A DNA stretch of 64,000 nt from NCBI GenBank assembly GCA_900316415.1, contig ONCV01000003.1, positions 1-64,000 of the forward strand, given 5' to 3'. The notes under the pieces are model-generated. The model had not been told where the DNA came from. It ran no database searches and worked only from the letters and a program-made list of their open reading frames with translations. Origin of the DNA: an uncultured Eubacteriales bacterium. Its GTDB lineage: Bacteria; Bacillota; Clostridia; Christensenellales; Aristaeellaceae. Below are positions 1-64,000 of the stretch, in pieces (the stretch's first letter is position 1; each line of letters opens with the position of its first letter). A program made the position numbers and the translations under genes.

Positions 1-51
1 AACGGGGACAATCGAATTTGTTAGAAATGCAGTAATAGCAAGCGTTTGCGG

Positions 52-130
52 GCATTCGAGGGGTATAGGAGGAAAGCCCTGTTTTCGTCTCCTAAGCGGC
101 AGGCCGTGGGTTCGAATCCCGCCGGGTGTG
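52..130 (+). tRNA. Probable tRNA-Arg (CCT anticodon), atypical
   Basis: The T arm is canonical (GTGGG-TTCGAAT-CCCGC). The 3' acceptor CGGGTGT pairs with GCATTCG at 52-58 using several G-U pairs. The loop CTCCTAA gives anticodon CCT. Oddities are about four extra bases between the D stem and the anticodon stem, and a mismatch in the anticodon stem, so the gene may be divergent or decayed. A transposase remnant follows directly, and tRNA genes are common insertion sites. Confidence 0.5.
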
Positions 131-137
131 CATATAT

Positions 138-187
138 GATCCGTTAGACGAGCGTTCACCGCGGAATCTGACGGATCTTCTTTTTTG
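138..187 (+). terminator. Rho-independent terminator after the tRNA
   Basis: An 11-bp stem (GATCCGTTAGA pairing with TCTGACGGATC, one G-U pair) is followed by TTCTTTTTT. Its position just after the tRNA-like sequence fits termination of that transcript. Confidence 0.75.
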
Positions 188-199
188 CCTTTCTGCCCG

Positions 200-347
200 T
201 CTAATCGCTTTCCGGACGATTAGATATTTGCTAAAAACCAGGCCCAAAATCTAATCGCCTTTCAGTCTGCTCTGCTAATTTCATCTAATCGAGGCGCACG
301 GCCCGATCTGGCAAGGATTTCCCGCCTCCCGGGGATGTGTCTAATTG
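200..347. repeat. Cluster of TCTAATCG words upstream of the transposase
   Basis: The octamer TCTAATCG occurs at 200-207, 250-257 and 284-291. It is inverted at 217-224 (CGATTAGA) and varies to TCTAATTG at 340-347. The first copy and the inverted copy form a hairpin-capable palindrome. The cluster fills the space between the tRNA terminator and the transposase reading frame, so it may be a transposase or regulator binding array, or the left end of the element. Function is inferred only. Confidence 0.5.
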
Positions 348-1549
348 TGGCGCGCGATCATTCCGCAGCCAAAGAAAAGGCTATGACCGGAGCTTGGTTA
401 TGGCCGGGATCAGTTGCCGATCTCATTATCCGCCTCTCGCAAGCTACATTCAGTACCGATAAGGAAGCCTACGGGCTTCTGTTTCGGATTTTCCGTGCCT
501 GTTTCCTGGATGAATCCATTCGCCAGGGAAAGGTGAATCCCAACAAGCTTCACATTGCTGGTGATGGCACTCCCGTTGTCACTGCAGCTCGTTTCCGTTC
601 CCATCATACCTGTGACTGCTGGAAAAATGGCAACTTCAACTGTGACTGTAATCGTTACTTCCCTCAGCCAGATTGTTCTGTCGGTTGGGATTCCTCCCGT
701 GAATGCTGGTACTTCGGTTACGATCTCTATCTGTTGACGGATGCCGATTCTGAATTGCCGCTCTTTCCTCTGTATCACGCGGCTTCCAAGCATGATTCCC
801 ACGGCTTCTGTGAAGCATTTTTCCGTTTCCGGGCTTTGGCCCCTGATTTAAAACCTGTCTCTCTTTTGCTGGACTCGGCTCATGACTCTATGGCCATGTA
901 CTCCCTGTGCCAGTGTGAACATATCGCCCCCTACATCGATCTCAACCTGGGGAATACCAGGAAGACTTCGGATTACCACGGTGTCACAATCGGCCCGGAT
1001 GGTATTCCTATCTGTAAAGCCGGCTTGAAGATGAAAACCAACGGCAATGACCTTCGCCGACAATACGCCAAGTTCCGATGTCCGTTGAATAACAACGGAA
1101 TCTGTACCTGTGAGTCCCCATGCTCCTCCGCCAGATATGGCAGAACCTGCGCTATCCCCATGGAGACCAACATCCGTCTCTATACCTCCCCTCCGCGGGA
1201 AAGCGATGAGTGGCATCTCATGTACAACAAGCGTACTTCTTCTGAACGCTGCAACAAGCGAATTAAGCTGGATCATCTCCTTGAGGCTGGAAAACACCAT
1301 TCCACTAAGTTCTGGTATGTTCGCCTCTATCTGATCATGATGGTAATCCACATGACCAGCTGGGATCTCCCAGAAAAATCCCTACCACAACAGGATATTT
1401 TTGTGGGTGTCAGCAACGCTTGTTTGCTGTGCCCTTCTTTTCCTATTCTGCCGTTTTTTGCTCCGCTTCTGCTTCTTGCACTTCCTTTCCTCGGATTATG
1501 CAGGCTATTCACTGATTATTCCGAATGCACATTTCAGTGCTTCGGCTGA
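335..1549 (+). mobile_element. DDE-type transposase, probably N-terminally incomplete insertion-sequence remnant
   Basis: The 404-residue product has a DDE transposase layout: GDGTPV near residue 77, LLLDSAHD near 183 and YNKRTSSERCNKRIK near 304-318, where the E would be the third catalytic acid. Cysteine-rich patches in the middle are typical of IS1182/IS4-like transposases in gut Clostridia. The frame is open back to a stop at 221-223, but no ribosome site precedes the first ATG, and the family normally carries more N-terminal sequence. No convincing terminal inverted repeats were seen. The hydrophobic last 50 residues may be read-through beyond the native end. It is probably a decayed element. 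Confidence 0.7.
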
Positions 1550-1731
1550 GAGGCGGGACCCCTGCCCGGGAGCCCGGGAATCCCGCCGCCCGGTCCGTGC
1601 CCCGCGGAGCCATTATACCATGATTCCCGGATTTCCACGAACGGGCGCGGAAAAAATCTCCGGCCGCTCAGCGTGCCGAAATTCCGCTGTTTTTGGCGAA
1701 GAGAGCGGGAGGGCCGGACTGTGGGAGCCCC

Positions 1732-1761
1732 TTGAAAAGGAAAGTGGTTCCCTGCTATAAT
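1732..1761 (+). promoter_or_regulatory. Sigma-A promoter for the MBL-fold gene
   Basis: TTGAAA at 1732-1737 and TATAAT at 1756-1761 are separated by 18 bp. The start codon of the next gene lies about 40 bp downstream of the predicted transcription start. Confidence 0.75.
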
Positions 1762-1804
1762 CATCGGGGAACCCCATCAAAATCCTGGAACGGGAGTAAT
1801 ACGG

Positions 1805-2941
1805 ATGATGAAATGGAAAAGGCGGCTCTGCGCCCTGCTCTGCGCGGGCCTGATCTGCTTCGGAGCCGCGGGGGGCGCGGAGGAAGGCGGGGAAGCCGCC
1901 GTTCAGAACGCGGAGGACGAGGAGGCCTTCAAGCTCGCGGAGGCGCTGGTGAAGCGGTTTGAGATCTACGCGGAGAATTACGACGCCTCGGAGGAGGAAT
2001 GGAAGTCCTGGGAAACCATCGTGGCGGACAGCCAGATTGAAAAATGGGCCGAGTATGAGGCCATTCCGCTGCCAAACGCCTGGTTTGACTGCCATTGGCT
2101 TCCGGGAAACGTATATGTAATCAGTGAGCCGCTTCACGAGCAGCTGGCCTGCGCTTTCCTGATCCCCGGAGAGGAGAGAGCGCTGCTGCTGGATACCTGC
2201 ACAGGCCTGCAGAACATCCGGGAGGTCACGGAGCTTCTGACGGACCTGCCGGTGACGGTGCTGAACTCCCACGACCACTTTGACCATATCGGCGGGAACG
2301 CCCCGTTCGACGAGGTCTGGTGCTACAATGATCCGGGCGCCGTCAGCCATCTGAAGCTGGGGCCGACGGGGAAGGAAATGGAGGAGATCCAGAACCGGGA
2401 AAAATCCGTCCGCGTGCTCTCGGATTTCTTCGGGGTGGAGCTCCTGGACCGGATTCCCGGAAAGGCGCCCACGGGCACCGTGGAGGACGGGCAGGTCATC
2501 GACCTGGGCGGAAGAAAGCTGGAGGTCCTTCACACGCCGGGACATCAGCGCTCCTGCATCATGCTGGCGGACCGGGAGAACGGGCTCCTCTTCACGGGGG
2601 ATATGTTTTACCCGGGCCTCATGTACTGCATGTTCGACGACTCCTCCTTCCCGGACTACGTCCGGAGCATCCGGAAGGCGGCGAACCTGGCACGGGAGAT
2701 CGGGGCGGAGAAGGTTTACACCTCCCACAACCTCCCGGAGGCGAGCCTGACGGACCTGGAGCGCTTCGCGGACTACCTGGAGGGGATCGAAAATGGAGAG
2801 ATCACGGAGTTCGAAACCGAGGACGGCTACCGGATCTATCAGATGGACGAGGTGTACAGCTTCGAAATGGTCGGAGAGGGCGCGGAGCCGATGACCGGCT
2901 TCAGCGTACCGGCGGAAGGAACAGAGACTCAGGATGAATAA
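1805..2941 (+). CDS. Secreted MBL-fold metallohydrolase
   Basis: This is a metallo-beta-lactamase-fold hydrolase, probably exported. A short basic start and hydrophobic stretch (about residues 3-24) form a signal peptide. The metal ligands are visible: HDHFDH at 156-161, H243/H247 in HTPGH, D266 in TGDMF and H308 in SHNLPE. This set is typical of zinc-dependent MBL hydrolases of many substrates, so the substrate cannot be told. Two adjacent ATGs (1805, 1808) follow a GGGAG site. The gene has its own promoter and overlaps the region leading into the next secreted protein, suggesting co-transcription. GC and Glu content are higher than in the block at 3.7-7.3 kb. Confidence 0.85.
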   Translation: MMKWKRRLCALLCAGLICFGAAGGAEEGGEAAVQNAEDEEAFKLAEALVKRFEIYAENYDASEEEWKSWETIVADSQIEKWAEYEAIPLPNAWFDCHWLPGNVYVISEPLHEQLACAFLIPGEERALLLDTCTGLQNIREVTELLTDLPVTVLNSHDHFDHIGGNAPFDEVWCYNDPGAVSHLKLGPTGKEMEEIQNREKSVRVLSDFFGVELLDRIPGKAPTGTVEDGQVIDLGGRKLEVLHTPGHQRSCIMLADRENGLLFTGDMFYPGLMYCMFDDSSFPDYVRSIRKAANLAREIGAEKVYTSHNLPEASLTDLERFADYLEGIENGEITEFETEDGYRIYQMDEVYSFEMVGEGAEPMTGFSVPAEGTETQDE

Positions 2942-2954
2942 GGAGAAACGAGAC

Positions 2955-3581
2955 ATGAAAAAAACGATGGCATTTGTAATGGCGCTTCTGCTGGCCTGCG
3001 GCGTGATGACCGCGGCGATGGCCCGGACGGTCGAGCCGGAGGAGCCGGAAACCGAGCGGCTGGCCGGGAAAACCGTCAACGCGACGGTCGGCGAGTATGT
3101 GGACTACCTGAAGGCCTTCCGGGTGACCGTATATGAAAGAGATCGGTTTGACGAGGACGACGTGGAGCGCCTCGCGGCGGGTGACATCCTGCTGGCCGAC
3201 GGACAGCCGCATACGGTGAAGGAAATGTCAAATACTCCGTACGGCGATACCATGGCCGTGACGGAGGACGGGCTGGAGATCGTTTTTGAGAAGGACAGGG
3301 ACGACGACTATACCGCGCATTTCACGGATGACGACCGGCAGTGCATGCACGCGATCGCCGTGCTGCTGCTGAAGCCCGCGGAGGGCATGGTCTACGAGGA
3401 CAACTCCGAGCGGGATCTGGACGCGGAGATGAAGGTGACGGATAACCTGGAGGAGATCCTGAAGATCAAGGCGGAGAAGGAGGAGAACAGCATCGGCTTC
3501 GACTTCTACGCAACGACGGTCACGCTGAATGAGAAGCTGGAGATCGTCAAGATTCATCAGGATTTCGACGTCGCGCAGTAA
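2955..3581 (+). CDS. Small secreted protein of unknown function (paralogue of 11435-12073)
   Basis: I do not recognise a family. The start at 2955 is chosen because AAGGAG at 2940-2945 sits nine bases before it and gives a clean signal peptide (MKKTMAFVMALLLACG). The upstream ATG at 2934 lacks a site. The mature part is acidic, about 190 residues, with a segment VYERDRFDEDDVERLAAGD and then a beta-rich VFEKDRDDDYTAHF region. The leftward gene at 11435-12073 has the same layout (LYEIERFDGAALKAVKPGD), so the two look like distant paralogues. It directly follows the MBL-fold gene. Confidence 0.75.
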   Translation: MKKTMAFVMALLLACGVMTAAMARTVEPEEPETERLAGKTVNATVGEYVDYLKAFRVTVYERDRFDEDDVERLAAGDILLADGQPHTVKEMSNTPYGDTMAVTEDGLEIVFEKDRDDDYTAHFTDDDRQCMHAIAVLLLKPAEGMVYEDNSERDLDAEMKVTDNLEEILKIKAEKEENSIGFDFYATTVTLNEKLEIVKIHQDFDVAQ

Positions 3582-3586
3582 ACGGC

Positions 3587-3635
3587 AAGCCAGCCGGAAG
3601 CATTCCGCCTCCGTCAGGCGTCCAGCCGCTGGCTT
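3587..3635. terminator. Weak hairpin between convergent genes
   Basis: AAGCCAGC (3587-3594) pairs with GCTGGCTT (3628-3635) around a long, GC-rich loop. There is no T run directly after it, although CCCCCCTTTTTT follows at about 3655-3667. It may end transcription from the left. Confidence 0.3.
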
Positions 3636-3673
3636 TCAACGAGGGAGGCGAAGAGCCCCCCTTTTTTGATGAG

Positions 3674-4195
3674 TTACCGATCCAACGGTAATCCATCCAG
3701 CTGATAGAGATAGGAGATCATATCGTACTCCCGGTTGCCCCACTGGTGCATGCCGGTTTTATATACCGTCCCGCCCATTTTCTCATAGAATTTCCGAGCT
3801 TCAGCGTTTTCTCTGAGGCACCAGATGATCATTTGTTTCTTGCCCGCAGCTCTGAAAAGATCCACAGAATCATGGAAGAGATTCCTTCCGACTCCGCCTT
3901 TTCTTTTGGCATAGCGGATATAGATGGCAATAATTTCACAGTCCGCATCTTCGTCTTCGGTCATCTCATTCCATGTGAACCCCAGGATTTCCTTTCCAAC
4001 AGCGGCCACCCTGTAAATCTGGTATCGCTGCACTTCACGCTGGTATCGCTCTTCCACGCTCATGGAATCCAGGTATTCACTGTCAATGATCCCCCGATAG
4101 GCCTTTTTCCAGTCCTCCACAACGATGTCCGCAATCTGCCAGGCATCCTCTTGCGTTGCCTGTCTGATGACCATTTTTTCTTGATCAGTATTCAA
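3674..4195 (-). CDS. GNAT family N-acetyltransferase
   Basis: This is a GCN5-related acetyltransferase that would move an acetyl group from acetyl-CoA to an amine. The acetyl-CoA loop is KRKGGVGRNLF in the middle, followed by a typical C-terminal NAEARKFYEKMGG segment. I chose the TTG at 4195, because GGGGGA lies six bases before it. The ATG at 4213 would place that ribosome site inside the coding region, and an ATG at 4174 has no site. The gene belongs to an AT-richer leftward block and shares orientation with the methyltransferase upstream. The substrate is unknown. Confidence 0.8.
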   Translation of the reverse strand: MNTDQEKMVIRQATQEDAWQIADIVVEDWKKAYRGIIDSEYLDSMSVEERYQREVQRYQIYRVAAVGKEILGFTWNEMTEDEDADCEIIAIYIRYAKRKGGVGRNLFHDSVDLFRAAGKKQMIIWCLRENAEARKFYEKMGGTVYKTGMHQWGNREYDMISYLYQLDGLPLDR

Positions 4196-4257
4196 TATAA
4201 TTCCCCCACACAAGCGGAAGTCTGAAGCTCGGTCAATTTAAAAATGCAATGGCTTTG

Positions 4258-5007
4258 TCAGCTGGTCTTCCTGCATCTGAAGAAGATGAACTCAGGGCGG
4301 TGAATCGTCCCGCCAAACAAAGCAGGATACTGCGCCCTCATTTCATCCGATAGATGGGCTTCCTGGCATTCCTCAATCATGAATCCTGCGCCGATCAATC
4401 CGTTGATCAGGCTGGAAACCGTTCTGTGATAACATTCATAGCCGTTGACAACCCAGTCGACTTTCCGGAGACCTTCCTTGCAGTAGTTTCGCAGGTTTGC
4501 GTACAGGCGTTCCCCGGTTTCAGTGCGGGTATATCGGTCATATACACCATCCCAGGCTGTCACAATCGGATGAGACATGCTGAAAACGAATTCAGCGTCT
4601 TTTTTCATCATGTGATGGATCTTTTGCATCAGCCCGGGAAAGTCCTCCGCATAATCAAATACCAGGGAGCTTGTCACAAGGTCAAATGTTTCGCTGATTG
4701 TATCAATATCTTCCATGGCCATCCGCTGATAGACGATATTATCACTGCTATTATGCTCTCGGGCATACTGCAGCATTTTTTCCGAAAGATCGATCCCCAG
4801 AACAGATTCCGCACCCATTTCAGCATACTGCCTTGCATGCTGCCCCATACCACAGCCTATGTCCAATACTTTCTTTCCGTGAAGATCCGGAAGCATGCCA
4901 AAAAGAATCGGCGTCTCGATGCAATCATTAAAATTCACGTCATTGCTCCGGCTGCTCTGAAAGTTTTCAAAAAAATCTTTGTTGTCATAGACATTCTGCT
5001 TTGACAT
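4258..5007 (-). CDS. Class I SAM-dependent methyltransferase
   Basis: The protein has 249 residues. SAM-binding motif I is VLDIGCGMG at 47-55, the acidic end of strand 2 is GIDLS at about 72-76, and FDLVTSSLVFDY gives motif IV. This fits the small-molecule UbiE/BioC-like group (Methyltransf_11/25). GGGAGG lies just before the ATG. It is probably co-transcribed with the GNAT gene downstream, so a joint role in modifying a small molecule, for instance a toxin or antibiotic, is possible but not shown. Base composition is lower in GC than that of the flanking genes. Confidence 0.85.
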   Translation of the reverse strand: MSKQNVYDNKDFFENFQSSRSNDVNFNDCIETPILFGMLPDLHGKKVLDIGCGMGQHARQYAEMGAESVLGIDLSEKMLQYAREHNSSDNIVYQRMAMEDIDTISETFDLVTSSLVFDYAEDFPGLMQKIHHMMKKDAEFVFSMSHPIVTAWDGVYDRYTRTETGERLYANLRNYCKEGLRKVDWVVNGYECYHRTVSSLINGLIGAGFMIEECQEAHLSDEMRAQYPALFGGTIHRPEFIFFRCRKTS

Positions 5008-5120
5008 GCTGCACCTCCCTTGGAACGGATAATCAAAAAAGATTCGGCAAGAATCTATCCACAGTATGCCACAGCGTCAGCCTGGAATTGCAAGCCGTCT
5101 GGGCCACCAACTTGTTGAGC

Positions 5121-5178
5121 CAAAGCTCCTAACCTTTATTCTACTGTTTCCCTCATATTTCCTGCATTCGAAGAAAAG
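5121..5178 (-). repeat. Copy 1 of a 55-bp upstream element (second copy at 7360-7414)
   Basis: The segment containing CCTTTATTCTACTGTTTCCC and TTTCCTGCATTCGAAG recurs at 7360-7414 with roughly three quarters identity. Both copies lie 70-170 bp upstream of leftward genes (methyltransferase and EamA transporter), in the same orientation. Read on the minus strand it ends in TAGAATAAAGG, so it may be a shared promoter or operator. Confidence 0.5.
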
Positions 5179-5522
5179 TGACCATTGTGGTGCCTCCTAC
5201 AAAAGCAGGTTGTCATGCTATCGCAGAAAAAGGTAATTTGTCACATACACTGCGAACCATAATAAAGCATATCATATGCTGTCGCTGAGAATCAGAAAGG
5301 ACTATCGTATGCCTTGGCGGAGAATTCTTGCAATGAACACAAACTCAACAGCCTCTGTGGAAGGGATTGAAATCACCAGACTGATTGACTTCCTGATCGA
5401 GTAGGATTGTTCCGTCACATGACGCAATTACAGGCTTCCAGCGCGGACTGGAGCATCTGAAAAAGGGAGATGCATACAAGGAAGGCAAACGCTTGGCCGT
5501 GACGATCGAGAGAAGCGTCAGC

Positions 5523-5544
5523 CCTGTGGGCTGTCCGCCACAGG
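5523..5544. repeat. Short perfect hairpin
   Basis: CCTGTGG and CCACAGG flank an 8-base loop. No T run follows, and its role is unknown. Confidence 0.3.
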
Positions 5545-5614
5545 CGGAAGCTTGCGTCCGTTAGTGAATAACGAGTACAGATGTCGCTCGATGTCGCCGG
5601 TTTCCTTATACTTT

Positions 5615-6259
5615 TCAGGGGTTCCCGTTATTCATAATCCATGCGAAGCCGGCAGCGATTCTTCGTTCCGGCTCGCTGAAATGATTCCCCGGATTCCACT
5701 CCAGGACTGTTTGTACATTTTGTTCTTCGAGGAAGCGGAACTGATTTCTGATTCTGTCGCCAACAGTTCGCATCACAGGATTTCTCGTCATTTCTTCCTG
5801 CCTGCCAAGTGAAAGATAAACCATGGGAGCCAGGCACTTATGCTGAGCCATATACTCATCCCATCCGGGATACCAGACAGAAGGTGACGCAGCTACGATC
5901 CCATCAAACAAATCTGTCTGATATCCGGCCCAAAGAGCAAAGAATCCTGCCAGTGAATATCCGCCAAGAATCTTTTTTTCGCTTATCTCAGGAACAATCT
6001 CCCTGATTATCTGTGCAAGTGTTGCTTCCGCTCCGCTTCCAAAATCACCTTGCCCCTTGAAAGCAGAAGGCGCTGTCCATGGCGAAAGGTCCTGAAACCA
6101 GTTAACAAGCACTGGCACGATCGCAAAAGAGCTTTCCGGACACAACTCCCTGATCCGAAGGATTTCCTGCGGCAGCATATCCCGATCATGGTCGTCTACC
6201 GGTTGGATCACAGTCCATTCGCTCTTTGTTGGATCTCCAAGGGAATCAAGCATTCTCAT
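5615..6259 (-). CDS. Alpha/beta-fold esterase
   Basis: This is an esterase D/enterochelin-esterase-like hydrolase. The nucleophile elbow is GYSLAGF with Ser at about 102, and the likely catalytic His is in PGNHFSEPE at about 193 from the chosen start. I start at 6259 (MRMLDSLGD), because GGTGG lies upstream and the extra 25 residues from the ATG at 6334 are basic and unlike the family. Length is about 214 residues. It lies in the AT-rich leftward block between remnants and the EamA transporter. The substrate cannot be read from sequence. Confidence 0.75.
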   Translation of the reverse strand: MRMLDSLGDPTKSEWTVIQPVDDHDRDMLPQEILRIRELCPESSFAIVPVLVNWFQDLSPWTAPSAFKGQGDFGSGAEATLAQIIREIVPEISEKKILGGYSLAGFFALWAGYQTDLFDGIVAASPSVWYPGWDEYMAQHKCLAPMVYLSLGRQEEMTRNPVMRTVGDRIRNQFRFLEEQNVQTVLEWNPGNHFSEPERRIAAGFAWIMNNGNP

Positions 6260-6388
6260 CTTAATCACCACCCATTTGAGGCTGCTGACAGGGTACATGT
6301 TCCGTGTTTGCCGCCTCGTTAAGTCCTTATACAAATCTCAGTTCATCGAGAATGTATCTGATCATTTGCCAACAACGTGTAAACGGAA

Positions 6389-7291
6389 CTATGCTTGAGC
6401 CGACTGTTTGCGTTTCCAGTTCAGCAGAACGATCGCTCCGAGGATCAGCAAAATGCCGAGACCGGAGAGGATGCTTAACGGCTCTGAAAAGAACACGATT
6501 CCGATCAGCGTGGCTACCATCGGTTCAATGGTCGCGATGATCCCTGCCTTGCTCGCCTCCACCGTCTGCAGGCCAAGCGTATAAGCCCCGAAGGGAATTA
6601 CCGCGGTGACCAGTGCGGTCAAGATGCAAAAGAAAAGCAGGAAAGGCAGATCCGGCGCGGCGGAAAACTTTGAAATCATATCACCGGCGCTGCAAATCAT
6701 CCAGGAACCGGCAGCGGCGAACAGAAAAGTATAGGTTGTGACCGTAAAAGGCGAATACTTGCGCAGCGCGACCGTTCCAAGAATGCTGTATAAGCCGTAA
6801 CCAATGCCGGAACCCAGTCCGACAAGCAAGCCGACCGGTGTAATTCCATTTCCGGAAATACCGGAAACCAGAACACATCCGGCGAAAGCCAAAGCCAGTG
6901 CCAGAATCTTTCTTCGATCCAACTTTTCGCGGAAGAAAACCACGGACATCAGCATAATCCAGATCGGGGATGTATAGAGAAGAATGGCAGCGGTGGAAAG
7001 GGACATCATGGTGATGGCGGTAAAGTAGCAGATCGTAAAAAACAGGATGCTTCCAAACCCCAGCCCCAGGAAAAGGGGAAGATCCCGCAGGGAGATCCTG
7101 AAACCGGAGCGGTCCCGGGCCAGCAGCAAACCGGAGAAAATCAGCGCAGCCAGCGTAACCCGGATGGATACGATCTGGACGGAAGTAAAGCCATAGGAGG
7201 AAAGCCTGCGGACAAATATCCCCATGCTTCCCCAAAAACAACCGGCCAGGATGATCAGCAGCGGACCAACTTTTCGTCTGTTATTCACCAT
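6389..7291 (-). CDS. EamA/DMT-family membrane transporter
   Basis: The 300-residue protein has about ten hydrophobic helices in two repeats, the layout of EamA (DUF6) drug/metabolite transporters. The N-terminal IILAGCFWGSMGIFVRRL and the later SGIGYGLYSILGTVALRKYSP are typical of the family. It probably exports a metabolite or amino acid. GGAGG sits ten bases before the ATG. The second copy of the 55-bp repeated element lies 70-120 bp upstream. Confidence 0.85.
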   Translation of the reverse strand: MVNNRRKVGPLLIILAGCFWGSMGIFVRRLSSYGFTSVQIVSIRVTLAALIFSGLLLARDRSGFRISLRDLPLFLGLGFGSILFFTICYFTAITMMSLSTAAILLYTSPIWIMLMSVVFFREKLDRRKILALALAFAGCVLVSGISGNGITPVGLLVGLGSGIGYGLYSILGTVALRKYSPFTVTTYTFLFAAAGSWMICSAGDMISKFSAAPDLPFLLFFCILTALVTAVIPFGAYTLGLQTVEASKAGIIATIEPMVATLIGIVFFSEPLSILSGLGILLILGAIVLLNWKRKQSAQA

Positions 7292-7359
7292 CAGAGCTTG
7301 TCCTCCATGTAGAAATCAATTCCCGGTTCATCCCTGTGTTCAGGTCCGGAATCTCGAGC

Positions 7360-7414
7360 TGAAGTCCTTCACCTTTATTCTACTTTTTTCCCGGTTTTCC
7401 TGCATTCAAAGGAA
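7360..7414 (-). repeat. Copy 2 of the 55-bp upstream element
   Basis: This matches 5121-5178 in the same orientation, with the core words CCTTTATTCTACT and TTTCCTGCATTC. It lies upstream of the EamA gene. The rest of 7292-7448 shows nothing else. Confidence 0.5.
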
Positions 7415-7448
7415 CGCCTGCGCAATATGCTCAAATCTGTTTCAGGTA

Positions 7449-7478
7449 TTGATTTTTCAGATTCTGTTCCTATATAAT
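7449..7478 (+). promoter_or_regulatory. Sigma-A promoter for the histidine phosphatase gene
   Basis: TTGATT (7449-7454) and TATAAT (7473-7478) are spaced by 18 bp. A small CCCC/GGGG hairpin follows in the leader at about 7487-7504. Confidence 0.75.
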
Positions 7479-7577
7479 AATTTAGTCCCCGCCCGTTTAG
7501 GGGCGAGTCTAACCAGTTCCGCCCCGGGTTCTGGCATCCGTATTCCGGGGCCGGACGGCTGAAAGAAAGGGAAACGC

Positions 7578-8900
7578 ATGAAACCCGATATCATGAAGAA
7601 ATGCCTGGCATTGGCGCTGGCTTTGACGCTGTTGCTGTCCGCTTCCGCCTTTGCCGAGGAGGCGAAGGCTTATCCGCTGAAGCGCGTCGTGGTGCTGAGC
7701 CGCCACAATATCCGCTCCCCGCTGTCAGGAAGCGGTTCGCTGCTGGGTGACATTACGCCCCACGATTGGTTTGAATGGACAAGCAATCCCAGCGAGCTTT
7801 CGCTGCGCGGCGCGATGCTGGAGACCCTGATGGGCCAGTACTTCCGGCTGTGGCTGGAAAGCGAAGGCCTGTTCCCGGACAACTATCGGCCTGAGGAGGG
7901 CGCTGTGCGGTTCTACGCCAACGCGAAGCAGCGCACCCTGGCTACGTCCCGCTACTTCTCCGCCGGGCTGTTTCCCGTGGCGGAAATTCCCGTGGAGTGT
8001 CATGCAGAATATGATACCATGGATCCGACATTCAATCCCGTGCTGACCTTCCTTACGGACGAATATGCGGAGGATGCCATCGCCCAGATCGCCGAATCCG
8101 GCGGCGCAGCCGGCCTGGAAGGAATTCATGCCGGGCTGCTGGAGGCCATCGAACTCCTGATGGATGTGACCGATATGGATGAAAGCGAAGCTTATCGGTC
8201 TGGGCAGTTCGGCAATCTGCTGGAAGACCCCACGGCCATCACGCTGGAGGTCGGCAGGGAACCGGGCATGACCGGACCGATCAGGAACGCGACCTCCGTT
8301 GCGGACGCCCTCACGTTCCAGTATTATGAGATGGCTGACGACCGCGCGGCCGCCTTCGGCCATGATCTGACCCGGGAGGATTGGCTCAAGATTCACAGCA
8401 TCGTGGACACCTATACCGAAATGCTGTTTGGAGCGCCTCTGATTTCTGCGAATGTGGCGCACCCTCTGCTTCAGGAAATCCGTTCCGAACTGACAGCGGA
8501 CAACCGGAAGTTCAGTTTCCTGTGCGGGCATGATTCCAACATCGCCAGTGTGCTGTCCGCGCTGGGTGCGGAAACCTATGAACTGCCCAACACCCTGGAG
8601 CCTCGAACGCCCATCGGCGTGAAACTCGTATTTGAAATCCATTCATCCGGGAACGGCGAGGATTACGCCAAAGTGCGCCTGATCTACCAGAACACCGAGC
8701 AGCTTCGCGGGCTGATCCCGCTGTCTCTGGAGAATCCTCCGGAATCCTTTGATATCAATCTTCCCGGAATCGAAAGGAATGCAGACGGGTATTACCGCCT
8801 GAACGATGTGCTGGGATGCCTTCAGAACGCCATCGATACCTATGATTCCCTGCTGGAAGAATACAGCATTGAGAATGACGAAATGGATGAGGCCGCGTAA
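7578..8900 (+). CDS. Secreted histidine-type acid phosphatase
   Basis: This is a branch-2 histidine phosphatase (acid phosphatase/phytase/glucose-1-phosphatase type). The signal peptide spans residues 1-26. The phosphate-binding motif is RHNIRSP at 42-48, with Asn in place of the usual Gly after RH. The C-terminal proton-donor motif is CGHDSN with H318-D319. The enzyme would form a phosphohistidine at H43 and hydrolyse phosphomonoesters outside the membrane. Length (440) is normal for the group. The tail (about 400-440) is acidic. It has its own promoter and may read through into the kinase and GH13 genes. Confidence 0.85.
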   Translation: MKPDIMKKCLALALALTLLLSASAFAEEAKAYPLKRVVVLSRHNIRSPLSGSGSLLGDITPHDWFEWTSNPSELSLRGAMLETLMGQYFRLWLESEGLFPDNYRPEEGAVRFYANAKQRTLATSRYFSAGLFPVAEIPVECHAEYDTMDPTFNPVLTFLTDEYAEDAIAQIAESGGAAGLEGIHAGLLEAIELLMDVTDMDESEAYRSGQFGNLLEDPTAITLEVGREPGMTGPIRNATSVADALTFQYYEMADDRAAAFGHDLTREDWLKIHSIVDTYTEMLFGAPLISANVAHPLLQEIRSELTADNRKFSFLCGHDSNIASVLSALGAETYELPNTLEPRTPIGVKLVFEIHSSGNGEDYAKVRLIYQNTEQLRGLIPLSLENPPESFDINLPGIERNADGYYRLNDVLGCLQNAIDTYDSLLEEYSIENDEMDEAA

Positions 8901-8948
8901 AAGGACGAAACTACGGGAAAAACGGCATGATGACAGGAGGCGACGAAT

Positions 8949-9686
8949 ATGGATATGACGAACCTGATTCACGGGGATATGCCCGGGGACAAAATCGCGA
9001 TTGAACCCGAACACATCGATAAGGCGGCGAAGATTTACCCCGTGCTGCGGACAATGCTGCCGGATGGAAGGAAGACCGTGGTCTGCGTATGCGGGGGAAG
9101 CGGCGTGGGGAAGAGCGAAATCGCCTCTCTTCTGGGGACCCGACTGACAGAAGACGGCATAAAAGCCTATGTCATGAGCGGAGATAACTATCCCCACCGG
9201 ATCCCCGCTGAAAACGACGCAGAACGGGAACGGGTATATGCCGAGGGTGGACGGGAAGCTCTGGAGAATTATCTTGGCACGCCCCAGGAGATCGATTTTG
9301 ATCTGGTGAACCGGATCCTGGCGGATTTTAAAGCCGGCGTCAGCCCCATCGCGCTAAAGCGCATGGGCAGGACGAAGGAGGAACTGTGGTTTGACGAGGT
9401 GGATCTGTCCGATACCCGGGTGCTGATCCTGGAATGGACCCATGGAAACAGCGATTTCCTGCGGGAGGTGGATATTCCGATCCTTCTGAACTCCACGCCG
9501 GAGGAAACACTGGCACACCGCCGTGCCCGGGCGAGAGACAAGGGGGTGGACAGCCCGTTTACCACCATGGTTCTCGAGATTGAGCAGGAGAAACTGAAGC
9601 ATCAGGCCCATAAGGCAAAAATCATCGTCAGCAAGGCGGGAGATCTGATTTCCTGGGAGGAATATCAGAGACTGATGGCGCCGTGA
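8949..9686 (+). CDS. P-loop kinase of the uridine kinase/glycerate kinase-like class
   Basis: The 245-residue cytoplasmic protein has a clear Walker A GGSGVGKS at 49-56. A DNYPHRIP substrate-lid motif is near 78-85 and an LILEWTHG Walker B-like strand is near 158-165. A late RRARARDKG segment resembles the lid arginines of small-molecule kinases. AGGAGG is close to the ATG. It is followed 83 bp later by the GH13_18 phosphorylase, so it may phosphorylate a product of that enzyme, such as glycerate or a sugar. This assignment is inferred from context. A uridine kinase role is less likely because the family signature is incomplete. Confidence 0.6.
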   Translation: MDMTNLIHGDMPGDKIAIEPEHIDKAAKIYPVLRTMLPDGRKTVVCVCGGSGVGKSEIASLLGTRLTEDGIKAYVMSGDNYPHRIPAENDAERERVYAEGGREALENYLGTPQEIDFDLVNRILADFKAGVSPIALKRMGRTKEELWFDEVDLSDTRVLILEWTHGNSDFLREVDIPILLNSTPEETLAHRRARARDKGVDSPFTTMVLEIEQEKLKHQAHKAKIIVSKAGDLISWEEYQRLMAP

Positions 9687-9769
9687 ACAGAAATGGATTT
9701 CTTTCCGGGGAGGCCGGCGGCAGACCCGGAGGAAGTTCCCATCATGACCGAAAGGACGGGTGAACAGAA

Positions 9770-11272
9770 GTGGCGGAAACAAACTGGAAGCCCATGCTGA
9801 ATCTTTATCCGGACAGTCTGGGGGCAAACCTGTCAGCGGCGGCGGCTTTCCTCTCCAGGGAAGAACTGCGGGGCTGTTTTGGATCGGTCTATGTCCTGCC
9901 CAGCCTGTATCATTCGGATCTGGACCGCGGGTTCTGCGTCGTGGATTATGATTTGAATGAAGAACTTGCCCGGCCGGAGGATCTGGAAGCCCTGAAGCGG
10001 CTGGGACTTGATCTGAAACTGGATTTTGTGCTGAACCACGCCTCTGTGATGTCTCCGCAGTTTCAGGATCTGCTGCGGAAGGGGGAAGATTCCGAATACC
10101 GGGATTTCTTTATTGACTGGAACCGCTTCTGGGACGGCTGCGGGCAGATGACGCCGGAGGGATGGATTCAACCGGAGGAGAAATATCTGAAGGAGATGTT
10201 TTTCCGCAAGCCGGGGCTGCCCCTGCTGATGGTTCGCTTCCCGGACGGCCGGGAGGTGCCTTACTGGAATACCTTCTATCAGAAAGTCTGGGACGAAGGC
10301 GGGGAACGCAGATATCTGGGACAGATGGACCTGAATCTTCGCAGCCCGAAGGTCTGGGCTTTTTATGAGGAGACGCTTCGGAAACTGGCCTCCTACGGCG
10401 CGCGGATTATCCGTCTGGATGCTTTTGCCTATGCGCCGAAGGCTCCCGGCCGGCGAAATTTCATGAATGAGCCGGAGACCTGGGACACCCTTGCCCGGGT
10501 CCGGGAAATGGCGGATCGGCAGGGACTGACGCTGCTACCGGAAATCCACGCGGGGTATGAGGAAGGCGTTTACGGAAAGATCGCGCAGCAGGGATACATG
10601 ACCTACGATTTCTTCCTGCCCGGACTGATTCTGGACGCCATTGAGAACCGCACCGGCGTATATCTGGCCCAATGGGCGGAAGAACAGGTTTCCCGTGGAA
10701 TCCGCACGGTAAACATGCTGGGATGCCATGACGGTATTCCGCTGCTGGATCTGAAGGGACTGCTGCCGGAGGATCGGATTCAGGGACTCATCGACCTGAC
10801 GGTTCAGCGGGGCGGTTATGTCAAAAACCTGCATGGGGCAAAGAACATGTATTATCAGGTCAACGCCACCTATTTCAGCGCCCTGGGGGAGGATCCGGAT
10901 AAGATGACGCTGGCCCGCGCACTCCAGCTCTTCATGCCCGGCAAGCCCCAGATCTGGTATCTGGATCTGCTGTGCGGAAAGAACGACTATGCTGCCATGG
11001 AGCGGGCTGGAGAGGGCGGCCATAAGGAGATCAACCGAACGAATCTGTCCCTGGCGGAGGCATCGGCGCGGATTTCGGATCCCTGTGTCGCGAAACAGCT
11101 GGAGCTGCTCCGGCTGCGGGCTTCCCATCCGGCTTTTGCGCAGGATAGCCGGATCACGGCCACTGCGGATGGAAGCCGCCTGACCCTGGCCTGGGAAAGA
11201 GCGGAGCATCGCGCGGCGCTGGAAGTTGACTTCCGTGACTGTACCTGGCGAATCAGCACTCAGGACAACTGA
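9770..11272 (+). CDS. GH13_18 sucrose phosphorylase-like enzyme
   Basis: This is an alpha-amylase-clan phosphorylase that would split an alpha-glucoside with phosphate to give alpha-glucose 1-phosphate. The nucleophile is D217 in IIRLDAFAY, the acid/base is E258 in LLPEIH, and the stabilising acid is D321 in GCHDG. These contexts match sucrose phosphorylase (GtfA) and its relatives acting on sucrose 6-phosphate, glucosylglycerate or glucosylglycerol. Length (500) is right for the subfamily. It starts at GTG after AAGGACGGG. No sugar transporter or PTS gene is adjacent, which argues for an intracellular substrate. It ends before a strong terminator. Confidence 0.85.
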   Translation: MAETNWKPMLNLYPDSLGANLSAAAAFLSREELRGCFGSVYVLPSLYHSDLDRGFCVVDYDLNEELARPEDLEALKRLGLDLKLDFVLNHASVMSPQFQDLLRKGEDSEYRDFFIDWNRFWDGCGQMTPEGWIQPEEKYLKEMFFRKPGLPLLMVRFPDGREVPYWNTFYQKVWDEGGERRYLGQMDLNLRSPKVWAFYEETLRKLASYGARIIRLDAFAYAPKAPGRRNFMNEPETWDTLARVREMADRQGLTLLPEIHAGYEEGVYGKIAQQGYMTYDFFLPGLILDAIENRTGVYLAQWAEEQVSRGIRTVNMLGCHDGIPLLDLKGLLPEDRIQGLIDLTVQRGGYVKNLHGAKNMYYQVNATYFSALGEDPDKMTLARALQLFMPGKPQIWYLDLLCGKNDYAAMERAGEGGHKEINRTNLSLAEASARISDPCVAKQLELLRLRASHPAFAQDSRITATADGSRLTLAWERAEHRAALEVDFRDCTWRISTQDN

Positions 11273-11344
11273 TTTCGGGAAGACGGAGCCTATTTCAATC
11301 GGCTATCCTTGCCGGTGTCCTTCGAAATTTCAATGAAATCCTCT

Positions 11345-11369
11345 CCCCACGCGCAGCGTGGGGTTTTTT
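11345..11369 (+). terminator. Terminator after the GH13 gene
   Basis: CCCCACGC and GCGTGGGG form an 8-bp stem with a three-base loop, followed by TTTTTT. It stands back to back with a terminator for the opposite strand. Confidence 0.9.
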
Positions 11370-11373
11370 GAAC

Positions 11374-11414
11374 AAAAAAACGGCCGGGCTTCCTTTCCGG
11401 AAGCATCCGGCCGT
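11374..11414 (-). terminator. Terminator of the leftward HD-GYP/secreted protein pair
   Basis: ACGGCCGG and CCGGCCGT form a stem. On the minus strand it is followed by TTTTTTT (the A run at 11374-11380). Confidence 0.9.
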
Positions 11415-11434
11415 GCAGAGGTCGTCCCTTCGGC

Positions 11435-12073
11435 TTACTGGGCCGGGGAATAATACCGCCATACCAGATCGGGCATGTTCATGCTGTTGTAGAGAATCTT
11501 GACGTTCTTCACCGCAAAGCTCGGGCCGTCATTCTTTTCCAGCAGCTTCAACAGATCGTCACCGCTGCGTAGCGCGGGCATATCCTCATAGGGTTCACCC
11601 GTCTCGGCGTCGACCCAGTCCAGCATGATCATATAGGGCAGAACTTCCTGTTCCCGGGTTCCGATTTTCACCATGGTGTTTCTGTCATCCTCATCCCGGA
11701 TTACCCGCTCGAAAGTGACTTCCTCATCGGGACTGCAGAAGAGCATTTCGTGAATTGTATCCCTGTTGAAATACAGGTCGGGACCGTCCCATTCGACACT
11801 CTCGACCGCAATCGTCTCTCCCTCGGATTCGATGGCATCGCCCGGTTTGACAGCCTTGAGAGCCGCTCCGTCAAAGCGTTCAATCTCGTACAGCGTGAGC
11901 TCCATGATGCTGTTTCCCTTATACTCAATGTCGGTCGTCACATAGCGGCCTCCCAGTTCGTCCACATTCGTCTGAACAGGTAGGGGGTGGACGGTTGTTC
12001 CTTCCGCGAAGGCGGTGCAGGACAGGACCAGCGCCAGGATCAACGCGGCGGCAGTGGCAATCAGCTTTTTCAT
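11435..12073 (-). CDS. Small secreted protein coupled to the HD-GYP gene
   Basis: The 212-residue product has a signal peptide (MKKLIATAAALILALVLSC...) and an acidic mature part of no recognised family. The segment LYEIERFDGAALKAVKPGD, followed by a strand-rich VTFERVIRDEDDR region, resembles the secreted protein at 2955-3581, so both probably share a fold. A Cys at residue 19 sits near the cleavage site, but a full lipobox is not clear. Its ATG overlaps the stop of the upstream HD-GYP gene (ATGA), so translation is coupled. This suggests that it works with that membrane receptor, perhaps as an extracellular partner. Confidence 0.8.
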   Translation of the reverse strand: MKKLIATAAALILALVLSCTAFAEGTTVHPLPVQTNVDELGGRYVTTDIEYKGNSIMELTLYEIERFDGAALKAVKPGDAIESEGETIAVESVEWDGPDLYFNRDTIHEMLFCSPDEEVTFERVIRDEDDRNTMVKIGTREQEVLPYMIMLDWVDAETGEPYEDMPALRSGDDLLKLLEKNDGPSFAVKNVKILYNSMNMPDLVWRYYSPAQ

Positions 12074-14751
12074 TTCGGTTCATCTCCTTTTGAATGAATC
12101 AGTATCGTTTGAGTTTCTACTCTTCTTTGCCGGCGGTTCTCCGCTGACATCTGTTGATACGCAGCTGGGGAAGGGGGTGGCAGTTCCTTTTTTTCTCCCG
12201 GAGCGGCTCCCGCTCCAACCGTTCCGGCGGTATAATGGGCAGGGGATTCCGGCCCGGGTGCCGCGGTCATCTCCGGTGGGGATGGCTTTGGGGAGATCGG
12301 ATCGGGCTCCGTTTTCTCCTCGCTGCTGCGATAAATGTTGATTTCACTCCGGAAAGCCTTTTCCACAGAGTCATAATACCGCTTTCCGTGGCAGACAACC
12401 CAGATTTTTTTCCCGTTCTTTCGCACCAGCTCATGCCGCAGAAAAGCAATATTGCCGTGGGAGAAGGAATTGCTGACCTGCAGAGCATAATAAGCCCTCT
12501 CCTCCGGCGGTATCAGATCGTACTGCGTCAATTTCCCGATAACATCCTCCCGGCAATAGCCGGTGATTTTCTCAAACATGTCATCCACCTGAATAATGGT
12601 ATCATCCAGATCCAGCATATACTGACTGTAGGGAAGCGCGCAGGTGCTGCCGTCGCTCACCGCATGGAAAGTATCCTGTTGGATATAGACCCTGTTCTCC
12701 TCAGCGCTTGTTTTTTCACCCCGCCCCAGCGAGGGATTTTCCGCCAGCATGCGCAGGAATTCCTCCGCAAGGCGGGGATCAAACTGCGTCCCGGCGTTTC
12801 GGCGAATCTCCTCCTGAGCTGCTTCGGGGGTGAGGGCGGGACGGTAACTGCGGTTGTTGACCATCGCATCATAGCTGTCCACGACGCTGATGATCCGGCT
12901 GAGAATCGGAATTTCCTCCCCGGACAATCCATCCGGATACCCTCTTCCGTCCCAGCGCTCATGATGATAACGGATCATCAGGGCAATGGGCTGAAGTTCC
13001 TCCGAACTCAGGGCAATCTGATACCCCTTCTCCGCGTGGGTTCTGAGCACGGCCATCTCAGGATCTGTCAGCTTGCCGGGCTTGTTCAGGATCTCCAGCG
13101 GAATGCCGATCTTCCCGATATCATGCAGCAGACAGAGCAGGCGCAGATCAGTCAATTGCTCGTCGTGCAGGCCGACACGCCTCCCCAGCAGTTCCCCCAT
13201 CTTCTGGGTGCGGAGCACATGGGCTTCCGTATCGGAATCCGCCTCCTCCAGCGCACGGACGAGAGAGGTGAGCGCGTGGGAGCGGCTGGATTTGAAACTG
13301 AGCATCTTTTTGACTTGCAGCGAACGTCCGGCCCGTTCAATGGCATTGAGGATGCTGCGGCTTTCTTCCAGACCCTTTTCCGTTTCGCTTACGCCGTAAA
13401 AAACCGTTCCGGCAGAGGCGGCCAGCACGTTCTGAATGCAATCCCGGATATCCGCTTCTTCATAATTGGGGCATACCGCGATCAAATGCGCCTCGTGTCC
13501 GCGGATCAGGAAGGACTCCCGGGGCATGCTGGCTCGCATGTACCTGGCCAGGCTGTGAATGCGCTGGTCTCCCACCTCCCGGCCGTAATTGCGGTTCACT
13601 TCCGCCAACCCGACAATATCAAACATGACGACCGTGGTCGGATGGACGAAGAGGGATGGATTCTCTGTAGATTGCCTTTTGAAGGTTTCAGCGCGCAGAA
13701 AGCCGGTCAGAATATCGCTTTCATCCGTCAGATCCGTAAACACGAACAGATTGCCGATGACGCCGCCGGTTCGGTCCTTCAGGCGATTGAAATCGCAGCG
13801 AAGAGGCTTCCCGTGGCTTCCGGGAATGTCGCACTGTACGGTAAAGCGATCCTCCCGATGCTCCGCGACATTGATTTCGCATTTTTCCTGAAAGGCGGCG
13901 CCGGTCAGCCTGTCTCCCCGGGAAAGAACCGGGAGCAGCTGCTCCGCCTTTTTGTTGTACATGATCAGCTCGTCCATATAATCAAACAGGACAATGCCCT
14001 GATCAATATTCTGAAAGATGGTCATGGCCAGGGAACGCAGCATATCGTTCTGGCGGTAGCTGAAGGTTGCCCAGAACAACAGGTAAAGCCCCACGCTGTA
14101 GACGAAGACGGACCAGTCCAGTTTGGTGATGGGAGAATCCCCCCGGAGAAAGAGGAACACCGCGTTCAGAAGCACAATCATCAGAATGACGCTGATGATC
14201 AGGAAAAACTGATTCCGGTACTGTCGGGGGGTCCTGATGGCCTTTCGGAACAAAATGATAAGAATGATCGCCACCAGCAGATAGCTGAACAGCAGATGCA
14301 TGTAGTAGAGGGGCTTCATCTGATACATGTAGGGGGAGAAGGGATCATCCTGCGGCTTCTCGAAACTGATGGCGATTTCCGAGAAAACATTCACGATCAT
14401 GACGACGCTGTCAAACAGCGCATATCCGCAGATGCAGCGACGGATCAGCCTTGCTCCGCGAACGAGCTGCATCCGGGTGAAGTGAAAGGCATAGTGCACC
14501 AGAAATACCAGCATCCAGTCGATTCCCACAAAATAGACGCTGCTGGCAATGGACATGCCCGTATAGCCTGTGATCAGCAGGCTGGCGAGATAGGAGAGCG
14601 TCACCGCGCCGGCAGCAAAGGAAGAAAGCCCCAGATACTGAGCAATTTTACCCGTTTTCGTATAGGCCTGGTGACAATAATTGAAATCCACAATCGTCAG
14701 AAGAACTGCAAGAACCGTGTATACCGTCATATAGGGGTGGGATCTGAACAT
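12070..14751 (-). CDS. Membrane sensor with degenerate GGDEF, HD-GYP phosphodiesterase and PAS domains
   Basis: The 893-residue protein begins with about seven to eight membrane helices (residues 1-230, 7TM-type sensor), then a PAS-like region (about 240-330). A GGDEF-like domain follows (about 345-480) in which the active-site motif has become RGHEA, so it is not expected to make cyclic-di-GMP. An HD-GYP domain comes next (about 500-660) with intact HDIGKIG and HHERWDGRGYP, predicting cyclic-di-GMP hydrolysis. A second PAS domain (about 700-800) and a Pro-rich tail complete it. The order, with a C-terminal PAS after HD-GYP, is unusual. AAGGAG lies eight bases before the ATG, and a good promoter lies upstream. 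It is coupled to the secreted gene downstream. Confidence 0.85.
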   Translation of the reverse strand: MFRSHPYMTVYTVLAVLLTIVDFNYCHQAYTKTGKIAQYLGLSSFAAGAVTLSYLASLLITGYTGMSIASSVYFVGIDWMLVFLVHYAFHFTRMQLVRGARLIRRCICGYALFDSVVMIVNVFSEIAISFEKPQDDPFSPYMYQMKPLYYMHLLFSYLLVAIILIILFRKAIRTPRQYRNQFFLIISVILMIVLLNAVFLFLRGDSPITKLDWSVFVYSVGLYLLFWATFSYRQNDMLRSLAMTIFQNIDQGIVLFDYMDELIMYNKKAEQLLPVLSRGDRLTGAAFQEKCEINVAEHREDRFTVQCDIPGSHGKPLRCDFNRLKDRTGGVIGNLFVFTDLTDESDILTGFLRAETFKRQSTENPSLFVHPTTVVMFDIVGLAEVNRNYGREVGDQRIHSLARYMRASMPRESFLIRGHEAHLIAVCPNYEEADIRDCIQNVLAASAGTVFYGVSETEKGLEESRSILNAIERAGRSLQVKKMLSFKSSRSHALTSLVRALEEADSDTEAHVLRTQKMGELLGRRVGLHDEQLTDLRLLCLLHDIGKIGIPLEILNKPGKLTDPEMAVLRTHAEKGYQIALSSEELQPIALMIRYHHERWDGRGYPDGLSGEEIPILSRIISVVDSYDAMVNNRSYRPALTPEAAQEEIRRNAGTQFDPRLAEEFLRMLAENPSLGRGEKTSAEENRVYIQQDTFHAVSDGSTCALPYSQYMLDLDDTIIQVDDMFEKITGYCREDVIGKLTQYDLIPPEERAYYALQVSNSFSHGNIAFLRHELVRKNGKKIWVVCHGKRYYDSVEKAFRSEINIYRSSEEKTEPDPISPKPSPPEMTAAPGPESPAHYTAGTVGAGAAPGEKKELPPPSPAAYQQMSAENRRQRRVETQTILIHSKGDEPK

Positions 14752-14885
14752 CCGTCATACTCCTTCCTGGCATATCCGGGAAAGGTTTTCCAGCGCCTCT
14801 GATTCGGTATCCGTTTGGCAGGGGATTCTCCGGGGAATCCGGCAGCCAGCCTGCTGCCTGCATCTTTTCCTATTTTTCCAATAGA

Positions 14886-14915
14886 ATAATAGCATACAGG
14901 TCCCGGTCATGTCAA
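14886..14915 (-). promoter_or_regulatory. Promoter of the HD-GYP operon
   Basis: On the minus strand TTGACA (14910-14915) and TATTAT (14886-14891) are spaced by 18 bp. The leader is about 130 bases. Confidence 0.75.
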
Positions 14916-14939
14916 AAGCAATTTCAGTTGACTGATCCT

Positions 14940-14968
14940 TTGACAAACGGGCATGAATTCGCTATAAA
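14940..14968 (+). promoter_or_regulatory. Promoter of the RecD2-exonuclease gene
   Basis: TTGACA (14940-14945) and TATAAA (14963-14968) have a 17-bp spacer. It is divergent from the HD-GYP promoter, with 24 bp between the two -35 boxes. Confidence 0.8.
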
Positions 14969-15066
14969 TGAACCCGGAGATCATTCCAAGACAGGAATGG
15001 AACCCCGGGCCTGGCTGCCCGGAACAGGAAGGCCGGTTTATCTGAAAACCGGAGAGGAGGCGTCTC

Positions 15067-17763
15067 TTGGAACAGTCAAAACCAGCGGAGCGCCTGCGGT
15101 GCGTCGTCGAGAGAATAACATATCAGTCCGATGGATACAGCGTTCTGAAATGCGCTGCCCGGGGATTCCCGGAGCTGGTTACCGTGGTGGGCACCATGCC
15201 GGAAACCCATGCGGGCTCCGTGCTGATCCTCGGGGGACAATGGAAAATAGACAGCCGTTACGGGCGGCAGTTTGTCGTCAGCGCCTTCGAGGAAACACTC
15301 CCGGCCACGGTTTACGGCATGGAGAAATATCTGGGTTCCGGGCTGATCCGAGGGATTGGCCCCAAATATGCGAAGCTGATCGTCGGGACATTCGGCAAGG
15401 ATACGCTGGACGTGATCGAAACGGAACCGGATCGGCTGATCGAGGTCCCGGGTATTGGCCGGAAACGGGTCGAACAGATCCGAAAAGGCTGGGCCGCACA
15501 GAAGGAAATCAAAAACATCATGCTCTTTCTGCAGGAGCATGACGTCAGCACCGCTCATGCGACAAAAATCTATCAGCAGTATGGGGCGGACAGCATTGCG
15601 GTTGTTACGGAAAACCCCTATCGCCTGGCGGACGATATCCGGGGAATCGGATTCCGGACAGCGGATATCATCGCGTCCAGACTTGGCTTTGAGAAGGAGA
15701 AGTTTGTCCGCCTTCGCAGCGGGCTTCTGTATACCCTGAACCGACTCGCGGATGAGGGCCACTGCTACGCCACAAAGGAGCAGCTTCTGGAAACGGGCAG
15801 CGGGCTGCTGAAAGTGGAAGCCCCGCTGCTCTCCATGACGCTGGATGAGATGGTCCGCGTAGAGGATGTCAAAACCACCCCGATCACGGAGGACACGGCC
15901 GTCTATCTTCCTGCCTTCTTCTATTCCGAGGTGGGGGTTGAAAACCGGCTTCGCGCCATCCTGGCTGCACCGGCCAGACCGGTTGTCCCCGGGATGCGGG
16001 AAGCGGATGTCATCTCCTACGATCCGGTTCAGCAGCAGGCGATCCGCACTGCTACAGAATCCAAAGTCATGGTGCTGACCGGCGGACCGGGAACAGGGAA
16101 GAGCACCACCACCCGGGGGATTATTGACGCCTTCCGCGGACAGCGGATTCTGTTGGCGGCTCCGACCGGCCGGGCAGCAAAACGGCTCTCGGAGGCAACC
16201 GGAATGGAGGCCAAAACCATTCACCGCCTGCTGGAGTTCAAGCCGCCCGAGGGGTATCAGCGAAACGGGGAGCATCCGCTGGAAGGAGATGTTCTCATTC
16301 TGGACGAGGCTTCCATGATCGATATCGTGCTGATGTATGCGCTGCTGCGCGCCATGCCGGATTCCATGCGCCTGATTCTGGTCGGCGATGTGGACCAGCT
16401 TCCTTCCGTCGGAGCGGGAAACGTGCTGCGGGACATCATTGAATCTCAGGTTTTTCCGGTTGTCACGCTGACCCGAATTTTCCGGCAGGCCGCAACCAGC
16501 AAAATCATTACGAACGCGCACCGGATCAATCACGGCGAATTTCCCGACCTGGGAAACGGCAGGGACTCCGACTTCTTTTTCCAGGAGGCAGAGGAGCCGG
16601 ATACTGCCGTACGGATCATCACGGAGCTTGTCCGGAAAAGACTTCCCGGATTTTATCATACGGATCCCCGAGCCATTCAGGTGCTGACACCGATGCAGCG
16701 CGGCGCGGCAGGAGCGGTTCACCTGAACCAGGTGCTGCAGGAAGCCCTGAATCCTTCCGGGCCGGATCGGGGGGAAAACCCGGCACCGGAATTGCATCGG
16801 GGCGGATACACCTTTCGCCCCGGCGATAAGGTGATGCAGATCCGGAACAACTATGACAAGGAAGTATTCAACGGGGATATCGGTGCGGTTCAGTCGATCA
16901 ACCGGGAAGAACAGACGCTGATCATCCGGTTTGACGAACGGGAAATCGAATATGATGTCTCGGAACTGGACGAGGTCACCCTGGCTTATGCCACCACGGT
17001 GCATAAAGCACAGGGAGCGGAGTTTCCCATCGTGGTCATGCCGGTGATGATGACGCATTATGTCATGCTTCAGAGAAATCTGCTGTATACCGGCATCACC
17101 AGAGCGAAAAACGCCCTGGTTCTTGTGGGACAGAAAAAAGCCATCGCCTGCTGCGTCAAAAAGGTAACCGTGGACAAAAGGAACACGCTGCTGGCGGAAC
17201 GGCTGAGCGGAAAAATGCCTGCCGCACGCAGACGCTATATCTGTTTCGATGTGGAAACGCCCAATCGCAGGAACGACCGCATGAGCGCGATCGGAATTGC
17301 CGTTGTGGAGGGCGGGAAAATCGTTGATGAATTCTTTTCCTATGTCAATCCGGAACAGCGCTTCGACAGCTTCAACACGTCCCTGACCGGCATCAGCGCG
17401 GAGACCGTGGCAAACGCGCCGACCTTTGCGGAGCTCTGGCCGCGGATCGAGCCGATCCTGTCCGGGGGGATCCTGGTCGCCCACAACGCGCCTTTTGACC
17501 TGGCCGTCCTGAAAAACTGCCTTCTGGGCTACGGAATCAGCTGGAAGGACAGTGCTGAGTATATCTGCACGGTACGGATCGGCCGTTCCGTTCTGCCCAA
17601 CCGCAGCCACAGGCTGAACGATCTGTGCGATTATTTCGGGATCGCGCTGGATCATCACAAGGCCGACAGCGACAGCCGCGCTTGCGCGGAAATTCTACTC
17701 CGATACATGCAGGACGGCGTATCGATCGGATCCTATCTGCTGAGTTACCGTCTGAAACCATAA
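15067..17763 (+). CDS. RecD2-type DNA helicase fused to a DnaQ-like 3'-5' exonuclease
   Basis: Residues 1 to about 715 are a RecD2/TraA-type 5'-3' helicase. There is an N-terminal OB-like region and a helix-hairpin-helix segment (SGLIRGIGPKYAK, about 90-102, and VPGIGRKR, about 127-134). Walker A is GGPGTGKS at 339-346, with a DEAS Walker B motif and the C-terminal YATTVHKAQGAEF and YTGITRAK motifs. Residues about 722-890 are a DEDDh exonuclease: D728/E730 in FDVET, D811 in HNAPFD, and H863 or H864 with D867 near the end. RecD2 is usually about 750 residues without an exonuclease. The start is TTG, seven bases after AGGAGG. The likely role is repair of broken or stalled DNA, with end trimming built in. 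Confidence 0.9.
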   Translation: MEQSKPAERLRCVVERITYQSDGYSVLKCAARGFPELVTVVGTMPETHAGSVLILGGQWKIDSRYGRQFVVSAFEETLPATVYGMEKYLGSGLIRGIGPKYAKLIVGTFGKDTLDVIETEPDRLIEVPGIGRKRVEQIRKGWAAQKEIKNIMLFLQEHDVSTAHATKIYQQYGADSIAVVTENPYRLADDIRGIGFRTADIIASRLGFEKEKFVRLRSGLLYTLNRLADEGHCYATKEQLLETGSGLLKVEAPLLSMTLDEMVRVEDVKTTPITEDTAVYLPAFFYSEVGVENRLRAILAAPARPVVPGMREADVISYDPVQQQAIRTATESKVMVLTGGPGTGKSTTTRGIIDAFRGQRILLAAPTGRAAKRLSEATGMEAKTIHRLLEFKPPEGYQRNGEHPLEGDVLILDEASMIDIVLMYALLRAMPDSMRLILVGDVDQLPSVGAGNVLRDIIESQVFPVVTLTRIFRQAATSKIITNAHRINHGEFPDLGNGRDSDFFFQEAEEPDTAVRIITELVRKRLPGFYHTDPRAIQVLTPMQRGAAGAVHLNQVLQEALNPSGPDRGENPAPELHRGGYTFRPGDKVMQIRNNYDKEVFNGDIGAVQSINREEQTLIIRFDEREIEYDVSELDEVTLAYATTVHKAQGAEFPIVVMPVMMTHYVMLQRNLLYTGITRAKNALVLVGQKKAIACCVKKVTVDKRNTLLAERLSGKMPAARRRYICFDVETPNRRNDRMSAIGIAVVEGGKIVDEFFSYVNPEQRFDSFNTSLTGISAETVANAPTFAELWPRIEPILSGGILVAHNAPFDLAVLKNCLLGYGISWKDSAEYICTVRIGRSVLPNRSHRLNDLCDYFGIALDHHKADSDSRACAEILLRYMQDGVSIGSYLLSYRLKP

Positions 17764-17823
17764 CAGATCAGTTTTTCCGCTGACTGGAAGGTGACCCTGG
17801 TCTGAAAGGGGGGCTGTTTTGCC

Positions 17824-17842
17824 TTTCCCTGAGACAGGGAAA
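17824..17842. terminator. Small hairpin after recD2
   Basis: TTTCCCTG and CAGGGAAA form an 8-bp stem with a three-base loop. There is no long T tract, so it is a weak candidate terminator. Confidence 0.35.
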
Positions 17843-17883
17843 ACGATGAATCTGAGTGCGGAACGAATGACGAAAAAAACAGC

Positions 17884-17912
17884 TTGTATAAGACGGATAA
17901 GGATCCTATAAT
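17884..17912 (+). promoter_or_regulatory. Promoter for the small ORF and MFS gene
   Basis: TTGTAT (17884-17889) and TATAAT (17907-17912) are spaced by 17 bp, about 36 bp before the small ORF start. Confidence 0.8.
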
Positions 17913-17947
17913 GAGACGGTTTCATCCGGAATGGGGAGGCATATCCG

Positions 17948-18070
17948 ATGGCAAACTCAGAAAGAGTCCATGATTCTCTGAACAGGGTCCAGGCCATCTG
18001 CTTCCAGATGGAAATCGGTCAGGCTGAAAACTGCGGAATGATGAATCCGAAGGAAGGGGTTGGTATCTGA
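17948..18070 (+). CDS. 40-residue small protein coupled to the MFS transporter
   Basis: This short frame begins at an ATG preceded by GGGGAGG at a normal distance, and a good promoter lies just upstream. It starts MANSERVHDSLNRVQAICF, has one Cys pair (about residues 17 and 29) and no membrane segment. Its TGA overlaps the ATG of the transporter (TGATG), so ribosomes finishing here would restart on the MFS gene. It may be a leader peptide controlling the transporter or a real small partner. No family is recognised. Confidence 0.55.
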   Translation: MANSERVHDSLNRVQAICFQMEIGQAENCGMMNPKEGVGI

Positions 18071-19326
18071 TGACTTCAGCGAAAACACCCGGTAAAAGGA
18101 GCGGGGGAAATGATCCCTCTCCTTCCTTCCGCTACCGGAAGACACTGAAAGCCTGCTATCTGGGTTTCGTCACGCAGGCCATCTCCGCCAATTTCGCTCC
18201 GCTGCTTTTTCTGACATTTCGCCGAACCTTCGGAATGACGCTGGAACAGATTGCGGTCATCCCGCTCATTTTCTTTCTGACCCAACTGCTGACCGATCTT
18301 GCGGCGGCCAGGCTGGTTGACCGGATCGGATACCGGATCTGCGTCGTTGCTTCCCAGGTGCTTTCCGCCCTGGGACTGGCTTCGCTTGCCTTCCTGCCGG
18401 ATCTGCTGCCTTCGCCGATGGCCGGGATTCTGGCTGCAGTGGTGATGTACGCCATTGGTTCCGGACTGGTGGAAGTTCTGATCAGCCCGATCGTCGAAGC
18501 CTGTCCCTTTGAGAACAAGGAAGGCATGATGAGCCTGCTGCATTCCTTTTACTGCTGGGGATCCGTGGGCGTCATCCTGGGTTCCACGCTGTTCTTTGCG
18601 ATCTTCGGCGTTTCCTCCTGGCGGATTCTCGCTTTGCTGTGGGCGATTCTGCCTTTCTGGAATGCCTTCAACTTCCTCTCCTGTCCCATCGAGCGCCTGG
18701 TGGAGGAAGGGGAGAGCATGAGCATCCGGAATCTGTTCCGACTGCCGGTTTTCTGGCTTCTGGGTTTGCTGATGGTATGCTCCGGCGCATCGGAACTGGC
18801 CATGGCGCAATGGGCCTCCGCGTTCACTGAATCCGCTCTGGGCGTGAGCAAAACGATCGGAGATCTGACCGGACCGTGCCTGTTTGCCGTGCTGATGGGC
18901 GTCTCCCGGGCCTATTACGGCGCGAGAAGCGAAAAGCTCGACCTGACCCGGACGATGCTGTACTGCGGACTGCTGTGCCTGGGATGTTATCTTCTGGCCT
19001 CCCTGTCGGCTTCCCCGGTCTGGGGATTGATCGGATGCGCGCTGTGTGGAATCTCCGTTGGCATCATGTGGCCCGGCACGCTCAGCATCTCGGCCAGGAA
19101 ATGCCCCAGGGGCGGGACGGCGATGTTTGCGCTGCTGGCTCTCGGGGGAGATCTGGGCGGATCCGTGGGGCCCGCGCTGGTTGGTGCAGTATCCGGTTCC
19201 GCGGGCGGTGACCTGAAGGCAGGTCTTCTTGCTGCCATTGTTTTTCCGATTCTGCTCATTCTCGACCTGCTGAGCCTGAAGTGGATGGAACGCGGAACGA
19301 AACCACAGGATTTGTCCGATTCGTGA
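18070..19326 (+). CDS. MFS transporter
   Basis: The 418-residue product has about twelve hydrophobic helices in two halves. Between helices 2 and 3 is AARLVDRIGYRICVV, matching the MFS loop pattern. The layout (FucP/fosmidomycin-resistance-like subgroup) suggests sugar, drug or small-molecule transport, with unknown substrate. The start overlaps the stop of the 40-residue ORF. No ribosome site of its own is obvious beyond GGAAGGGGT about ten bases upstream. A truncated flavoprotein frame overlaps its stop. Confidence 0.85.
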   Translation: MTSAKTPGKRSGGNDPSPSFRYRKTLKACYLGFVTQAISANFAPLLFLTFRRTFGMTLEQIAVIPLIFFLTQLLTDLAAARLVDRIGYRICVVASQVLSALGLASLAFLPDLLPSPMAGILAAVVMYAIGSGLVEVLISPIVEACPFENKEGMMSLLHSFYCWGSVGVILGSTLFFAIFGVSSWRILALLWAILPFWNAFNFLSCPIERLVEEGESMSIRNLFRLPVFWLLGLLMVCSGASELAMAQWASAFTESALGVSKTIGDLTGPCLFAVLMGVSRAYYGARSEKLDLTRTMLYCGLLCLGCYLLASLSASPVWGLIGCALCGISVGIMWPGTLSISARKCPRGGTAMFALLALGGDLGGSVGPALVGAVSGSAGGDLKAGLLAAIVFPILLILDLLSLKWMERGTKPQDLSDS

Positions 19327-19586
19327 AACCGAATCGGCGAGAAGGGGAGGAGAAAAAGATTGTCTTCGGCCGGGCACGGATTCTGGAGGATGAAGAAGAA
19401 ATGCGCCAGGCCGCGAATGCGGTCGGCGCCAAATACTCCCGGGGATTCGAGGATCTCTATCGGCAGGAGACGGAGGATACCATCCGGGAAGGCCGGCTTT
19501 GCTGCGTGGAGATCACCATAGAACATATGACGAGAAAAACCGGAAGGCAGCTGCTGATGGAGCGCCGCCGGGAAGAAGGGAAATAA
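19323..19586 (+). pseudogene. C-terminal fragment of a PNPOx/NimA-like flavin-binding protein
   Basis: The frame reads IVFGRARILEDEEEMRQAAN and ends IEHMTRKTGRQLL, which matches the second half of pyridoxamine-phosphate-oxidase-like (NimA/flavin reductase) proteins. The first half, about 70 residues including FMN-binding strands, is missing, and the upstream sequence is the end of the MFS gene in another frame. A GTG at 19323 overlaps the MFS stop but has no clear ribosome site. GGGGAGGAG occurs inside, before an ATT codon. It is most likely a deletion remnant fused behind the transporter. Confidence 0.6.
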
Positions 19587-19656
19587 GCTCAGTCCTGGAA
19601 GGTAAAACGGTCGAACGTAATCTCCGTTCCTTTCGAATGAATAATCCGCCCTTCTT

Positions 19657-20703
19657 TTACAGGAGGGCGATCAGACGATCCAGATCCTCCCGGGAAGTGG
19701 CCCAGCTGGTGGCTATCCGCACGATGAAACGGTCATCCTCCAGGTTTTCCCAGAAGCTCCATTCCACTTTTTCGGAAAGCGCGGAAGCCTGTTCCCGCGT
19801 CAGAATCACGAAAATCTGATTCGTGGGAGAATCAAAGGTGAGCTCATACCCTTTTGCAACCAGAGCTTTCCGAAGAAGATTCGCGGCGGAAACACCGTGC
19901 TTCCCAATCCGCTGATACAGATTGTCCGAGAAGAGCGCGTCGAATTGAAGGCCGGCGATCCTTCCCTTGGCCAGCAGGGCCCCGTGCTGCTTAACGATCG
20001 TGAAAAAATGAGGAACGGTATTCTCCTTCGGAAACACGACCGCTTCTCCGAAAAGCGCACCGCATTTGGTGCCGCCGATATAGAACACATCACAGAGCCG
20101 GGCCAGATCGGGAAGGGTGACATCATTCTCCGGGCAGCCCAACGCATAGGCCAGTCGGGCCCCATCCACATACAGGGGAAGCTTCTTTTCCCGGCAGATC
20201 CGGCTGATGCTCTCCATTTCCTCCAGGGAATACAGCGTTCCGTATTCCGTGGGTTGGGAGATGTACACCATCCCCGGCATCACCATATGATCCCGGTTTT
20301 CATCGCGGCTCCAGGAATCGCAGCAGTCCCGGATGCAGTCCGCGCTGATCTTTCCATTCCGGTGCGGCAGCGTAATCACACGATGGCCCCCGTATTCGAT
20401 CGCGCCGGCTTCATGGATGCTGATATGCCCCGTTTGTGCCGCGATAACCCCCTGGTAGGAGCGCAGCAGCGCGTCGATGACGGTGGCGTTTGTCTGGGTT
20501 CCGCCGACCAGAAAAAAGATCTCCGCATCCGGCGCCTTACAGGCGGCCCGGATGCGTTCGCGCGCAGAACGGGAGAAATCATCCTCTCCGTATCCGGGGG
20601 ATTTCATCAGATTGGTCCGGATCAGCTGTTCCAGAATCTCCGGATGGGCCCCCTCCTGATAGTCGGATGCGAAATACAGCTTCTCCTCCAGAGAATTGCC
20701 CAT
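19657..20703 (-). CDS. Threonine aldolase family PLP enzyme
   Basis: This fold-type I PLP enzyme of the low-specificity threonine aldolase/beta-eliminating lyase group cleaves L-threonine or allo-threonine to glycine and acetaldehyde, or acts on related beta-hydroxy amino acids. Visible marks are FFLVGGTQTN near 63-72, the PLP-stacking HISIHEAGAIE, VDGARLAYALG with the cofactor Asp, and the Schiff-base Lys in YIGGTKCGALFG (about residue 208). The length of 348 is normal. AAAGGAGG precedes the ATG. It follows the DegV gene after 47 bp, so the two are probably co-transcribed from the promoter at 21.77 kb. Confidence 0.9.
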   Translation of the reverse strand: MGNSLEEKLYFASDYQEGAHPEILEQLIRTNLMKSPGYGEDDFSRSARERIRAACKAPDAEIFFLVGGTQTNATVIDALLRSYQGVIAAQTGHISIHEAGAIEYGGHRVITLPHRNGKISADCIRDCCDSWSRDENRDHMVMPGMVYISQPTEYGTLYSLEEMESISRICREKKLPLYVDGARLAYALGCPENDVTLPDLARLCDVFYIGGTKCGALFGEAVVFPKENTVPHFFTIVKQHGALLAKGRIAGLQFDALFSDNLYQRIGKHGVSAANLLRKALVAKGYELTFDSPTNQIFVILTREQASALSEKVEWSFWENLEDDRFIVRIATSWATSREDLDRLIALL

Positions 20704-20750
20704 GCATTTTCCTCCTTTTCTGGTCAGATCCGCTCCAACCGGGGGGACGT

Positions 20751-21635
20751 TCAGACAGGCCGGCGTTCATTGCAGAGGTAGAACACCGTCAGCAGCCCCG
20801 GGCCGCAGTGTGCTCCGATCACCACGCCCAGATTTGTGATGGAGATTTCTCCGATCTGCGGGCAGGCCGCCCGGATGGCATCCCGCACGGTGCCTGCATC
20901 CTCCCTGCAGTCCGCCTGAAGAATCAGCACGCTTTTTCCATCTGCTCCGCTCTCCTTCAGATCATTGACAGAACTCTCGATGATCATTTTCAGCGCGGCC
21001 TTCCGGCCCCGGGATTTCTTCACGACATCCAGGGTGCCTTCGTCCGGGACATAAAGCACGGGCTTGATGCCGAGAAGAGACCCCACAAGCGCGGCGGCGT
21101 TCGATACCCGTCCGCCCTCCTTCAGATAATTCAGATCGTCCACCGTGAACCGATGGGCGATTTTCAGCCTGTTTTCCTCGCCCCATGCGATCACATCATC
21201 AAAGCCGGCTCCCTGGTTCTTCCGCTTTACCATTTCCATCACCAGCAGCCCCAGACCGCCGGAGATGCAGCGGGTATCCATCAGATAAAGCCGCTGCCCG
21301 GGAAACTCCTGGCGAACTTTCTCCGCCGCGCGGACCGAGTTTTCATAAGAGACGGACATTTTTCGGCTCATATCCAGGAAGATCAGATCCTGACCGGTTT
21401 TCAGGATTTCCCGAAAAAACTCGATGTATTTCTCCTCGTTGATCATGGACGTCTTGAAACGGGCCCCGCGACGCATACTTTCGTAGAGCTCCTGCCGGCT
21501 TTCCTCCCGGCAGTCATCCTCGAAAACCTTACCGTCCTGAATATATGAATAGGAAATAAACGGAACCCCGTTTTCTTCCAGCCAGGTGCGGGGAAGATCA
21601 GCGGTGGAAGAAGTGGCTATCACATATTCAGACAT
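20751..21635 (-). CDS. DegV family fatty-acid-binding protein
   Basis: The 294-residue DegV/FakB-type protein binds a fatty acid and can present it to the fatty acid kinase FakA. The ATSSTADLP start, the FKTSMINEEKY lid region, and ISGGLGLLV and YLKEGGRVS motifs are all family marks. The C-terminal GAHCGPGLLTVFY is also diagnostic. AGGAGG lies before the ATG. No fakA kinase is in the window. It is the first gene of a leftward pair with the threonine aldolase. Confidence 0.9.
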   Translation of the reverse strand: MSEYVIATSSTADLPRTWLEENGVPFISYSYIQDGKVFEDDCREESRQELYESMRRGARFKTSMINEEKYIEFFREILKTGQDLIFLDMSRKMSVSYENSVRAAEKVRQEFPGQRLYLMDTRCISGGLGLLVMEMVKRKNQGAGFDDVIAWGEENRLKIAHRFTVDDLNYLKEGGRVSNAAALVGSLLGIKPVLYVPDEGTLDVVKKSRGRKAALKMIIESSVNDLKESGADGKSVLILQADCREDAGTVRDAIRAACPQIGEISITNLGVVIGAHCGPGLLTVFYLCNERRPV

Positions 21636-21760
21636 GGGAAGATTCCTCCTTTGATTTCATTGGTTCCGGGAGATATGCATTTCCCCCGATTTCGCCCCTG
21701 CCGCGGGAACCGCGAACATCCCGGGGAAGAAAGATGGGAGGGAAGCCTTGCTCCTGGTGC

Positions 21761-21789
21761 ATCATAGCAGATTGAAATATCATTGTAAA
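21761..21789 (-). promoter_or_regulatory. Promoter of the degV-aldolase pair
   Basis: On the minus strand TTTACA (21784-21789) and TATGAT (21761-21766) are spaced by 17 bp. Confidence 0.7.
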
Positions 21790-21813
21790 GTCTGTTGCCT
21801 CTTCATTCCGGAA

Positions 21814-21842
21814 TTGATTCTTTCGCATTCCGATGATAAAAT
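21814..21842 (+). promoter_or_regulatory. Promoter of the DUF4317 gene
   Basis: TTGATT (21814-21819) and TAAAAT (21837-21842) are spaced by 17 bp. This excludes the ATG at 21833 as the start codon. The -35 boxes of the two divergent promoters are 24 bp apart. Confidence 0.7.
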
Positions 21843-21934
21843 ATTTTCCTGTCCTGCTCCTTCGGCAGGCAATCCGCGAGACCGCGGAAAGACCGCGGCT
21901 CCGGAAAGAAAAGAAGAAAGGAATTTCCAAATCG

Positions 21935-23128
21935 ATGAATCTTCGTGACCTGGCGGAAATCAAACGCCGCCTGAATCCGGACAAACGAAATCCCTCTGTC
22001 ATCTGCGGATACTATGCGGACTATCTGGGAAACCCGATTACCAGTTTCCGGCTTGCCGTGGGCATGCTGGCGGAGCAGGAAAACGAAAAATACATGGCTC
22101 TTTTCAAAAAAGCGCTTTCCGGTCAGATCGGCCAGTCGCTGATGCCCATCGGGTTTCCGGAGGAAACCCCTGAACAGATGGAGATTCTTGAAAAGCTGAT
22201 GGCCGCCCGGGATTCCGGGCTGCAGGATGAGGATGCGGTCTGTTTTCTCTTCGAACATGTGATCGCCGGCCTCCGGGCGGAGCATCCGGATATGCAGTCC
22301 GTCCAGGATGCCCAGGCCGCGAACAACTGGCTGATTCTGCTGCTCCACGATACGCTGGACGTGCGCCGTCGCGGGGCGGACGGAGAGATCGATGCCGAGA
22401 ACTCTGACCGGTCCTTCAGCTATGTTCTCTGCGCCATCTGTCCCGTAAAGCAGGCGAAGCCTGCACTGCGGTATGATCCGGAGGACAGCATTTTCCATGA
22501 CCGGACCCTTGAGTGGCTGGCAAGCGCGCCGACCCTCGGCTTTCTTTTCCCCCTGTTCGAGGACGGGGCGGCGGATGTTCACAGCCTCCTCTTTTTCAGC
22601 AAAGACAGAAACGAAGCCCACCGGGAATTCCTGCAGGCTTCCTTCCGAATGGAGGCGGTCATGCCCGCGGCGGAACAGACCGAGACCTTCCAGTCAGTGC
22701 TTTCCCAGAGCCTGGGAACGGACTGCTCCCTGGAAGTCATGCAGGAGATGCAGGAGACCGTTTCCGCCATGATGGAGGAAAGGCAAAAGGACCGGGAAGC
22801 GGAGCCGCTGATGCTGACCGGACAGGATGTAGCACAGGTGCTGACTGAAAGCGGCGTACCCGAGGAACGGGTCGAAGCCTTTCAGGAGGGATTTGACCAG
22901 GTGTTCGGTGCGGGCACGGTTCTTCCCGCAGTGAATATCGTTCCCTCGAAGCAGTTCCGGGTGGAACTGCCCGGGGTTTCCATCAAGGCGGATCCGGATC
23001 ACCGGGATCTGCTGGAAACCCGGGTCATTGACGGACGGAGTTACCTGCTGATTCCGATCGAGGGAGAGATCGAGGTCAACGGCCAGCCTGTGTTCGCGCC
23101 GAAGGTTGCGAAAGCGGACGGTCAATGA
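21935..23128 (+). CDS. DUF4317 domain protein
   Basis: The start MNLRDLAEIKRRLNPDKRN and the ICGYYAD element are typical of the DUF4317 family, which is common in gut Clostridia and has no known function. The protein is about 397 residues, acidic and soluble, with no signal or membrane segment. I start at 21935 because the upstream ATG at 21833 lies inside the promoter. AAAGGA lies 12 bases before, a slightly long spacing. It may be the first gene of the long rightward run towards recN. Confidence 0.85.
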   Translation: MNLRDLAEIKRRLNPDKRNPSVICGYYADYLGNPITSFRLAVGMLAEQENEKYMALFKKALSGQIGQSLMPIGFPEETPEQMEILEKLMAARDSGLQDEDAVCFLFEHVIAGLRAEHPDMQSVQDAQAANNWLILLLHDTLDVRRRGADGEIDAENSDRSFSYVLCAICPVKQAKPALRYDPEDSIFHDRTLEWLASAPTLGFLFPLFEDGAADVHSLLFFSKDRNEAHREFLQASFRMEAVMPAAEQTETFQSVLSQSLGTDCSLEVMQEMQETVSAMMEERQKDREAEPLMLTGQDVAQVLTESGVPEERVEAFQEGFDQVFGAGTVLPAVNIVPSKQFRVELPGVSIKADPDHRDLLETRVIDGRSYLLIPIEGEIEVNGQPVFAPKVAKADGQ

Positions 23129-23161
23129 TATAATCATCTGAATGATTGCGGGGGTGAGCGG

Positions 23162-24088
23162 ATGATTACGACCATTTGTCTGAATCCAAGCTTTGACAAG
23201 GCGGTGGAGATGGACAGCCTGCGCCTGGGTGAGGTGAACCGGATCCGGGAACTGCGGGAGGATCTGGGCGGAAAAGGGATCAACGTAGCGGTTGTAGCCC
23301 AGCGTCTGGGGCTGGATGTGCAGTGCATCGGCACCATGGGCGAAAACGGAGCGGATCAGCTGAGCGCCATGATGGATCAGGAGAAACTGAAGCATCATTT
23401 TCTTCGGATCCCGGGAAGGGTCCGAACCAATCTGAAGCTGGTTCTGAAGGATGAAAAAGGCATCACCGAGCTGAATGAGGCCGGTGCCAGGATGGATCCG
23501 GAGCATCTCCGGGCGTTCTTTGATCTGGCCCGGGAAAAGACCGCGGACAGCGATATGGTCGTGCTGACGGGAAGCCTGCCTCCGGGATGCCCGCAGGGAG
23601 TGTATCGGGATCTGATGCTGTCCCTGGAGGGAAAGAAATGCATTCTGGACTCCGAAGGCCCCGAGCTGGAGCTTGCGGCGAAGGGAGCGCATCCCTTCCT
23701 GATCAAGCCCAATCTGCATGAAATGGAAACCACGCTGGGGCTGGAGCTGCGGACGATGCGCTCCATCCGCGACGCTGCGCTGCTGTTTATCCGGCTGGGG
23801 GTGGAGCACGCGGTGATTTCCATGGGCGCCATGGGCGCCATGTACGTTGATCAGGAGCGGACCCTTTTCGCTCCCGCTCTTCGGGTTTCCACAAAATCCA
23901 CGGTCGGCGCCGGGGATGCCATGCTGGGCGGCATGCTGCTCGGGTACGAGCGGGAAGGCGATATGGCGAAGGCGTTCAAATACGGCGTTGCGGCCGGAGC
24001 GGCCAGCGTCATGACGGAGGGAACGCAGCTGATCGTTCCTTCGGATTTCTATAACCTGCTGGATCAGGTTCGGATTCAGGAGGTCTGA
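23162..24088 (+). CDS. PfkB-family hexose phosphate kinase (1-phosphofructokinase/tagatose-6-phosphate kinase type)
   Basis: The 308-residue sugar kinase begins ITTICLNPSFDKAVEM, the hallmark of the FruK/LacC branch that phosphorylates fructose 1-phosphate or tagatose 6-phosphate with ATP. GGKGINVA is the substrate-binding signature and STVGAGDAMLGG the catalytic C-terminal signature with Asp as base. No fru PTS or aldolase lies nearby, so the true substrate is uncertain. A GGGGTGAGCGG site precedes the ATG. The stop overlaps the start of the next gene (TGATG). Confidence 0.85.
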   Translation: MITTICLNPSFDKAVEMDSLRLGEVNRIRELREDLGGKGINVAVVAQRLGLDVQCIGTMGENGADQLSAMMDQEKLKHHFLRIPGRVRTNLKLVLKDEKGITELNEAGARMDPEHLRAFFDLAREKTADSDMVVLTGSLPPGCPQGVYRDLMLSLEGKKCILDSEGPELELAAKGAHPFLIKPNLHEMETTLGLELRTMRSIRDAALLFIRLGVEHAVISMGAMGAMYVDQERTLFAPALRVSTKSTVGAGDAMLGGMLLGYEREGDMAKAFKYGVAAGAASVMTEGTQLIVPSDFYNLLDQVRIQEV

Positions 24089-24594
24089 TGCGCTGGTACT
24101 TTCAGAGGCATCCGGATTTCTCGGACGGGAAGATCGACCTCTATCCGCTTCGGGATCCCGGGAATGATCCCGCACTGGGATTTCGCCGCGTCCTGGAATG
24201 GAAGATCTGCGTATCCGGAAGCAGGCAGGAAATCGGCCGGGTTACTTACCGGACCGGCGAAGGCAGGGGGATCTACTATTTCGGACATATCGGATACCAC
24301 GTGGATCCACCCTGGCGGGGAAATCATTACGCCCTGCGCGCCTGCCTGCTGATCAGGGACGTGATTCAGCGAAGCGGGAAGAGCAGCGTAATTATTACCT
24401 GCGACCCGGATAACGACGCCAGCCGAAAGACCTGCGAAGCACTGGGCTGCCTGAAGGAATGCGTTACGGACGTGGATCGGGAACTGCAGGAAAAATACGA
24501 CATCAGCGCACGGAAAATCCGGTATATCTGGAAGCTGCAGGGACGGGAGGAAGCGCATGTTCGCGGAGGCGAAGGGAACCCGAATCTATTATGA
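24088..24594 (+). CDS. GNAT-like acetyltransferase
   Basis: The 168-residue protein carries the GNAT core: GHIGYHVDPPWRGNHYA, where the acetyl-CoA loop has the form PPWRGNHYA, then ITCDPDNDASRKTCEALG, the usual B motif. It probably acetylates a small molecule or protein amine. The start codon overlaps the pfkB stop, and the last 38 bases overlap the alpha/beta hydrolase gene, so all three are translated together. Such tight packing suggests a joint pathway, but the substrate is unknown. Confidence 0.75.
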   Translation: MRWYFQRHPDFSDGKIDLYPLRDPGNDPALGFRRVLEWKICVSGSRQEIGRVTYRTGEGRGIYYFGHIGYHVDPPWRGNHYALRACLLIRDVIQRSGKSSVIITCDPDNDASRKTCEALGCLKECVTDVDRELQEKYDISARKIRYIWKLQGREEAHVRGGEGNPNLL

Positions 24595-25336
24595 AATCCG
24601 GGGAGACAGGGGAACGCCTGTGGTACTCCTGCATGGCTGGGGATGTTCCACAAAACTGATGGAAAAAACGGCCGAAGCCCTGGAAGGCGAGCACCGGGTG
24701 CTGCTTCTGGATTTCCCGGGGCATGGGCAGAGCGCTGAGCCCCCGGAGCCCTGGGGAGTTCCGGATTTTGCCGCCTGCCTGAAGGAACTGCTGGAGCAAG
24801 TTTCTTTTCTGCCCTGCGCCGCGGTGGGTCACAGCTTCGGATGCCGTGTGGCTGCCTGGGCCGCCAGCCAGTGGCCGGATATGTTTACGAAGCTGGTGTT
24901 TACCGGCGCAGCCGGGTTGAAGGCGCCCCAGAGCGAAGAGGCCAAACGCCGTTCCGAGGAATACCAAAAGAGAAAGCAGCTGGTCCGGATGGTGGAACGG
25001 GTGCCCGGGATGAAGCAGCTGGGGGAAAAGATGGAATCCCGCCTGCGGCAGAAATACGGCAGCCCCGACTATAATGCCCTGAATGAAGAAATGCGGAAAA
25101 CCTTTGTAAAGGTGGTCAATCAGGATCTTCGGGAATGCTATCCTGCGATCCGGCAGAGCACCCTGCTTCTCTGGGGAGACGCAGACACGGAAACGCCGCT
25201 GTGGATGGGCCGGGAGATCGAAAAGCTGATTCCGGACGCGGGACTGGTCATTCTCGAGGGCGGAAGCCATTTCGCCTATCTGGAACAGGCACCGCGGTTC
25301 AACACGGTGGTCAGACATTTTTTGACGGAGGAGTAA
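24557..25336 (+). CDS. Alpha/beta hydrolase
   Basis: The 259-residue serine hydrolase has the oxyanion HGWG at 26-29, nucleophile S93 in GHSFGC, a late LLWGDADTETP acid region and H238 in GGSHFAYLE, so the catalytic triad is complete. It has no signal peptide, so it is cytoplasmic. It overlaps the GNAT gene by 38 bp and lies 6 bp before a membrane Mur ligase, which is followed by ddl. A role in trimming or esterifying a wall-related or lipid-linked intermediate is possible from context only. Confidence 0.85.
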   Translation: MFAEAKGTRIYYEIRGDRGTPVVLLHGWGCSTKLMEKTAEALEGEHRVLLLDFPGHGQSAEPPEPWGVPDFAACLKELLEQVSFLPCAAVGHSFGCRVAAWAASQWPDMFTKLVFTGAAGLKAPQSEEAKRRSEEYQKRKQLVRMVERVPGMKQLGEKMESRLRQKYGSPDYNALNEEMRKTFVKVVNQDLRECYPAIRQSTLLLWGDADTETPLWMGREIEKLIPDAGLVILEGGSHFAYLEQAPRFNTVVRHFLTEE

Positions 25337-25342
25337 GGAAGC

Positions 25343-27001
25343 ATGAATCTGGCGCAGGGAGCCTTTGCGGGAGGACAGTGGATCTGGATCGCCGGGTTTG
25401 CTGTCGGATGCCTGCTGGCCTCACGCAGGCTGATCCACTGGTTTCAGCTGGAAAGCTACCAGTTTCCGGGCTATTTCCGGACGATCCGCCGGCAGGGAGG
25501 GAAGGCCTGGCTCCCCGGCGGAATCCTTTTCGCCGGGACGCTGGCGGGGGCGCTCCTGCTCCTGTGGGCGGGAAACTTATCGGCCGGCGGAGCGCTTCCG
25601 GTGCTCTGCGGAATTCTCAGCGCGCTTCTTCCTGCCCTGATCGGGCTGCTTCTCTGGAAATCCGCCCGGCGCCAGCCGGAGAAGAAAAAGCTGGCCTTCA
25701 CCCCCCGGGTCAAAAGGCTGATCGTGATCAGCCTCCTGGTCTGGATTCTGCTCCTGTGGGGCTGGAGCGCTCTGGCCGGTATCGTTTTCCCCGCGGAGAA
25801 GCAGCCGGCTCTGAATCTGGCAGCCCGGACGGCCTTTGCGCTGCTGCTTCCCCTGTGGATGGCTCTGGGAGGGCTGATTGCCTGGCCTGTTGAGAAGGGC
25901 ATCAGTGAAATGTATTTCCGGGACGCCCAACGAATTCTGCGGGAACATCCGGATCTGATTCGCATCGGCATTACCGGATCCTGGGGAAAAACCAGCGTCA
26001 AGTTTATTCTCGGAACGCTGCTCAGTGAACGCTTTCCCACGCTGGTCACGCCGGCCAGCTTCAATACGCCCATGGGCGTCACCAAGGTGATCCGGACGCA
26101 GCTGGAGCCGGGGCACCGTGTTTTTGTCGCGGAGATGGGGGCCAGGCATGTGGGCGACATCCGGGAAATGTGCCGACTGGTGCATCCGGAAATCGGCATT
26201 CTGACGTCTGTCGGGCCTCAGCACCTCGACACCTTCCATACCCAGGAACGCGTTACCCGAACGAAGTACGAGCTCATGGAAGCGATTCCCGGGGATGGAA
26301 GCTGTTTCTTTGCGGACGACGGCGGCATTGTTTTCGGACTCTGGGAAAAAACGGACAAACCCAAAACGCTTGCGGGAATGAATGCGGAACGGGATGACGT
26401 CTGGGCGGAAGAGCTGCGTGTGTCCCCGGAGGGAAGCCGATTCCTGCTTTGCACGCGGGAGGAAAAGATTCCCTGCGAAACAGCCCTGCTGGGTGAGCTG
26501 AATATTCGAAACATCGTGCTGAGCGCCGCCGTTTGCCGGAAGCTGGGAATGACCGGGAAGGAAATTGCAAGGGGTATCCGGAATCTGCAGCCGGTGGAGC
26601 ATCGGCTGGAACTGAAGCGGAATCCCGGCGGCATCACGGTACTGGACGATGCCTTCAACAGCAATATCCGCGGGGCGGAGCAGGCTTTCCGCACCCTTCG
26701 CGGATTTCCCGGAAAGCGGATTGTTGTGACCCCGGGAATGGTGGAGCTTGGAGACATGGAGATCGACATGAACCGGGAATTCGGACGGAAAATGGCCGAC
26801 TGCTGCGATGAGGCGATTCTGGTTGGCCGGAAACGGAGCGAAGCCATCTCCGAGGGCCTTCGGGAAGCAGGATTCCCGGCGGATCAGATCCATCCCGTCG
26901 GAACGCTGGCGGAGGCCGCGGAGCTTCTGAAGACGGCCGCGTCCCCGGGAGATACGATTCTGTTTGAGAATGACCTGCCGGACAACTACAGCGAGGAATA
27001 G
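25343..27001 (+). CDS. Membrane-anchored MurF-like Mur ligase
   Basis: The 552-residue protein has about five membrane helices in residues 5-185 and then a Mur ligase body. The ATP loop is TGSWGKTS at 211-218. AEMGARHVGDI and TSVGPQHLDTF match the MurF central domain. A C-terminal domain includes VLDDAFNSN, as in D-Ala-D-Ala adding enzymes. MurF normally joins D-Ala-D-Ala to UDP-MurNAc-tripeptide and is soluble, with an N-terminal uridine domain. Here that domain is replaced by membrane helices, so a membrane-bound or lipid-linked acceptor is likely. The ddl gene follows after 76 bp, consistent with supply of the dipeptide. Confidence 0.8.
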   Translation: MNLAQGAFAGGQWIWIAGFAVGCLLASRRLIHWFQLESYQFPGYFRTIRRQGGKAWLPGGILFAGTLAGALLLLWAGNLSAGGALPVLCGILSALLPALIGLLLWKSARRQPEKKKLAFTPRVKRLIVISLLVWILLLWGWSALAGIVFPAEKQPALNLAARTAFALLLPLWMALGGLIAWPVEKGISEMYFRDAQRILREHPDLIRIGITGSWGKTSVKFILGTLLSERFPTLVTPASFNTPMGVTKVIRTQLEPGHRVFVAEMGARHVGDIREMCRLVHPEIGILTSVGPQHLDTFHTQERVTRTKYELMEAIPGDGSCFFADDGGIVFGLWEKTDKPKTLAGMNAERDDVWAEELRVSPEGSRFLLCTREEKIPCETALLGELNIRNIVLSAAVCRKLGMTGKEIARGIRNLQPVEHRLELKRNPGGITVLDDAFNSNIRGAEQAFRTLRGFPGKRIVVTPGMVELGDMEIDMNREFGRKMADCCDEAILVGRKRSEAISEGLREAGFPADQIHPVGTLAEAAELLKTAASPGDTILFENDLPDNYSEE

Positions 27002-27077
27002 GAACGGAGTGAGGCAGGAGGGGCAAACGCCCTGAAAGATCCGTATGGCAGATTGAAACAGCAAGGAGCGGACAGGC

Positions 27078-28286
27078 ATGAGCAGGAAACAACTGGGAGT
27101 CATTTTCGGCAGCAGAAGCTGCGAAAGGGAAGTCGCCATTATCAGTGCGGTGCAGCTGATGCGCCACGCGGATCCTGAAAAGTATGACGTGATTCCGGTG
27201 TATATCGATGAACACGGAGGCTGGTATACGGGAGAAAAGCTGAAGGACATTCAGAGCTACCGGCCCTTTCAGCCCGGAGCGGCGGGAATTACCCGGGTAT
27301 CCCTTGATATGACCCCGGGCTCCGGCGCCCTGCTCGCGATGGAGAAAGGGAAAGGCCTTTTCGGGCGGGAAGAGCTGAAGGCCGTCGCCCGCATTGACTG
27401 CTTTGTCATCGTCATGCACGGGATGAACGGAGAGGACGGTACATTGCAGGGAATGCTGGAGCTTGCGAATATCCCCTACACTTCCTGCGGGGTGGGGGCC
27501 AGCGCGCTGGGAATGGACAAGATCCTGATGAAGCAGTTCTTCCGGGGCGGCAACCTTCCCGTCCTGCCCTCGGAATGGTTCAGTCGGTCCGTTTATGAAA
27601 AAGAACCAGAGTCTGTTCTTGATCAGGTCGAAAAACAGCTGGGCTATCCTGTCTATACCAAACCCGCCAATCTGGGTTCCAGCATCGGCGTCAGCCGGGC
27701 GGAGAACCGGGACGAGCTGCGGGATGCCCTGGATCTCGCCTTTGAATATGATCGGCGCGTGCTCGTGGAAAAGGGACTGACCCGGCCCATTGAGCTGAAC
27801 TGCAGCGTAATCGGATACGATGGGGAAGCAGAAGCGTCTCCCATCGAAATGCCCATCAGCGGAGAAGAATTCCTGGACTTTCATGAGAAATACCTGGCCC
27901 AGGGCGGAAGCAAGGGTATGGCGAGCCTGCACAGGGTCGTTCCGGCGCCGATCGAGGAAGACCTCCGGGACCGGATTCAGGAGATGAGCCGGGAGATATT
28001 CCGGATGATGGACTGCAAAGGCGTGGTCCGGATTGACTATATGTTCGACCGGGAGAGCGGAAATCTGTACATCACCGAAATCAATACGATTCCGGGAAGC
28101 CTCGCCTTCTACCTGTGGGAAAACGCGGGAGTACCCTACCGGAAGCTGATCGACCGAATGGTGGAACTGGCGGAGCGTGCGCACGCGGACAAGAATCAGG
28201 CCAATTACGCCTATACCAGCGATATCCTGCAGGGCGCCAGCTTTGGAGCAAAGGGAAGCAAAGGCGCGAAGGGCGTAAAAGGCTAA
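27078..28286 (+). CDS. ddl: D-alanine--D-alanine ligase
   Basis: This ATP-grasp enzyme joins two D-alanines for cell-wall precursors. GVIFGSRSCEREVAI at the start, MHGMNGEDGTLQGMLE, KPANLGSSIGVS and the C-terminal YITEINTIPGS are all Ddl marks. The protein has 402 residues against the usual 350-370. The extra part includes a Gly/Lys-rich tail (GAKGSKGAKGVKG) after about residue 385 that is not part of the fold. It lies just after the membrane Mur ligase. A lone D-Ala-D-X ligase with altered specificity cannot be excluded without modelling. Confidence 0.9.
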   Translation: MSRKQLGVIFGSRSCEREVAIISAVQLMRHADPEKYDVIPVYIDEHGGWYTGEKLKDIQSYRPFQPGAAGITRVSLDMTPGSGALLAMEKGKGLFGREELKAVARIDCFVIVMHGMNGEDGTLQGMLELANIPYTSCGVGASALGMDKILMKQFFRGGNLPVLPSEWFSRSVYEKEPESVLDQVEKQLGYPVYTKPANLGSSIGVSRAENRDELRDALDLAFEYDRRVLVEKGLTRPIELNCSVIGYDGEAEASPIEMPISGEEFLDFHEKYLAQGGSKGMASLHRVVPAPIEEDLRDRIQEMSREIFRMMDCKGVVRIDYMFDRESGNLYITEINTIPGSLAFYLWENAGVPYRKLIDRMVELAERAHADKNQANYAYTSDILQGASFGAKGSKGAKGVKG

Positions 28287-28373
28287 GCGCATTCCCGCAG
28301 GGTATGGCGGGGAAAGGGCGGAGCGCCTCTCCCGCGCGGCGGATTGCAGACAAGATGGGGAGGAAAGTCGGCA

Positions 28374-30239
28374 GTGCTGTTGGAACGGATCCGGAATCCG
28401 GAGGACCTGAGAAAACTGAATCAGGAGCAGGTGAAGATCCTGAGCGCGGAAATCCGGCAGGAGCTGATCCGAACTGTATCCCGGAACGGAGGCCATCTGG
28501 CTTCCAACCTGGGCGTGGTGGAACTGACCCTGGCGCTTCATCGGGTATTCGACTTCCGGAAGGATCGAATCGTCTTCGACGTAGGCCATCAGAGCTATGT
28601 CCATAAGATGATTACGGGACGTCTGGATCGGTTCGCCACCCTGCGCCAGTACGGCGGTCTCAGCGGCTTCCCGAGGCGGGAGGAGAGCGAATATGACTGC
28701 TTTGAGACCGGGCATGCCTCCACTTCCATCAGTGCGGCCCTGGGAATGGCCCGGGCACGGGACTATCTGGGGGAGGATTATTCCGTGATCGCGTTTCTGG
28801 GGGATGGAGCGCTGACCGGGGGCATGTGCTACGAGGCGCTCAATGACGCTGGCAATGCCAACACACGAATGATCGTCCTGCTGAACGATAACGAGATGAG
28901 CATCGCGAAAAATGTCGGAGCGCTCAGCTCCAGCCTGACCAATCTTCGGGTGAGCAGCGAATGGCAGAACGCGAAGCTGGCTGTTCGGCGGTTCCGTCGC
29001 ATTCCAGTCATCGGAAAGCCGGTTTACAATGTCATGCATGCCGCGAAAACCATGGCAAAAACGGCGCTGGTCCGGGCGGACAGCATCGGTTTTTTTGAAA
29101 CCCTTGGCTTTGAATATTTCGGGCCTATCGACGGACATGATGTTCCCGGCCTGGAAAAGACGCTGGAACGGGCGAAAAAATTCAACGGCCCCTGCGTGAT
29201 TCATGTCAAAACCAAAAAAGGATACGGATACGAGCAGGCGGAGGAGCGGCCGGAAATATTTCACGGCACGCCGCCCTTCCTGGTGGAAACGGGAGACCGC
29301 ATGGAGAAACCGGACTGTCCTTCCAGCGGGCATATCATGGCGGACACGCTGATGGATATGGCGGAGAAGGACTCCCGCATCGTGGCAATCACGGCCGCCA
29401 TGCCGATGGGCACGGGGCTGGATCATTTCGGTGAAAAGTTTCCGGACCGAATGATTGATGTCGGCATTGCTGAGGAGCACGCGGCGACCATGGCTGCCGG
29501 GCTGGCCGCGGCTGGAATGCGGCCCTATTTTGCGGTATATGCCACCTTCTTCCAGCGCTGTTATGACCAGATGATTCATGATGTGGCCATGCAGAAACTG
29601 CCGGTCGTTTTTCTGCTCGATCGGAGCGGCGTTGGCGGAGAGGACGGGAGAACGCATCACGGGCTGTTTGATTTTGCCGCATCGCTGCCGGTGCCCGGGA
29701 TGACGGTGCTTGCCCCCTGCGACACACGGGAGCTGAAGCAAATGCTCCGATGGACGCTGACGCAGGACGGACCCGTTATTCTGCGATATGCCCGGGCGGG
29801 CGATGATCTGACGGCGTGGCGGGAAGAATCCTTCACGCCGGGGAAATGGCAGCGCCTGCGGAAGGGAACAGACCTGAGTCTGCTTTGTGTCGGAACCATG
29901 GCCCGGCAGGGACTGCGAACCGCGGAGCTGCTTCGGGAAAAAGGCCTGGAGGCTGCTGTATACAACTGCTCCTCTGTCAAGCCCCTGGATCTGACGACCT
30001 TGAAGAAAATACAGGGGATGCCATACTTTACGCTGGAGGAGCACATGCGAACCGGCGGATTCGGGGAGTATGTACGGGAAATCTGCGCGGACAAGGGGTT
30101 CCGGGAGCCCCGGGCCTGTTTCGGCGTTGACGATCAGTTTCTGGCCCATGGCAGCCACAGCCTTCTGATGAAGGACGCCGGGTTGGATCCGGAAACGCTC
30201 CGGGACAGAATTGCAGCAAAAATGAAAGAAAGCCGATAA
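28374..30239 (+). CDS. dxs: 1-deoxy-D-xylulose-5-phosphate synthase
   Basis: This is the thiamine-diphosphate enzyme that joins pyruvate and glyceraldehyde 3-phosphate, the first MEP pathway step. Family marks are HLASNLGVVELT, FDVGHQSYVHK, FLGDGALTGGM with the cofactor motif, and DVGIAEEHAATMAAG in the transketolase domain. I choose the GTG at 28374, nine bases after GGGGAGGA, giving 621 residues, the usual length. A TTG at 28344 would add ten residues without a site. The later MEP genes ispD-ispF are fused at 48.4 kb. Confidence 0.95.
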   Translation: MLLERIRNPEDLRKLNQEQVKILSAEIRQELIRTVSRNGGHLASNLGVVELTLALHRVFDFRKDRIVFDVGHQSYVHKMITGRLDRFATLRQYGGLSGFPRREESEYDCFETGHASTSISAALGMARARDYLGEDYSVIAFLGDGALTGGMCYEALNDAGNANTRMIVLLNDNEMSIAKNVGALSSSLTNLRVSSEWQNAKLAVRRFRRIPVIGKPVYNVMHAAKTMAKTALVRADSIGFFETLGFEYFGPIDGHDVPGLEKTLERAKKFNGPCVIHVKTKKGYGYEQAEERPEIFHGTPPFLVETGDRMEKPDCPSSGHIMADTLMDMAEKDSRIVAITAAMPMGTGLDHFGEKFPDRMIDVGIAEEHAATMAAGLAAAGMRPYFAVYATFFQRCYDQMIHDVAMQKLPVVFLLDRSGVGGEDGRTHHGLFDFAASLPVPGMTVLAPCDTRELKQMLRWTLTQDGPVILRYARAGDDLTAWREESFTPGKWQRLRKGTDLSLLCVGTMARQGLRTAELLREKGLEAAVYNCSSVKPLDLTTLKKIQGMPYFTLEEHMRTGGFGEYVREICADKGFREPRACFGVDDQFLAHGSHSLLMKDAGLDPETLRDRIAAKMKESR

Positions 30240-30292
30240 ACGGAGGGAACCGGATCCCCGGCAAAAAACGGGGCCCGGAACGGAAGCAGAAC

Positions 30293-31108
30293 ATGAGCAA
30301 AACGGTGAGAGCGGACGCCGAACTGGTGCGGCGGGGGCTGGCGGCAAGCCGCGAGAAAGCCCAGGCAGCCATCATGGCCGGTCAGGTATATGCCGGGGAG
30401 AGAAAAATCCTGAAGGCGTCGGAGGGAGTGGAGCCGGAGACGGAGCTGACCGTCCGGAAACCTGAAATCGAATACGTGAGCCGCGGCGCCCTGAAGCTGG
30501 AAAAGGCGTTGAAGGTATTCGATGCCGATCTGCAGGACCGGGTCGTGCTCGATATCGGCGCCAGCACCGGAGGGTTTACGGATGTATCCCTTCGGGCCGG
30601 AGCCAGGCGGGTATATTCCGTGGACGTGGGATACGGACAACTGGACTGGGGGCTTCGCAATGACCCCCGCGTGACGGTTATGGAACGTACCAACGCCCGA
30701 TACCTGAAGCCGGAGGATTTTCCGGAACGTCCGGACATCACCGTCATGGATGTCAGCTTCATTTCCATCCGGCTGATTCTTCCTGCGGCGGCAGCCATCA
30801 TGGGAGACAGCGGCGTTTTCTACACGCTGATCAAGCCGCAGTTTGAGGCCGGAAGGGAAAACGTGGGCAAGAAAGGGGTCGTCCGGGATCCGGCGGTTCA
30901 CGCAGGCGTTCTTCGAACCATCGTCGATTTTGCGGAAAGCATGGGGTGGCGCGTCGTCCGGATCGATTACTCTCCGATTACCGGGCCGGAAGGGAATATC
31001 GAGTTTCTGGCAGAGATCCGGAAGGCAGGGGAGGATGTGGAGAAGGTTTCTGATGAGATGGTTCTCCGGACCGTCGAGGAAGCCCATCGGAACATGAAAC
31101 GCAGATGA
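30293..31108 (+). CDS. tlyA: TlyA-family rRNA 2'-O-methyltransferase
   Basis: The 271-residue protein has an N-terminal S4 RNA-binding domain (residues 5-65) and an FtsJ-like methyltransferase with SAM motif LDIGASTGGFTDV. EYVSRGALKLEKAL is the linker typical of TlyA. Family members methylate ribose positions of 16S and 23S rRNA. The gene sits between dxs and nadK, as in many Firmicutes. The ribosome site (GGAAG) is weak. Its stop overlaps a possible nadK start. Confidence 0.9.
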   Translation: MSKTVRADAELVRRGLAASREKAQAAIMAGQVYAGERKILKASEGVEPETELTVRKPEIEYVSRGALKLEKALKVFDADLQDRVVLDIGASTGGFTDVSLRAGARRVYSVDVGYGQLDWGLRNDPRVTVMERTNARYLKPEDFPERPDITVMDVSFISIRLILPAAAAIMGDSGVFYTLIKPQFEAGRENVGKKGVVRDPAVHAGVLRTIVDFAESMGWRVVRIDYSPITGPEGNIEFLAEIRKAGEDVEKVSDEMVLRTVEEAHRNMKRR

Positions 31109-31122
31109 GAGGGGATGCAGGG

Positions 31123-31959
31123 ATGCCGGACGCGGTGGCGATCGTGATTCATCCACACCGGAAGGATGCGGAAGACCGGGCGATGGATATGGCCCGGTGG
31201 CTTCGAAATGAAGGGGTGCGCGCCTTCTTTCCCCAACGAGGGGAAACCGCGGACCGGTGCCAGATGGTGCTGACCTTTGGCGGTGACGGGACTCTGCTGG
31301 CCGGGGCGGAATTCGCACTGAAATACGATTGCCCGCTGATGGGCATCAATATGGGTACCGTCGGATTCCTGACGGAAGGGGATCCGGATCAGATGGAGCT
31401 CATTTTCCGCTCCATTCTCAGCAGAAACTACAGCGTAGAGCCCCGGGGGCTGCTGCAGGTCGGAATCAATGATGAACCGGAAAAAATGCTCGCTCTGAAC
31501 GATGCCGTCATCACCCGGGGCGGGTATGCCCGGCTGATTCAGGTGGAGACCTGGATCGGCGGGGAACACTGGGGCACCTTTGTGGCGGATGGAGTGATTG
31601 CCGCCACGCCCACCGGCTCCACCGGCTATTCCCTGAGCGCGGGAGGACCCGTGATTGCGCCCGGCGTGGAATGCATCGCGGTAACTCCGGTATGTGCCCA
31701 CAGCCTGCAGCACAGCCCCTGCATTGTTCCCGCGGACGCGAAGATTCGCTTTCTGCTGCGGGCTGAACGGGATCAGCAGGCCCAGCTTCAAATCGATGGA
31801 AGGAGCGTGCGGACGCTTACCGCCGGAGATACTGTCCGGGTCAGCGGAGCCGGAAGGTCCCTGAAGCTTGCGCGGATTCGGGAATACCGGTTCTTTACCG
31901 TACTGCGGAATAAGCTGGATGAATGGAGCAGCTCCGGAACGGAGCATAACCATACATAG
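31123..31959 (+). CDS. nadK: NAD kinase
   Basis: This enzyme phosphorylates NAD to NADP with ATP or polyphosphate. TFGGDGTLLAGA holds the GGDGT catalytic motif. NDAVITRGG and PTGSTGYSLSAGGPV are the NAD-binding motifs. I prefer the ATG at 31123 after GAGGGG. The ATG at 31105 overlaps the tlyA stop and would add six residues. Position between tlyA and argR is the conserved Firmicute order. Confidence 0.95.
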   Translation: MPDAVAIVIHPHRKDAEDRAMDMARWLRNEGVRAFFPQRGETADRCQMVLTFGGDGTLLAGAEFALKYDCPLMGINMGTVGFLTEGDPDQMELIFRSILSRNYSVEPRGLLQVGINDEPEKMLALNDAVITRGGYARLIQVETWIGGEHWGTFVADGVIAATPTGSTGYSLSAGGPVIAPGVECIAVTPVCAHSLQHSPCIVPADAKIRFLLRAERDQQAQLQIDGRSVRTLTAGDTVRVSGAGRSLKLARIREYRFFTVLRNKLDEWSSSGTEHNHT

Positions 31960-31980
31960 AGAAAGGGCGGAATTCGATTC

Positions 31981-32430
31981 ATGAAAACGGAACGGCAGGC
32001 GGCCATTCGCTCCCTGATCAGGGAGCAGGCGATCCGGACGCAGGATGAGATGGCGAACGCGCTGCGGAATATGGGATACCAGGTGACGCAGGCGACCGTG
32101 AGCCGGGACATCCGGGAGATGCGGCTGGTCAAGATTGCTTCTTCCAGCGGCGGATACCGCTACGGAGAGCCCGAAGCGGGCTGGAACGGACTGGACGAAA
32201 GGCTGACCCGGCTGTTGCGGGACTGCGTCCTCAGCGCGGAGGCAGCGGGACAGATTATCGTGGTCAAAACCATGAGCGGCGCGGCAGGAACCGCCGCTGA
32301 AGCCCTGGACAGCCTGGAGATGCCGGAAATCATCGGATCCATCGCAGGAGACAACACCATTTTTCTGGCAGCACGGGATCACGCATCCGCTCAAAGCGCC
32401 GGCGAGCGGATTCTTGCCCTGATCATGTAG
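31981..32430 (+). CDS. argR: Arginine repressor ArgR
   Basis: The 149-residue repressor has an N-terminal winged helix (ATVSRDIREMRLVK is the recognition region) and a C-terminal hexamerisation and arginine-binding domain (GTAAEALDSLEMPEIIGSIA and GDNTIF). It controls arginine synthesis and breakdown genes. No arg genes are in the window. The place upstream of recN is conserved in Firmicutes. Confidence 0.95.
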   Translation: MKTERQAAIRSLIREQAIRTQDEMANALRNMGYQVTQATVSRDIREMRLVKIASSSGGYRYGEPEAGWNGLDERLTRLLRDCVLSAEAAGQIIVVKTMSGAAGTAAEALDSLEMPEIIGSIAGDNTIFLAARDHASAQSAGERILALIM

Positions 32431-32465
32431 AGCGCGTCGGCGGACACAGATGCGGGAGGAACTTC

Positions 32466-34196
32466 ATGATTCAATCCCTGAAAATACGAAACGTCGTGCT
32501 CATCGAGGAACTTGAGATTCGCTTTCACGAAGGCATGCAGGTGCTGACCGGTGAAACAGGCGCGGGAAAGAGCATCGTTGTGGATGCGGTGAACCTGATT
32601 CTGGGCAGCCGGGCAGATCGGGGGCTGATCCGCTCCGGATGCGAAAAGGCCAGCGTGGAAGCGGTGTTCGATGTGCCGGGGAATCCTGAAATCTCCGGGA
32701 TTCTGGAACGGGAAGGCATTGAATACGACGGACGAACCGTGGTTGTCTGGCGGGAGCTGACCGCCTCGGGGCGGAACATCTGCCGAATCTGCGGCGTCAT
32801 GGTTCCGGTTTCCCTGCTGAAGGAAATCGGAGGAAAGCTGATGGACATCCACGGACAGCACGAACATCAGTTTCTCATGGATCCGCAGATGCATCTGCAG
32901 TTTCTGGATCGCATGGCCGGTCCGGAGGATCAGGAGCAGCTGGCACGCACCGCAAAAGCCTGCGCTGATTTCGCGGAGGTGCACCGGAAGTACGCCCGGC
33001 TCCGGAAGGAAAACGAAACCAGGGCATTTCGGATGCAGGAAATGGAGAAGAGCCTCCGGGAACTCCATGCCGCAAAGTTTCGGCCCGCGGAGGAGGAAGA
33101 ACTGAAGCAGGAGAGTCTGGTGTTGCGCAATTCGGAAAAGATCATGTCCGTTTTGCGAAACGCACAGAACGGGATCTCCACAGGCGAAAACACGGAAAGC
33201 GCACTGGAACGAATCCGTGCTTCCGCCGCCGGCCTTCGGAGCCTTGAAGGATACGGGGATCAGATGAAAAGCCTGGCGGAACGCTGCGAAAGCGCCTATT
33301 ACGAGCTGGAAGAAATCACCTTCGAGCTGGGACGGCTGATGGACGAAAGCGATCATGATCCGGGACGGCTGGAGAAGGTGGAGGAACGCCTGGATCTGAT
33401 TCGCAGGATGGAGCGGAAATACGGCCCGACGCTGCCGGATGTGCTTTCGGAGCAGAAAAGGATGGAAGAGGAATATCAGCGCCTCTGCTCCCTGAAGGAC
33501 GAGACGGAGGAAATCGCCCGTACCCACCGGCAGCTGCTGGCCGCCTATCGCCGGGAGGCCCGGGAGCTCACTGTCCGGCGCCACCGGATCGCTGAGGATC
33601 TGGAGAGGCGGATGATGGCTCAGCTGAAGGATCTCGGCATGGAGAAGACGGTCTTCTCCGTTGCCTTCCAGCCCGCACCGGAAGACAGAAAGAAGCTTAT
33701 GCCTCAGCCCATCGGAGACGACAGGATTGAATTCATGATCCGTCCGAACCCGGGGGAGCCCCTGAGCTCCCTGGCCAAAATCGCCTCCGGGGGCGAATTG
33801 AGCCGCATGATGCTGGCCCTGAAGACGCTGGAGGCGGAAGGCAGCGGCGTCGATTGCATGGTATTCGATGAAATCGACACAGGGATCAGCGGACGGATGG
33901 CCCAGGCTGTGGCCGAAAAGATGATCGATATTTCCCTGCATCGGCAGGTGATCTGTGTGACGCATCTGCCGCAGATCGCAGCGGCAGCGGATCATCAGTT
34001 CCAGGTTTCCAAGGCGGAGGACGGCGGCAGAACGCGGACGTCGGTATCCGAACTGAATGAAGGCGGACGGATCCGGGAGATCGGACGTATGATCAGCGGC
34101 GCGGATGGGATCAGTATGGATGCGGAGCAATATGCCGCCCGGATGATCTCGGCTGCCCGCGGAAGAAAGGCCGGCCGTGTTCAGAACGATCCGTAA
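32466..34196 (+). CDS. recN: DNA repair protein RecN
   Basis: This SMC-like ATPase helps repair double-strand breaks. Residues 1-150 hold Walker A TGETGAGKS and the start MIQSLKIRNVVLIEE. A coiled-coil middle (about 160-370) follows. The C-terminal head has LASGGELSRMM (signature) and VFDEIDTGISGRMA (Walker B), then VTHLPQIAAAAD. The length of 576 is typical. It is the last gene of the dxs-tlyA-nadK-argR-recN run, 23 bp before the Rnf promoter region. Confidence 0.95.
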   Translation: MIQSLKIRNVVLIEELEIRFHEGMQVLTGETGAGKSIVVDAVNLILGSRADRGLIRSGCEKASVEAVFDVPGNPEISGILEREGIEYDGRTVVVWRELTASGRNICRICGVMVPVSLLKEIGGKLMDIHGQHEHQFLMDPQMHLQFLDRMAGPEDQEQLARTAKACADFAEVHRKYARLRKENETRAFRMQEMEKSLRELHAAKFRPAEEEELKQESLVLRNSEKIMSVLRNAQNGISTGENTESALERIRASAAGLRSLEGYGDQMKSLAERCESAYYELEEITFELGRLMDESDHDPGRLEKVEERLDLIRRMERKYGPTLPDVLSEQKRMEEEYQRLCSLKDETEEIARTHRQLLAAYRREARELTVRRHRIAEDLERRMMAQLKDLGMEKTVFSVAFQPAPEDRKKLMPQPIGDDRIEFMIRPNPGEPLSSLAKIASGGELSRMMLALKTLEAEGSGVDCMVFDEIDTGISGRMAQAVAEKMIDISLHRQVICVTHLPQIAAAADHQFQVSKAEDGGRTRTSVSELNEGGRIREIGRMISGADGISMDAEQYAARMISAARGRKAGRVQNDP

Positions 34197-34218
34197 CGGG
34201 GCTTGTTAAAAAATTATT

Positions 34219-34249
34219 TTGTACAGGAATGGCCGGTTTATGTTATACT
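34219..34249 (+). promoter_or_regulatory. Promoter of the Rnf operon
   Basis: TTGTAC (34219-34224) and TTATAC or TATACT (34243-34249) are spaced 18-19 bp. The predicted leader to the rnfC start is about 50 bases. Confidence 0.6.
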
Positions 34250-34304
34250 CCCTGCAGGTAGTTTTCAGCCGGGAGAGAGAATCCTGAAAAGGAGGAAACT
34301 GTTT

Positions 34305-35756
34305 GTGTTTGAAATGAGGCTTTTTCCGGGCGGAATCCATCCGAAGGAAGGAACCAATGGCAAGGCGGTCAACGGGCTGAACCCGATCGTTCCCCTGGAT
34401 CCGCCTCCCCGGGTCATTATTCCGCTTCAGATGCATATCGGCGCGCCTGCCCGGGCGCTGGTGGCCGCGGGGGATTATGTCCGCATTGGCCAGAAAATCG
34501 GGGAGGCCGGCGGATTTGTTTCCGCTCCGGTGCACGCGACCGTCTCCGGTACGGTGATGGGCGTTCAGGATGCGCTGCTTCCCAACGGGACCATGACTCC
34601 TGCCGTGATAATTGACAACGATTATCAGGAGAACTGGGTCGAGCTTCATCCGTCCGATCATCCCGAGACCCTGACCGCGGCGGAACTGCAGAACATCGTG
34701 CGGGAGGCGGGTATCGTCGGCCTGGGCGGGGCGACCTTTCCCACGGCGGTCAAGCTGACGCCCTCCGGCGGACGGAAAATTGAAAAGATCGTGCTGAACG
34801 GCGCGGAGTGCGAACCCTATCTGACCGCGGATCATCGGCTGATGCTGGAGAAGGCGGCGGACATCATTGACGGCGTCCGGCTGATGATGCTGGCGCTGGA
34901 CGTGGATGAGGCGCTGATCGGCATTGAAAACAACAAGCAGGATGCCATCGAGATCATGACTGCCGCTGCCCGCGAGGCGGAAGGGATCCACGTGGTCAGC
35001 CTGCCCGTCCGTTATCCGCAGGGCGGCGAAAAGCAGCTGGTCTATGCCCTGACGCGCCGCCAGGTTCCCAACGGCGGGCTGCCGCTGGATGTGGGCGTTG
35101 TTGTCTGCAATGTCGGCACCGTCTATGCCATTGACCGGGCGGTTCGGGAAGGGCGTCCCCTTGTCGACCGAATTACCACGGTGGGCGGTCTGGTGAACAA
35201 CCCCTCCAATTTCCTGGTACGGATCGGAACTCCCATTGACCACCTGATCGAGGCATGCGGTGGGCTGCAGCCCCATGTGAAACAGTTTATCTACGGCGGG
35301 CCGATGATGGGCATGGCCATTGCGCGTTTTGACATTCCGGTTACCAAGGGCTGCAGTGGTCTGGTAGCGCTGGGTGAGGAGGCCATGGAGCCGAAGGAAA
35401 GCCCCTGCATCAAGTGCGGAGCCTGCCGGGAGGCCTGCCCGATGAAGCTGTTTCCCAGCCGCATCGATGCCTTCTGCCGGCATGACCGGTTTGACGATGC
35501 GGAAAGGATCGGCGTGCTGAACTGCATTGAATGCGGCTGCTGCAGCTTTGTCTGTCCCGCGAAGCGGAGCCTGACGCAGAGCATGCGTACGGCGAAAAAC
35601 GCGATCGGCCGCAGGAAGCGCCGGGAGGCCGCCCGGAAAGCTCAGGAAGAAGCCGAGAAAAAGGCCAGGGAAGAGGCGGCCCGGAAGGCAGAAGAAGAAG
35701 CCACGGGCAGCGATCAAAATGGGGAACTGGCGGAATCCGCCGGAAAGGAGGCGTAA
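34305..35756 (+). CDS. rnfC: Rnf complex subunit RnfC
   Basis: RnfC is the NADH-binding membrane-peripheral subunit of the ion-pumping ferredoxin:NAD oxidoreductase. After the FPGGIHP start come a biotinyl-like domain and the nucleotide/FMN-binding region (GLGGATFPTAVKL, NGAECEPYLTADHR). Two 4Fe-4S motifs follow (CIKCGACREACP and CIECGCCSFVCP). The C-terminal 45 residues are Ala/Glu/Lys-rich and helical. I start at GTG 34305, nine bases after GGAGG. A longer reading to 34203 would overlap the promoter. Confidence 0.92.
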   Translation: MFEMRLFPGGIHPKEGTNGKAVNGLNPIVPLDPPPRVIIPLQMHIGAPARALVAAGDYVRIGQKIGEAGGFVSAPVHATVSGTVMGVQDALLPNGTMTPAVIIDNDYQENWVELHPSDHPETLTAAELQNIVREAGIVGLGGATFPTAVKLTPSGGRKIEKIVLNGAECEPYLTADHRLMLEKAADIIDGVRLMMLALDVDEALIGIENNKQDAIEIMTAAAREAEGIHVVSLPVRYPQGGEKQLVYALTRRQVPNGGLPLDVGVVVCNVGTVYAIDRAVREGRPLVDRITTVGGLVNNPSNFLVRIGTPIDHLIEACGGLQPHVKQFIYGGPMMGMAIARFDIPVTKGCSGLVALGEEAMEPKESPCIKCGACREACPMKLFPSRIDAFCRHDRFDDAERIGVLNCIECGCCSFVCPAKRSLTQSMRTAKNAIGRRKRREAARKAQEEAEKKAREEAARKAEEEATGSDQNGELAESAGKEA

Positions 35757-35762
35757 GGGATC

Positions 35763-36698
35763 ATGCAAAAGAATCTGACAGTCACTTCCTCGCCTCATCT
35801 GCGGAGCAGCCGGACGACCCGGAGCCTCATGCAGGAGGTCTGCCTGGCACTGGCTCCCGCCGGGATCGCTGGAATTGTCCTTTTCGGCTGGAACGCGCTG
35901 GCCATCATTGTGACCTCCGTGCTCAGCTGCGTTGTCAGCGAATATCTTTTCCAGCGGATCAACCACAAAAAGATTCTGATCGGGGATTGGAGCGCGGTCG
36001 TCACCGGGCTGCTGCTCGCCTATAACATCCCGGCAAATGCGCCGCTCTGGATTCCGCTGGTCGGCGGAATCATCGCCATCGTACTGGTCAAGCAATGCTT
36101 CGGCGGTCTGGGCGGCAACTTCATGAACCCCGCTCTGACGGCGCGGGCGATTCTCTTCGTCAGCTGGGCAGGCATCATGAGCAATTACCCGATCACCCGG
36201 TTTATGGCGGACGGAGTCTCCAGCGCAACGCCGCTGGTTCATCTGGCGGCCGGGGAAAGCGTCAGCCTGATGGATCTGCTGATCGGGAACTGCGGCGGTG
36301 TGCTGGGAGAAACCTGCAAGCTCGCGATCCTGGCCGGCGGCGTGTATCTCATCTTCCGCGGCATTGTGGACTGGCGAATTCCGGTATGCTTTATCGGAAG
36401 CGCCTTCCTCTGCTATCTGATTCAGGACGGATTCATCCCTGCGGTCTCCCAGATTCTCAGCGGCGGTCTCCTGCTCGGCGCCTTCTTCATGGCGACGGAC
36501 TATGTGACCTGCCCCATGTCCGGCCTTGGCAGGGTGATTATGGGGATCGGATGCGGCGTGCTGCTCTTTGTGATCCGCAGTTATGCCAGCTACGTGGAAG
36601 GCTGCAGTTTCGCAATTCTTTTCATGAACGTTATGACGCCCCTGATTGACCGGTTTACCGCCGGCAGGCTTTTCGGGGAGGTGAAAAAGCGTGGATAA
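35763..36698 (+). CDS. rnfD: Rnf complex subunit RnfD
   Basis: The 311-residue membrane protein has about nine helices and normally carries a covalently bound FMN. The flavinylation motif is intact: DGVSSATPL at 150-158 with T156 as attachment residue, so an ApbE-type flavin transferase should exist elsewhere. NFMNPALTARA is a further RnfD mark. The stop overlaps the GTG of the next gene by 8 bp, and that gene is rnfE, not rnfG. Confidence 0.93.
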   Translation: MQKNLTVTSSPHLRSSRTTRSLMQEVCLALAPAGIAGIVLFGWNALAIIVTSVLSCVVSEYLFQRINHKKILIGDWSAVVTGLLLAYNIPANAPLWIPLVGGIIAIVLVKQCFGGLGGNFMNPALTARAILFVSWAGIMSNYPITRFMADGVSSATPLVHLAAGESVSLMDLLIGNCGGVLGETCKLAILAGGVYLIFRGIVDWRIPVCFIGSAFLCYLIQDGFIPAVSQILSGGLLLGAFFMATDYVTCPMSGLGRVIMGIGCGVLLFVIRSYASYVEGCSFAILFMNVMTPLIDRFTAGRLFGEVKKRG

Positions 36699-37332
36699 GA
36701 AAAAGACCTTCTGGAGCGCGCTGCTGAACGGACTGCTGTTTGAAAACCCCACGTTCGTTCTGATGGTCGGCATGTGTCCCACCCTGGCGGTGACCACTGC
36801 CGCCAGCAACGCCATCGGCATGGGACTGTCCACCACCGTGGTGCTGGTATGCTCCAATCTGTTTATCTCCCTGCTTCGGAACCTGATCTCAGAGAAGATC
36901 CGGATTCCGGCCTTTATCGTGGTCATTGCCAGCTTCGTGACCATTGTGGAAATGGTGCTGAAAGCGTATATGCCGGATCTGAGCGCGACCCTCGGCCTGT
37001 ATATCCCGCTGATCGTGGTCAACTGTATCATCTTTGCACGGGCCGAGGCCTTCGCCTTCAAAAACGGTCCGATTCTGGCGCTGGGCGACGGACTTGGCAT
37101 GGGCCTCGGCTTTACCGCCGCCATCACAATCCTTGCCTCCGTACGTGAAATCTTCGGCTCCGGCACGCTCTTCGGGCAGGATATCATGGGCAGCGGGTAC
37201 CATCCCATGAGCCTGCTGACGGCTCCGGCCGGAGGATTTCTGACACTGGGGGTTCTGCTGATCATTGTGAATATGGTACGGAAGAAGCTCGATGCCCGGA
37301 TCTCTGCGAAGAAGGAGGCTGAACTGGCATGA
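36691..37332 (+). CDS. rnfE: Rnf complex subunit RnfE
   Basis: The 213-residue membrane subunit has six helices. [20 protein letters not shown] is the RnfE mark, where its paralogue RnfA has [17 protein letters not shown]. It starts at GTG after GGGAGG, inside the rnfD end. RnfA and RnfE form the symmetric membrane core with a 2Fe-2S centre. The ATGA overlap with rnfA shows coupling. Confidence 0.92.
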
Positions 37333-37907
37333 AGGAATATCTGCTGATGCTGGTCGGATGCCTGCTGGTCAACAACTATGTCATGTGCCAGTTCCTGGGA
37401 ATCTGTCCCTTCCTGGGCGTGTCCAAGAAATTTGATACGGCCCTGGGCATGGGGCTTGCCGTTACCTTCGTGATGACGCTTGCTTCCCTGATGACCTGGA
37501 TGGTGGAACACTTCCTGCTCATTCCCCTGGATCTGATGTATCTGCGTACCATTGCGTTCATCCTGGTGATCGCGGTGCTGGTTCAGCTGGTTGAGATGGC
37601 GCTGAAGAAGCTGAGTTTCAGCCTGTATCAGGCGTTGGGTGTATATCTGCCTCTGATCACCACAAACTGTGCCGTGCTTGGCGTCGCGGTGCTGAACTCC
37701 AATAACGGATACGGGCTGCTGCAGAGCACCCTGAGCGGATGCTTCAGCGCGCTGGGATTTACCCTCAGCCTGCTGCTGTTCAGCTGCATCCGGGAGAGGC
37801 TGGAACTGAGCGATGTGCCCAAGTGGATGGAAGGATTCCCAGGAGCCCTGATTGCCGCTGGGCTGATGGCTGTTTCCTTTATGGGATTCAGCGGACTGAT
37901 CGGATAA
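37329..37907 (+). CDS. rnfA: Rnf complex subunit RnfA
   Basis: The 192-residue, six-helix subunit is homologous to RnfE in inverted topology. [20 protein letters not shown] and the later [15 protein letters not shown] carry the cysteines for the intramembrane iron-sulphur centre. It is coupled to rnfE by a 4-bp overlap and lies 15 bp before rnfB. Confidence 0.95.
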
Positions 37908-37922
37908 AGGAGGATCGCGTTT

Positions 37923-39086
37923 ATGGAGATTTTATACGCTGCGCTGGTCCTCGGGGGAATGGGGGCTCTCTTTGGCATCCTCCTGACCGTCGCGTCCAAA
38001 ATATTTGCTGTGCCCTCGAATCCGAAGCGCGATGCTGTGCGGGAGCTTCTGCCCGGAGCCAATTGCGGCGGATGCGGCTACCCCGGATGTGACGGGTGCG
38101 CGGACGCCATTGCCTCCGGCAAAGCGCCGGTGAATGCCTGCCCGGTGGGCGGCGGCGATGTTGCAAAGAAAATCGCCCAGGTCCTCGGCCAGGAGGTCCA
38201 GGAGGAAAAGGTAAAGATGGTAGCCCAGGTCATCTGTCAGGGCGACCTGGAACACTGCAAGACGAAATTCAACTACAGCGGAATTCAGGACTGCGTTTCC
38301 GCTTCGCTGGTCAATGACGGAAACCGCAGCTGCAAGTACGCCTGTCTCGGTCTCGGAACCTGCGTACGCGTGTGCCCCTTTGATGCGATCCACATTGACC
38401 CGGTGAAGGGAATTGCCGTAGTGGATCATGAAAAATGCCAGAGTTGCGGCAAGTGCATCGATGTCTGCCCGAAGCATGTGATTCAGCTTCAGCCTGCCAA
38501 TCTGCCCGTTCGGCTGATGTGCCGCGCTGCCGACAAGGGGATCCTGGTCAGCGACAACTGCCGTGTGGGCTGCATTGGCTGCGAGCGCTGCTTCTATGCC
38601 TGCAAGTTCGGCGCGCTGGAGATGAAAAATCATCTTCCCATCATTGATCCGGACAAATGCCGGGGCTGCATGATGTGCGCGGAGGCGTGCCCGACAAATG
38701 CGATCTGGGCCGCCTGGGATCAGCGGAAGATCGCGGAGATCGACAAGGACGTCTGCATCGGATGCGGACTTTGCAAGCGGCAGTGCCAGTTTGAGAGCAT
38801 CGTGGGCGAAGTGAAAAAGCCCCATGAAGTGCTGGATGCCTGTACCGGATGCGGGAAATGCGCCGAGAAATGCCCGAAGAAATGCATCACCATGAAGGTT
38901 CGGGAGCACACCCGGGACGCTTTCTCCAAGATCGGCACCACCCCGGTGGGCATCTCCGTGGATATGCCGGAAGCGAAGGAAACGCCCAAGCCGAAGTATT
39001 CTCCGGAGGTGCAGGCCAAGATCGATGCCGCGCTGAAGGCCAAAAAAGAGAAGGAAGCAGCCGCCAAGGCGGCAAAAGCCGAATAG
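37923..39086 (+). CDS. rnfB: Rnf complex subunit RnfB with many iron-sulphur clusters
   Basis: RnfB takes electrons from reduced ferredoxin. One N-terminal helix is followed by a four-Cys domain (CGGCGYPGCDGC from C48, with the later CPVGG). Six ferredoxin-type motifs then follow: CLGLGTCVRVCP, CQSCGKCIDVCP, CIGCERCFYACK, CRGCMMCAEACP, CIGCGLCKRQCQ and CTGCGKCAEKCP. At 387 residues it is longer than proteobacterial RnfB (about 190) and at the long end of the clostridial form. The tail is Lys/Ala-rich. A strong terminator follows. Confidence 0.93.
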   Translation: MEILYAALVLGGMGALFGILLTVASKIFAVPSNPKRDAVRELLPGANCGGCGYPGCDGCADAIASGKAPVNACPVGGGDVAKKIAQVLGQEVQEEKVKMVAQVICQGDLEHCKTKFNYSGIQDCVSASLVNDGNRSCKYACLGLGTCVRVCPFDAIHIDPVKGIAVVDHEKCQSCGKCIDVCPKHVIQLQPANLPVRLMCRAADKGILVSDNCRVGCIGCERCFYACKFGALEMKNHLPIIDPDKCRGCMMCAEACPTNAIWAAWDQRKIAEIDKDVCIGCGLCKRQCQFESIVGEVKKPHEVLDACTGCGKCAEKCPKKCITMKVREHTRDAFSKIGTTPVGISVDMPEAKETPKPKYSPEVQAKIDAALKAKKEKEAAAKAAKAE

Positions 39087-39121
39087 GGAAGATCCGGGGG
39101 AGGCGCAGCCTTCCTTCGGGC

Positions 39122-39153
39122 GGCCGGAGCAGCTTGCTCCGGCCTTCTTTTTT
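39122..39153 (+). terminator. Terminator of the Rnf operon
   Basis: GGCCGGAGCA and TGCTCCGGCC form a 10-bp stem with a three-base loop, followed by TTCTTTTTT. Confidence 0.9.
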
Positions 39154-39164
39154 CCAAAAATGCC

Positions 39165-39193
39165 TTGCAAAAACCATACGCAAAGGGTATAAT
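39165..39193 (+). promoter_or_regulatory. Promoter of ppdK
   Basis: TTGCAA (39165-39170) and TATAAT (39188-39193) are spaced by 17 bp. It lies right behind the Rnf terminator. Confidence 0.85.
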
Positions 39194-39268
39194 TTCTATG
39201 ATATGCGTGGGCTGCGGGCAGTTCAGCTTTTCAGTGCACGCCGATAATGAATCGAGGAGGAGATTCCC

Positions 39269-41908
39269 ATGTCCAAGAAGTACCTGTACCTCTTCAGCGA
39301 AGGTAATGCTCAGATGCGCGAGCTGCTGGGCGGCAAGGGTGCGAACCTGGCGGAAATGACCAATATCGGTCTCCCCGTTCCCCAGGGTTTCACCATTACT
39401 ACCGAAGCCTGCACCCAATACTATGAGGACGGCCGTCAGATCAACGATGAAATCCAGGCGCAGATCATGGAATACATCGCCAAGATGGAAGAGATCAACG
39501 GCAAGAAGTTCGGCGATCTGAAGAACCCGCTGCTGGTTTCCGTCCGCTCCGGTGCCCGCGCTTCCATGCCCGGCATGATGGACACGATTCTGAACCTGGG
39601 CCTGAACGACGACGTGGTGGCCGCGATGATCGCCGGCAACCCCGATCCCAAGTTCGAGCGTTTTGTGTATGACAGCTATCGCCGCTTCATCCAGATGTAT
39701 TCTGACGTCGTCATGGAAGTCGGCAAGAAGTATTTCGAGCAGCTGATCGACGAAATGAAGGCGAAGCGCGGCGTGACCTACGATGTGGAACTGACCGCCG
39801 CCGACCTGAAGGAACTGGCCGCCGCGTTCAAGGCGGAATACAAGAACAAGATCGGTTCCGACTTCCCGCATGATCCCAAGGAACAGCTGATGGGCGCCAT
39901 CAAGGCCGTTTTCCGTTCCTGGGACAATCCCCGTGCCAACGTGTACCGCCGGGATAACGATATCCCCTACAGCTGGGGCACGGCCGTGAACGTGATGCCC
40001 ATGGTCTTCGGCAACCTGAATGACAATTCCGGTACCGGCGTTGCCTTCACCCGCGATCCCGCCACCGGCGAGAAGAAGCTGATGGGCGAGTTCCTGACCA
40101 ATGCCCAGGGCGAAGACGTGGTGGCCGGTGTCCGGACGCCCATGCCCATTTCCCAGATGGAAGAGAAGTTCCCGCAGGCGTATGCGGACTTTGTCCGGGT
40201 CTGCGATCTGCTGGAGAAGCACTACCGCGACATGCAGGACATGGAGTTCACCGTGGAAAACGGCAAGCTGTACATGCTGCAGTGCCGCAACGGCAAGCGG
40301 ACCGCTCCGGCCGCGCTGAAGATCGCCTGCGACCTGGTGGACGAAGGCATGCGCACCGAAGAGGAAGCTGTCGCCATGATCGACCCCCGGAACCTGGATA
40401 CGCTGCTGCATCCCCAGTTTGACGCGGCTGCCCTGAAGAAGGCGGAGCCCATCGGCAAGGGACTGGGTGCCAGCCCCGGAGCTGCCTGCGGCAAGATCGT
40501 GTTCACCGCGGAAGACGCGGAAGCCTGGGCTGCCCGCGGCGAAAAGGTCGTTCTGGTTCGTCTGGAGACCTCTCCCGAGGATATCACCGGCATGAAGAGC
40601 GCGCAGGGCATCCTGACCGTTCGCGGCGGCATGACCAGCCACGCGGCCGTTGTGGCCCGCGGCATGGGCAAGTGCTGCGTCTCCGGCTGCGGCGAGATCG
40701 CCATGGACGAGGAGAACAAGAAGTTCACCCTGGCCGGCAAGACCTATCATGAAGGTGACTTCATCTCCATCGACGGTTCCACCGGTAAGATTTACGACGG
40801 CATCATCCCCACCGTGGATGCCACGATCGCGGGCGAGTTCGGCCGCATCATGGCCTGGGCGGACAAGTATCGCCGCCTGAAGGTTCGCACCAACGCGGAC
40901 ACCCCCGCCGACGCGAAGAAGGCCCGGGAACTTGGCGCGGAAGGAATCGGCTTGTGCCGTACCGAGCATATGTTCTTCGAAGCGGAGCGCATTGCCGCCT
41001 TCCGTGAGATGATCTGCTCTGACACCGCCGAGGAGCGGGAAGTGGCGCTGGATAAGATCCTGCCCTATCAGCAGGGTGACTTCGAGAAGCTGTATGAAGC
41101 GCTGGAAGGCAACCCCGTCTGCATCCGCTTCCTGGATCCGCCGCTGCATGAGTTTGTGCCGACCACCGAGGAGGAGATTGCCGCCCTGGCCAAGGCACAG
41201 AACAAGAGCGTCGAGACCATCAAGAACATCATCGCGAGTCTGCATGAGTTCAACCCCATGATGGGTCACCGCGGATGCCGTCTGGCGGTTACCTATCCCG
41301 AAATCGCCCGGATGCAGACCAAGGCTGTGATCCGTGCCGCCATCAACGTGAAGAAGGCCCATCCGGACTGGAACGTGAAGCCCGAAATCATGATTCCGCT
41401 GGTTTGCGAAGTCAAGGAACTGAAGTTCGTCAAGAAGGTGGTTGTGGAAACCGCCGATGCCGAGATCGCCGCTTCCGACGTGAAGCTCGAGTATGAAGTG
41501 GGCACGATGATCGAGATTCCGCGTGCCGCTCTGACCGCGGACGAAATCGCCACCGAGGCTGACTTCTTCTGCTTCGGCACCAATGACCTGACCCAGATGA
41601 CCTTCGGCTTCAGCCGTGATGATGCCGGCAAGTTCCTGGGTGCCTACTATGACACCAAGATCTTTGAGAACGATCCCTTTGCGAAGCTGGATCAGACCGG
41701 CGTTGGCAAGCTGATGGAAATGGCCATCAAGCTGGGCCGCCCCGTGAATCCGAAGCTGCATGTGGGCATCTGCGGCGAGCATGGCGGAGATCCGAGCTCT
41801 GTGGAGTTCTGCCACAAGATCGGTCTGGACTATGTAAGCTGCTCTCCCTTCCGCGTGCCGATTGCCCGGCTGGCTGCCGCGCAGGCCGCGATTGCGGAAA
41901 AGAAGTAA
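39269..41908 (+). CDS. ppdK: Pyruvate, phosphate dikinase
   Basis: This enzyme interconverts pyruvate, ATP and phosphate with PEP, AMP and diphosphate. In anaerobes it often works glycolytically with pyrophosphate. GGKGANLAEMTNIGLPVP opens the ATP-grasp domain. The phosphohistidine is H458 in GGMTSHAAVVARGMG, and the catalytic Cys is C835 in GICGEHGGDP. Length (879) is typical. It has its own promoter, a GAGGAGG site and a strong terminator. Codons are strongly biased (AAG over AAA, GCC, CGC), as expected for a highly expressed gene. Confidence 0.97.
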   Translation: MSKKYLYLFSEGNAQMRELLGGKGANLAEMTNIGLPVPQGFTITTEACTQYYEDGRQINDEIQAQIMEYIAKMEEINGKKFGDLKNPLLVSVRSGARASMPGMMDTILNLGLNDDVVAAMIAGNPDPKFERFVYDSYRRFIQMYSDVVMEVGKKYFEQLIDEMKAKRGVTYDVELTAADLKELAAAFKAEYKNKIGSDFPHDPKEQLMGAIKAVFRSWDNPRANVYRRDNDIPYSWGTAVNVMPMVFGNLNDNSGTGVAFTRDPATGEKKLMGEFLTNAQGEDVVAGVRTPMPISQMEEKFPQAYADFVRVCDLLEKHYRDMQDMEFTVENGKLYMLQCRNGKRTAPAALKIACDLVDEGMRTEEEAVAMIDPRNLDTLLHPQFDAAALKKAEPIGKGLGASPGAACGKIVFTAEDAEAWAARGEKVVLVRLETSPEDITGMKSAQGILTVRGGMTSHAAVVARGMGKCCVSGCGEIAMDEENKKFTLAGKTYHEGDFISIDGSTGKIYDGIIPTVDATIAGEFGRIMAWADKYRRLKVRTNADTPADAKKARELGAEGIGLCRTEHMFFEAERIAAFREMICSDTAEEREVALDKILPYQQGDFEKLYEALEGNPVCIRFLDPPLHEFVPTTEEEIAALAKAQNKSVETIKNIIASLHEFNPMMGHRGCRLAVTYPEIARMQTKAVIRAAINVKKAHPDWNVKPEIMIPLVCEVKELKFVKKVVVETADAEIAASDVKLEYEVGTMIEIPRAALTADEIATEADFFCFGTNDLTQMTFGFSRDDAGKFLGAYYDTKIFENDPFAKLDQTGVGKLMEMAIKLGRPVNPKLHVGICGEHGGDPSSVEFCHKIGLDYVSCSPFRVPIARLAAAQAAIAEKK

Positions 41909-41932
41909 TCCCATTATTCCTGGACATAAAAG

Positions 41933-41963
41933 CTCCGTCCCTTTCCCGGGACGGAGTTTTTTT
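41933..41963 (+). terminator. Terminator of ppdK
   Basis: CTCCGTCCC and GGGACGGAG form a 9-bp stem followed by TTTTTTT. The convergent recX gene ends 14 bp further on. Confidence 0.92.
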
Positions 41964-41976
41964 CGCATAGTGCCGT

Positions 41977-42618
41977 TTATTCCTCCAGCGTTTCATCCTG
42001 CTCCTTCAGGGCTGTCTCCAGCGCCTGACGGGCCAGGTCCCAGCCGTATCCCCTGCGCGCCAGAAGGGCGAAAATACGCTGGCGCAGCTTTCGGGAATCT
42101 TCGCCTTCCTTTGCCCTCCGCAGTCCCTTGCGGGCGAGAAGAACGGCCTGATTCAGCATCTGTTCCCCGGTAAGCTCCTCCAGAGCAGCACCGGCTTCCT
42201 CCTCCGAAATGCCCTTTCTGCGAAGCTCCATGGCGATCCGGCGCGGACCGAAGTTCTGTCCTGCCCGGTACTGCGTCCACTGATCCGCAAACTCCTGATC
42301 ATTCACCAGCTGATTGCTTTCCAGCTTGTACAGAACCATGTCAATGGTTTCTGCGGAATAACCGACTCGCTGCAGCTTTTCCCTGATTTCGCCCTTGCTG
42401 CAGGCCCGGACGGCCAGCATGGCTACCGCCTTGTCCAGGGCAGAACGGTACTGATGCTTCAGTACCCAGTCCGCATATTCCTCTTCATCCACGAATTGGC
42501 CCACTTCGAGGGGTCTTTCCCGGAGCATGGATTTGAGCAGGGTATACCGGATTCCGTTCTCCAGAATCAGCCGAACCCTGCCGCCCGGCAGGGATTCTAT
42601 TTCCCGGATCTCGACCAT
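41977..42618 (-). CDS. recX: Regulatory protein RecX
   Basis: RecX modulates the RecA filament. The helical repeats YRSALDKAVAMLAVRACSKG, GYSAETIDMVLYKLE and NFGPRRIAMELRRKGIS are family marks. I start at MVEIREIE (42618), eight bases after AAGGAG. A longer reading to 42666 has no site and would overlap the upstream hydrolase gene more. It lies at the end of a leftward lgt-hydrolase-recX run with short overlaps. Length is 213 residues. Confidence 0.9.
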   Translation of the reverse strand: MVEIREIESLPGGRVRLILENGIRYTLLKSMLRERPLEVGQFVDEEEYADWVLKHQYRSALDKAVAMLAVRACSKGEIREKLQRVGYSAETIDMVLYKLESNQLVNDQEFADQWTQYRAGQNFGPRRIAMELRRKGISEEEAGAALEELTGEQMLNQAVLLARKGLRRAKEGEDSRKLRQRIFALLARRGYGWDLARQALETALKEQDETLEE

Positions 42619-43781
42619 TGGGGAAACTCCTTTCTCAGCGCCCAGCGCAGCAGATCGAAATTGCATAGGCCCAGCCGCCCCCGGCGGGCTTCACTGGCGC
42701 CGCCGTTCAGGAAGAGAATCATTCGGCCGGTATTTTCCTCCCAGAAGGCGCCGTCTGCACAGCCGTAGGCAAATCCCTGATGCCCGAGAATCACGGAATC
42801 GGAGAGCGCGGGATCCGAGATCCGGAGCAGTCCCAGCCCGTAGGAAAGGGTCGGTGAGATGCTTCCGTATTCCGCCTGTTTCCGGATCATTTCGGATCCA
42901 AGGGCTTCGCGCAGAAGCGGAGTTCCCTTGAGCCGGACACAATCCATCAGGCGCTCCAGTGAGGGGAGATCCAGATACATGGCTCCTGCAGTGTATCCAT
43001 AGTGGCGAAGGGGATCCGGCGCATGGACCGGCCGGCTGCCCAGCGGTGTCATGATCAGATCTTTTCCCGGATGATAACGGTAAACCCGGGTGATGGGCAC
43101 GATTTCAGACGGACTCAGCCCGGCTGCGCTCAGGGTTGCCCGCATGGAGAGCGGCCTGAACAGAAGACGGCTGAATACTTCGGATACAGGTTCCCCATAT
43201 ACCGCCTCCAGCAGAGAACCGACCAGACCAAAGCCCAGATTGGAATAGCGGAAAGCCTTTCCGGGCTCGGTGACAGCGCAGCCAGGCAGAATCCGGGGAA
43301 AAGGCAGATTCTCATTCAAAGCTGATTCCAGGGACTCCGGATCCCGGAGACCGGAGGTATGGGACAGGAGATGCCGCAGCGTGATTCCCCTGAGCTCGGG
43401 AATCGAAGGGCATTCCGGAAGGAACCGGAATATGTCCATGATGGGGTCATCCAGCGTCAGCTTTCCCTGATCGACCGCGATCAATGCACAGAGGGAAGTT
43501 GCCATTTTCGTGATGGATGCTACCCGAAACAGGGACTGTTCCGTGACAATATGCTCCGGGCGCCGGGAAGAGGAAAGAATCACGGTGCGATTCAGCCCGC
43601 TTCGCAGCAGGGCAGCGGAGCCCAGCACATGATGCTTCCGGAGCAGATGCACATACGATTTTTGAAAATGAAGGGGGCCGCCTTTTACGGTCATGTCCGG
43701 GTACCGCTCCAGGCGGGGGATGCCGACAGGAATGGCGAGACGGAGCCGATAAGCCGCATTACGCAGCGGAGTGGTTGGCAT
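42597..43781 (-). CDS. Serine hydrolase of the class C beta-lactamase/DD-peptidase family
   Basis: The penicillin-binding-like motifs are present: SITK (nucleophile Ser with Lys), YSN in FRYSNLGFGLVG, and GHQG near the C-terminus in the place of KTG. No clear signal peptide is seen, though the start is basic. Such proteins act as D-amino peptidases, esterases or transpeptidases. The ATG at 43781 follows GAGGAGG by six bases, giving about 394 residues. It overlaps the lgt end by 23 bp and the recX start by 22 bp. Coupling with lgt hints at envelope work. Confidence 0.85.
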   Translation of the reverse strand: MPTTPLRNAAYRLRLAIPVGIPRLERYPDMTVKGGPLHFQKSYVHLLRKHHVLGSAALLRSGLNRTVILSSSRRPEHIVTEQSLFRVASITKMATSLCALIAVDQGKLTLDDPIMDIFRFLPECPSIPELRGITLRHLLSHTSGLRDPESLESALNENLPFPRILPGCAVTEPGKAFRYSNLGFGLVGSLLEAVYGEPVSEVFSRLLFRPLSMRATLSAAGLSPSEIVPITRVYRYHPGKDLIMTPLGSRPVHAPDPLRHYGYTAGAMYLDLPSLERLMDCVRLKGTPLLREALGSEMIRKQAEYGSISPTLSYGLGLLRISDPALSDSVILGHQGFAYGCADGAFWEENTGRMILFLNGGASEARRGRLGLCNFDLLRWALRKEFPQWSRSGK

Positions 43782-44748
43782 AAAGGACCTCCTCTGCCCG
43801 GGAAGGGCCATAGAGAATGAAAGCGGAAACGATCAGAATCAGGGAAAACAGACACAGACTTCCCATTTGAACGGGGAGCTGCTCCGGAAAGACCGGTATC
43901 CCCAGGCAAAAGAGGAGGACAGGAACTCCCGCAGCCGCCACGGGAAGAACATGTCCCGGAAGAAGTCCTTTCCGGGCACTCCGGGAAGCGAAACGCCTGG
44001 ATAGCAGGGTTCCCCAGACCAGCAGGGCGGCAAAAAAACTGAGCAGTTGACTGACGCGAATGGCAGGCCCCAGATAGAGCGAATCCATCCGCAGATTCTC
44101 CACGACGAGCCTTCCGGAGGCATAAAGCAGCACGTAAAAGAGAAATCCGTCCCCCTGACGCCGAAAAAGACGCCGCCGGGCAACGATCAGGAAAAGGAAA
44201 ATCAGGAAATCCCAGCAGGATTCCAGGAAGAACGTCGCCACATGCCAGGAATCTCCTGCGGGATCCTGAATCAGCACGGCCAGCGGAAAGAAAGCGAAGG
44301 GGGAAGCCGCATCCAGCCGGGGTCCATAGGCTTCCTGGTTGAAGTAATTACCCCAGCGGCCAATCGCCTGCGCCAGCGCTACTCCGGGAATCAGCACATC
44401 CAGCAGCCTGGGAAGGGACAGCTTCCTGCGCCGGCTGAACACCAGCACCACCAGCAGCCCTGCCAGAAGGCCGCCATAGATGGCAAGGCCTCCTTCCCAG
44501 ATGTAAAGCACCGACAGCGGTGAGCGGAAGCGGAAGTCCGGCCAGGAAAAGATCACGTAATAAGCACGCGCGCCCAGAATCCCAATGGGAAGGATCCAGA
44601 GAGCAAGATCCAGAATTGTATCCTTGGGAAAGGAGAGGCGGGAAGCCTCCCGATCCGCCAGAAAAACCGCCAGGGCAGCCCCCAGAACGATCAGCAGGCC
44701 ATACCAGGGTATCAGGCCGAGAAAAAGCCGGGAAGAGGGAGTAGCCAC
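43759..44748 (-). CDS. lgt: Prolipoprotein diacylglyceryl transferase
   Basis: Lgt moves diacylglycerol to the lipobox Cys of prelipoproteins. IPWYGLLIVLGAALAV is the first helix, GARAYYV and the signature GRWGNYFNQEAYG follow, and about seven to eight membrane helices are visible. The promoter at 44789-44817 rules out upstream starts. I take the GTG at 44748 after AGGTGA, giving 329 residues. ATGs at 44766 and 44775 would leave almost no leader. The C-terminal 60 residues are longer than in most Lgt. Confidence 0.88.
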   Translation of the reverse strand: MATPSSRLFLGLIPWYGLLIVLGAALAVFLADREASRLSFPKDTILDLALWILPIGILGARAYYVIFSWPDFRFRSPLSVLYIWEGGLAIYGGLLAGLLVVLVFSRRRKLSLPRLLDVLIPGVALAQAIGRWGNYFNQEAYGPRLDAASPFAFFPLAVLIQDPAGDSWHVATFFLESCWDFLIFLFLIVARRRLFRRQGDGFLFYVLLYASGRLVVENLRMDSLYLGPAIRVSQLLSFFAALLVWGTLLSRRFASRSARKGLLPGHVLPVAAAGVPVLLFCLGIPVFPEQLPVQMGSLCLFSLILIVSAFILYGPSRAEEVLYANHSAA

Positions 44749-44788
44749 CGAAATATCACCTGCCATCCACCGCATTTCAGAGGTCTTT

Positions 44789-44817
44789 ATTATAATGAAA
44801 TGAAAAAGAAATTGCAA
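44789..44817 (-). promoter_or_regulatory. Promoter of lgt, sharing its -35 box with upp
   Basis: On the minus strand TTGCAA (44812-44817) and TATAAT (44789-44794) have a 17-bp spacer. The -35 hexamer is its own reverse complement and also serves the rightward promoter. Confidence 0.8.
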
Positions 44818-44840
44818 TCCGTGCCGGATGATGATAGAAT
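44812..44840 (+). promoter_or_regulatory. Promoter of upp, sharing its -35 box with lgt
   Basis: TTGCAA (44812-44817) and TAGAAT (44835-44840) have a 17-bp spacer. The same six bases form the -35 element of the divergent lgt promoter. Confidence 0.75.
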
Positions 44841-44888
44841 AGCACAAGATCAAAATGTGGCGGAGCCACGGGAAGGAAGGATACAAAC

Positions 44889-45518
44889 ATGAGCAAGGTA
44901 GTGGTTTTCGATCATCCGCTGATTCAGCACAAGCTCAGCATTATGCGGGACAAGAGAACAGGTACCAAGGAATTCCGTGAGCTTCTGTCCGAAATTGCCA
45001 TGCTGATGGTTTTTGAAGTGACCCGGGATCTGGAGACCGAAGAGGTCGATGTGGAGACGCCCATCTGCATCGCCAAATGCCGCAGGCTGAGCGGAAAGAA
45101 ACTGGGAATTATCCCGATTCTGCGGGCTGGCCTGGGGATGGTGGAAGGCGTTACCAATCTGATTCCCTCCGCCAAGGTGGGGCATATCGGCCTGTATCGC
45201 GATCCGCAGACGCTGGAGCCGGTCGAGTATTACTGCAAGCTTCCCGCGGACAGCGAGAACCGGGAACTGCTCGTTCTGGATCCCATGCTGGCCACCGGCG
45301 GAAGCGCGAGCGCTGCCATCAATTTCATCAAGAAGCGGAACTGCCATCACATTCGTCTGGTGAACCTGATCGCCGCCCCGGAAGGGATTGCCCGAATCCA
45401 GAAGGATCATCCGGATGTGGATATCTACGTGGCCGCGCTCGACAGCCATCTGAACGAACACGGCTACATTGTGCCCGGTCTTGGCGATGCCGGCGACCGC
45501 CTGTTTGGCACGAAATAA
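44889..45518 (+). CDS. upp: Uracil phosphoribosyltransferase
   Basis: This enzyme makes UMP from uracil and PRPP in pyrimidine salvage. [20 protein letters not shown] is the family start, and [15 protein letters not shown] is the PRPP loop. The last residues [17 protein letters not shown] include the uracil-binding GDAGDR. Length (209) is exact for the family. GGAAGGA precedes the ATG, and a terminator follows. Confidence 0.97.
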
Positions 45519-45541
45519 ACAGCTCGAAGCTTTGCTTTCTC

Positions 45542-45565
45542 CCTCCCCGAAAGGGGAGGTTTTCT
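45542..45565 (+). terminator. Terminator of upp
   Basis: CCTCCCC and GGGGAGG with a GAAA loop are followed by TTTTCT. Confidence 0.85.
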
Positions 45566-45577
45566 GTTGCCCACGCC

Positions 45578-45606
45578 TTGCACCGGACAGGGATTTGATT
45601 TATAAT
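45578..45606 (+). promoter_or_regulatory. Promoter of dus
   Basis: TTGCAC (45578-45583) and TATAAT (45601-45606) are spaced by 17 bp. It fixes the coding start downstream at 45694. Confidence 0.8.
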
Positions 45607-45693
45607 GACGAAGCCGGATGCCGGGAACGGAAATCCGGAGAGATGGGCCGCTGCCGGATCTGCCTTCCGCACGGCCGGGGACGGAGTGAACAA

Positions 45694-46659
45694 ATGACGC
45701 AGGTCAGGCTGGCTCCCCTTTGCGGAGTTACGGACTACGTTTTTCGTGACCTATGCGCGGAGCAGGGCTGCCCGCAGGGATATACCGAGATGATCAGCGC
45801 CATGGGTTATCTCTGCGCGCCGAATCAGCGCGCGCAGCAGGAACTGATGATCCGGGGGAAATCCGAAAAAAAGCTGGTTGTTCAGCTCTTCGGCCGGGAT
45901 CCGGACACCGTGGCGGAAGCGGCCAGACGTATGGAAGCCCTGAGGCAGTTCGACGGAATTGACCTGAATATGGGGTGCCCTGCCCACAAGATCGCCTCTT
46001 CCGGAGAAGGCTGCGGACTGATGCGCACGCCGGAAATCGCCCGGGAAATGATGGAGAAGACCGTTCGCGCAGTCTCCCTGCCTGTCAGCGTGAAAATGCG
46101 TCTGGGATGGGATGAGGAGCATCTGAATGCCCCGGTGCTGGCCCGCATGGCCGAGGATGCCGGAATCTCGGAAATCTGCGTTCACGGGAGAACCCGAATG
46201 CAGCAATACAGCGGACGGGCAAACTGGGAACGTATCCAGGAGGTCGCGGAGAGCGTTTCCATTCCCGTCTGGGGAAACGGCGACGTTTTCTCGGGGGCGG
46301 ATGCGGTTCGCAAAGCAGAGACGTTCCGGGTTGCCGGCGTCATGATCGCACGGGGATGCATGGGTAATCCCTGGATATTCCGCGAAGTTCAGGATCTGAA
46401 CGCCGGTCTGGCCCCGCGTCCGGTGACCCTGGACGAGCGTTTCCGCATGATCCGGGATCATTATGACCGGATGCTGTCCTGGAAGCCCGAGCGAATTGCC
46501 GTGCGGGAAATGAGAAAACAGATCGGATGGTACCTTCACGGGCTTCGCGGTGCCAGCCGGGCGAGGGCGGAAATCAACCGCATTGAGTCCCCCGAGGGGG
46601 TTTGGAAGGTTCTGAATCAACTCCGGACGGAAATGGAAACACAGGATCCGTTCGGATGA
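45694..46659 (+). CDS. dus: tRNA-dihydrouridine synthase
   Basis: This FMN enzyme reduces uridines in tRNA D loops. LAPLCGVTDYVFR is the family start, NMGCPAHKI carries the catalytic Cys, VKMRLGWDE and VHGRTRMQQYSG follow, and GNGDVFSG is the FMN phosphate site. I start at ATG 45694 after CGGAGTGA. Further upstream frame would cross the promoter. The product has about 321 residues. The next gene begins 70 bp later. Confidence 0.93.
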   Translation: MTQVRLAPLCGVTDYVFRDLCAEQGCPQGYTEMISAMGYLCAPNQRAQQELMIRGKSEKKLVVQLFGRDPDTVAEAARRMEALRQFDGIDLNMGCPAHKIASSGEGCGLMRTPEIAREMMEKTVRAVSLPVSVKMRLGWDEEHLNAPVLARMAEDAGISEICVHGRTRMQQYSGRANWERIQEVAESVSIPVWGNGDVFSGADAVRKAETFRVAGVMIARGCMGNPWIFREVQDLNAGLAPRPVTLDERFRMIRDHYDRMLSWKPERIAVREMRKQIGWYLHGLRGASRARAEINRIESPEGVWKVLNQLRTEMETQDPFG

Positions 46660-46729
46660 AAAAAGGCATTGGATCAAAAGGGACGGATCTTTGATTCGGG
46701 CTCCTTTGAAAATGGAGGGAATATAAACC

Positions 46730-48457
46730 ATGAAGAAGTTCCTTTGCGTTCTGCTTGTCCTGATGCTGGCGATGGTCTCCGGGGTCAGCCTGGCCGCGGC
46801 AAATTATACTTTGCCTGAAAAGCTGGATAAGCAGCTCTCCATCGGCAGCGGGCTGAAAGGCGAACTGGTGATCCGGGGAGAGGGGACGTCTCCCGTTCTG
46901 TTCGCCCTGCAGCCTTTTCTGGATGTTCCGCTGCAATTTCGAAGCCTGAAGAACGGCGGGGAAATGCATGCCTACCTCTATCAGGCAGGGGAAAACGAGA
47001 CGCAGAAGGGGCTGACCGAGCTTTATCAGAAAGCCGAAGGCTTCTATATCCGCTCCGATCTGCTGCCGGGAGAGGTCTATCGAATCCCCGGAATCGAGGA
47101 TCTGGCAGATCTGGTGACGCAGCCCGGGGGAGGAAACCCCTCCCTTGCATCCGCGCTGATCCGCTGGCTGGGTCTGAGTCAGGAGGAACGGGACGCGCTG
47201 CTGACGCCGATTACCGCCTGGATGGAGAACGAACTGGAAATGTGGGTCTCCTCCTATGCCGTGGTTTCCGAGGTTCGGACGCTGGAAAACGGAACCCCTG
47301 TCATTGATCTGAACTACAGCATTCCCATGGCGGATCTAAAAAAGGAAACGGTTTCCCTGATGGAAGGCCTGATTCGAAGCGAAGCGGGTCAGGCGCTGCT
47401 TGGCAGGCTGCTGAACCTGGAGCAGCAGCAGGTCTTCATGAACGAGCATCTGGGCTACTATTATATGGAAGCCCTGGAAAAGCTTCAGAACGGATACGAC
47501 GTTCAGTATACCCGGACTGTAACCACGCTGGGAAATCCGGTTTCCAGTGAATTGGAGCTGTCGCTGGATCCCGCCGCAACAGGCTATCAGGCGCTGGTTC
47601 TGGAGGATCGGGATGGTCTGACCTCGGTGACGCTTCGCAGCGATGAGCAGTTGATAACGCTGCTGATCGGCGCCCTTCCGGACTGGACCCAGATTGACTC
47701 GATGAGCGCCTGGATCATCACACGACCGAATTCCGCTGAGAAAAAGCCGGAGGATGCTTCCCTTTATCACGCCATCCGGGTGGATCTGGCGCATCACAGC
47801 GAGGAATCCGCCGACGAAGAGGGCCGGGATCATCTTCGGGAGAACTGGACGCTTTCGTCCCAGCGGGATGTTTCCCGCCTTCCGGAAGGAGAGGACGCGA
47901 AGAATTATCCGGAGGAAGCTCCGCAGGAACTGGATGTCCGGCTGCATTATTTCAGCCGGTATTCCCAGTCCAGCCCCACCACCCTGGAGGCACAGATCGT
48001 CTATACGGGGGAAGATCTGAAACTGCAGGCAGAAAGCTCCATGAAATCCGCCTCTCCATGGACACTGACACCTTTTTCCACGGAAGGCGCGATGGATATT
48101 ACGGCGCTTTCCTCGCTGGAATTGAGTATTAAGGCGGCGGAAGCCGTTGCGGCCGCCAGCGAACAGTTTGTACCGGAGAAGACTGCGGAGGACGAACCCG
48201 CTTCAGAGGAAACGGAAGCTTCGGAAGAAACCAATATCGCAGAGGAAACCATTCCGGAGGATACGACGGAACCGGAGGAAGCAGTCTCCGCTGAGCCGGA
48301 AGCTGAAGAAGCAGGCGATCATTCTGAAAACGAAGAAAATCCGGAAGCCGCAGAGGCTTCCGGAAACGAAGAAACAGAAATAGTATCGGAGGAAAGCGAC
48401 GAGCCGGTTCAGGAATCTCCTTCCGCGGAGGAAACCGAAGCGGGGGCGGCGGACTGA
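46730..48457 (+). CDS. Secreted protein with acidic repeat-like tail
   Basis: I do not recognise a domain. Residues 1-23 are a signal peptide. The body (25-475) is predicted soluble, with repeated strand-rich segments, and contains no catalytic signature. From about residue 480 the tail is dominated by Glu, Ser, Thr and Ala ([19 protein letters not shown] and similar) for almost 95 residues, and is probably disordered and strongly negative outside the cell. No anchor motif or LPXTG is present. The last 49 bp overlap the end of ispDF on the other strand. GGAGGG precedes the ATG. Confidence 0.8.
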
Positions 48458-49692
48458 ATCAGACAGACCGCCTGGGCAGATATACCTTCCATACGGCCTT
48501 CAAAACCGAGCCGTTCGGTCGTGGTGGCCTTCACATTCACCCGATTCAGGGGCAGCATCAAAGCGGACGCCAGATTCTCCGTCATCCGGGGAATATATGG
48601 CGCCAGCTTTGGTTTTTGGGCCACAATCGTAACGTCCGCGTTCGCCGGACGGTAGCCCTCCCGGCGCAGCAGATTCAGAACTTCTTCCAGAAGTTTCATA
48701 GAATCCGCATTGTGATACTTCTCATCGCTGTCCGGAAAATGGCGGCCGATATCTCCCAGGCAGGCCGCTCCCAACAGGGCGTCCATCAGAGCGTGAACTG
48801 CCACGTCCGCGTCGCTGTGTCCCAGGAGGCCGCGTTCATATGGAATCTCCACGCCGCAGAGCACCAGGCGCCGGTTTTCCGCCAGCTGATGAACGTCATA
48901 TCCCTGACCCACCCGAAGCTCCGGGAAAGCCTTCTCCTTCAGGAACGCCTCTGCCATCCGCAAATCCTCCCTTGTGGTCAATTTCAGATTAAACCGGCTT
49001 CCCGGCGTTCGATGGACGGGAAATCCGGCATGCGCTACGACGGCTGCGTCGTCCGTGCCCTCGAAGCCTTCCTTTTCCGCAGCCGCAAAGGCGGAAAGCA
49101 GCACGGGAAGCCGGAATCCCTGCGGTGTCTGCATGGCTTGCAGTCCCTCCCGGGGGATGGTTCGGCCGAAGGCGTTCTCCGCTCCGACTTCCCGAAGCGT
49201 ATCGGTGACAGGGATCGCCGCCACTCCGGAGCCGTGTCTCTGAACCGATTCCAGAACATTCCGGATGACCTCGTCAGACACCAGGCAGCGGGCGCCGTCA
49301 TGAATCAATACCAGGGCATCCGTGGCCGCGGAAGGAGACGGTTCTTCCGCCTTCTCCAAGCGGACCTCTTCGGGAATCATATCATCCTCACCGAATGACG
49401 ATTCCAGACGGGCGATCTCCCGCAATCCATGGGTCACGGAGAGTTGGCGGGTAGCCCCTCCTGCAGCATAAAACACCGGAACGGACAGCCGGGCCGATTC
49501 CAGCACTTCCCGAAAAGCGTTCTGTTCCTCCGGACGGCAGACGAGAATCATTCGATCCACCCAGGGAGACAGCGCCATGGCGCTGCGAACAATGCAGGGA
49601 ATGCCGGCCACCGGAAGCAGCACCTTGTTGATACCTGCCCCCATGCGCGAACCGGTTCCGCCGGCCAACAGGATCGCATATTTCCGGCTCAT
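48409..49692 (-). CDS. ispDF: Bifunctional IspD/IspF enzyme of the MEP pathway
   Basis: Residues 1 to about 265 are IspD (CDP-ME synthase): [19 protein letters not shown] at the start and [11 protein letters not shown]. Residues about 270-415 are IspF (MECDP synthase): [32 protein letters not shown] and [14 protein letters not shown]. An extra acidic loop, about 25 residues around 100-125, lies within IspD. The C-terminal dozen residues after QAVCLIQ exceed the usual IspF end and overlap the convergent gene. The fusion is known in other bacteria. It is coupled to rqcP by an ATGA overlap. Confidence 0.95.
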
Positions 49693-49961
49693 GATCTTTC
49701 CCGGGCAGTTTCCGCATCCTCCGCCACAACGCGGTAGAGGGAATCCGCCTGCTCCTTTCGAACGGTTTCCGCCACGGAAAGCACTTCATAGGTTCCCACC
49801 CGTTCTCCGAACCGGATGGCCAACATATCTCCGGGCTTAACTTCTGCCCCAGGCTTGGCAACCTTTCCGTTCACTGTCACCCGTCCTCCGGCGCAGGCCT
49901 CATTTGCCACCGTACGGCGCTTGATGATTCGGGAAACCTTCAGATACTTATCCAGACGCAT
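49689..49961 (-). CDS. rqcP: S4-domain protein RqcP (YabO/Hsp15-like)
   Basis: The 90-residue RNA-binding protein has the S4 start [21 protein letters not shown] and [11 protein letters not shown]. In Firmicutes, RqcP helps RqcH add Ala tails on stalled 50S-nascent chain complexes. Position after yabN matches B. subtilis yabM-yabN-yabO. It overlaps ispDF by 4 bp. Confidence 0.9.
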
Positions 49962-50023
49962 GGCATCTCACTCCTTTTTATCTCGCCCATTCACGGGGAG
50001 GGACTGTCCGCAGTCCCGTATTT

Positions 50024-51469
50024 TTATGGCTGTCCGTCCGTCAGGGAAGTCCATTCCTCCGGGGAAAGGGATTCGAGCGTGCGTCCACGGGCTTCCAGTT
50101 CCTTTTCCAGTTTCTGTACCCGCCTTTTCATGTGCTCCACGCCCTGATGAAGCAGAATTTCCGCATCCTGATCGGTACGATAGCACAGTTCAGTGCATTT
50201 CATCAGCAAAAGGCTCATGACCTGCGGAGAAAGCTGATCCCCGGAAAGAAGAGACGCGGACAGGGACCTGATTTCCTCCGCGATCCGGACAGGATTTCTC
50301 CGCAGGGCAGGGAGCTGCGCCAGCTTCTTGTAGACTTTGATGGAATACTTCAGGGCAGGCAGAAAAGCGGAAACATCGTTCAGCGATTCTCCCACGGTAC
50401 GGCTTCCCGTCTCCGCACGCTTTTGCCGTTCCCAGCCATCGGAAATATCCCGGGCAGATTCACCGTGAGAGGACACAAAGACATGCGGATGGCGCTGAAT
50501 CATTTTGTGGCAGATTCCGGACAGCACATCCGTCATCGTGAACTCATCGAAGCTCCTGCCGATCGAGGCATGAAAGAAGACCTGGAAGAGCACATCCCCC
50601 AGTTCATCCGCCAAATGATCCATGTTTCCTTCATCAATGGCGTTGACCGCTTCCCACGCCTCCTCCACCAGATATGGCCGAAGGGATTCATGCGTCTGGA
50701 TCCGATCCCAGGGGCAGCCGTCCGGGGCCCGGAGCCTGGACATGATCTGTTCCAGATCCCGGAAGGTATACCGGGTGCGCTGCAGGGTATTCAGCCCGGG
50801 AAGGAAGACCGCTGCCGTGTGGTCATATTTCTTCTGCGCATCCAGCAGATACAGGGGGACGATCTTCGGTACGGAAAGGGAATCTTCCGAAGGAGGGAAA
50901 AAAATGATATCCGCTTCTTCCGGATATACCTCTGCCAGCCTCAGCTTTACGTCTCCGGCCAGAAGAAGCGAATCCAGTTCCAGAATCAGAAGCGAAGCGG
51001 AAGGATCCCACGGAAAGGAGGAAAAACCGGAGGCGGGACAGGTCTGCAGCCCTTCGGTTAACGGCGGCGCACCGTCCGGGAGCGCAGAAAGGCATGCTGC
51101 CTCCGGCTGAACGCCCGGCTGCAGAATCAGCTGCGCAGCCTCCGGACGTGAAGACCTGAGCGCAGCGACCAGCCCGTCAGAGAGGGGATCCATGACGCCG
51201 AGATCCAGCTTGCCGGAAGCCGCCTCCTTCCAGAGATCCTCCGCCATGTCCCGATGCATCTGATCGAAATCCTCATAGCGGTCATAATAATCGTCCAGGG
51301 AAGAGAAGGAGATCCCCTGATCCCGGAGCCAGGAAGCGACCGGGTGCTGTTCTGTTCGCAGAATGATCCGGGCGGAAGGGTCCCGCAGCGCTTCAGCCGT
51401 ACGCAGCGTCAGCAGGCCGGGATCCCCCGGGCCAAGAGGAAGGACCGTGATTCGACGGGTTGTTTTCAT
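50024..51469 (-). CDS. mazG: MazG-type NTP pyrophosphohydrolase with tetrapyrrole methylase-like domain (YabN)
   Basis: The 481-residue YabN-like protein has an N-terminal SAM-dependent tetrapyrrole-methylase fold (LPLGPGDPGLLTLRT, about 10-24). A C-terminal MazG domain (about 255-370) has VEEAWEAVNAIDEGN and LADELGDVLFQVFFHA, the EExxE and ExxD metal-binding motifs. It would hydrolyse non-canonical or excess NTPs. It lies 9 bp after spoVB and 62 bp before rqcP. The role of the first domain is unknown across the family. Confidence 0.93.
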   Translation of the reverse strand: MKTTRRITVLPLGPGDPGLLTLRTAEALRDPSARIILRTEQHPVASWLRDQGISFSSLDDYYDRYEDFDQMHRDMAEDLWKEAASGKLDLGVMDPLSDGLVAALRSSRPEAAQLILQPGVQPEAACLSALPDGAPPLTEGLQTCPASGFSSFPWDPSASLLILELDSLLLAGDVKLRLAEVYPEEADIIFFPPSEDSLSVPKIVPLYLLDAQKKYDHTAAVFLPGLNTLQRTRYTFRDLEQIMSRLRAPDGCPWDRIQTHESLRPYLVEEAWEAVNAIDEGNMDHLADELGDVLFQVFFHASIGRSFDEFTMTDVLSGICHKMIQRHPHVFVSSHGESARDISDGWERQKRAETGSRTVGESLNDVSAFLPALKYSIKVYKKLAQLPALRRNPVRIAEEIRSLSASLLSGDQLSPQVMSLLLMKCTELCYRTDQDAEILLHQGVEHMKRRVQKLEKELEARGRTLESLSPEEWTSLTDGQP

Positions 51470-51478
51470 GCTTCTCTG

Positions 51479-53110
51479 TTACCTCTGTTCTCCTTTTCCG
51501 TTGTCTTCGGATGCGGTGGATTTGGCCGAACGGCCTTTTCGGAAAAGCCTTCTTTGGACGGAAGACAGTTCTTCCCGGGAAATGGCCCCCAGTTTCAGCG
51601 CCGCCATCAGATAGACGGCGATGCCGACCCCAACCTCCAGCAGAGTAAATATCCTACCGAAGGGAAGGACGGAACGCAGCAGAAAAACCGTTGCTCCCAT
51701 TCCCAGTGCCGACAGCCCCGGCTTCAGCAGCCAGTCTCTCCAGTTGAAGGAAAGGCCGGTATACCTGCAGACGAAGTACAGATTCGGAATCATGGAAACG
51801 GAATAGCATACAAGGGAGGCGTAGGGTCCCCCGTGAATGTCCAGCCCCGGAATTCCGATCAGGATATAGTTCATCAGGATTTTGCACCCAACTCCGGCCA
51901 CCAGGGTATACATGGGAATACGCTGTTTCCCCAGACCCTGCAGGATGCCGCTGGTCGCCTGGACCACCGTGAACAGCACGATGGTCAGACTGGAAACGGT
52001 GAGGAGCTCCCACCCGGTCTGAAATTGCTCCGGCTTCAGGCTTTCATAGTAGAGAAACCCAAAGATCTGCTTTGCCAGGACGCTCATGCCGACGGAACAG
52101 GGCAGGCCGATCAGAAAAGCCAGCTTGATCCCCTGATCGCTTGCCTGCCGGGTCCCTTCCTCATCGTGTACCGCCTGCGCGGCGGATACGGCGGGAACCA
52201 GGCTCATGGCAATGGCGAGCGCCAGGGCAGTGGGCATGTTGATCAATCGGATGACAAGGCCGGAAAACACGCCGTAAAGGGAACGTGCGGCATCATGGGA
52301 CAGTCCCGCATCCATCATGCGGGGCACCATCATAACGGAATCAACGAACTGTGCCAGCGGGACGATGCAGGCTCCAATGGTGATGGGAACCGCGATCCCG
52401 ATCAGGCGGTAGGCCAGGCGCTTTGTACTCATGGCAGCGGCTTCCGCGCGCTGGGGCAGGCCGAGGAAGGCGGAGCGCTTCCGGAAATACAGTACCGCCA
52501 CCACCAGGGTCGCGCAGGCTTCGCTGATCGTTATTCCCAGCAGGGCACCGGCAGCACCATAAGCCAGGCCTTTCCGCGTGCCGAAATAGGCCAGGGGAAG
52601 GGAGAACAGCACCTTTCCCGTCTGCTCCACAATCTGCGACAGCGCGGTGGGCTTCATGTTCTGCTGCCCCTGCATGAATCCCCGCAGGGCAGAAAGGGAA
52701 CAGACAATGGTGAGGCAGGGCGCAATGGCAAAGAAGCCCAGAGACGCACGGGGTTCCTTAACCCACACGGTCAGGAGGCCGTTCGCCGCCAGCATCAGGA
52801 TCATGAAGAAGCAGCCCAGCCCCGTCAGCAGCCAGAAAGCGGAGCGGAAAACATGATGCGCGTTTCGGGGATCCTCCCTGGCCAGGTAATAGCTGACCAT
52901 TCGGGATACCGCCACCGGCAGGCCGGCGGAGGAAAGGGTCAGCAGCAGATTGTAGGTCGGATAGACAGACTGATAGATCCCGAGTCCCTCGGAACCGATG
53001 ATCCGCGTCAGCGGCACCGTAAAGAACAGGCCGATCAGTTTGCAGAGGATACCGGCCAGGCTGAGAATGGATACGCCTTTGGCGATGGATTTGCGTGCAT
53101 TGGTCCCCAT
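51479..53110 (-). CDS. spoVB: SpoVB/YabM-like polysaccharide flippase (MOP family)
   Basis: The protein, about 543 residues, has about 14 membrane helices of the Wzx/MurJ/SpoVB superfamily. AGILCKLIGLFFTVPLTRII and the SEGLGIYQSVYPTYNLLLT segment are YabM/SpoVB marks. It probably flips lipid-linked wall or polysaccharide precursors. It could serve spore cortex formation, but no other sporulation gene is in the window. I start at ATG 53110 after GGAGG. The longer reading to 53161 would overlap trkH. Confidence 0.88.
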   Translation of the reverse strand: MGTNARKSIAKGVSILSLAGILCKLIGLFFTVPLTRIIGSEGLGIYQSVYPTYNLLLTLSSAGLPVAVSRMVSYYLAREDPRNAHHVFRSAFWLLTGLGCFFMILMLAANGLLTVWVKEPRASLGFFAIAPCLTIVCSLSALRGFMQGQQNMKPTALSQIVEQTGKVLFSLPLAYFGTRKGLAYGAAGALLGITISEACATLVVAVLYFRKRSAFLGLPQRAEAAAMSTKRLAYRLIGIAVPITIGACIVPLAQFVDSVMMVPRMMDAGLSHDAARSLYGVFSGLVIRLINMPTALALAIAMSLVPAVSAAQAVHDEEGTRQASDQGIKLAFLIGLPCSVGMSVLAKQIFGFLYYESLKPEQFQTGWELLTVSSLTIVLFTVVQATSGILQGLGKQRIPMYTLVAGVGCKILMNYILIGIPGLDIHGGPYASLVCYSVSMIPNLYFVCRYTGLSFNWRDWLLKPGLSALGMGATVFLLRSVLPFGRIFTLLEVGVGIAVYLMAALKLGAISREELSSVQRRLFRKGRSAKSTASEDNGKGEQR

Positions 53111-53126
53111 TTTTTCCTCCGGAAAG

Positions 53127-54590
53127 CTAATTCGTCGTTTTCCAGGTCGCGCGGGAGGCAAGGATCAGCATCGGGAAAAGCTCCAGGCGGCCTGCGAGCA
53201 TCAGAAAGGAGCAGAGCAGTTTTCCAAAGACACCGTATCCCGCAAAATCACTGGCAAGCGCGCCGAAGGCGGGGCCGACATTGCTGACGCAGGTCAGCGC
53301 GGCGGAGAGATGGTCCATAGCCGGGAAACCCGCGTCCAGAGAGAGGAAAAAGCCTCCGGCAATTACCAGCACCACATAGGTGAGGGCAAATACCGCTATT
53401 TCTCCCAGCAGGCTTTCATCCACAGCCTTTCCGTCCAGCCGAACCACCATGACCTTCTTGGGCCTGCCGGTGCGGCGAATGGTGCGGCGCATCATTTTTC
53501 CAAGCACCACGACCCGGACAAACTTGATGCCGCCGGCTGTGGAACCTGCGCTGGCGCCCAGCCACATGGCCACAAAGACCAGCATCTGGGAAGAAACGGG
53601 CCAATCATTGAAATTGGTTGTGACAAAGCCCGTGGTGGAGAAGACGGAAGCAATTTCAAACGCACTGTAACGGAAGGAACGAAGAAGATCCTGCTGATAA
53701 TAGGACAGATTGAGCAGCGTCAGAATGACCATAAAGGAAACCGTGGTGCCAAAGTAGAAGCGGAATTCCTCGTCCCGAAAGAAACTGCGAATTTTCTCCC
53801 GCGGTCCCGCCAGGAGAAAGCGATAATACAGCGCAAAGTTGACCCCGAAGAGGAACATAAACGTCGTAATCACCGCTTCTGCAGCCGGATTCTGGAAGGC
53901 ACCCACGCTGGCTCCGTAATTGCTGAAGCCGCCTGTGCCGGCATTGGAAAGAGCGTGCAGCGCTGCGTCATACGGGGAGAGGCCGCAGATCAGCAGCGCG
54001 AGAAACTCCATCCCGGTCAGCACCATATAGATCCGATACAGCAGTTTTGCCGTATTCCCCGTATGGGGAACCAGTTTCGAGAGGGAAGGACCGGGGCTCT
54101 CCGCCCGAACCAGATGGGAGGTGCGCCCTGTCAACTGGGGGAGCAGCGCCAGCGTCAGCACCAGAACCCCCATGCCGCCCACCCAATGGGTGGTCGCCCG
54201 CCAGAACATCAGTCCCCGGGGAAAGCCTTCAAATACCGTGGTGACGGTAGCGCCGGTCGTCGTAAATCCCGAGACGGACTCAAAGAAGGCATCCTCAAAA
54301 CTGGCATATCGGTCTGAAAAAAAGAAGGGAAGCGCTCCGCCTACGCTGAGCATCAGCCAGCCCAGGGCGACGATCAGGAAGCCTTCCCGAAGACGCAGAT
54401 TCGAAGCATTGGAGGGTCGAACCAGGAACCAGAGCAGCAATCCGGGAATCATCAGCCCCAGAATACAGAAGCCAAGAAGAGGAGCATCCCCGTCGCCAAA
54501 GTGCAGTGCCAGCAGAAACGACGGGAGCATGGCAGCCGCTTCAATGCCCAGAATCGCGCCCAGGAAACGGAGAATCAGCTTTCTGTTCAT
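53127..54590 (-). CDS. trkH: TrkH-family potassium channel subunit
   Basis: The 487-residue membrane protein has four pore-loop repeats. Filter segments FESVSGFTTTGATV, SNAGTGGFSNYGAS, FSTTGFVTTNFNDW and the last VSNVGPAFG are visible, each with a Gly at the filter position. GASAGSTAGGIKFVR is a further TrkH mark. It imports K+ with TrkA controlling gating. The start overlaps the trkA stop by 4 bp. Confidence 0.93.
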   Translation of the reverse strand: MNRKLILRFLGAILGIEAAAMLPSFLLALHFGDGDAPLLGFCILGLMIPGLLLWFLVRPSNASNLRLREGFLIVALGWLMLSVGGALPFFFSDRYASFEDAFFESVSGFTTTGATVTTVFEGFPRGLMFWRATTHWVGGMGVLVLTLALLPQLTGRTSHLVRAESPGPSLSKLVPHTGNTAKLLYRIYMVLTGMEFLALLICGLSPYDAALHALSNAGTGGFSNYGASVGAFQNPAAEAVITTFMFLFGVNFALYYRFLLAGPREKIRSFFRDEEFRFYFGTTVSFMVILTLLNLSYYQQDLLRSFRYSAFEIASVFSTTGFVTTNFNDWPVSSQMLVFVAMWLGASAGSTAGGIKFVRVVVLGKMMRRTIRRTGRPKKVMVVRLDGKAVDESLLGEIAVFALTYVVLVIAGGFFLSLDAGFPAMDHLSAALTCVSNVGPAFGALASDFAGYGVFGKLLCSFLMLAGRLELFPMLILASRATWKTTN

Positions 54591-55951
54591 AAATAGAGCA
54601 CCTCATTCAGATCGCCGATACCGGACTCCCTGGAAATAATGAGCACGTGATCGCCTGCTTCAATCCGGTCGTTTCCGAAAGGAATGATGACCTTGCCGGG
54701 ATGCAGAATCAGCGAAACCAGATTGCCCGGCCGGATATGCAGATCCTTCAGGGCGATGCCGATGTAGGAATCCCCTGCGCGGGCAATAAACTCCATGGCC
54801 TCTGCCTTTCCGTCCGCCAGACGGTAAAGACGCTCTATCTGCGTGCCCTTGCTGTGCTCCCGGGCCCGAACATAGCGAAGAATCGTGGAGCAGGTGATGC
54901 TCTGGGGGCTGACAATGGAATCCAGCCCCAGTTGATTCAGAATATCCGCATAGGCGGTGCGGGTATTCTTGGCAATCACCTTCGGTACCCCCTTGCGGGA
55001 GGCATACATGCTGGTCATCAGGTTTTCCTCGTCCCGGTTGGACAGGGAAATATAGGCATCCATCTGGGTGAGCCCCTGTTCCTCCAGCAGATCCTGATCC
55101 GTTCCGTCCCCGAGAATGATGTCCGCCTTCGGGAACTGCTCAGAAAGCGCCCTGGCCTTCTCAGGATTCATCTCAAAGATCGTCATGTGAATTCCCAAAG
55201 GGATGATATTCCGGGCAAGATAATAGGTGATCTTGCCTCCGCCCAGCACCATGCAGTGGCGCACCTTCAGGGAATTGCGTCCGAGAAAGCGAAAATAATT
55301 CGTGATATTCACAATGTTCCCGGTGATATAAACCTTATCTCCTTCGCGGATCAGGAAATCACCGCTGGGAATAATGACATCCTTGTCCCGCTCCACAATG
55401 GAATACTGTACCTGAGGAATATTGGGAACGCGGGAAGCAATGTCCTTCAGGGGAATGCCGATGATCACATCATCCTTCAGCGCACGGAATTCCACCAGTT
55501 CCACCTGCCCCCGGGCGAACGACTCGATGGAGCCGGCAAAGGGGAAGCGAAGCAGTTTGCTGATTTCCTGCGCTGTAGCCCGTTCCGGATTTGTCGCCAC
55601 GTCGATGCCCATCTCCTGCTGGAGAAGGAGCTGGCTTTCATTGTATTCCGGATCGCGGATCCGCGCGATCGTATATTTGGCGCCCAGCCTTTTTGCCATG
55701 AGACAGCAGAGCATGTTGGTTTCATCGCTGGCCGTGGCAGCAATCAAAATATCCGCCCGATCCACCCCGGCCTCCACCAGGGTTCGCGCGTTGGCGCCGT
55801 TTCCGCGGATACACATGACATCCATGGAATCCTGACAGCGCTCGATGACCGCGTCATTCCGGTCCACAATGGTGACATCGTGTTCCTCGGCGGTCAGTCG
55901 GTCGGCGAGGGTATAGCCCACCTTTCCGGCACCGATGACAATGATACGCAT
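54587..55951 (-). CDS. trkA: Trk potassium system regulator TrkA
   Basis: The 454-residue cytoplasmic subunit has two tandem RCK units. The first Rossmann motif is IIVIGAGKVGYTLADRL at the start and the second HCMVLGGGKITYYLARNI near 215, each followed by a TrkA-C domain. NAD(H) binding gates TrkH. I start at MRII (55951) after AAAGGAT. The longer reading to 55984 has no site. It is the first gene of a six-gene leftward run to ispDF. Confidence 0.95.
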   Translation of the reverse strand: MRIIVIGAGKVGYTLADRLTAEEHDVTIVDRNDAVIERCQDSMDVMCIRGNGANARTLVEAGVDRADILIAATASDETNMLCCLMAKRLGAKYTIARIRDPEYNESQLLLQQEMGIDVATNPERATAQEISKLLRFPFAGSIESFARGQVELVEFRALKDDVIIGIPLKDIASRVPNIPQVQYSIVERDKDVIIPSGDFLIREGDKVYITGNIVNITNYFRFLGRNSLKVRHCMVLGGGKITYYLARNIIPLGIHMTIFEMNPEKARALSEQFPKADIILGDGTDQDLLEEQGLTQMDAYISLSNRDEENLMTSMYASRKGVPKVIAKNTRTAYADILNQLGLDSIVSPQSITCSTILRYVRAREHSKGTQIERLYRLADGKAEAMEFIARAGDSYIGIALKDLHIRPGNLVSLILHPGKVIIPFGNDRIEAGDHVLIISRESGIGDLNEVLYL

Positions 55952-56073
55952 TGCAACAATCCTTTCCAGGAAAATCCTTCCCAAACCCGGGGCCGAAGTC
56001 TCCGGGAAAAGGATTCCCGCGCCATCCCGCTGCGCGCTTCAAATCCGCAGGAGAACAGTCGGCAGAACGGAAA

Positions 56074-56102
56074 AAGTATAACACTCTTTCATCGAAAAGA
56101 AA
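56074..56102 (-). promoter_or_regulatory. Possible promoter of the trkA operon
   Basis: TATACT on the minus strand (56074-56079) has only a weak -35 (TTTTCT, 56097-56102) at 17 bp. The leader of about 115 bases is GC-rich and could fold. No known riboswitch class was recognised in it. Confidence 0.4.
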
Positions 56103-56163
56103 AGAAAGTCACAGAAACGTAAGATTTTGAACGTGCAAAGGAACTTCCGTTTCCGGAAGCACG

Positions 56164-56192
56164 TTGTCCGGAAGAAAAAAACATGATAAAAT
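56164..56192 (+). promoter_or_regulatory. Promoter of the ktrB-ktrA pair
   Basis: TTGTCC (56164-56169) and TAAAAT (56187-56192) are spaced by 17 bp. The transcript would begin about 20 bases before the ribosome site at 56208-56218. Confidence 0.65.
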
Positions 56193-56220
56193 AGGTCCCA
56201 ATGCAGAGGAAAGGGGAGCG

Positions 56221-56268
56221 ATGAAAAACGCTTTTTCACGAAATCCGGAACCGATGGAAGGGACGTAG
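56221..56268 (+). CDS. 15-codon ORF at the ktrB ribosome site (leader peptide or frameshifted ktrB start)
   Basis: ATG 56221 follows AGGGGAG closely and reads MKNAFSRNPEPMEGT before a TAG at 56266. The KtrB body is in the next frame (+1), open from 56225 to 57604. Either the true ktrB start has been split off by an extra base, or this is a regulatory leader whose stop lies inside the N-terminal coding region of ktrB. Confidence 0.4.
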   Translation: MKNAFSRNPEPMEGT

Positions 56269-56335
56269 CCCCTCCAGTCTCAGCATCCCCCGGACCATCG
56301 CGCTGACCTTCCTCGGACTGATTCTGATCGGCGGC

Positions 56336-57604
56336 ATGCTGCTGAATCTTCCCTTTTCATCAAGAAACGGGAAATCAGCGGGCTTGCTTCTTTCCCTGTT
56401 CACCGCCACCTCCGCAACCTGTGTAACCGGGCTTACGCTGGCGGATACCTGGACGCAGTGGAGTCCGGTGGGGCAGACGCTGATCCTCGTCATGATTGAA
56501 ATCGGCGGTCTGGGATTCATGTCGGCCGCATCGCTGACCTACTTCAGCCTTCGGAAACGCTTCTCCATGCAGCAGCGGCTGGTAATGGCGGAATCCATCG
56601 GTGTCCAGAATATGGGCACCGTTGTGGAGCATCAGAAGCAGCTGCTGATCCGGGCCTTCCTGGTGGAAGGAATCGGTGCTGCCCTGCTGACATGCTTCTT
56701 TCTGCGGGAATACTCTTTGCCCCAGGCGCTTCGTCTCGGCATATTCCATGCGGTTTCCGCATTCTGCAACGCGGGCTTCGATATCCTGGGCTTCCGCGGT
56801 GCCGGAAGCAGCCTCATCAGCTATCAGAAGGATCCGCTGATCTGTCTGACCCTGAGCGCGCTGATTGTTCTGGGCGGCCTGGGCTTCGTGGTCTGGGATG
56901 ATATCCTGCGAAACCGGAAGCCTGCACGATGGTCCGTATATACGAAACTGGTCATGATTACCACCGGTGCCCTGCTGCTTTCCGGAACGGTTCTCTTCCT
57001 GGCTGTGGAATGGAACAATCCCGGCACACTGGGCCGGATGAGCGTTCCGGAAAAGCTTCTTGCCGCATTTTTCCAGTCCGCGACGCTCCGGACCGCCGGC
57101 TTCGCCGGAATTGATCAGGGCAGCCTTTCGCCCGCCGGAAAAGGAGCCTCCCTCTTTTTCATGCTGATTGGCGGAAGCTCCGGCTCGACCGCAGGAGGCC
57201 TGAAAACCGTCACCTTTGTAGTGCTGCTGATGTTTCTGTGGAACCGGATGCGGGGGAATTATACGGTAAACGTCTTTCATCGGAACATCGCGGAAACGAA
57301 TGTTCTCAATGCGATCATGATTTTTGTGCTGATGGTTTCCCTGGCTTTCTTCAGCGCGGTTGCCGTCAGCGCGACTTCCCCTATGGATTTCACAGATTCC
57401 CTCTTTGAAACGATCTCCGCCATCGGAACCGTGGGACTGACCGCCGGGGGAACGGGACGCATGAGTACGGGCGCCAAAATACTGATCATGCTGCTGATGT
57501 ATTTCGGTCGGGTGGGCGTGCTGACAATCAGTGTCGGCTTTCTGAAGAAGAAGCCCGCCGGCGAAAACTATCGGTATGCCAATACGGAGCTGTTGATTGG
57601 ATAA
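56336..57604 (+). CDS. ktrB: KtrB/TrkH-family potassium transporter, N-terminus frameshifted
   Basis: This is a membrane K+ (or Na+-coupled K+) transporter. Filter loops LFTATSATCVTGLT, AVSAFCNAGFDILG, SATLRTAGFAGI and ISAIGTVGLTAGG, and GGSSGSTAGGLKTV, match the KtrB branch. Using the first in-frame ATG at 56336 cuts into the first helix, because the frame before it also reads like KtrB (IPRTIALTFLGLILIGG) back to 56225. No start codon with a site exists in that stretch. The only good site serves an ATG one frame off. A real frameshift, a sequence error or an unusual start are the choices. Confidence 0.8.
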   Translation: MLLNLPFSSRNGKSAGLLLSLFTATSATCVTGLTLADTWTQWSPVGQTLILVMIEIGGLGFMSAASLTYFSLRKRFSMQQRLVMAESIGVQNMGTVVEHQKQLLIRAFLVEGIGAALLTCFFLREYSLPQALRLGIFHAVSAFCNAGFDILGFRGAGSSLISYQKDPLICLTLSALIVLGGLGFVVWDDILRNRKPARWSVYTKLVMITTGALLLSGTVLFLAVEWNNPGTLGRMSVPEKLLAAFFQSATLRTAGFAGIDQGSLSPAGKGASLFFMLIGGSSGSTAGGLKTVTFVVLLMFLWNRMRGNYTVNVFHRNIAETNVLNAIMIFVLMVSLAFFSAVAVSATSPMDFTDSLFETISAIGTVGLTAGGTGRMSTGAKILIMLLMYFGRVGVLTISVGFLKKKPAGENYRYANTELLIG

Positions 57605-57625
57605 CGGAAGGGAGTGGAAGGAAAA

Positions 57626-58270
57626 ATGAAATCCTATGTGGTCATCGGACTGGGCCGGTTTGGTTCGGAAATTGCAGTAAAGCTTTTTGCCTGCGGAGAA
57701 GAGGTATTGGCCATCGATCTGGACGAAACGATCGTGGATAAAATCGCGGACAGGGTTACGCGTGCCGTGGCGGCTGACGCGCAGGACCGGGACGTGCTGG
57801 AAAAGCTCGGTGTGAAGGGGTTCGATCGCGCGATCGTTGCGATCGGATCCGATCTGGCCGCTTCCGCCATGGTCACCATGAATCTGAAGGATATGGGAGT
57901 TCCGTACATTCTCTGCAAAGCGCAGAGCGATACGCATCGGGAGATTCTGAAAAAGCTCGGAGCGGATCAGGTCGTCATTCCCGAATGGGAAATGGCTGAT
58001 AAAATCGCCATGGGACTGAGCCATACCGGCGTGATGGAGTACATTGAACTCAGCTCGGAAATCGGCATCGTGGAAATGCTGCCCCCCGCCCGCTGGGTTG
58101 GAAAGACCATCCGGAACCTGGAAATCCGTTCCCGTTACGGAGCCAACATCATTGCCCTTCGCAGGGAAGACAGGATTCAGATCCCCGTCGATATCGATAC
58201 CCCGCTGGAGGGGGACTGCGTGCTCGTTGTTCTTGGAAACTACGAGTCCCTGGAGAAGATGAAAGACTGA
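57626..58270 (+). CDS. ktrA: KtrA-type RCK regulatory subunit
   Basis: The 214-residue cytoplasmic ring subunit carries a single RCK_N domain (YVVIGLGRFGSEIA, the ADP/ATP-binding Rossmann motif) and an RCK_C domain from about 135. In this family ATP/ADP and cyclic-di-AMP control channel opening. ATG 57626 follows GGAAGGA. The GTG at 57614 is the alternative. It is 21 bp behind ktrB, so the pair forms one transporter. Confidence 0.93.
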   Translation: MKSYVVIGLGRFGSEIAVKLFACGEEVLAIDLDETIVDKIADRVTRAVAADAQDRDVLEKLGVKGFDRAIVAIGSDLAASAMVTMNLKDMGVPYILCKAQSDTHREILKKLGADQVVIPEWEMADKIAMGLSHTGVMEYIELSSEIGIVEMLPPARWVGKTIRNLEIRSRYGANIIALRREDRIQIPVDIDTPLEGDCVLVVLGNYESLEKMKD

Positions 58271-58305
58271 GACAGAAGATGAAAAACTGAGCCGTTTTTT
58301 TGCCA

Positions 58306-58334
58306 TTGACAAACATGCCGCAGATCAGTATAAT
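58306..58334 (+). promoter_or_regulatory. Consensus promoter of tRNA-Leu
   Basis: TTGACA (58306-58311) and TATAAT (58329-58334) with a 17-bp spacer are a perfect sigma-A match. The tRNA begins 16 bp downstream of the -10. Confidence 0.92.
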
Positions 58335-58349
58335 TGCAATGTTCGGTTT

Positions 58350-58431
58350 GCGGCCGTGGCGGAATCGGCATACGCGCACGTTTGAGGGGCGTGTCCAGCA
58401 ATGGGTACGGGTTCAAGTCCCGTCGACCGCA
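58350..58431 (+). tRNA. tRNA-Leu (GAG)
   Basis: The 82-base gene has a long variable arm as expected for Leu. The anticodon loop TTGAGGG gives GAG, the T arm is ACGGG-TTCAAGT-CCCGT, and the discriminator is A. CCA is not encoded. The acceptor GCGGCCG/CGACCGC has one C-A mismatch at pair 5-68. Confidence 0.93.
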
Positions 58432-58441
58432 CGAAGGAACA

Positions 58442-58474
58442 AACTCCTGCAGCATATTGCTGCAGGAGTTTTCT
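58442..58474 (+). terminator. Terminator of tRNA-Leu
   Basis: AACTCCTGCAGCA and TGCTGCAGGAGTT form a 13-bp stem with a TAT loop, followed by TTCTG. Confidence 0.85.
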
Positions 58475-58503
58475 GTTAGCCGGGGACGCGTTCCGTGCAA
58501 ACA

Positions 58504-58535
58504 GAAAAGCGGCGAAAAGAATCCATTTCGCCGCT
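58504..58535 (-). terminator. Terminator of the proA-rluB run
   Basis: AGCGGCGAAA and TTTCGCCGCT form a 10-bp stem. On the minus strand it is followed by TTTTC. Confidence 0.75.
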
Positions 58536-58578
58536 ATGGGTGGGGGGAAAAGAAAGCCCATTTCCCATTTATCCGGAA

Positions 58579-59289
58579 TTACAGGGTCTTCAGCCTTGCG
58601 ATTTCCTTTTCTGTCAGCGTACGCCACTGCCCCCGGGGAAGATCGCCCAGAAGAATCGGCCCGAATTCCACGCGGCGCAGGCTGACCACCTGGTGTCCGA
58701 CGGCTTCCAGCATCTTGCGCACCTGCCGGTTTCGGCCTTCATGAATGGAAATCAGCAGAACCGTATCAAAGGTTTCCTCCCGAATCAGCCGCACCTGCGC
58801 CGGAGAAGTAAGCCGCCCGTCAATCATTACGCCCGCCCGAAGACGGCGGATCTCTTCTTCCGATACCTGATTGGAAGCCTTGATCAGATAGCTCTTCTTC
58901 ACCTCGTGGCTGGGATGCAGAAGCCGGTTCATCAGATCGCCGTCATTGGTGAGCAGCAACAGCCCTTCGCTGTCGAAATCGAGCCGGCCGACCGGAAACA
59001 GCCGAACAGGATAGTCCCGGAATTTATCCATGACGGTTGGCCTGCCTTCCGGATCTGAAACCGTTGTGACTTCTCCAATGGGCTTATAGTAGGCCAGATA
59101 GTGCTTTTCCTCTTCCGGGAGAACCGTCTCTCCGGAAACGGCGACGGTATCCCGAAGCTCGTCCACCTGCACGCCCATTTCCCGGACCGTGATTCCGTTC
59201 ACCTGCACCAAACCGTCCCGGATCATCTGTTCCGCCCGGCGGCGGGACGCAACCCCGCAAAGGGCAAGGTATTTCTGCAAACGCATCAT
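58579..59289 (-). CDS. rluB: 23S rRNA pseudouridine synthase RluB-type
   Basis: The 236-residue RsuA-family enzyme has an S4 domain at the N-terminus (MRLQKYLALCGVASRRRAE) and the catalytic Asp in GRLDFDSEGLLLLTNDG. EGRNRQVRKMLEAVGH is the conserved C-terminal motif. It makes pseudouridine in 23S rRNA. GAGGAG lies upstream, and two ATGs are adjacent. It follows proA after about 30 bp and ends before a terminator. Confidence 0.93.
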   Translation of the reverse strand: MMRLQKYLALCGVASRRRAEQMIRDGLVQVNGITVREMGVQVDELRDTVAVSGETVLPEEEKHYLAYYKPIGEVTTVSDPEGRPTVMDKFRDYPVRLFPVGRLDFDSEGLLLLTNDGDLMNRLLHPSHEVKKSYLIKASNQVSEEEIRRLRAGVMIDGRLTSPAQVRLIREETFDTVLLISIHEGRNRQVRKMLEAVGHQVVSLRRVEFGPILLGDLPRGQWRTLTEKEIARLKTL

Positions 59290-59320
59290 ATTGCTGTATT
59301 TCTCCTCGGCTTTTGTTCAA

Positions 59321-60616
59321 TTACAGGGGACATTTCTCCGAAAGAACGTGATGGACATAATGACGGACGCCGGATTTCATCTCCGCCATCGTCTGCCCCT
59401 GTCCCAGAAGCTTGTACTTATAGGTCGTCAGTCCGTCCAGCCCCATAGGCCCGCGGGCGTGGATCTTTCCGGTGGCAATGCCCACCTCCGCCCCCAGACC
59501 GTATACAAATCCATCCGCAAACCGGGTAGAGACATTCCGGTACACCCCGGCACTGTCCACCCGGTTCAGGAACTCCGCGGCGGCCCGGTCATCCTCCGTG
59601 ATGATGCAGTCCGTATGATGGGAACCGTAATGATTAATATGCCGGATGGCTTCCTGCAGGGACGGCACAATCCGGATGGAAAGAATCGCATCCAGATACT
59701 CCGTCCGCCAGTCCTCCTCGGTGGCCGGGACGCAGGAAATCAGCGACTGCACGGCTTCATCGCCCCGAATCTCCACGCCATGGTCGCGAAGAAGACCGGC
59801 AAAGGGAGGAAGGAAGGCTTCGGCGACAGCCTCATGCACCAGGAGGGTTTCCTCCGCATTGCAGACAGACAGATTCTGCACCTTGCTGTCCAACGCAACC
59901 TTCTTCGCCATCTCCAGATCGGCATACGCATCCACATAGACATGACAGATACCGTCCGCATGCCCCAGAACGGGAATCCGGCTGTGTTCCATGATATAGC
60001 GGACAAAGCTGTTGCTTCCCCGGGGAATGATCAGATCAATCAAATCGTCCTGCTTCAGCATTTCGGCCACGTCCTCCCGGGTCTCCAGCAGTTGAACCGC
60101 GTCCTCCGGAAGCCCGGCCTGAACCAGCGCGGACCGGACGGAGCGAAGCAGCGCCTGATTGGTGCGCAGGGCTTCCCGGCCTCCTTTCATCAGCGCCGCA
60201 TTGCCGCTCTTCAGGGCAAGGGACGAAATCTGGATCAGCGCGTCCGGACGGCTTTCAAAGATGACACCCAGAACACCGATGGGGCAGGTGACCCGGTAAA
60301 GCTTCAGCCCCTCGGTGATTTCATGGCAGAAAACCGTTTCTCCGACAGGATCCGGCAGGGCCGCGAGGGCGCGAAGCCCCTCCTGTACCTGAGCCAGCTT
60401 TTCCTCCCCGAATATCAGCCGGTGCAGCAGCGGAGCGGAAAGACCCTCCTGCTCCGCCTGGATCAGATCCTCGCGGTTGGCGGAGAAGATTTCCTTCCGA
60501 TCTGCGGCCAGCCGGTCCGCCAGCGTCAGCAGCGCCTGATTCCTGCTTTCCGGTGCAGAGACAGATAGGTCATAATAGGCATTTCGGCTCTGAATTGCCA
60601 TGGATCTCAGATCCAT
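59321..60616 (-). CDS. proA: Gamma-glutamyl phosphate reductase
   Basis: ProA reduces gamma-glutamyl phosphate with NADPH in proline synthesis. IGVLGVIFESRPDALIQI, LKSGNAALMKGG, LIIPRGSNSFV and the active-site Cys in NLSVCNAEETLLVH are all family marks. I choose the ATG at 60616, nine bases after AGGGG. One at 60622 is closer to the site than ideal. The frame stays open to 61342, but that is chance reading through smpB. No proB is next to it. Its promoter overlaps the smpB promoter. Confidence 0.95.
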   Translation of the reverse strand: MDLRSMAIQSRNAYYDLSVSAPESRNQALLTLADRLAADRKEIFSANREDLIQAEQEGLSAPLLHRLIFGEEKLAQVQEGLRALAALPDPVGETVFCHEITEGLKLYRVTCPIGVLGVIFESRPDALIQISSLALKSGNAALMKGGREALRTNQALLRSVRSALVQAGLPEDAVQLLETREDVAEMLKQDDLIDLIIPRGSNSFVRYIMEHSRIPVLGHADGICHVYVDAYADLEMAKKVALDSKVQNLSVCNAEETLLVHEAVAEAFLPPFAGLLRDHGVEIRGDEAVQSLISCVPATEEDWRTEYLDAILSIRIVPSLQEAIRHINHYGSHHTDCIITEDDRAAAEFLNRVDSAGVYRNVSTRFADGFVYGLGAEVGIATGKIHARGPMGLDGLTTYKYKLLGQGQTMAEMKSGVRHYVHHVLSEKCPL

Positions 60617-60667
60617 CCGCATCTTCCCCTTTCCTGCGGTTCCAGTGTATGATTCAACCGCCGGTTC

Positions 60668-60696
60668 AGTATAGCAGAGAAATGAAATATTGAAAA
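60668..60696 (-). promoter_or_regulatory. Promoter of proA, overlapping the smpB -35
   Basis: On the minus strand TTTTCA (60691-60696) and TATACT (60668-60673) have a 17-bp spacer. The -35 box covers five of the same bases as the rightward one. Confidence 0.6.
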
Positions 60697-60718
60697 GAGC
60701 GGAATCATCTGCTATAAT
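60690..60718 (+). promoter_or_regulatory. Promoter of smpB
   Basis: TTGAAA (60690-60695) and TATAAT (60713-60718) are spaced by 17 bp. AAGGAGG follows at 60726-60732. Confidence 0.85.
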
Positions 60719-60739
60719 TCCCTGGAAGGAGGTTTGAAC

Positions 60740-61207
60740 ATGCCGCATCAGCAGGGAATCAAGGTCATTGCGACCAACAAAAAGGCCTTCCATGACTATT
60801 TCGTGGAGGAAAGATATGAATGCGGCGTTGTGCTCTTTGGGACAGAGGTAAAAAGCGTCCGCCTGGGCAAGGTCAATCTGAAGGAAAGCTGGGCGCAGAT
60901 CCGAAAGGGCGAGGTCTGGGTCGAAGGGATGCACATCAGTCCCTACGAGCAGGGCAACATCTTTAACCGGGATCCGCTTCGGGCGAAGAAGTTGCTCCTT
61001 CACCGAAAGGAAATCCGCAAGCTGGACAGCCTGGTCATGCGGCAGGGGTACACACTGGTTCCGCTGGAGGTTTATCTCAAGGACGGACGCATGAAGGTGC
61101 AGCTCGGCCTGTGCAAGGGAAAGCAGCTGCATGACAAGCGGGACAGCATGGCGAAGCGGGATTCTGACCGGGAGATACAGCGGGCGCTGCGCAACCGGCA
61201 GAAATAA
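60740..61207 (+). CDS. smpB: SsrA-binding protein SmpB
   Basis: SmpB binds tmRNA and brings it to stalled ribosomes. [35 protein letters not shown] and the basic C-terminal tail ([19 protein letters not shown]) are diagnostic. ATG 60740 lies seven bases after AAGGAGG. The TTG at 60734 is less likely. The product has 155 residues. The tmRNA gene itself follows 63 bp later. Confidence 0.97.
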
Positions 61208-61270
61208 GGCTTTCCGGAGAGAAGCGACGGCCATCCGGCAAGCGGAGATAGTTTGTGATATGCAAGATAT

Positions 61271-61615
61271 GGGGATGATCCGGTTTCGACGGGGATCACG
61301 AAGGCAGAATAAGCGAGCCGCGGCCCCTGTACCGCGCAACAACGGGGAAAAACAATAACTGACAACAGCAATTTTGCTTTCGCGGCGTAATGCCGCGCGT
61401 CGGCCCTGAGCGCCTGCGGCTCAGTCAGCCGGCGTCATTGACGCAGGGAACGAGCTTCGCTTAAGCTTTGCGGCGAAGTCCGTAATCATGAAGCTACCTG
61501 CCCCGCAGCCTTTCCGCGGGCGGCGGATGCAGGGAAACCAAATCACGGAATGCGCTCGGAGAAAGTTCTGCTGACGGTTCTTCGGACAGGGGTTCGACTC
61601 CCCTCATCTCCACCA
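61271..61615 (+). ncRNA. ssrA: tmRNA (transfer-messenger RNA)
   Basis: The 5' end GGGGATGATCCGGTTTCGAC and 3' end with TTCGACTCCCCTCATC plus encoded CCA form the tRNA-like domain (GGGGATG pairs with CATCTCC). The tag frame at 61346-61390 reads GKTITDNSNFAFAA then TAA, with the expected hydrophobic Ala-Ala end and a GKT start as in B. subtilis. Pseudoknot-rich GC stretches fill the middle. It lies directly behind smpB. Confidence 0.96.
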
Positions 61616-61617
61616 TC

Positions 61618-61647
61618 GCCGGTCAAATGAGTTTGGCCGGCTTTTTT
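61618..61647 (+). terminator. Terminator of ssrA
   Basis: GCCGGTCAAA and TTTGGCCGGC (one G-U pair) form the stem, followed by TTTTTT. Confidence 0.88.
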
Positions 61648-61747
61648 GTGCCCGATGGAAGCTACGGGCCATTCCAGCCGTTCCGGATCCGGGAGACGGA
61701 TATTCCGTTCTTGCCTTCTTCGCCTTCTATTTTTGCCTTCTTCACCC

Positions 61748-61776
61748 TTTCCAAAGACGGCTGTTTCTGTTATAAT
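61748..61776 (+). promoter_or_regulatory. Promoter of the mrnC-thyX-rlmB run
   Basis: TTTCCA (61748-61753) and TATAAT (61771-61776) are spaced by 17 bp. This places the mrnC start downstream, at 61810. Confidence 0.7.
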
Positions 61777-61809
61777 GGGCCGAAATCGAGAGGAGGGGCT
61801 CCGCAGGAC

Positions 61810-62256
61810 ATGCAGGAAGAATCGGAACAGAACGTGACGCAGCCGCCGCTGATGCACCCTTCGATGGACAGAAAGAGCACAGCGCTGCTCAACGCGCTGC
61901 AGCTGGCCTATATGGGGGATGCCGTCTGGGAAACGCTCATTCGTACCTGGCTGATTGAACGGAAAATGAACGTTCACCATATGCACCTGGAATGCGTCAG
62001 ACGGGTGAATGCCTCTGCGCAGGCCTCCGCCCTGAAGGTGATCCGCGATACGCTTTCCGAGGCGGAGCATGAAATTGTCCAGCGGGGGAGGAACGCACAC
62101 GCGAAGCATCCCTCGCCGAAAAACCAGGATCCTGCGGACTATGCGGAGGCCACGGGCTTTGAAGCCCTGATTGGTTTTCTGTATCTCACCGGGCAGCAGG
62201 AAAGACTTCGGGAAATCCGGGACTGCGTTCTGAACGCGAATGACAGGGCCATCTGA
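61810..62256 (+). CDS. mrnC: Mini-ribonuclease 3
   Basis: Mini-III is an RNase III-fold dimer without an RNA-binding domain that matures 23S rRNA. ALQLAYMGDAVWETLIR holds the catalytic Asp of the RNase III signature. The later YAEATGFEALIGFLYL has the second acidic pair. I start at ATG 61810. AGGAGG lies 13 bases upstream, a little far. Frame upstream of it would cross the promoter. The product has 148 residues. The order mrnC-thyX-rlmB is usual in Clostridia. Confidence 0.9.
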   Translation: MQEESEQNVTQPPLMHPSMDRKSTALLNALQLAYMGDAVWETLIRTWLIERKMNVHHMHLECVRRVNASAQASALKVIRDTLSEAEHEIVQRGRNAHAKHPSPKNQDPADYAEATGFEALIGFLYLTGQQERLREIRDCVLNANDRAI

Positions 62257-62301
62257 TGCACCCCGGGGACGGAAAAAGGAACGGAAAAGGAGATTGGCAC
62301 C

Positions 62302-63078
62302 ATGCCGGAGAGAAAGAAACTGAAGGTGGAATTGATACGCCACACGCTGAGCCCGGAGGAAACCATCGCCTTCGGCGCAAGGCTCTGTTACAGCCGTGCC
62401 ACCATTGGAGATCTGCGGGAACGCGTGGAAAAGAAGGATCAGCACCAGTTCATTGAGCGGCTGCTGGATATGGGGCATGAGAGCGTGCTGGAGCACGCCA
62501 GCTTTACCTTCGGCGTCGAAGGGGTCAGCAGGGTTTTGCTGGCCCAGTTGACCCGGCACCGGATGGCCAGCTTTTCCGTGCAGAGCCAGCGCTACGTAAG
62601 CTACGAAAATGGCTTCGGTTATATTCTGCCGCCCCGGATTGAAGCTCTGGGCGCGGATGCCGTGGCGGAGTATCAGCGGCAGATGGATCAGATGCAGATC
62701 TGGTACCAGGAATGGCAGGAAAAGCTCGGGAAGACCGGGGAGGGGACGAACGAAGACGCCCGATTTGTTCTGCCCAATGCCTGTGAAACCCGGTTGCTGA
62801 TGACCATGAACGCCCGGGAGCTTCGCCATTTTTTCCGTCTTCGGATGTGCAGCCGTGCCCAGTGGGAAATCCGGGAAATGGCCAGTGAGATGCACCGTCT
62901 CTGCCTGCAGGTGGCGCCGGCACTGTTTGCGGATGCCGGCCCGGCTTGCCTGCGGGGAAAATGTTCCGAAGGGGAAAAAACCTGCGGAAGAATGAATGAA
63001 ATCCGGAAGGAGCGGCAGGAACTGCTTTCTTCCCTGAACATGAAGGAAGATAATCTGGAAAAGCTGGAGGATAAATAA
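62302..63078 (+). CDS. thyX: FAD-dependent thymidylate synthase ThyX
   Basis: ThyX makes dTMP from dUMP using methylene-tetrahydrofolate and FAD/NADPH. The signature RHRMASFSVQSQR matches RHRxxSxxxxSxR. MGHESVLEHASFTFGVEGVS is the N-terminal mark, and LRHFFRLRMCSRAQWEIREM follows. The C-terminal 45 residues carry Cys (CLRGKCSEGEKTCGR) and a charged helix. ThyA was not seen in the window. Confidence 0.96.
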   Translation: MPERKKLKVELIRHTLSPEETIAFGARLCYSRATIGDLRERVEKKDQHQFIERLLDMGHESVLEHASFTFGVEGVSRVLLAQLTRHRMASFSVQSQRYVSYENGFGYILPPRIEALGADAVAEYQRQMDQMQIWYQEWQEKLGKTGEGTNEDARFVLPNACETRLLMTMNARELRHFFRLRMCSRAQWEIREMASEMHRLCLQVAPALFADAGPACLRGKCSEGEKTCGRMNEIRKERQELLSSLNMKEDNLEKLEDK

Positions 63079-63083
63079 AAGCC

Positions 63084-64000
63084 ATGGCCTACTATGAGAA
63101 CGCCCCCCAAAAAAGAAAAAAAGTAAACTATGCGGAGCAGGGAAGCTGGGAAGAGGAAGGCTCCCGCTACCGTGACCGGACGGAACGGAAAGGAGATGGC
63201 CCCCGGACGGGGCGGAGGAACTCCGCTTTCGGATCCGCCCGGGAGGATGGACCGGCAGGTCCGCGTTCCCGCAGACCATATTCAGGCGGAAAACGAAACT
63301 TCTCTGCGGAAGACCGGAACGGGGAGAAACGCTTCCGGGACGATCGGACGGAGGCTCCGCGCGAGTTCCGGGATCGGACCGGCTCCGCGCCGGACCGGCG
63401 GTTCCGGAGCCCGGAGGCGCGGCGTTCCCCGGAGCGGGAAAGGGAAGCGCCTCCGGAGCGGGCAAAGGGATACCGGGACTTTGAATACCGGGGACTGGCC
63501 CCGGAAAGCCTGAAGGAACGCGATGGTTTCCGTGCGGAGGATTCTGCGGATTCCGGAGACCGCATTCTGTGCGGGCGGAATCCCATTCGGGAAGCGCTGC
63601 GCAGCGGCAGGGAAATCGAAAAGCTGCTGGTGCAGAAGGGGGAACTGAACGGAACCGCCCGGGAAATCGTTCAGGAAGCCCGGGAAAAGAAAATCATGGT
63701 GCAGGAGGTCGACCGCCGCCGTCTGGATGAAATCGCCCTGCATCACCAGGGACTGATTGCCTTCGCCAGTGAGTACGCCTATGCAGAGGTCGACGAAATG
63801 CTGGAACTGGCCCGTCAGAAGCAGGAGGATCCCTTCCTGGTTATTCTGGACGGCGTGACCGATCCACATAATCTGGGAGCTATTATCCGGACGGCAGAAT
63901 GCGTCGGAGCTCATGGCGTCATTATCCCGCTGCACCGCAGCGTGGGCCTGACGCCATCCGCTGTGAAGGCCTCTGCCGGAGCGATTGAGCATATGAAGGT
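63084..64000 (+). CDS. rlmB: 23S rRNA 2'-O-methyltransferase RlmB/TrmH family, cut by the window edge
   Basis: The frame is open from ATG 63084 to the end. Residues from about 155 show the TrmH-family layout: DRILCGRNPIREALRSG (substrate-binding domain), then FLVILDGVTDPHNLGAIIRT, which is SPOUT motif 1. The C-terminal SAM knot lies beyond the window. The first about 150 residues are an unusual Arg/Asp/Glu/Pro-rich low-complexity segment absent from ordinary RlmB. GGAGG lies 13 bases upstream of the start, inside the thyX end. The enzyme would methylate a 23S rRNA ribose. Confidence 0.9.
   Translation, partial: MAYYENAPQKRKKVNYAEQGSWEEEGSRYRDRTERKGDGPRTGRRNSAFGSAREDGPAGPRSRRPYSGGKRNFSAEDRNGEKRFRDDRTEAPREFRDRTGSAPDRRFRSPEARRSPEREREAPPERAKGYRDFEYRGLAPESLKERDGFRAEDSADSGDRILCGRNPIREALRSGREIEKLLVQKGELNGTAREIVQEAREKKIMVQEVDRRRLDEIALHHQGLIAFASEYAYAEVDEMLELARQKQEDPFLVILDGVTDPHNLGAIIRTAECVGAHGVIIPLHRSVGLTPSAVKASAGAIEHMK

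Follow-up and report, generated by a model that had tools for sequence, protein, structure and literature searches.

In the usual scheme of precursor assembly, the MurF step is soluble, universal and prior to MraY, and the enzyme is also regarded as an antibacterial target. The N-terminal domain of the Mur ligases binds uridine (PMC6085368; PMC6113224). MurT is described as using lipid I/II as substrate instead of the soluble precursor (PMC3266927; PMC6085368), and the S. aureus MurT, an enzyme without the UDP domain, is stated, as "data not shown", to have replaced MurE on a UDP-substrate in vitro (PMC3266927). A structural argument places the pyrophosphate of MurE and MurF at the boundary between the N-terminal and middle domains, and adds that this boundary is possibly where lipid II exits the membrane, with which a UDP domain would likely clash (PMC6113224). 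An archaeal "MurF-like" protein is a methanogenesis-linked annotation (PMC4153887), and the pseudomurein Mur ligases are described with three homologous domains (PMC11915815). In our searches of the open-access literature in PMC, judged by titles and abstract openings, we have found no description of a membrane-integral MurF, and the hits of one of them were mostly muscle RING-finger proteins.

The gene cluster and its Mur ligase

The window analyzed here is a stretch of 64,000 nucleotides (contig ONCV01000003.1 of assembly GCA_900316415.1) from an uncultured Eubacteriales bacterium. According to the ORF calls, three genes of the forward strand form one tight cluster within it. The first gene encodes an alpha/beta (serine) hydrolase of 259 residues (ABH; 24557-25336), assigned by Pfam (Abhydrolase_1, 2.6e-24). 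The second one encodes a Mur ligase of 552 residues (membrane MurF; murFm; 25343-27001), supported by Pfam, NCBIfam, AlphaFold2 and a phylogenetic tree. The third one encodes a D-alanine--D-alanine ligase of 402 residues (ddl; 27078-28286), supported by Pfam (Dala_Dala_lig_C, 2.5e-49) and NCBIfam, where it exceeds the cut-offs of the Ddl models NF002528 (309.9 vs 262) and TIGR01205 (280.3 vs 245.65) and, among the matches listed, stays below those of all the D-Ala--D-Ser and D-Ala--D-Lac models. The gaps measure 6 bp between the ABH stop and the murFm start and 76 bp between murFm and ddl. Genes encoding a PfkB protein (23162-24088) and a GNAT acetyltransferase (24088-24594) lie upstream, and ddl is followed, in order, by dxs (28344-30239) and by genes encoding a TlyA/FtsJ-type methyltransferase, NAD kinase, ArgR and a RecN-like protein, all of these genes being on the forward strand. 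The position of the ligase between a hydrolase, 6 bp away, and a D-Ala-D-Ala ligase, as given in the preliminary description, agrees with these coordinates, and in relatives the hydrolase also stands beside the ligase, as nearly always does the Ddl. Both the architecture and the order of the genes are found again in 30 named relatives and in 20/20 further genomes, and thus they are not due to chance. Among the named relatives, the closest ones are MAGs of Clostridia, most of them obtained from ruminant guts, and one is titled Christensenellaceae.

The murFm product matches the Mur ligase middle domain (PF08245; residues 210-398, 4.5e-32; 25970..26536, +) and the C-terminal domain (PF02875; residues 420-541, 1.6e-15; 26600..26965, +) of Pfam. 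It does not match the N-terminal Mur_ligase domain (PF01225), a model that in this genome matches MurC alone. Its top NCBIfam model is murF (TIGR01143), with 207.6 bits for a cut-off of 288.6 bits and a match limited to profile positions 66-403, leaving the UDP-MurNAc-binding part (positions 1-65) unmatched. In place of this UDP-binding domain, residues 1-200 (25343..25942, +) constitute a five-helix N-terminal membrane domain, as judged by hydropathy and AlphaFold2. Hydropathy and AlphaFold2 modelling, both of the whole protein (mean pLDDT of 86) and of the membrane domain alone (91), place five long hydrophobic helices within residues 2-180, and TM5 continues towards the Mur core as a helix of 46 residues. 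The best structural matches of the whole model are MurF structures (4qf5, E 2e-22, about 360 columns). These data corroborate the earlier description of a ligase with an ATP loop, a MurF-like core and five membrane helices instead of the N-terminal domain. The membrane domain alone yielded no Foldseek match in the PDB at E<=0.001 (best 0.65), and its best VIA-align hits (Z 5.2) were unrelated helical proteins. Since it has no convincing PDB relative, which does not imply a new fold, the structural comparison gives lipid binding no support of its own.

The most conserved parts of the membrane domain are its predicted cytosolic segments (0.82, 0.74 and 0.90, vs 0.32-0.56 for the helices), and its positive charge falls on the same, predicted cytosolic, side. 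In an alignment of 23 diverse rows, Q35 and Y39 are invariant in loop 1 (residues 32-47, HWFQLESYQFPGYFRT; 25436..25483, +), T120, R122 and R125 in loop 3 (residues 114-126; 25682..25720, +), and E184 and A195 in the segment after TM5 (residues 182-196, PVEKGISEMYFRDAQ; 25886..25930, +). Two of these rows (L065 and L072) have no TM2-TM3 and retain the loop motifs. The Mur core contains the ATP loop GITGSWGKTS (residues 209-218; 25967..25996, +) and shares with 30 canonical MurFs the catalytic set T211GSxGKT, N241, E264, H294, K308, R421, D436, N439 and E468LG. There are also class-specific changes, each of them near-invariant within its type: NLNN of MurF is replaced by SxNT, and the K-G/A-S-R...E signature of the canonical MurFs compared here is replaced by ENDLPDxY, which reads ENDLPDNY in murFm (26966..26989, +).

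A phylogeny against MurF, proposed in the preliminary description, was built from 76 Mur-core rows by a quick search without bootstrap, leaving out D_L101 and D_ecoli, whose ATP loops were missed by the motif search. The 23 membrane-type rows formed one clade (SH-aLRT 100), sister to the 30 MurFs (99), and both groups together (99) were separated from MurC, MurD and MurE. The membrane type was not nested in the MurFs sampled, i.e., 29 of the same phylum and one of E. coli. Thus, in this sampling, the membrane type is a distinct clade, sister to MurF. The murFm product is MurF-like in its predicted chemistry, and it is placed outside TIGR01143 by two tested features.

MurF function in the genome and in its relatives

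The assembly comprises 2.53 Mb in 44 contigs and is 97% complete. Four Mur ligases exceed the Pfam cut-off, namely the window gene and MurC, MurD and MurE, the latter three assigned by their neighbours and sequence. MurE and MurD are encoded in the dcw cluster, in the order murE-mraY-murD, with overlapping murE and mraY and no murF between them, and murC lies beside obgE and alr. The search for a canonical murF elsewhere, suggested in the preliminary description as one half of the case for this gene being simply the essential MurF, detected no TIGR01143 match above the cut-off in the genome, i.e., no other murF. For this reason, murFm very probably provides the essential MurF function of the genome and is not an extra system. 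The initial view of a membrane-built D-Ala-D-Ala-adding system distinct from MurF is upheld in its architecture and separate clade, but very probably not as a system additional to MurF. The window ddl is the sole clear Ddl of the genome, which also contains two weak ATP-grasp matches. Furthermore, DD-transpeptidase domains are present, as is a MurG-like gene that falls marginally short of its cut-off (249.9 vs 250.25 bits), and thus a pentapeptide-dependent wall is expected.

We have searched with a 22-row membrane-type profile (A1) a sample of 398 genomes of the phylum, including the own genome, and 25 of the 397 others carried the membrane type. The split was clean: the own genome and these 25 matched at E<=1.4e-82 (24 of them at <=2.5e-135), most from near the N-terminus. 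The next match was at 1.4e-61, and from there on the matches listed started at about positions 165-191 of the profile, mostly in shorter frames, and corresponded to canonical MurF. No canonical murF was found in 23/25 of the membrane-type genomes, and two (G436 and G605) have both types.

A second sample consisted of 247 genomes of the window's order (requested completeness of 90 or more). The membrane-type profile matched in 229 of them at E<=1e-25, and a canonical murF exceeded its cut-off in 27. When both results were crossed, one genome (G234) had both types, 26 had the canonical type only, 210 had a membrane-type match only, and 10, for the thresholds used, had neither. Hence 210 of the 220 genomes without canonical murF have a membrane-type match at E<=1e-25, a figure in which the matches between 1e-25 and about 1e-60 were counted without being read one by one; the weaker ones that were read (G036 and G039) proved to be of the membrane type, with ABH and ddl. 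The membrane type is the usual MurF type in this order. Within genus g38, G125 and G149 have the membrane type only and G051, G071, G088 and G101 the canonical one only, a natural swap of MurF types between close species. The one-for-one replacement is not universal, since G234, G436 and G605 hold both types.

These distributions bear on two other explanations. One is that a canonical murF lies in the unassembled 3% of the genome, murFm being an accessory paralogue, as the contig number and the completeness of the assembly would allow. The pattern of the order and that of genomes in one or two contigs (G125 and G002), which also have the membrane type without a canonical murF, make this highly improbable. 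The other one is that the murFm product ligates a dipeptide, D-Ala-D-Ala or some other, to a lipid-linked polymer or carrier unrelated to this step, the wall being built without MurF. The C-terminal motif and some active-site motifs unlike those of MurF, together with the three genomes carrying both types, are in its favour. The membrane type, however, alternates with canonical MurF, the only clear Ddl of the genome is encoded next door, DD-transpeptidase domains are present, and in the small-genome family f25 the cluster lies close to murE and mraY and, in G136, also beside murC. We consider this second explanation improbable, though less so than the first.

The linked hydrolase

The ABH protein belongs to the alpha/beta hydrolase superfamily, according to its fold-family match and to a Ser-Asp-His triad. 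The triad is formed by Ser93 (in GHSFG; 24833..24835, +), which we take from family knowledge to be the nucleophile, Asp210 (25184..25186, +) and His238 (25268..25270, +), located by alignment and kept throughout 21 rows. Among the best 25 of 26 NCBIfam models none was matched above its cut-off, all the scores being far below, and the profile matches in the PDB were generic esterases and C-C hydrolases.

The order ABH-membrane MurF-Ddl, on one strand, is identical in 20/20 genomes from many families, with a spacing between ABH and the membrane MurF of -37 to +84 bp in our ORF calls. In the close relatives (n=30), ABH precedes murFm in 29, the remaining one showing an ABH tail at a cut contig end, and ddl follows it in 28; in the two exceptions, a contig end interrupts the locus. 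Thirteen further loci of the order (L125-L137) include 11 with all three genes, one without ddl (L129) and one that stops at the contig edge before ABH (L132). Two small genomes, both of family f25, have the three genes near murE and mraY, with one reverse-strand frame between, and in G136 the three genes directly follow murC. Several long open frames were considered as possible fusions and discarded: those of G191, G090 and G233 are the upstream ABH region read in another frame, and the 899-residue frame of G141 resolves to a 515-residue gene with its own ABH and ddl.

A 13-row ABH profile matched at E<=4.1e-85 in 7/7 genomes of the membrane type and gave nothing better than 2.5e-34 in 27/27 genomes without it. 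Thus, ABH goes with the membrane MurF and not with Ddl. The canonical murF of the same order is usually found with a different Ddl; in the Ddl tree, a branch with an SH-aLRT of 98 separates the 21 Ddls of the three-gene cluster, a group to which the window Ddl belongs, from nine others, one of the latter (L086) being a long branch for which the tool warned of long-branch joining. As a guess, this linked serine hydrolase may edit or trim at the membrane, or it may serve as an accessory subunit. An editing role on D-Ala-D-Lac esters was also considered, as a conjecture.

The acceptor of the membrane MurF and comparison with known systems

The murFm product is best explained as a membrane-integral, sole MurF-type enzyme that extends a lipid-linked tripeptide, a reading to which we assign a probability of about 0.55. 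Its two parts differ in strength. The transfer of D-Ala-D-Ala is predicted with high confidence, given the way in which the membrane type replaces canonical MurF, the catalytic residues that it retains and the Ddl encoded next to it. A lipid-linked acceptor, i.e., lipid I or lipid II, has an even chance or slightly better, and is favoured by the loss of the uridine-binding domain, by the analogy with MurT and by the membrane helix to which, in murFm, the boundary of the N-terminal and middle domains is joined.

In the mechanism that we propose, the cytosolic Mur core would consume ATP to join D-Ala-D-Ala, supplied by the Ddl encoded next door, to the tripeptide stem and so form a pentapeptide, and the five-helix domain would present its conserved basic and polar cytosolic loops near the expected position of the acceptor pyrophosphate. 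The acceptor would be a tripeptide form of lipid I or lipid II, which would place the MraY step, and perhaps that of MurG, before MurF instead of after it. ABH would be a linked partner, perhaps in editing or trimming or as an accessory subunit, although the chemistry proposed here offers no obvious step for it.

The main alternative is an ordinary MurF that uses soluble UDP-MurNAc-tripeptide as acceptor and whose helices merely tether it near MraY and MurG. The catalytic residues are the same as those of MurF, the two clades are sisters, and a swap within a genus would, with an unchanged substrate, leave the order of the pathway as it is. Moreover, the loss of the UDP domain does not exclude UDP-MurNAc-tripeptide, since MurT is stated to have taken a UDP-substrate in vitro (PMC3266927). 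Against this alternative, the uridine-binding domain of the Mur ligases is absent in murFm, a simple tether would not require invariant loop residues, otherwise invariant MurF motifs show class-specific changes (NLNN to SxNT; KGSR to ENDL), and the linked ABH is left unexplained. We therefore favour the lipid I/II acceptor over the tethered enzyme, which is a serious possibility but one clearly below an even chance.

Extended to the lineage, lipid-linked extension would mean a rerouting in the window's order and in some other families, in which MraY, and perhaps MurG, build tripeptide lipid I/II and D-Ala-D-Ala is then added at the membrane by a membrane-integral MurF that has a serine hydrolase of its own, without any soluble UDP-pentapeptide; this broader proposal falls just short of an even chance. 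In a group of gut Clostridia, the soluble MurF appears to have given way to a membrane enzyme accompanied by a hydrolase. Should the acceptor be lipid-linked, precursors would not be assembled everywhere in the textbook order, the soluble end product in these species would be UDP-MurNAc-tripeptide and not the pentapeptide, and MurF inhibitors that occupy the UDP site would be expected to miss them. The natural swap within genus g38 makes the question directly testable.

Among the known systems, MurT of the lipid II isoglutaminyl synthase MurT/GatD resembles murFm in that it, too, is a Mur ligase that lacks the UDP-binding domain (PMC6113224). Both would also share a location at the membrane side and a lipid-linked acceptor, the latter proposed for murFm. 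MurT, in contrast, contains a Cys4 zinc ribbon and works with GatD in the amidation of D-Glu, whereas murFm shows neither ribbon nor GatD and has membrane helices: no cysteine is found among the columns conserved at >=90% (i.e., in at least that share) of the 23-row alignment, and its neighbours are ABH and ddl. In the PDB profile matches, murFm is closer to MurF (2.7e-44) than to MurT (about 3e-5). The canonical MurF-Ddl pairs of the same order (L084, L085, L088-L091 and L102) resemble the three-gene cluster in that murF adjoins ddl, but their Ddl belongs to another group and they have no ABH. The best match to murFm in both sequence and fold is the canonical MurF (TIGR01143; E. coli 1gg4, A. 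baumannii 4qf5 and P. aeruginosa 4cvk), with which it shares the middle and C-terminal domains, the ATP loop, the catalytic E/H/K, R421, D436/N439 and ELG. It differs from canonical MurF in having a five-helix membrane domain and no UDP-binding N-terminal domain, an ENDLPDxY tail instead of K-G/A-S-R, a location outside dcw, a linked ABH and a separate sister clade of its own.

Possible remnants of murF in the dcw cluster

Two genomes of the same family (f107), G436 and G505, both retain a murF-like frame at the murE/mraY junction of the dcw wall gene cluster. In each case the frame, which lies between murE and mraY at 7245-8237 of locus L096 (G436) and at 7408-8208 of locus L094 (G505), is shortened and appears to be degenerate, and that of G505 has lost the ATP loop. 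It is as if the dcw murF of these genomes were decaying following the arrival of the membrane type, i.e., the Mur ligase with five predicted membrane helices replacing the UDP-binding N-terminal domain. Besides its membrane MurF, G436 carries an 839-aa frame on the minus strand (L087, 4634-7153) that reads as a canonical MurF with a sequence resembling alanine racemase after it, the racemase part being judged by eye.

In genus g38, a murF between murE and mraY is absent from the dcw clusters of both G051 (L092), which has only the canonical type, and G125 (L093), which has only the membrane type. The canonical murF of G051 is located outside the dcw, adjoining a different ddl, and looks regained.

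Other features of the window

A gene encoding a DUF4317 protein (21833-23128; PF14199, E 3.7e-106) is located upstream of the alpha/beta hydrolase, membrane MurF and Ddl cluster. The Ddl C-terminus carries a low-complexity Gly/Lys/Ser/Ala tail, GASFGAKGSKGAKGVKG (28233-28283).

MurG in a small genome

The 0.9 Mb genome G049 (family f25), listed as 100% complete, contains murE, mraY and ddl as well as the triad. Its MurG matches are only weak and partial (best 1.3e-16), suggesting that its MurG is highly divergent or that a different glycosyltransferase takes that place.
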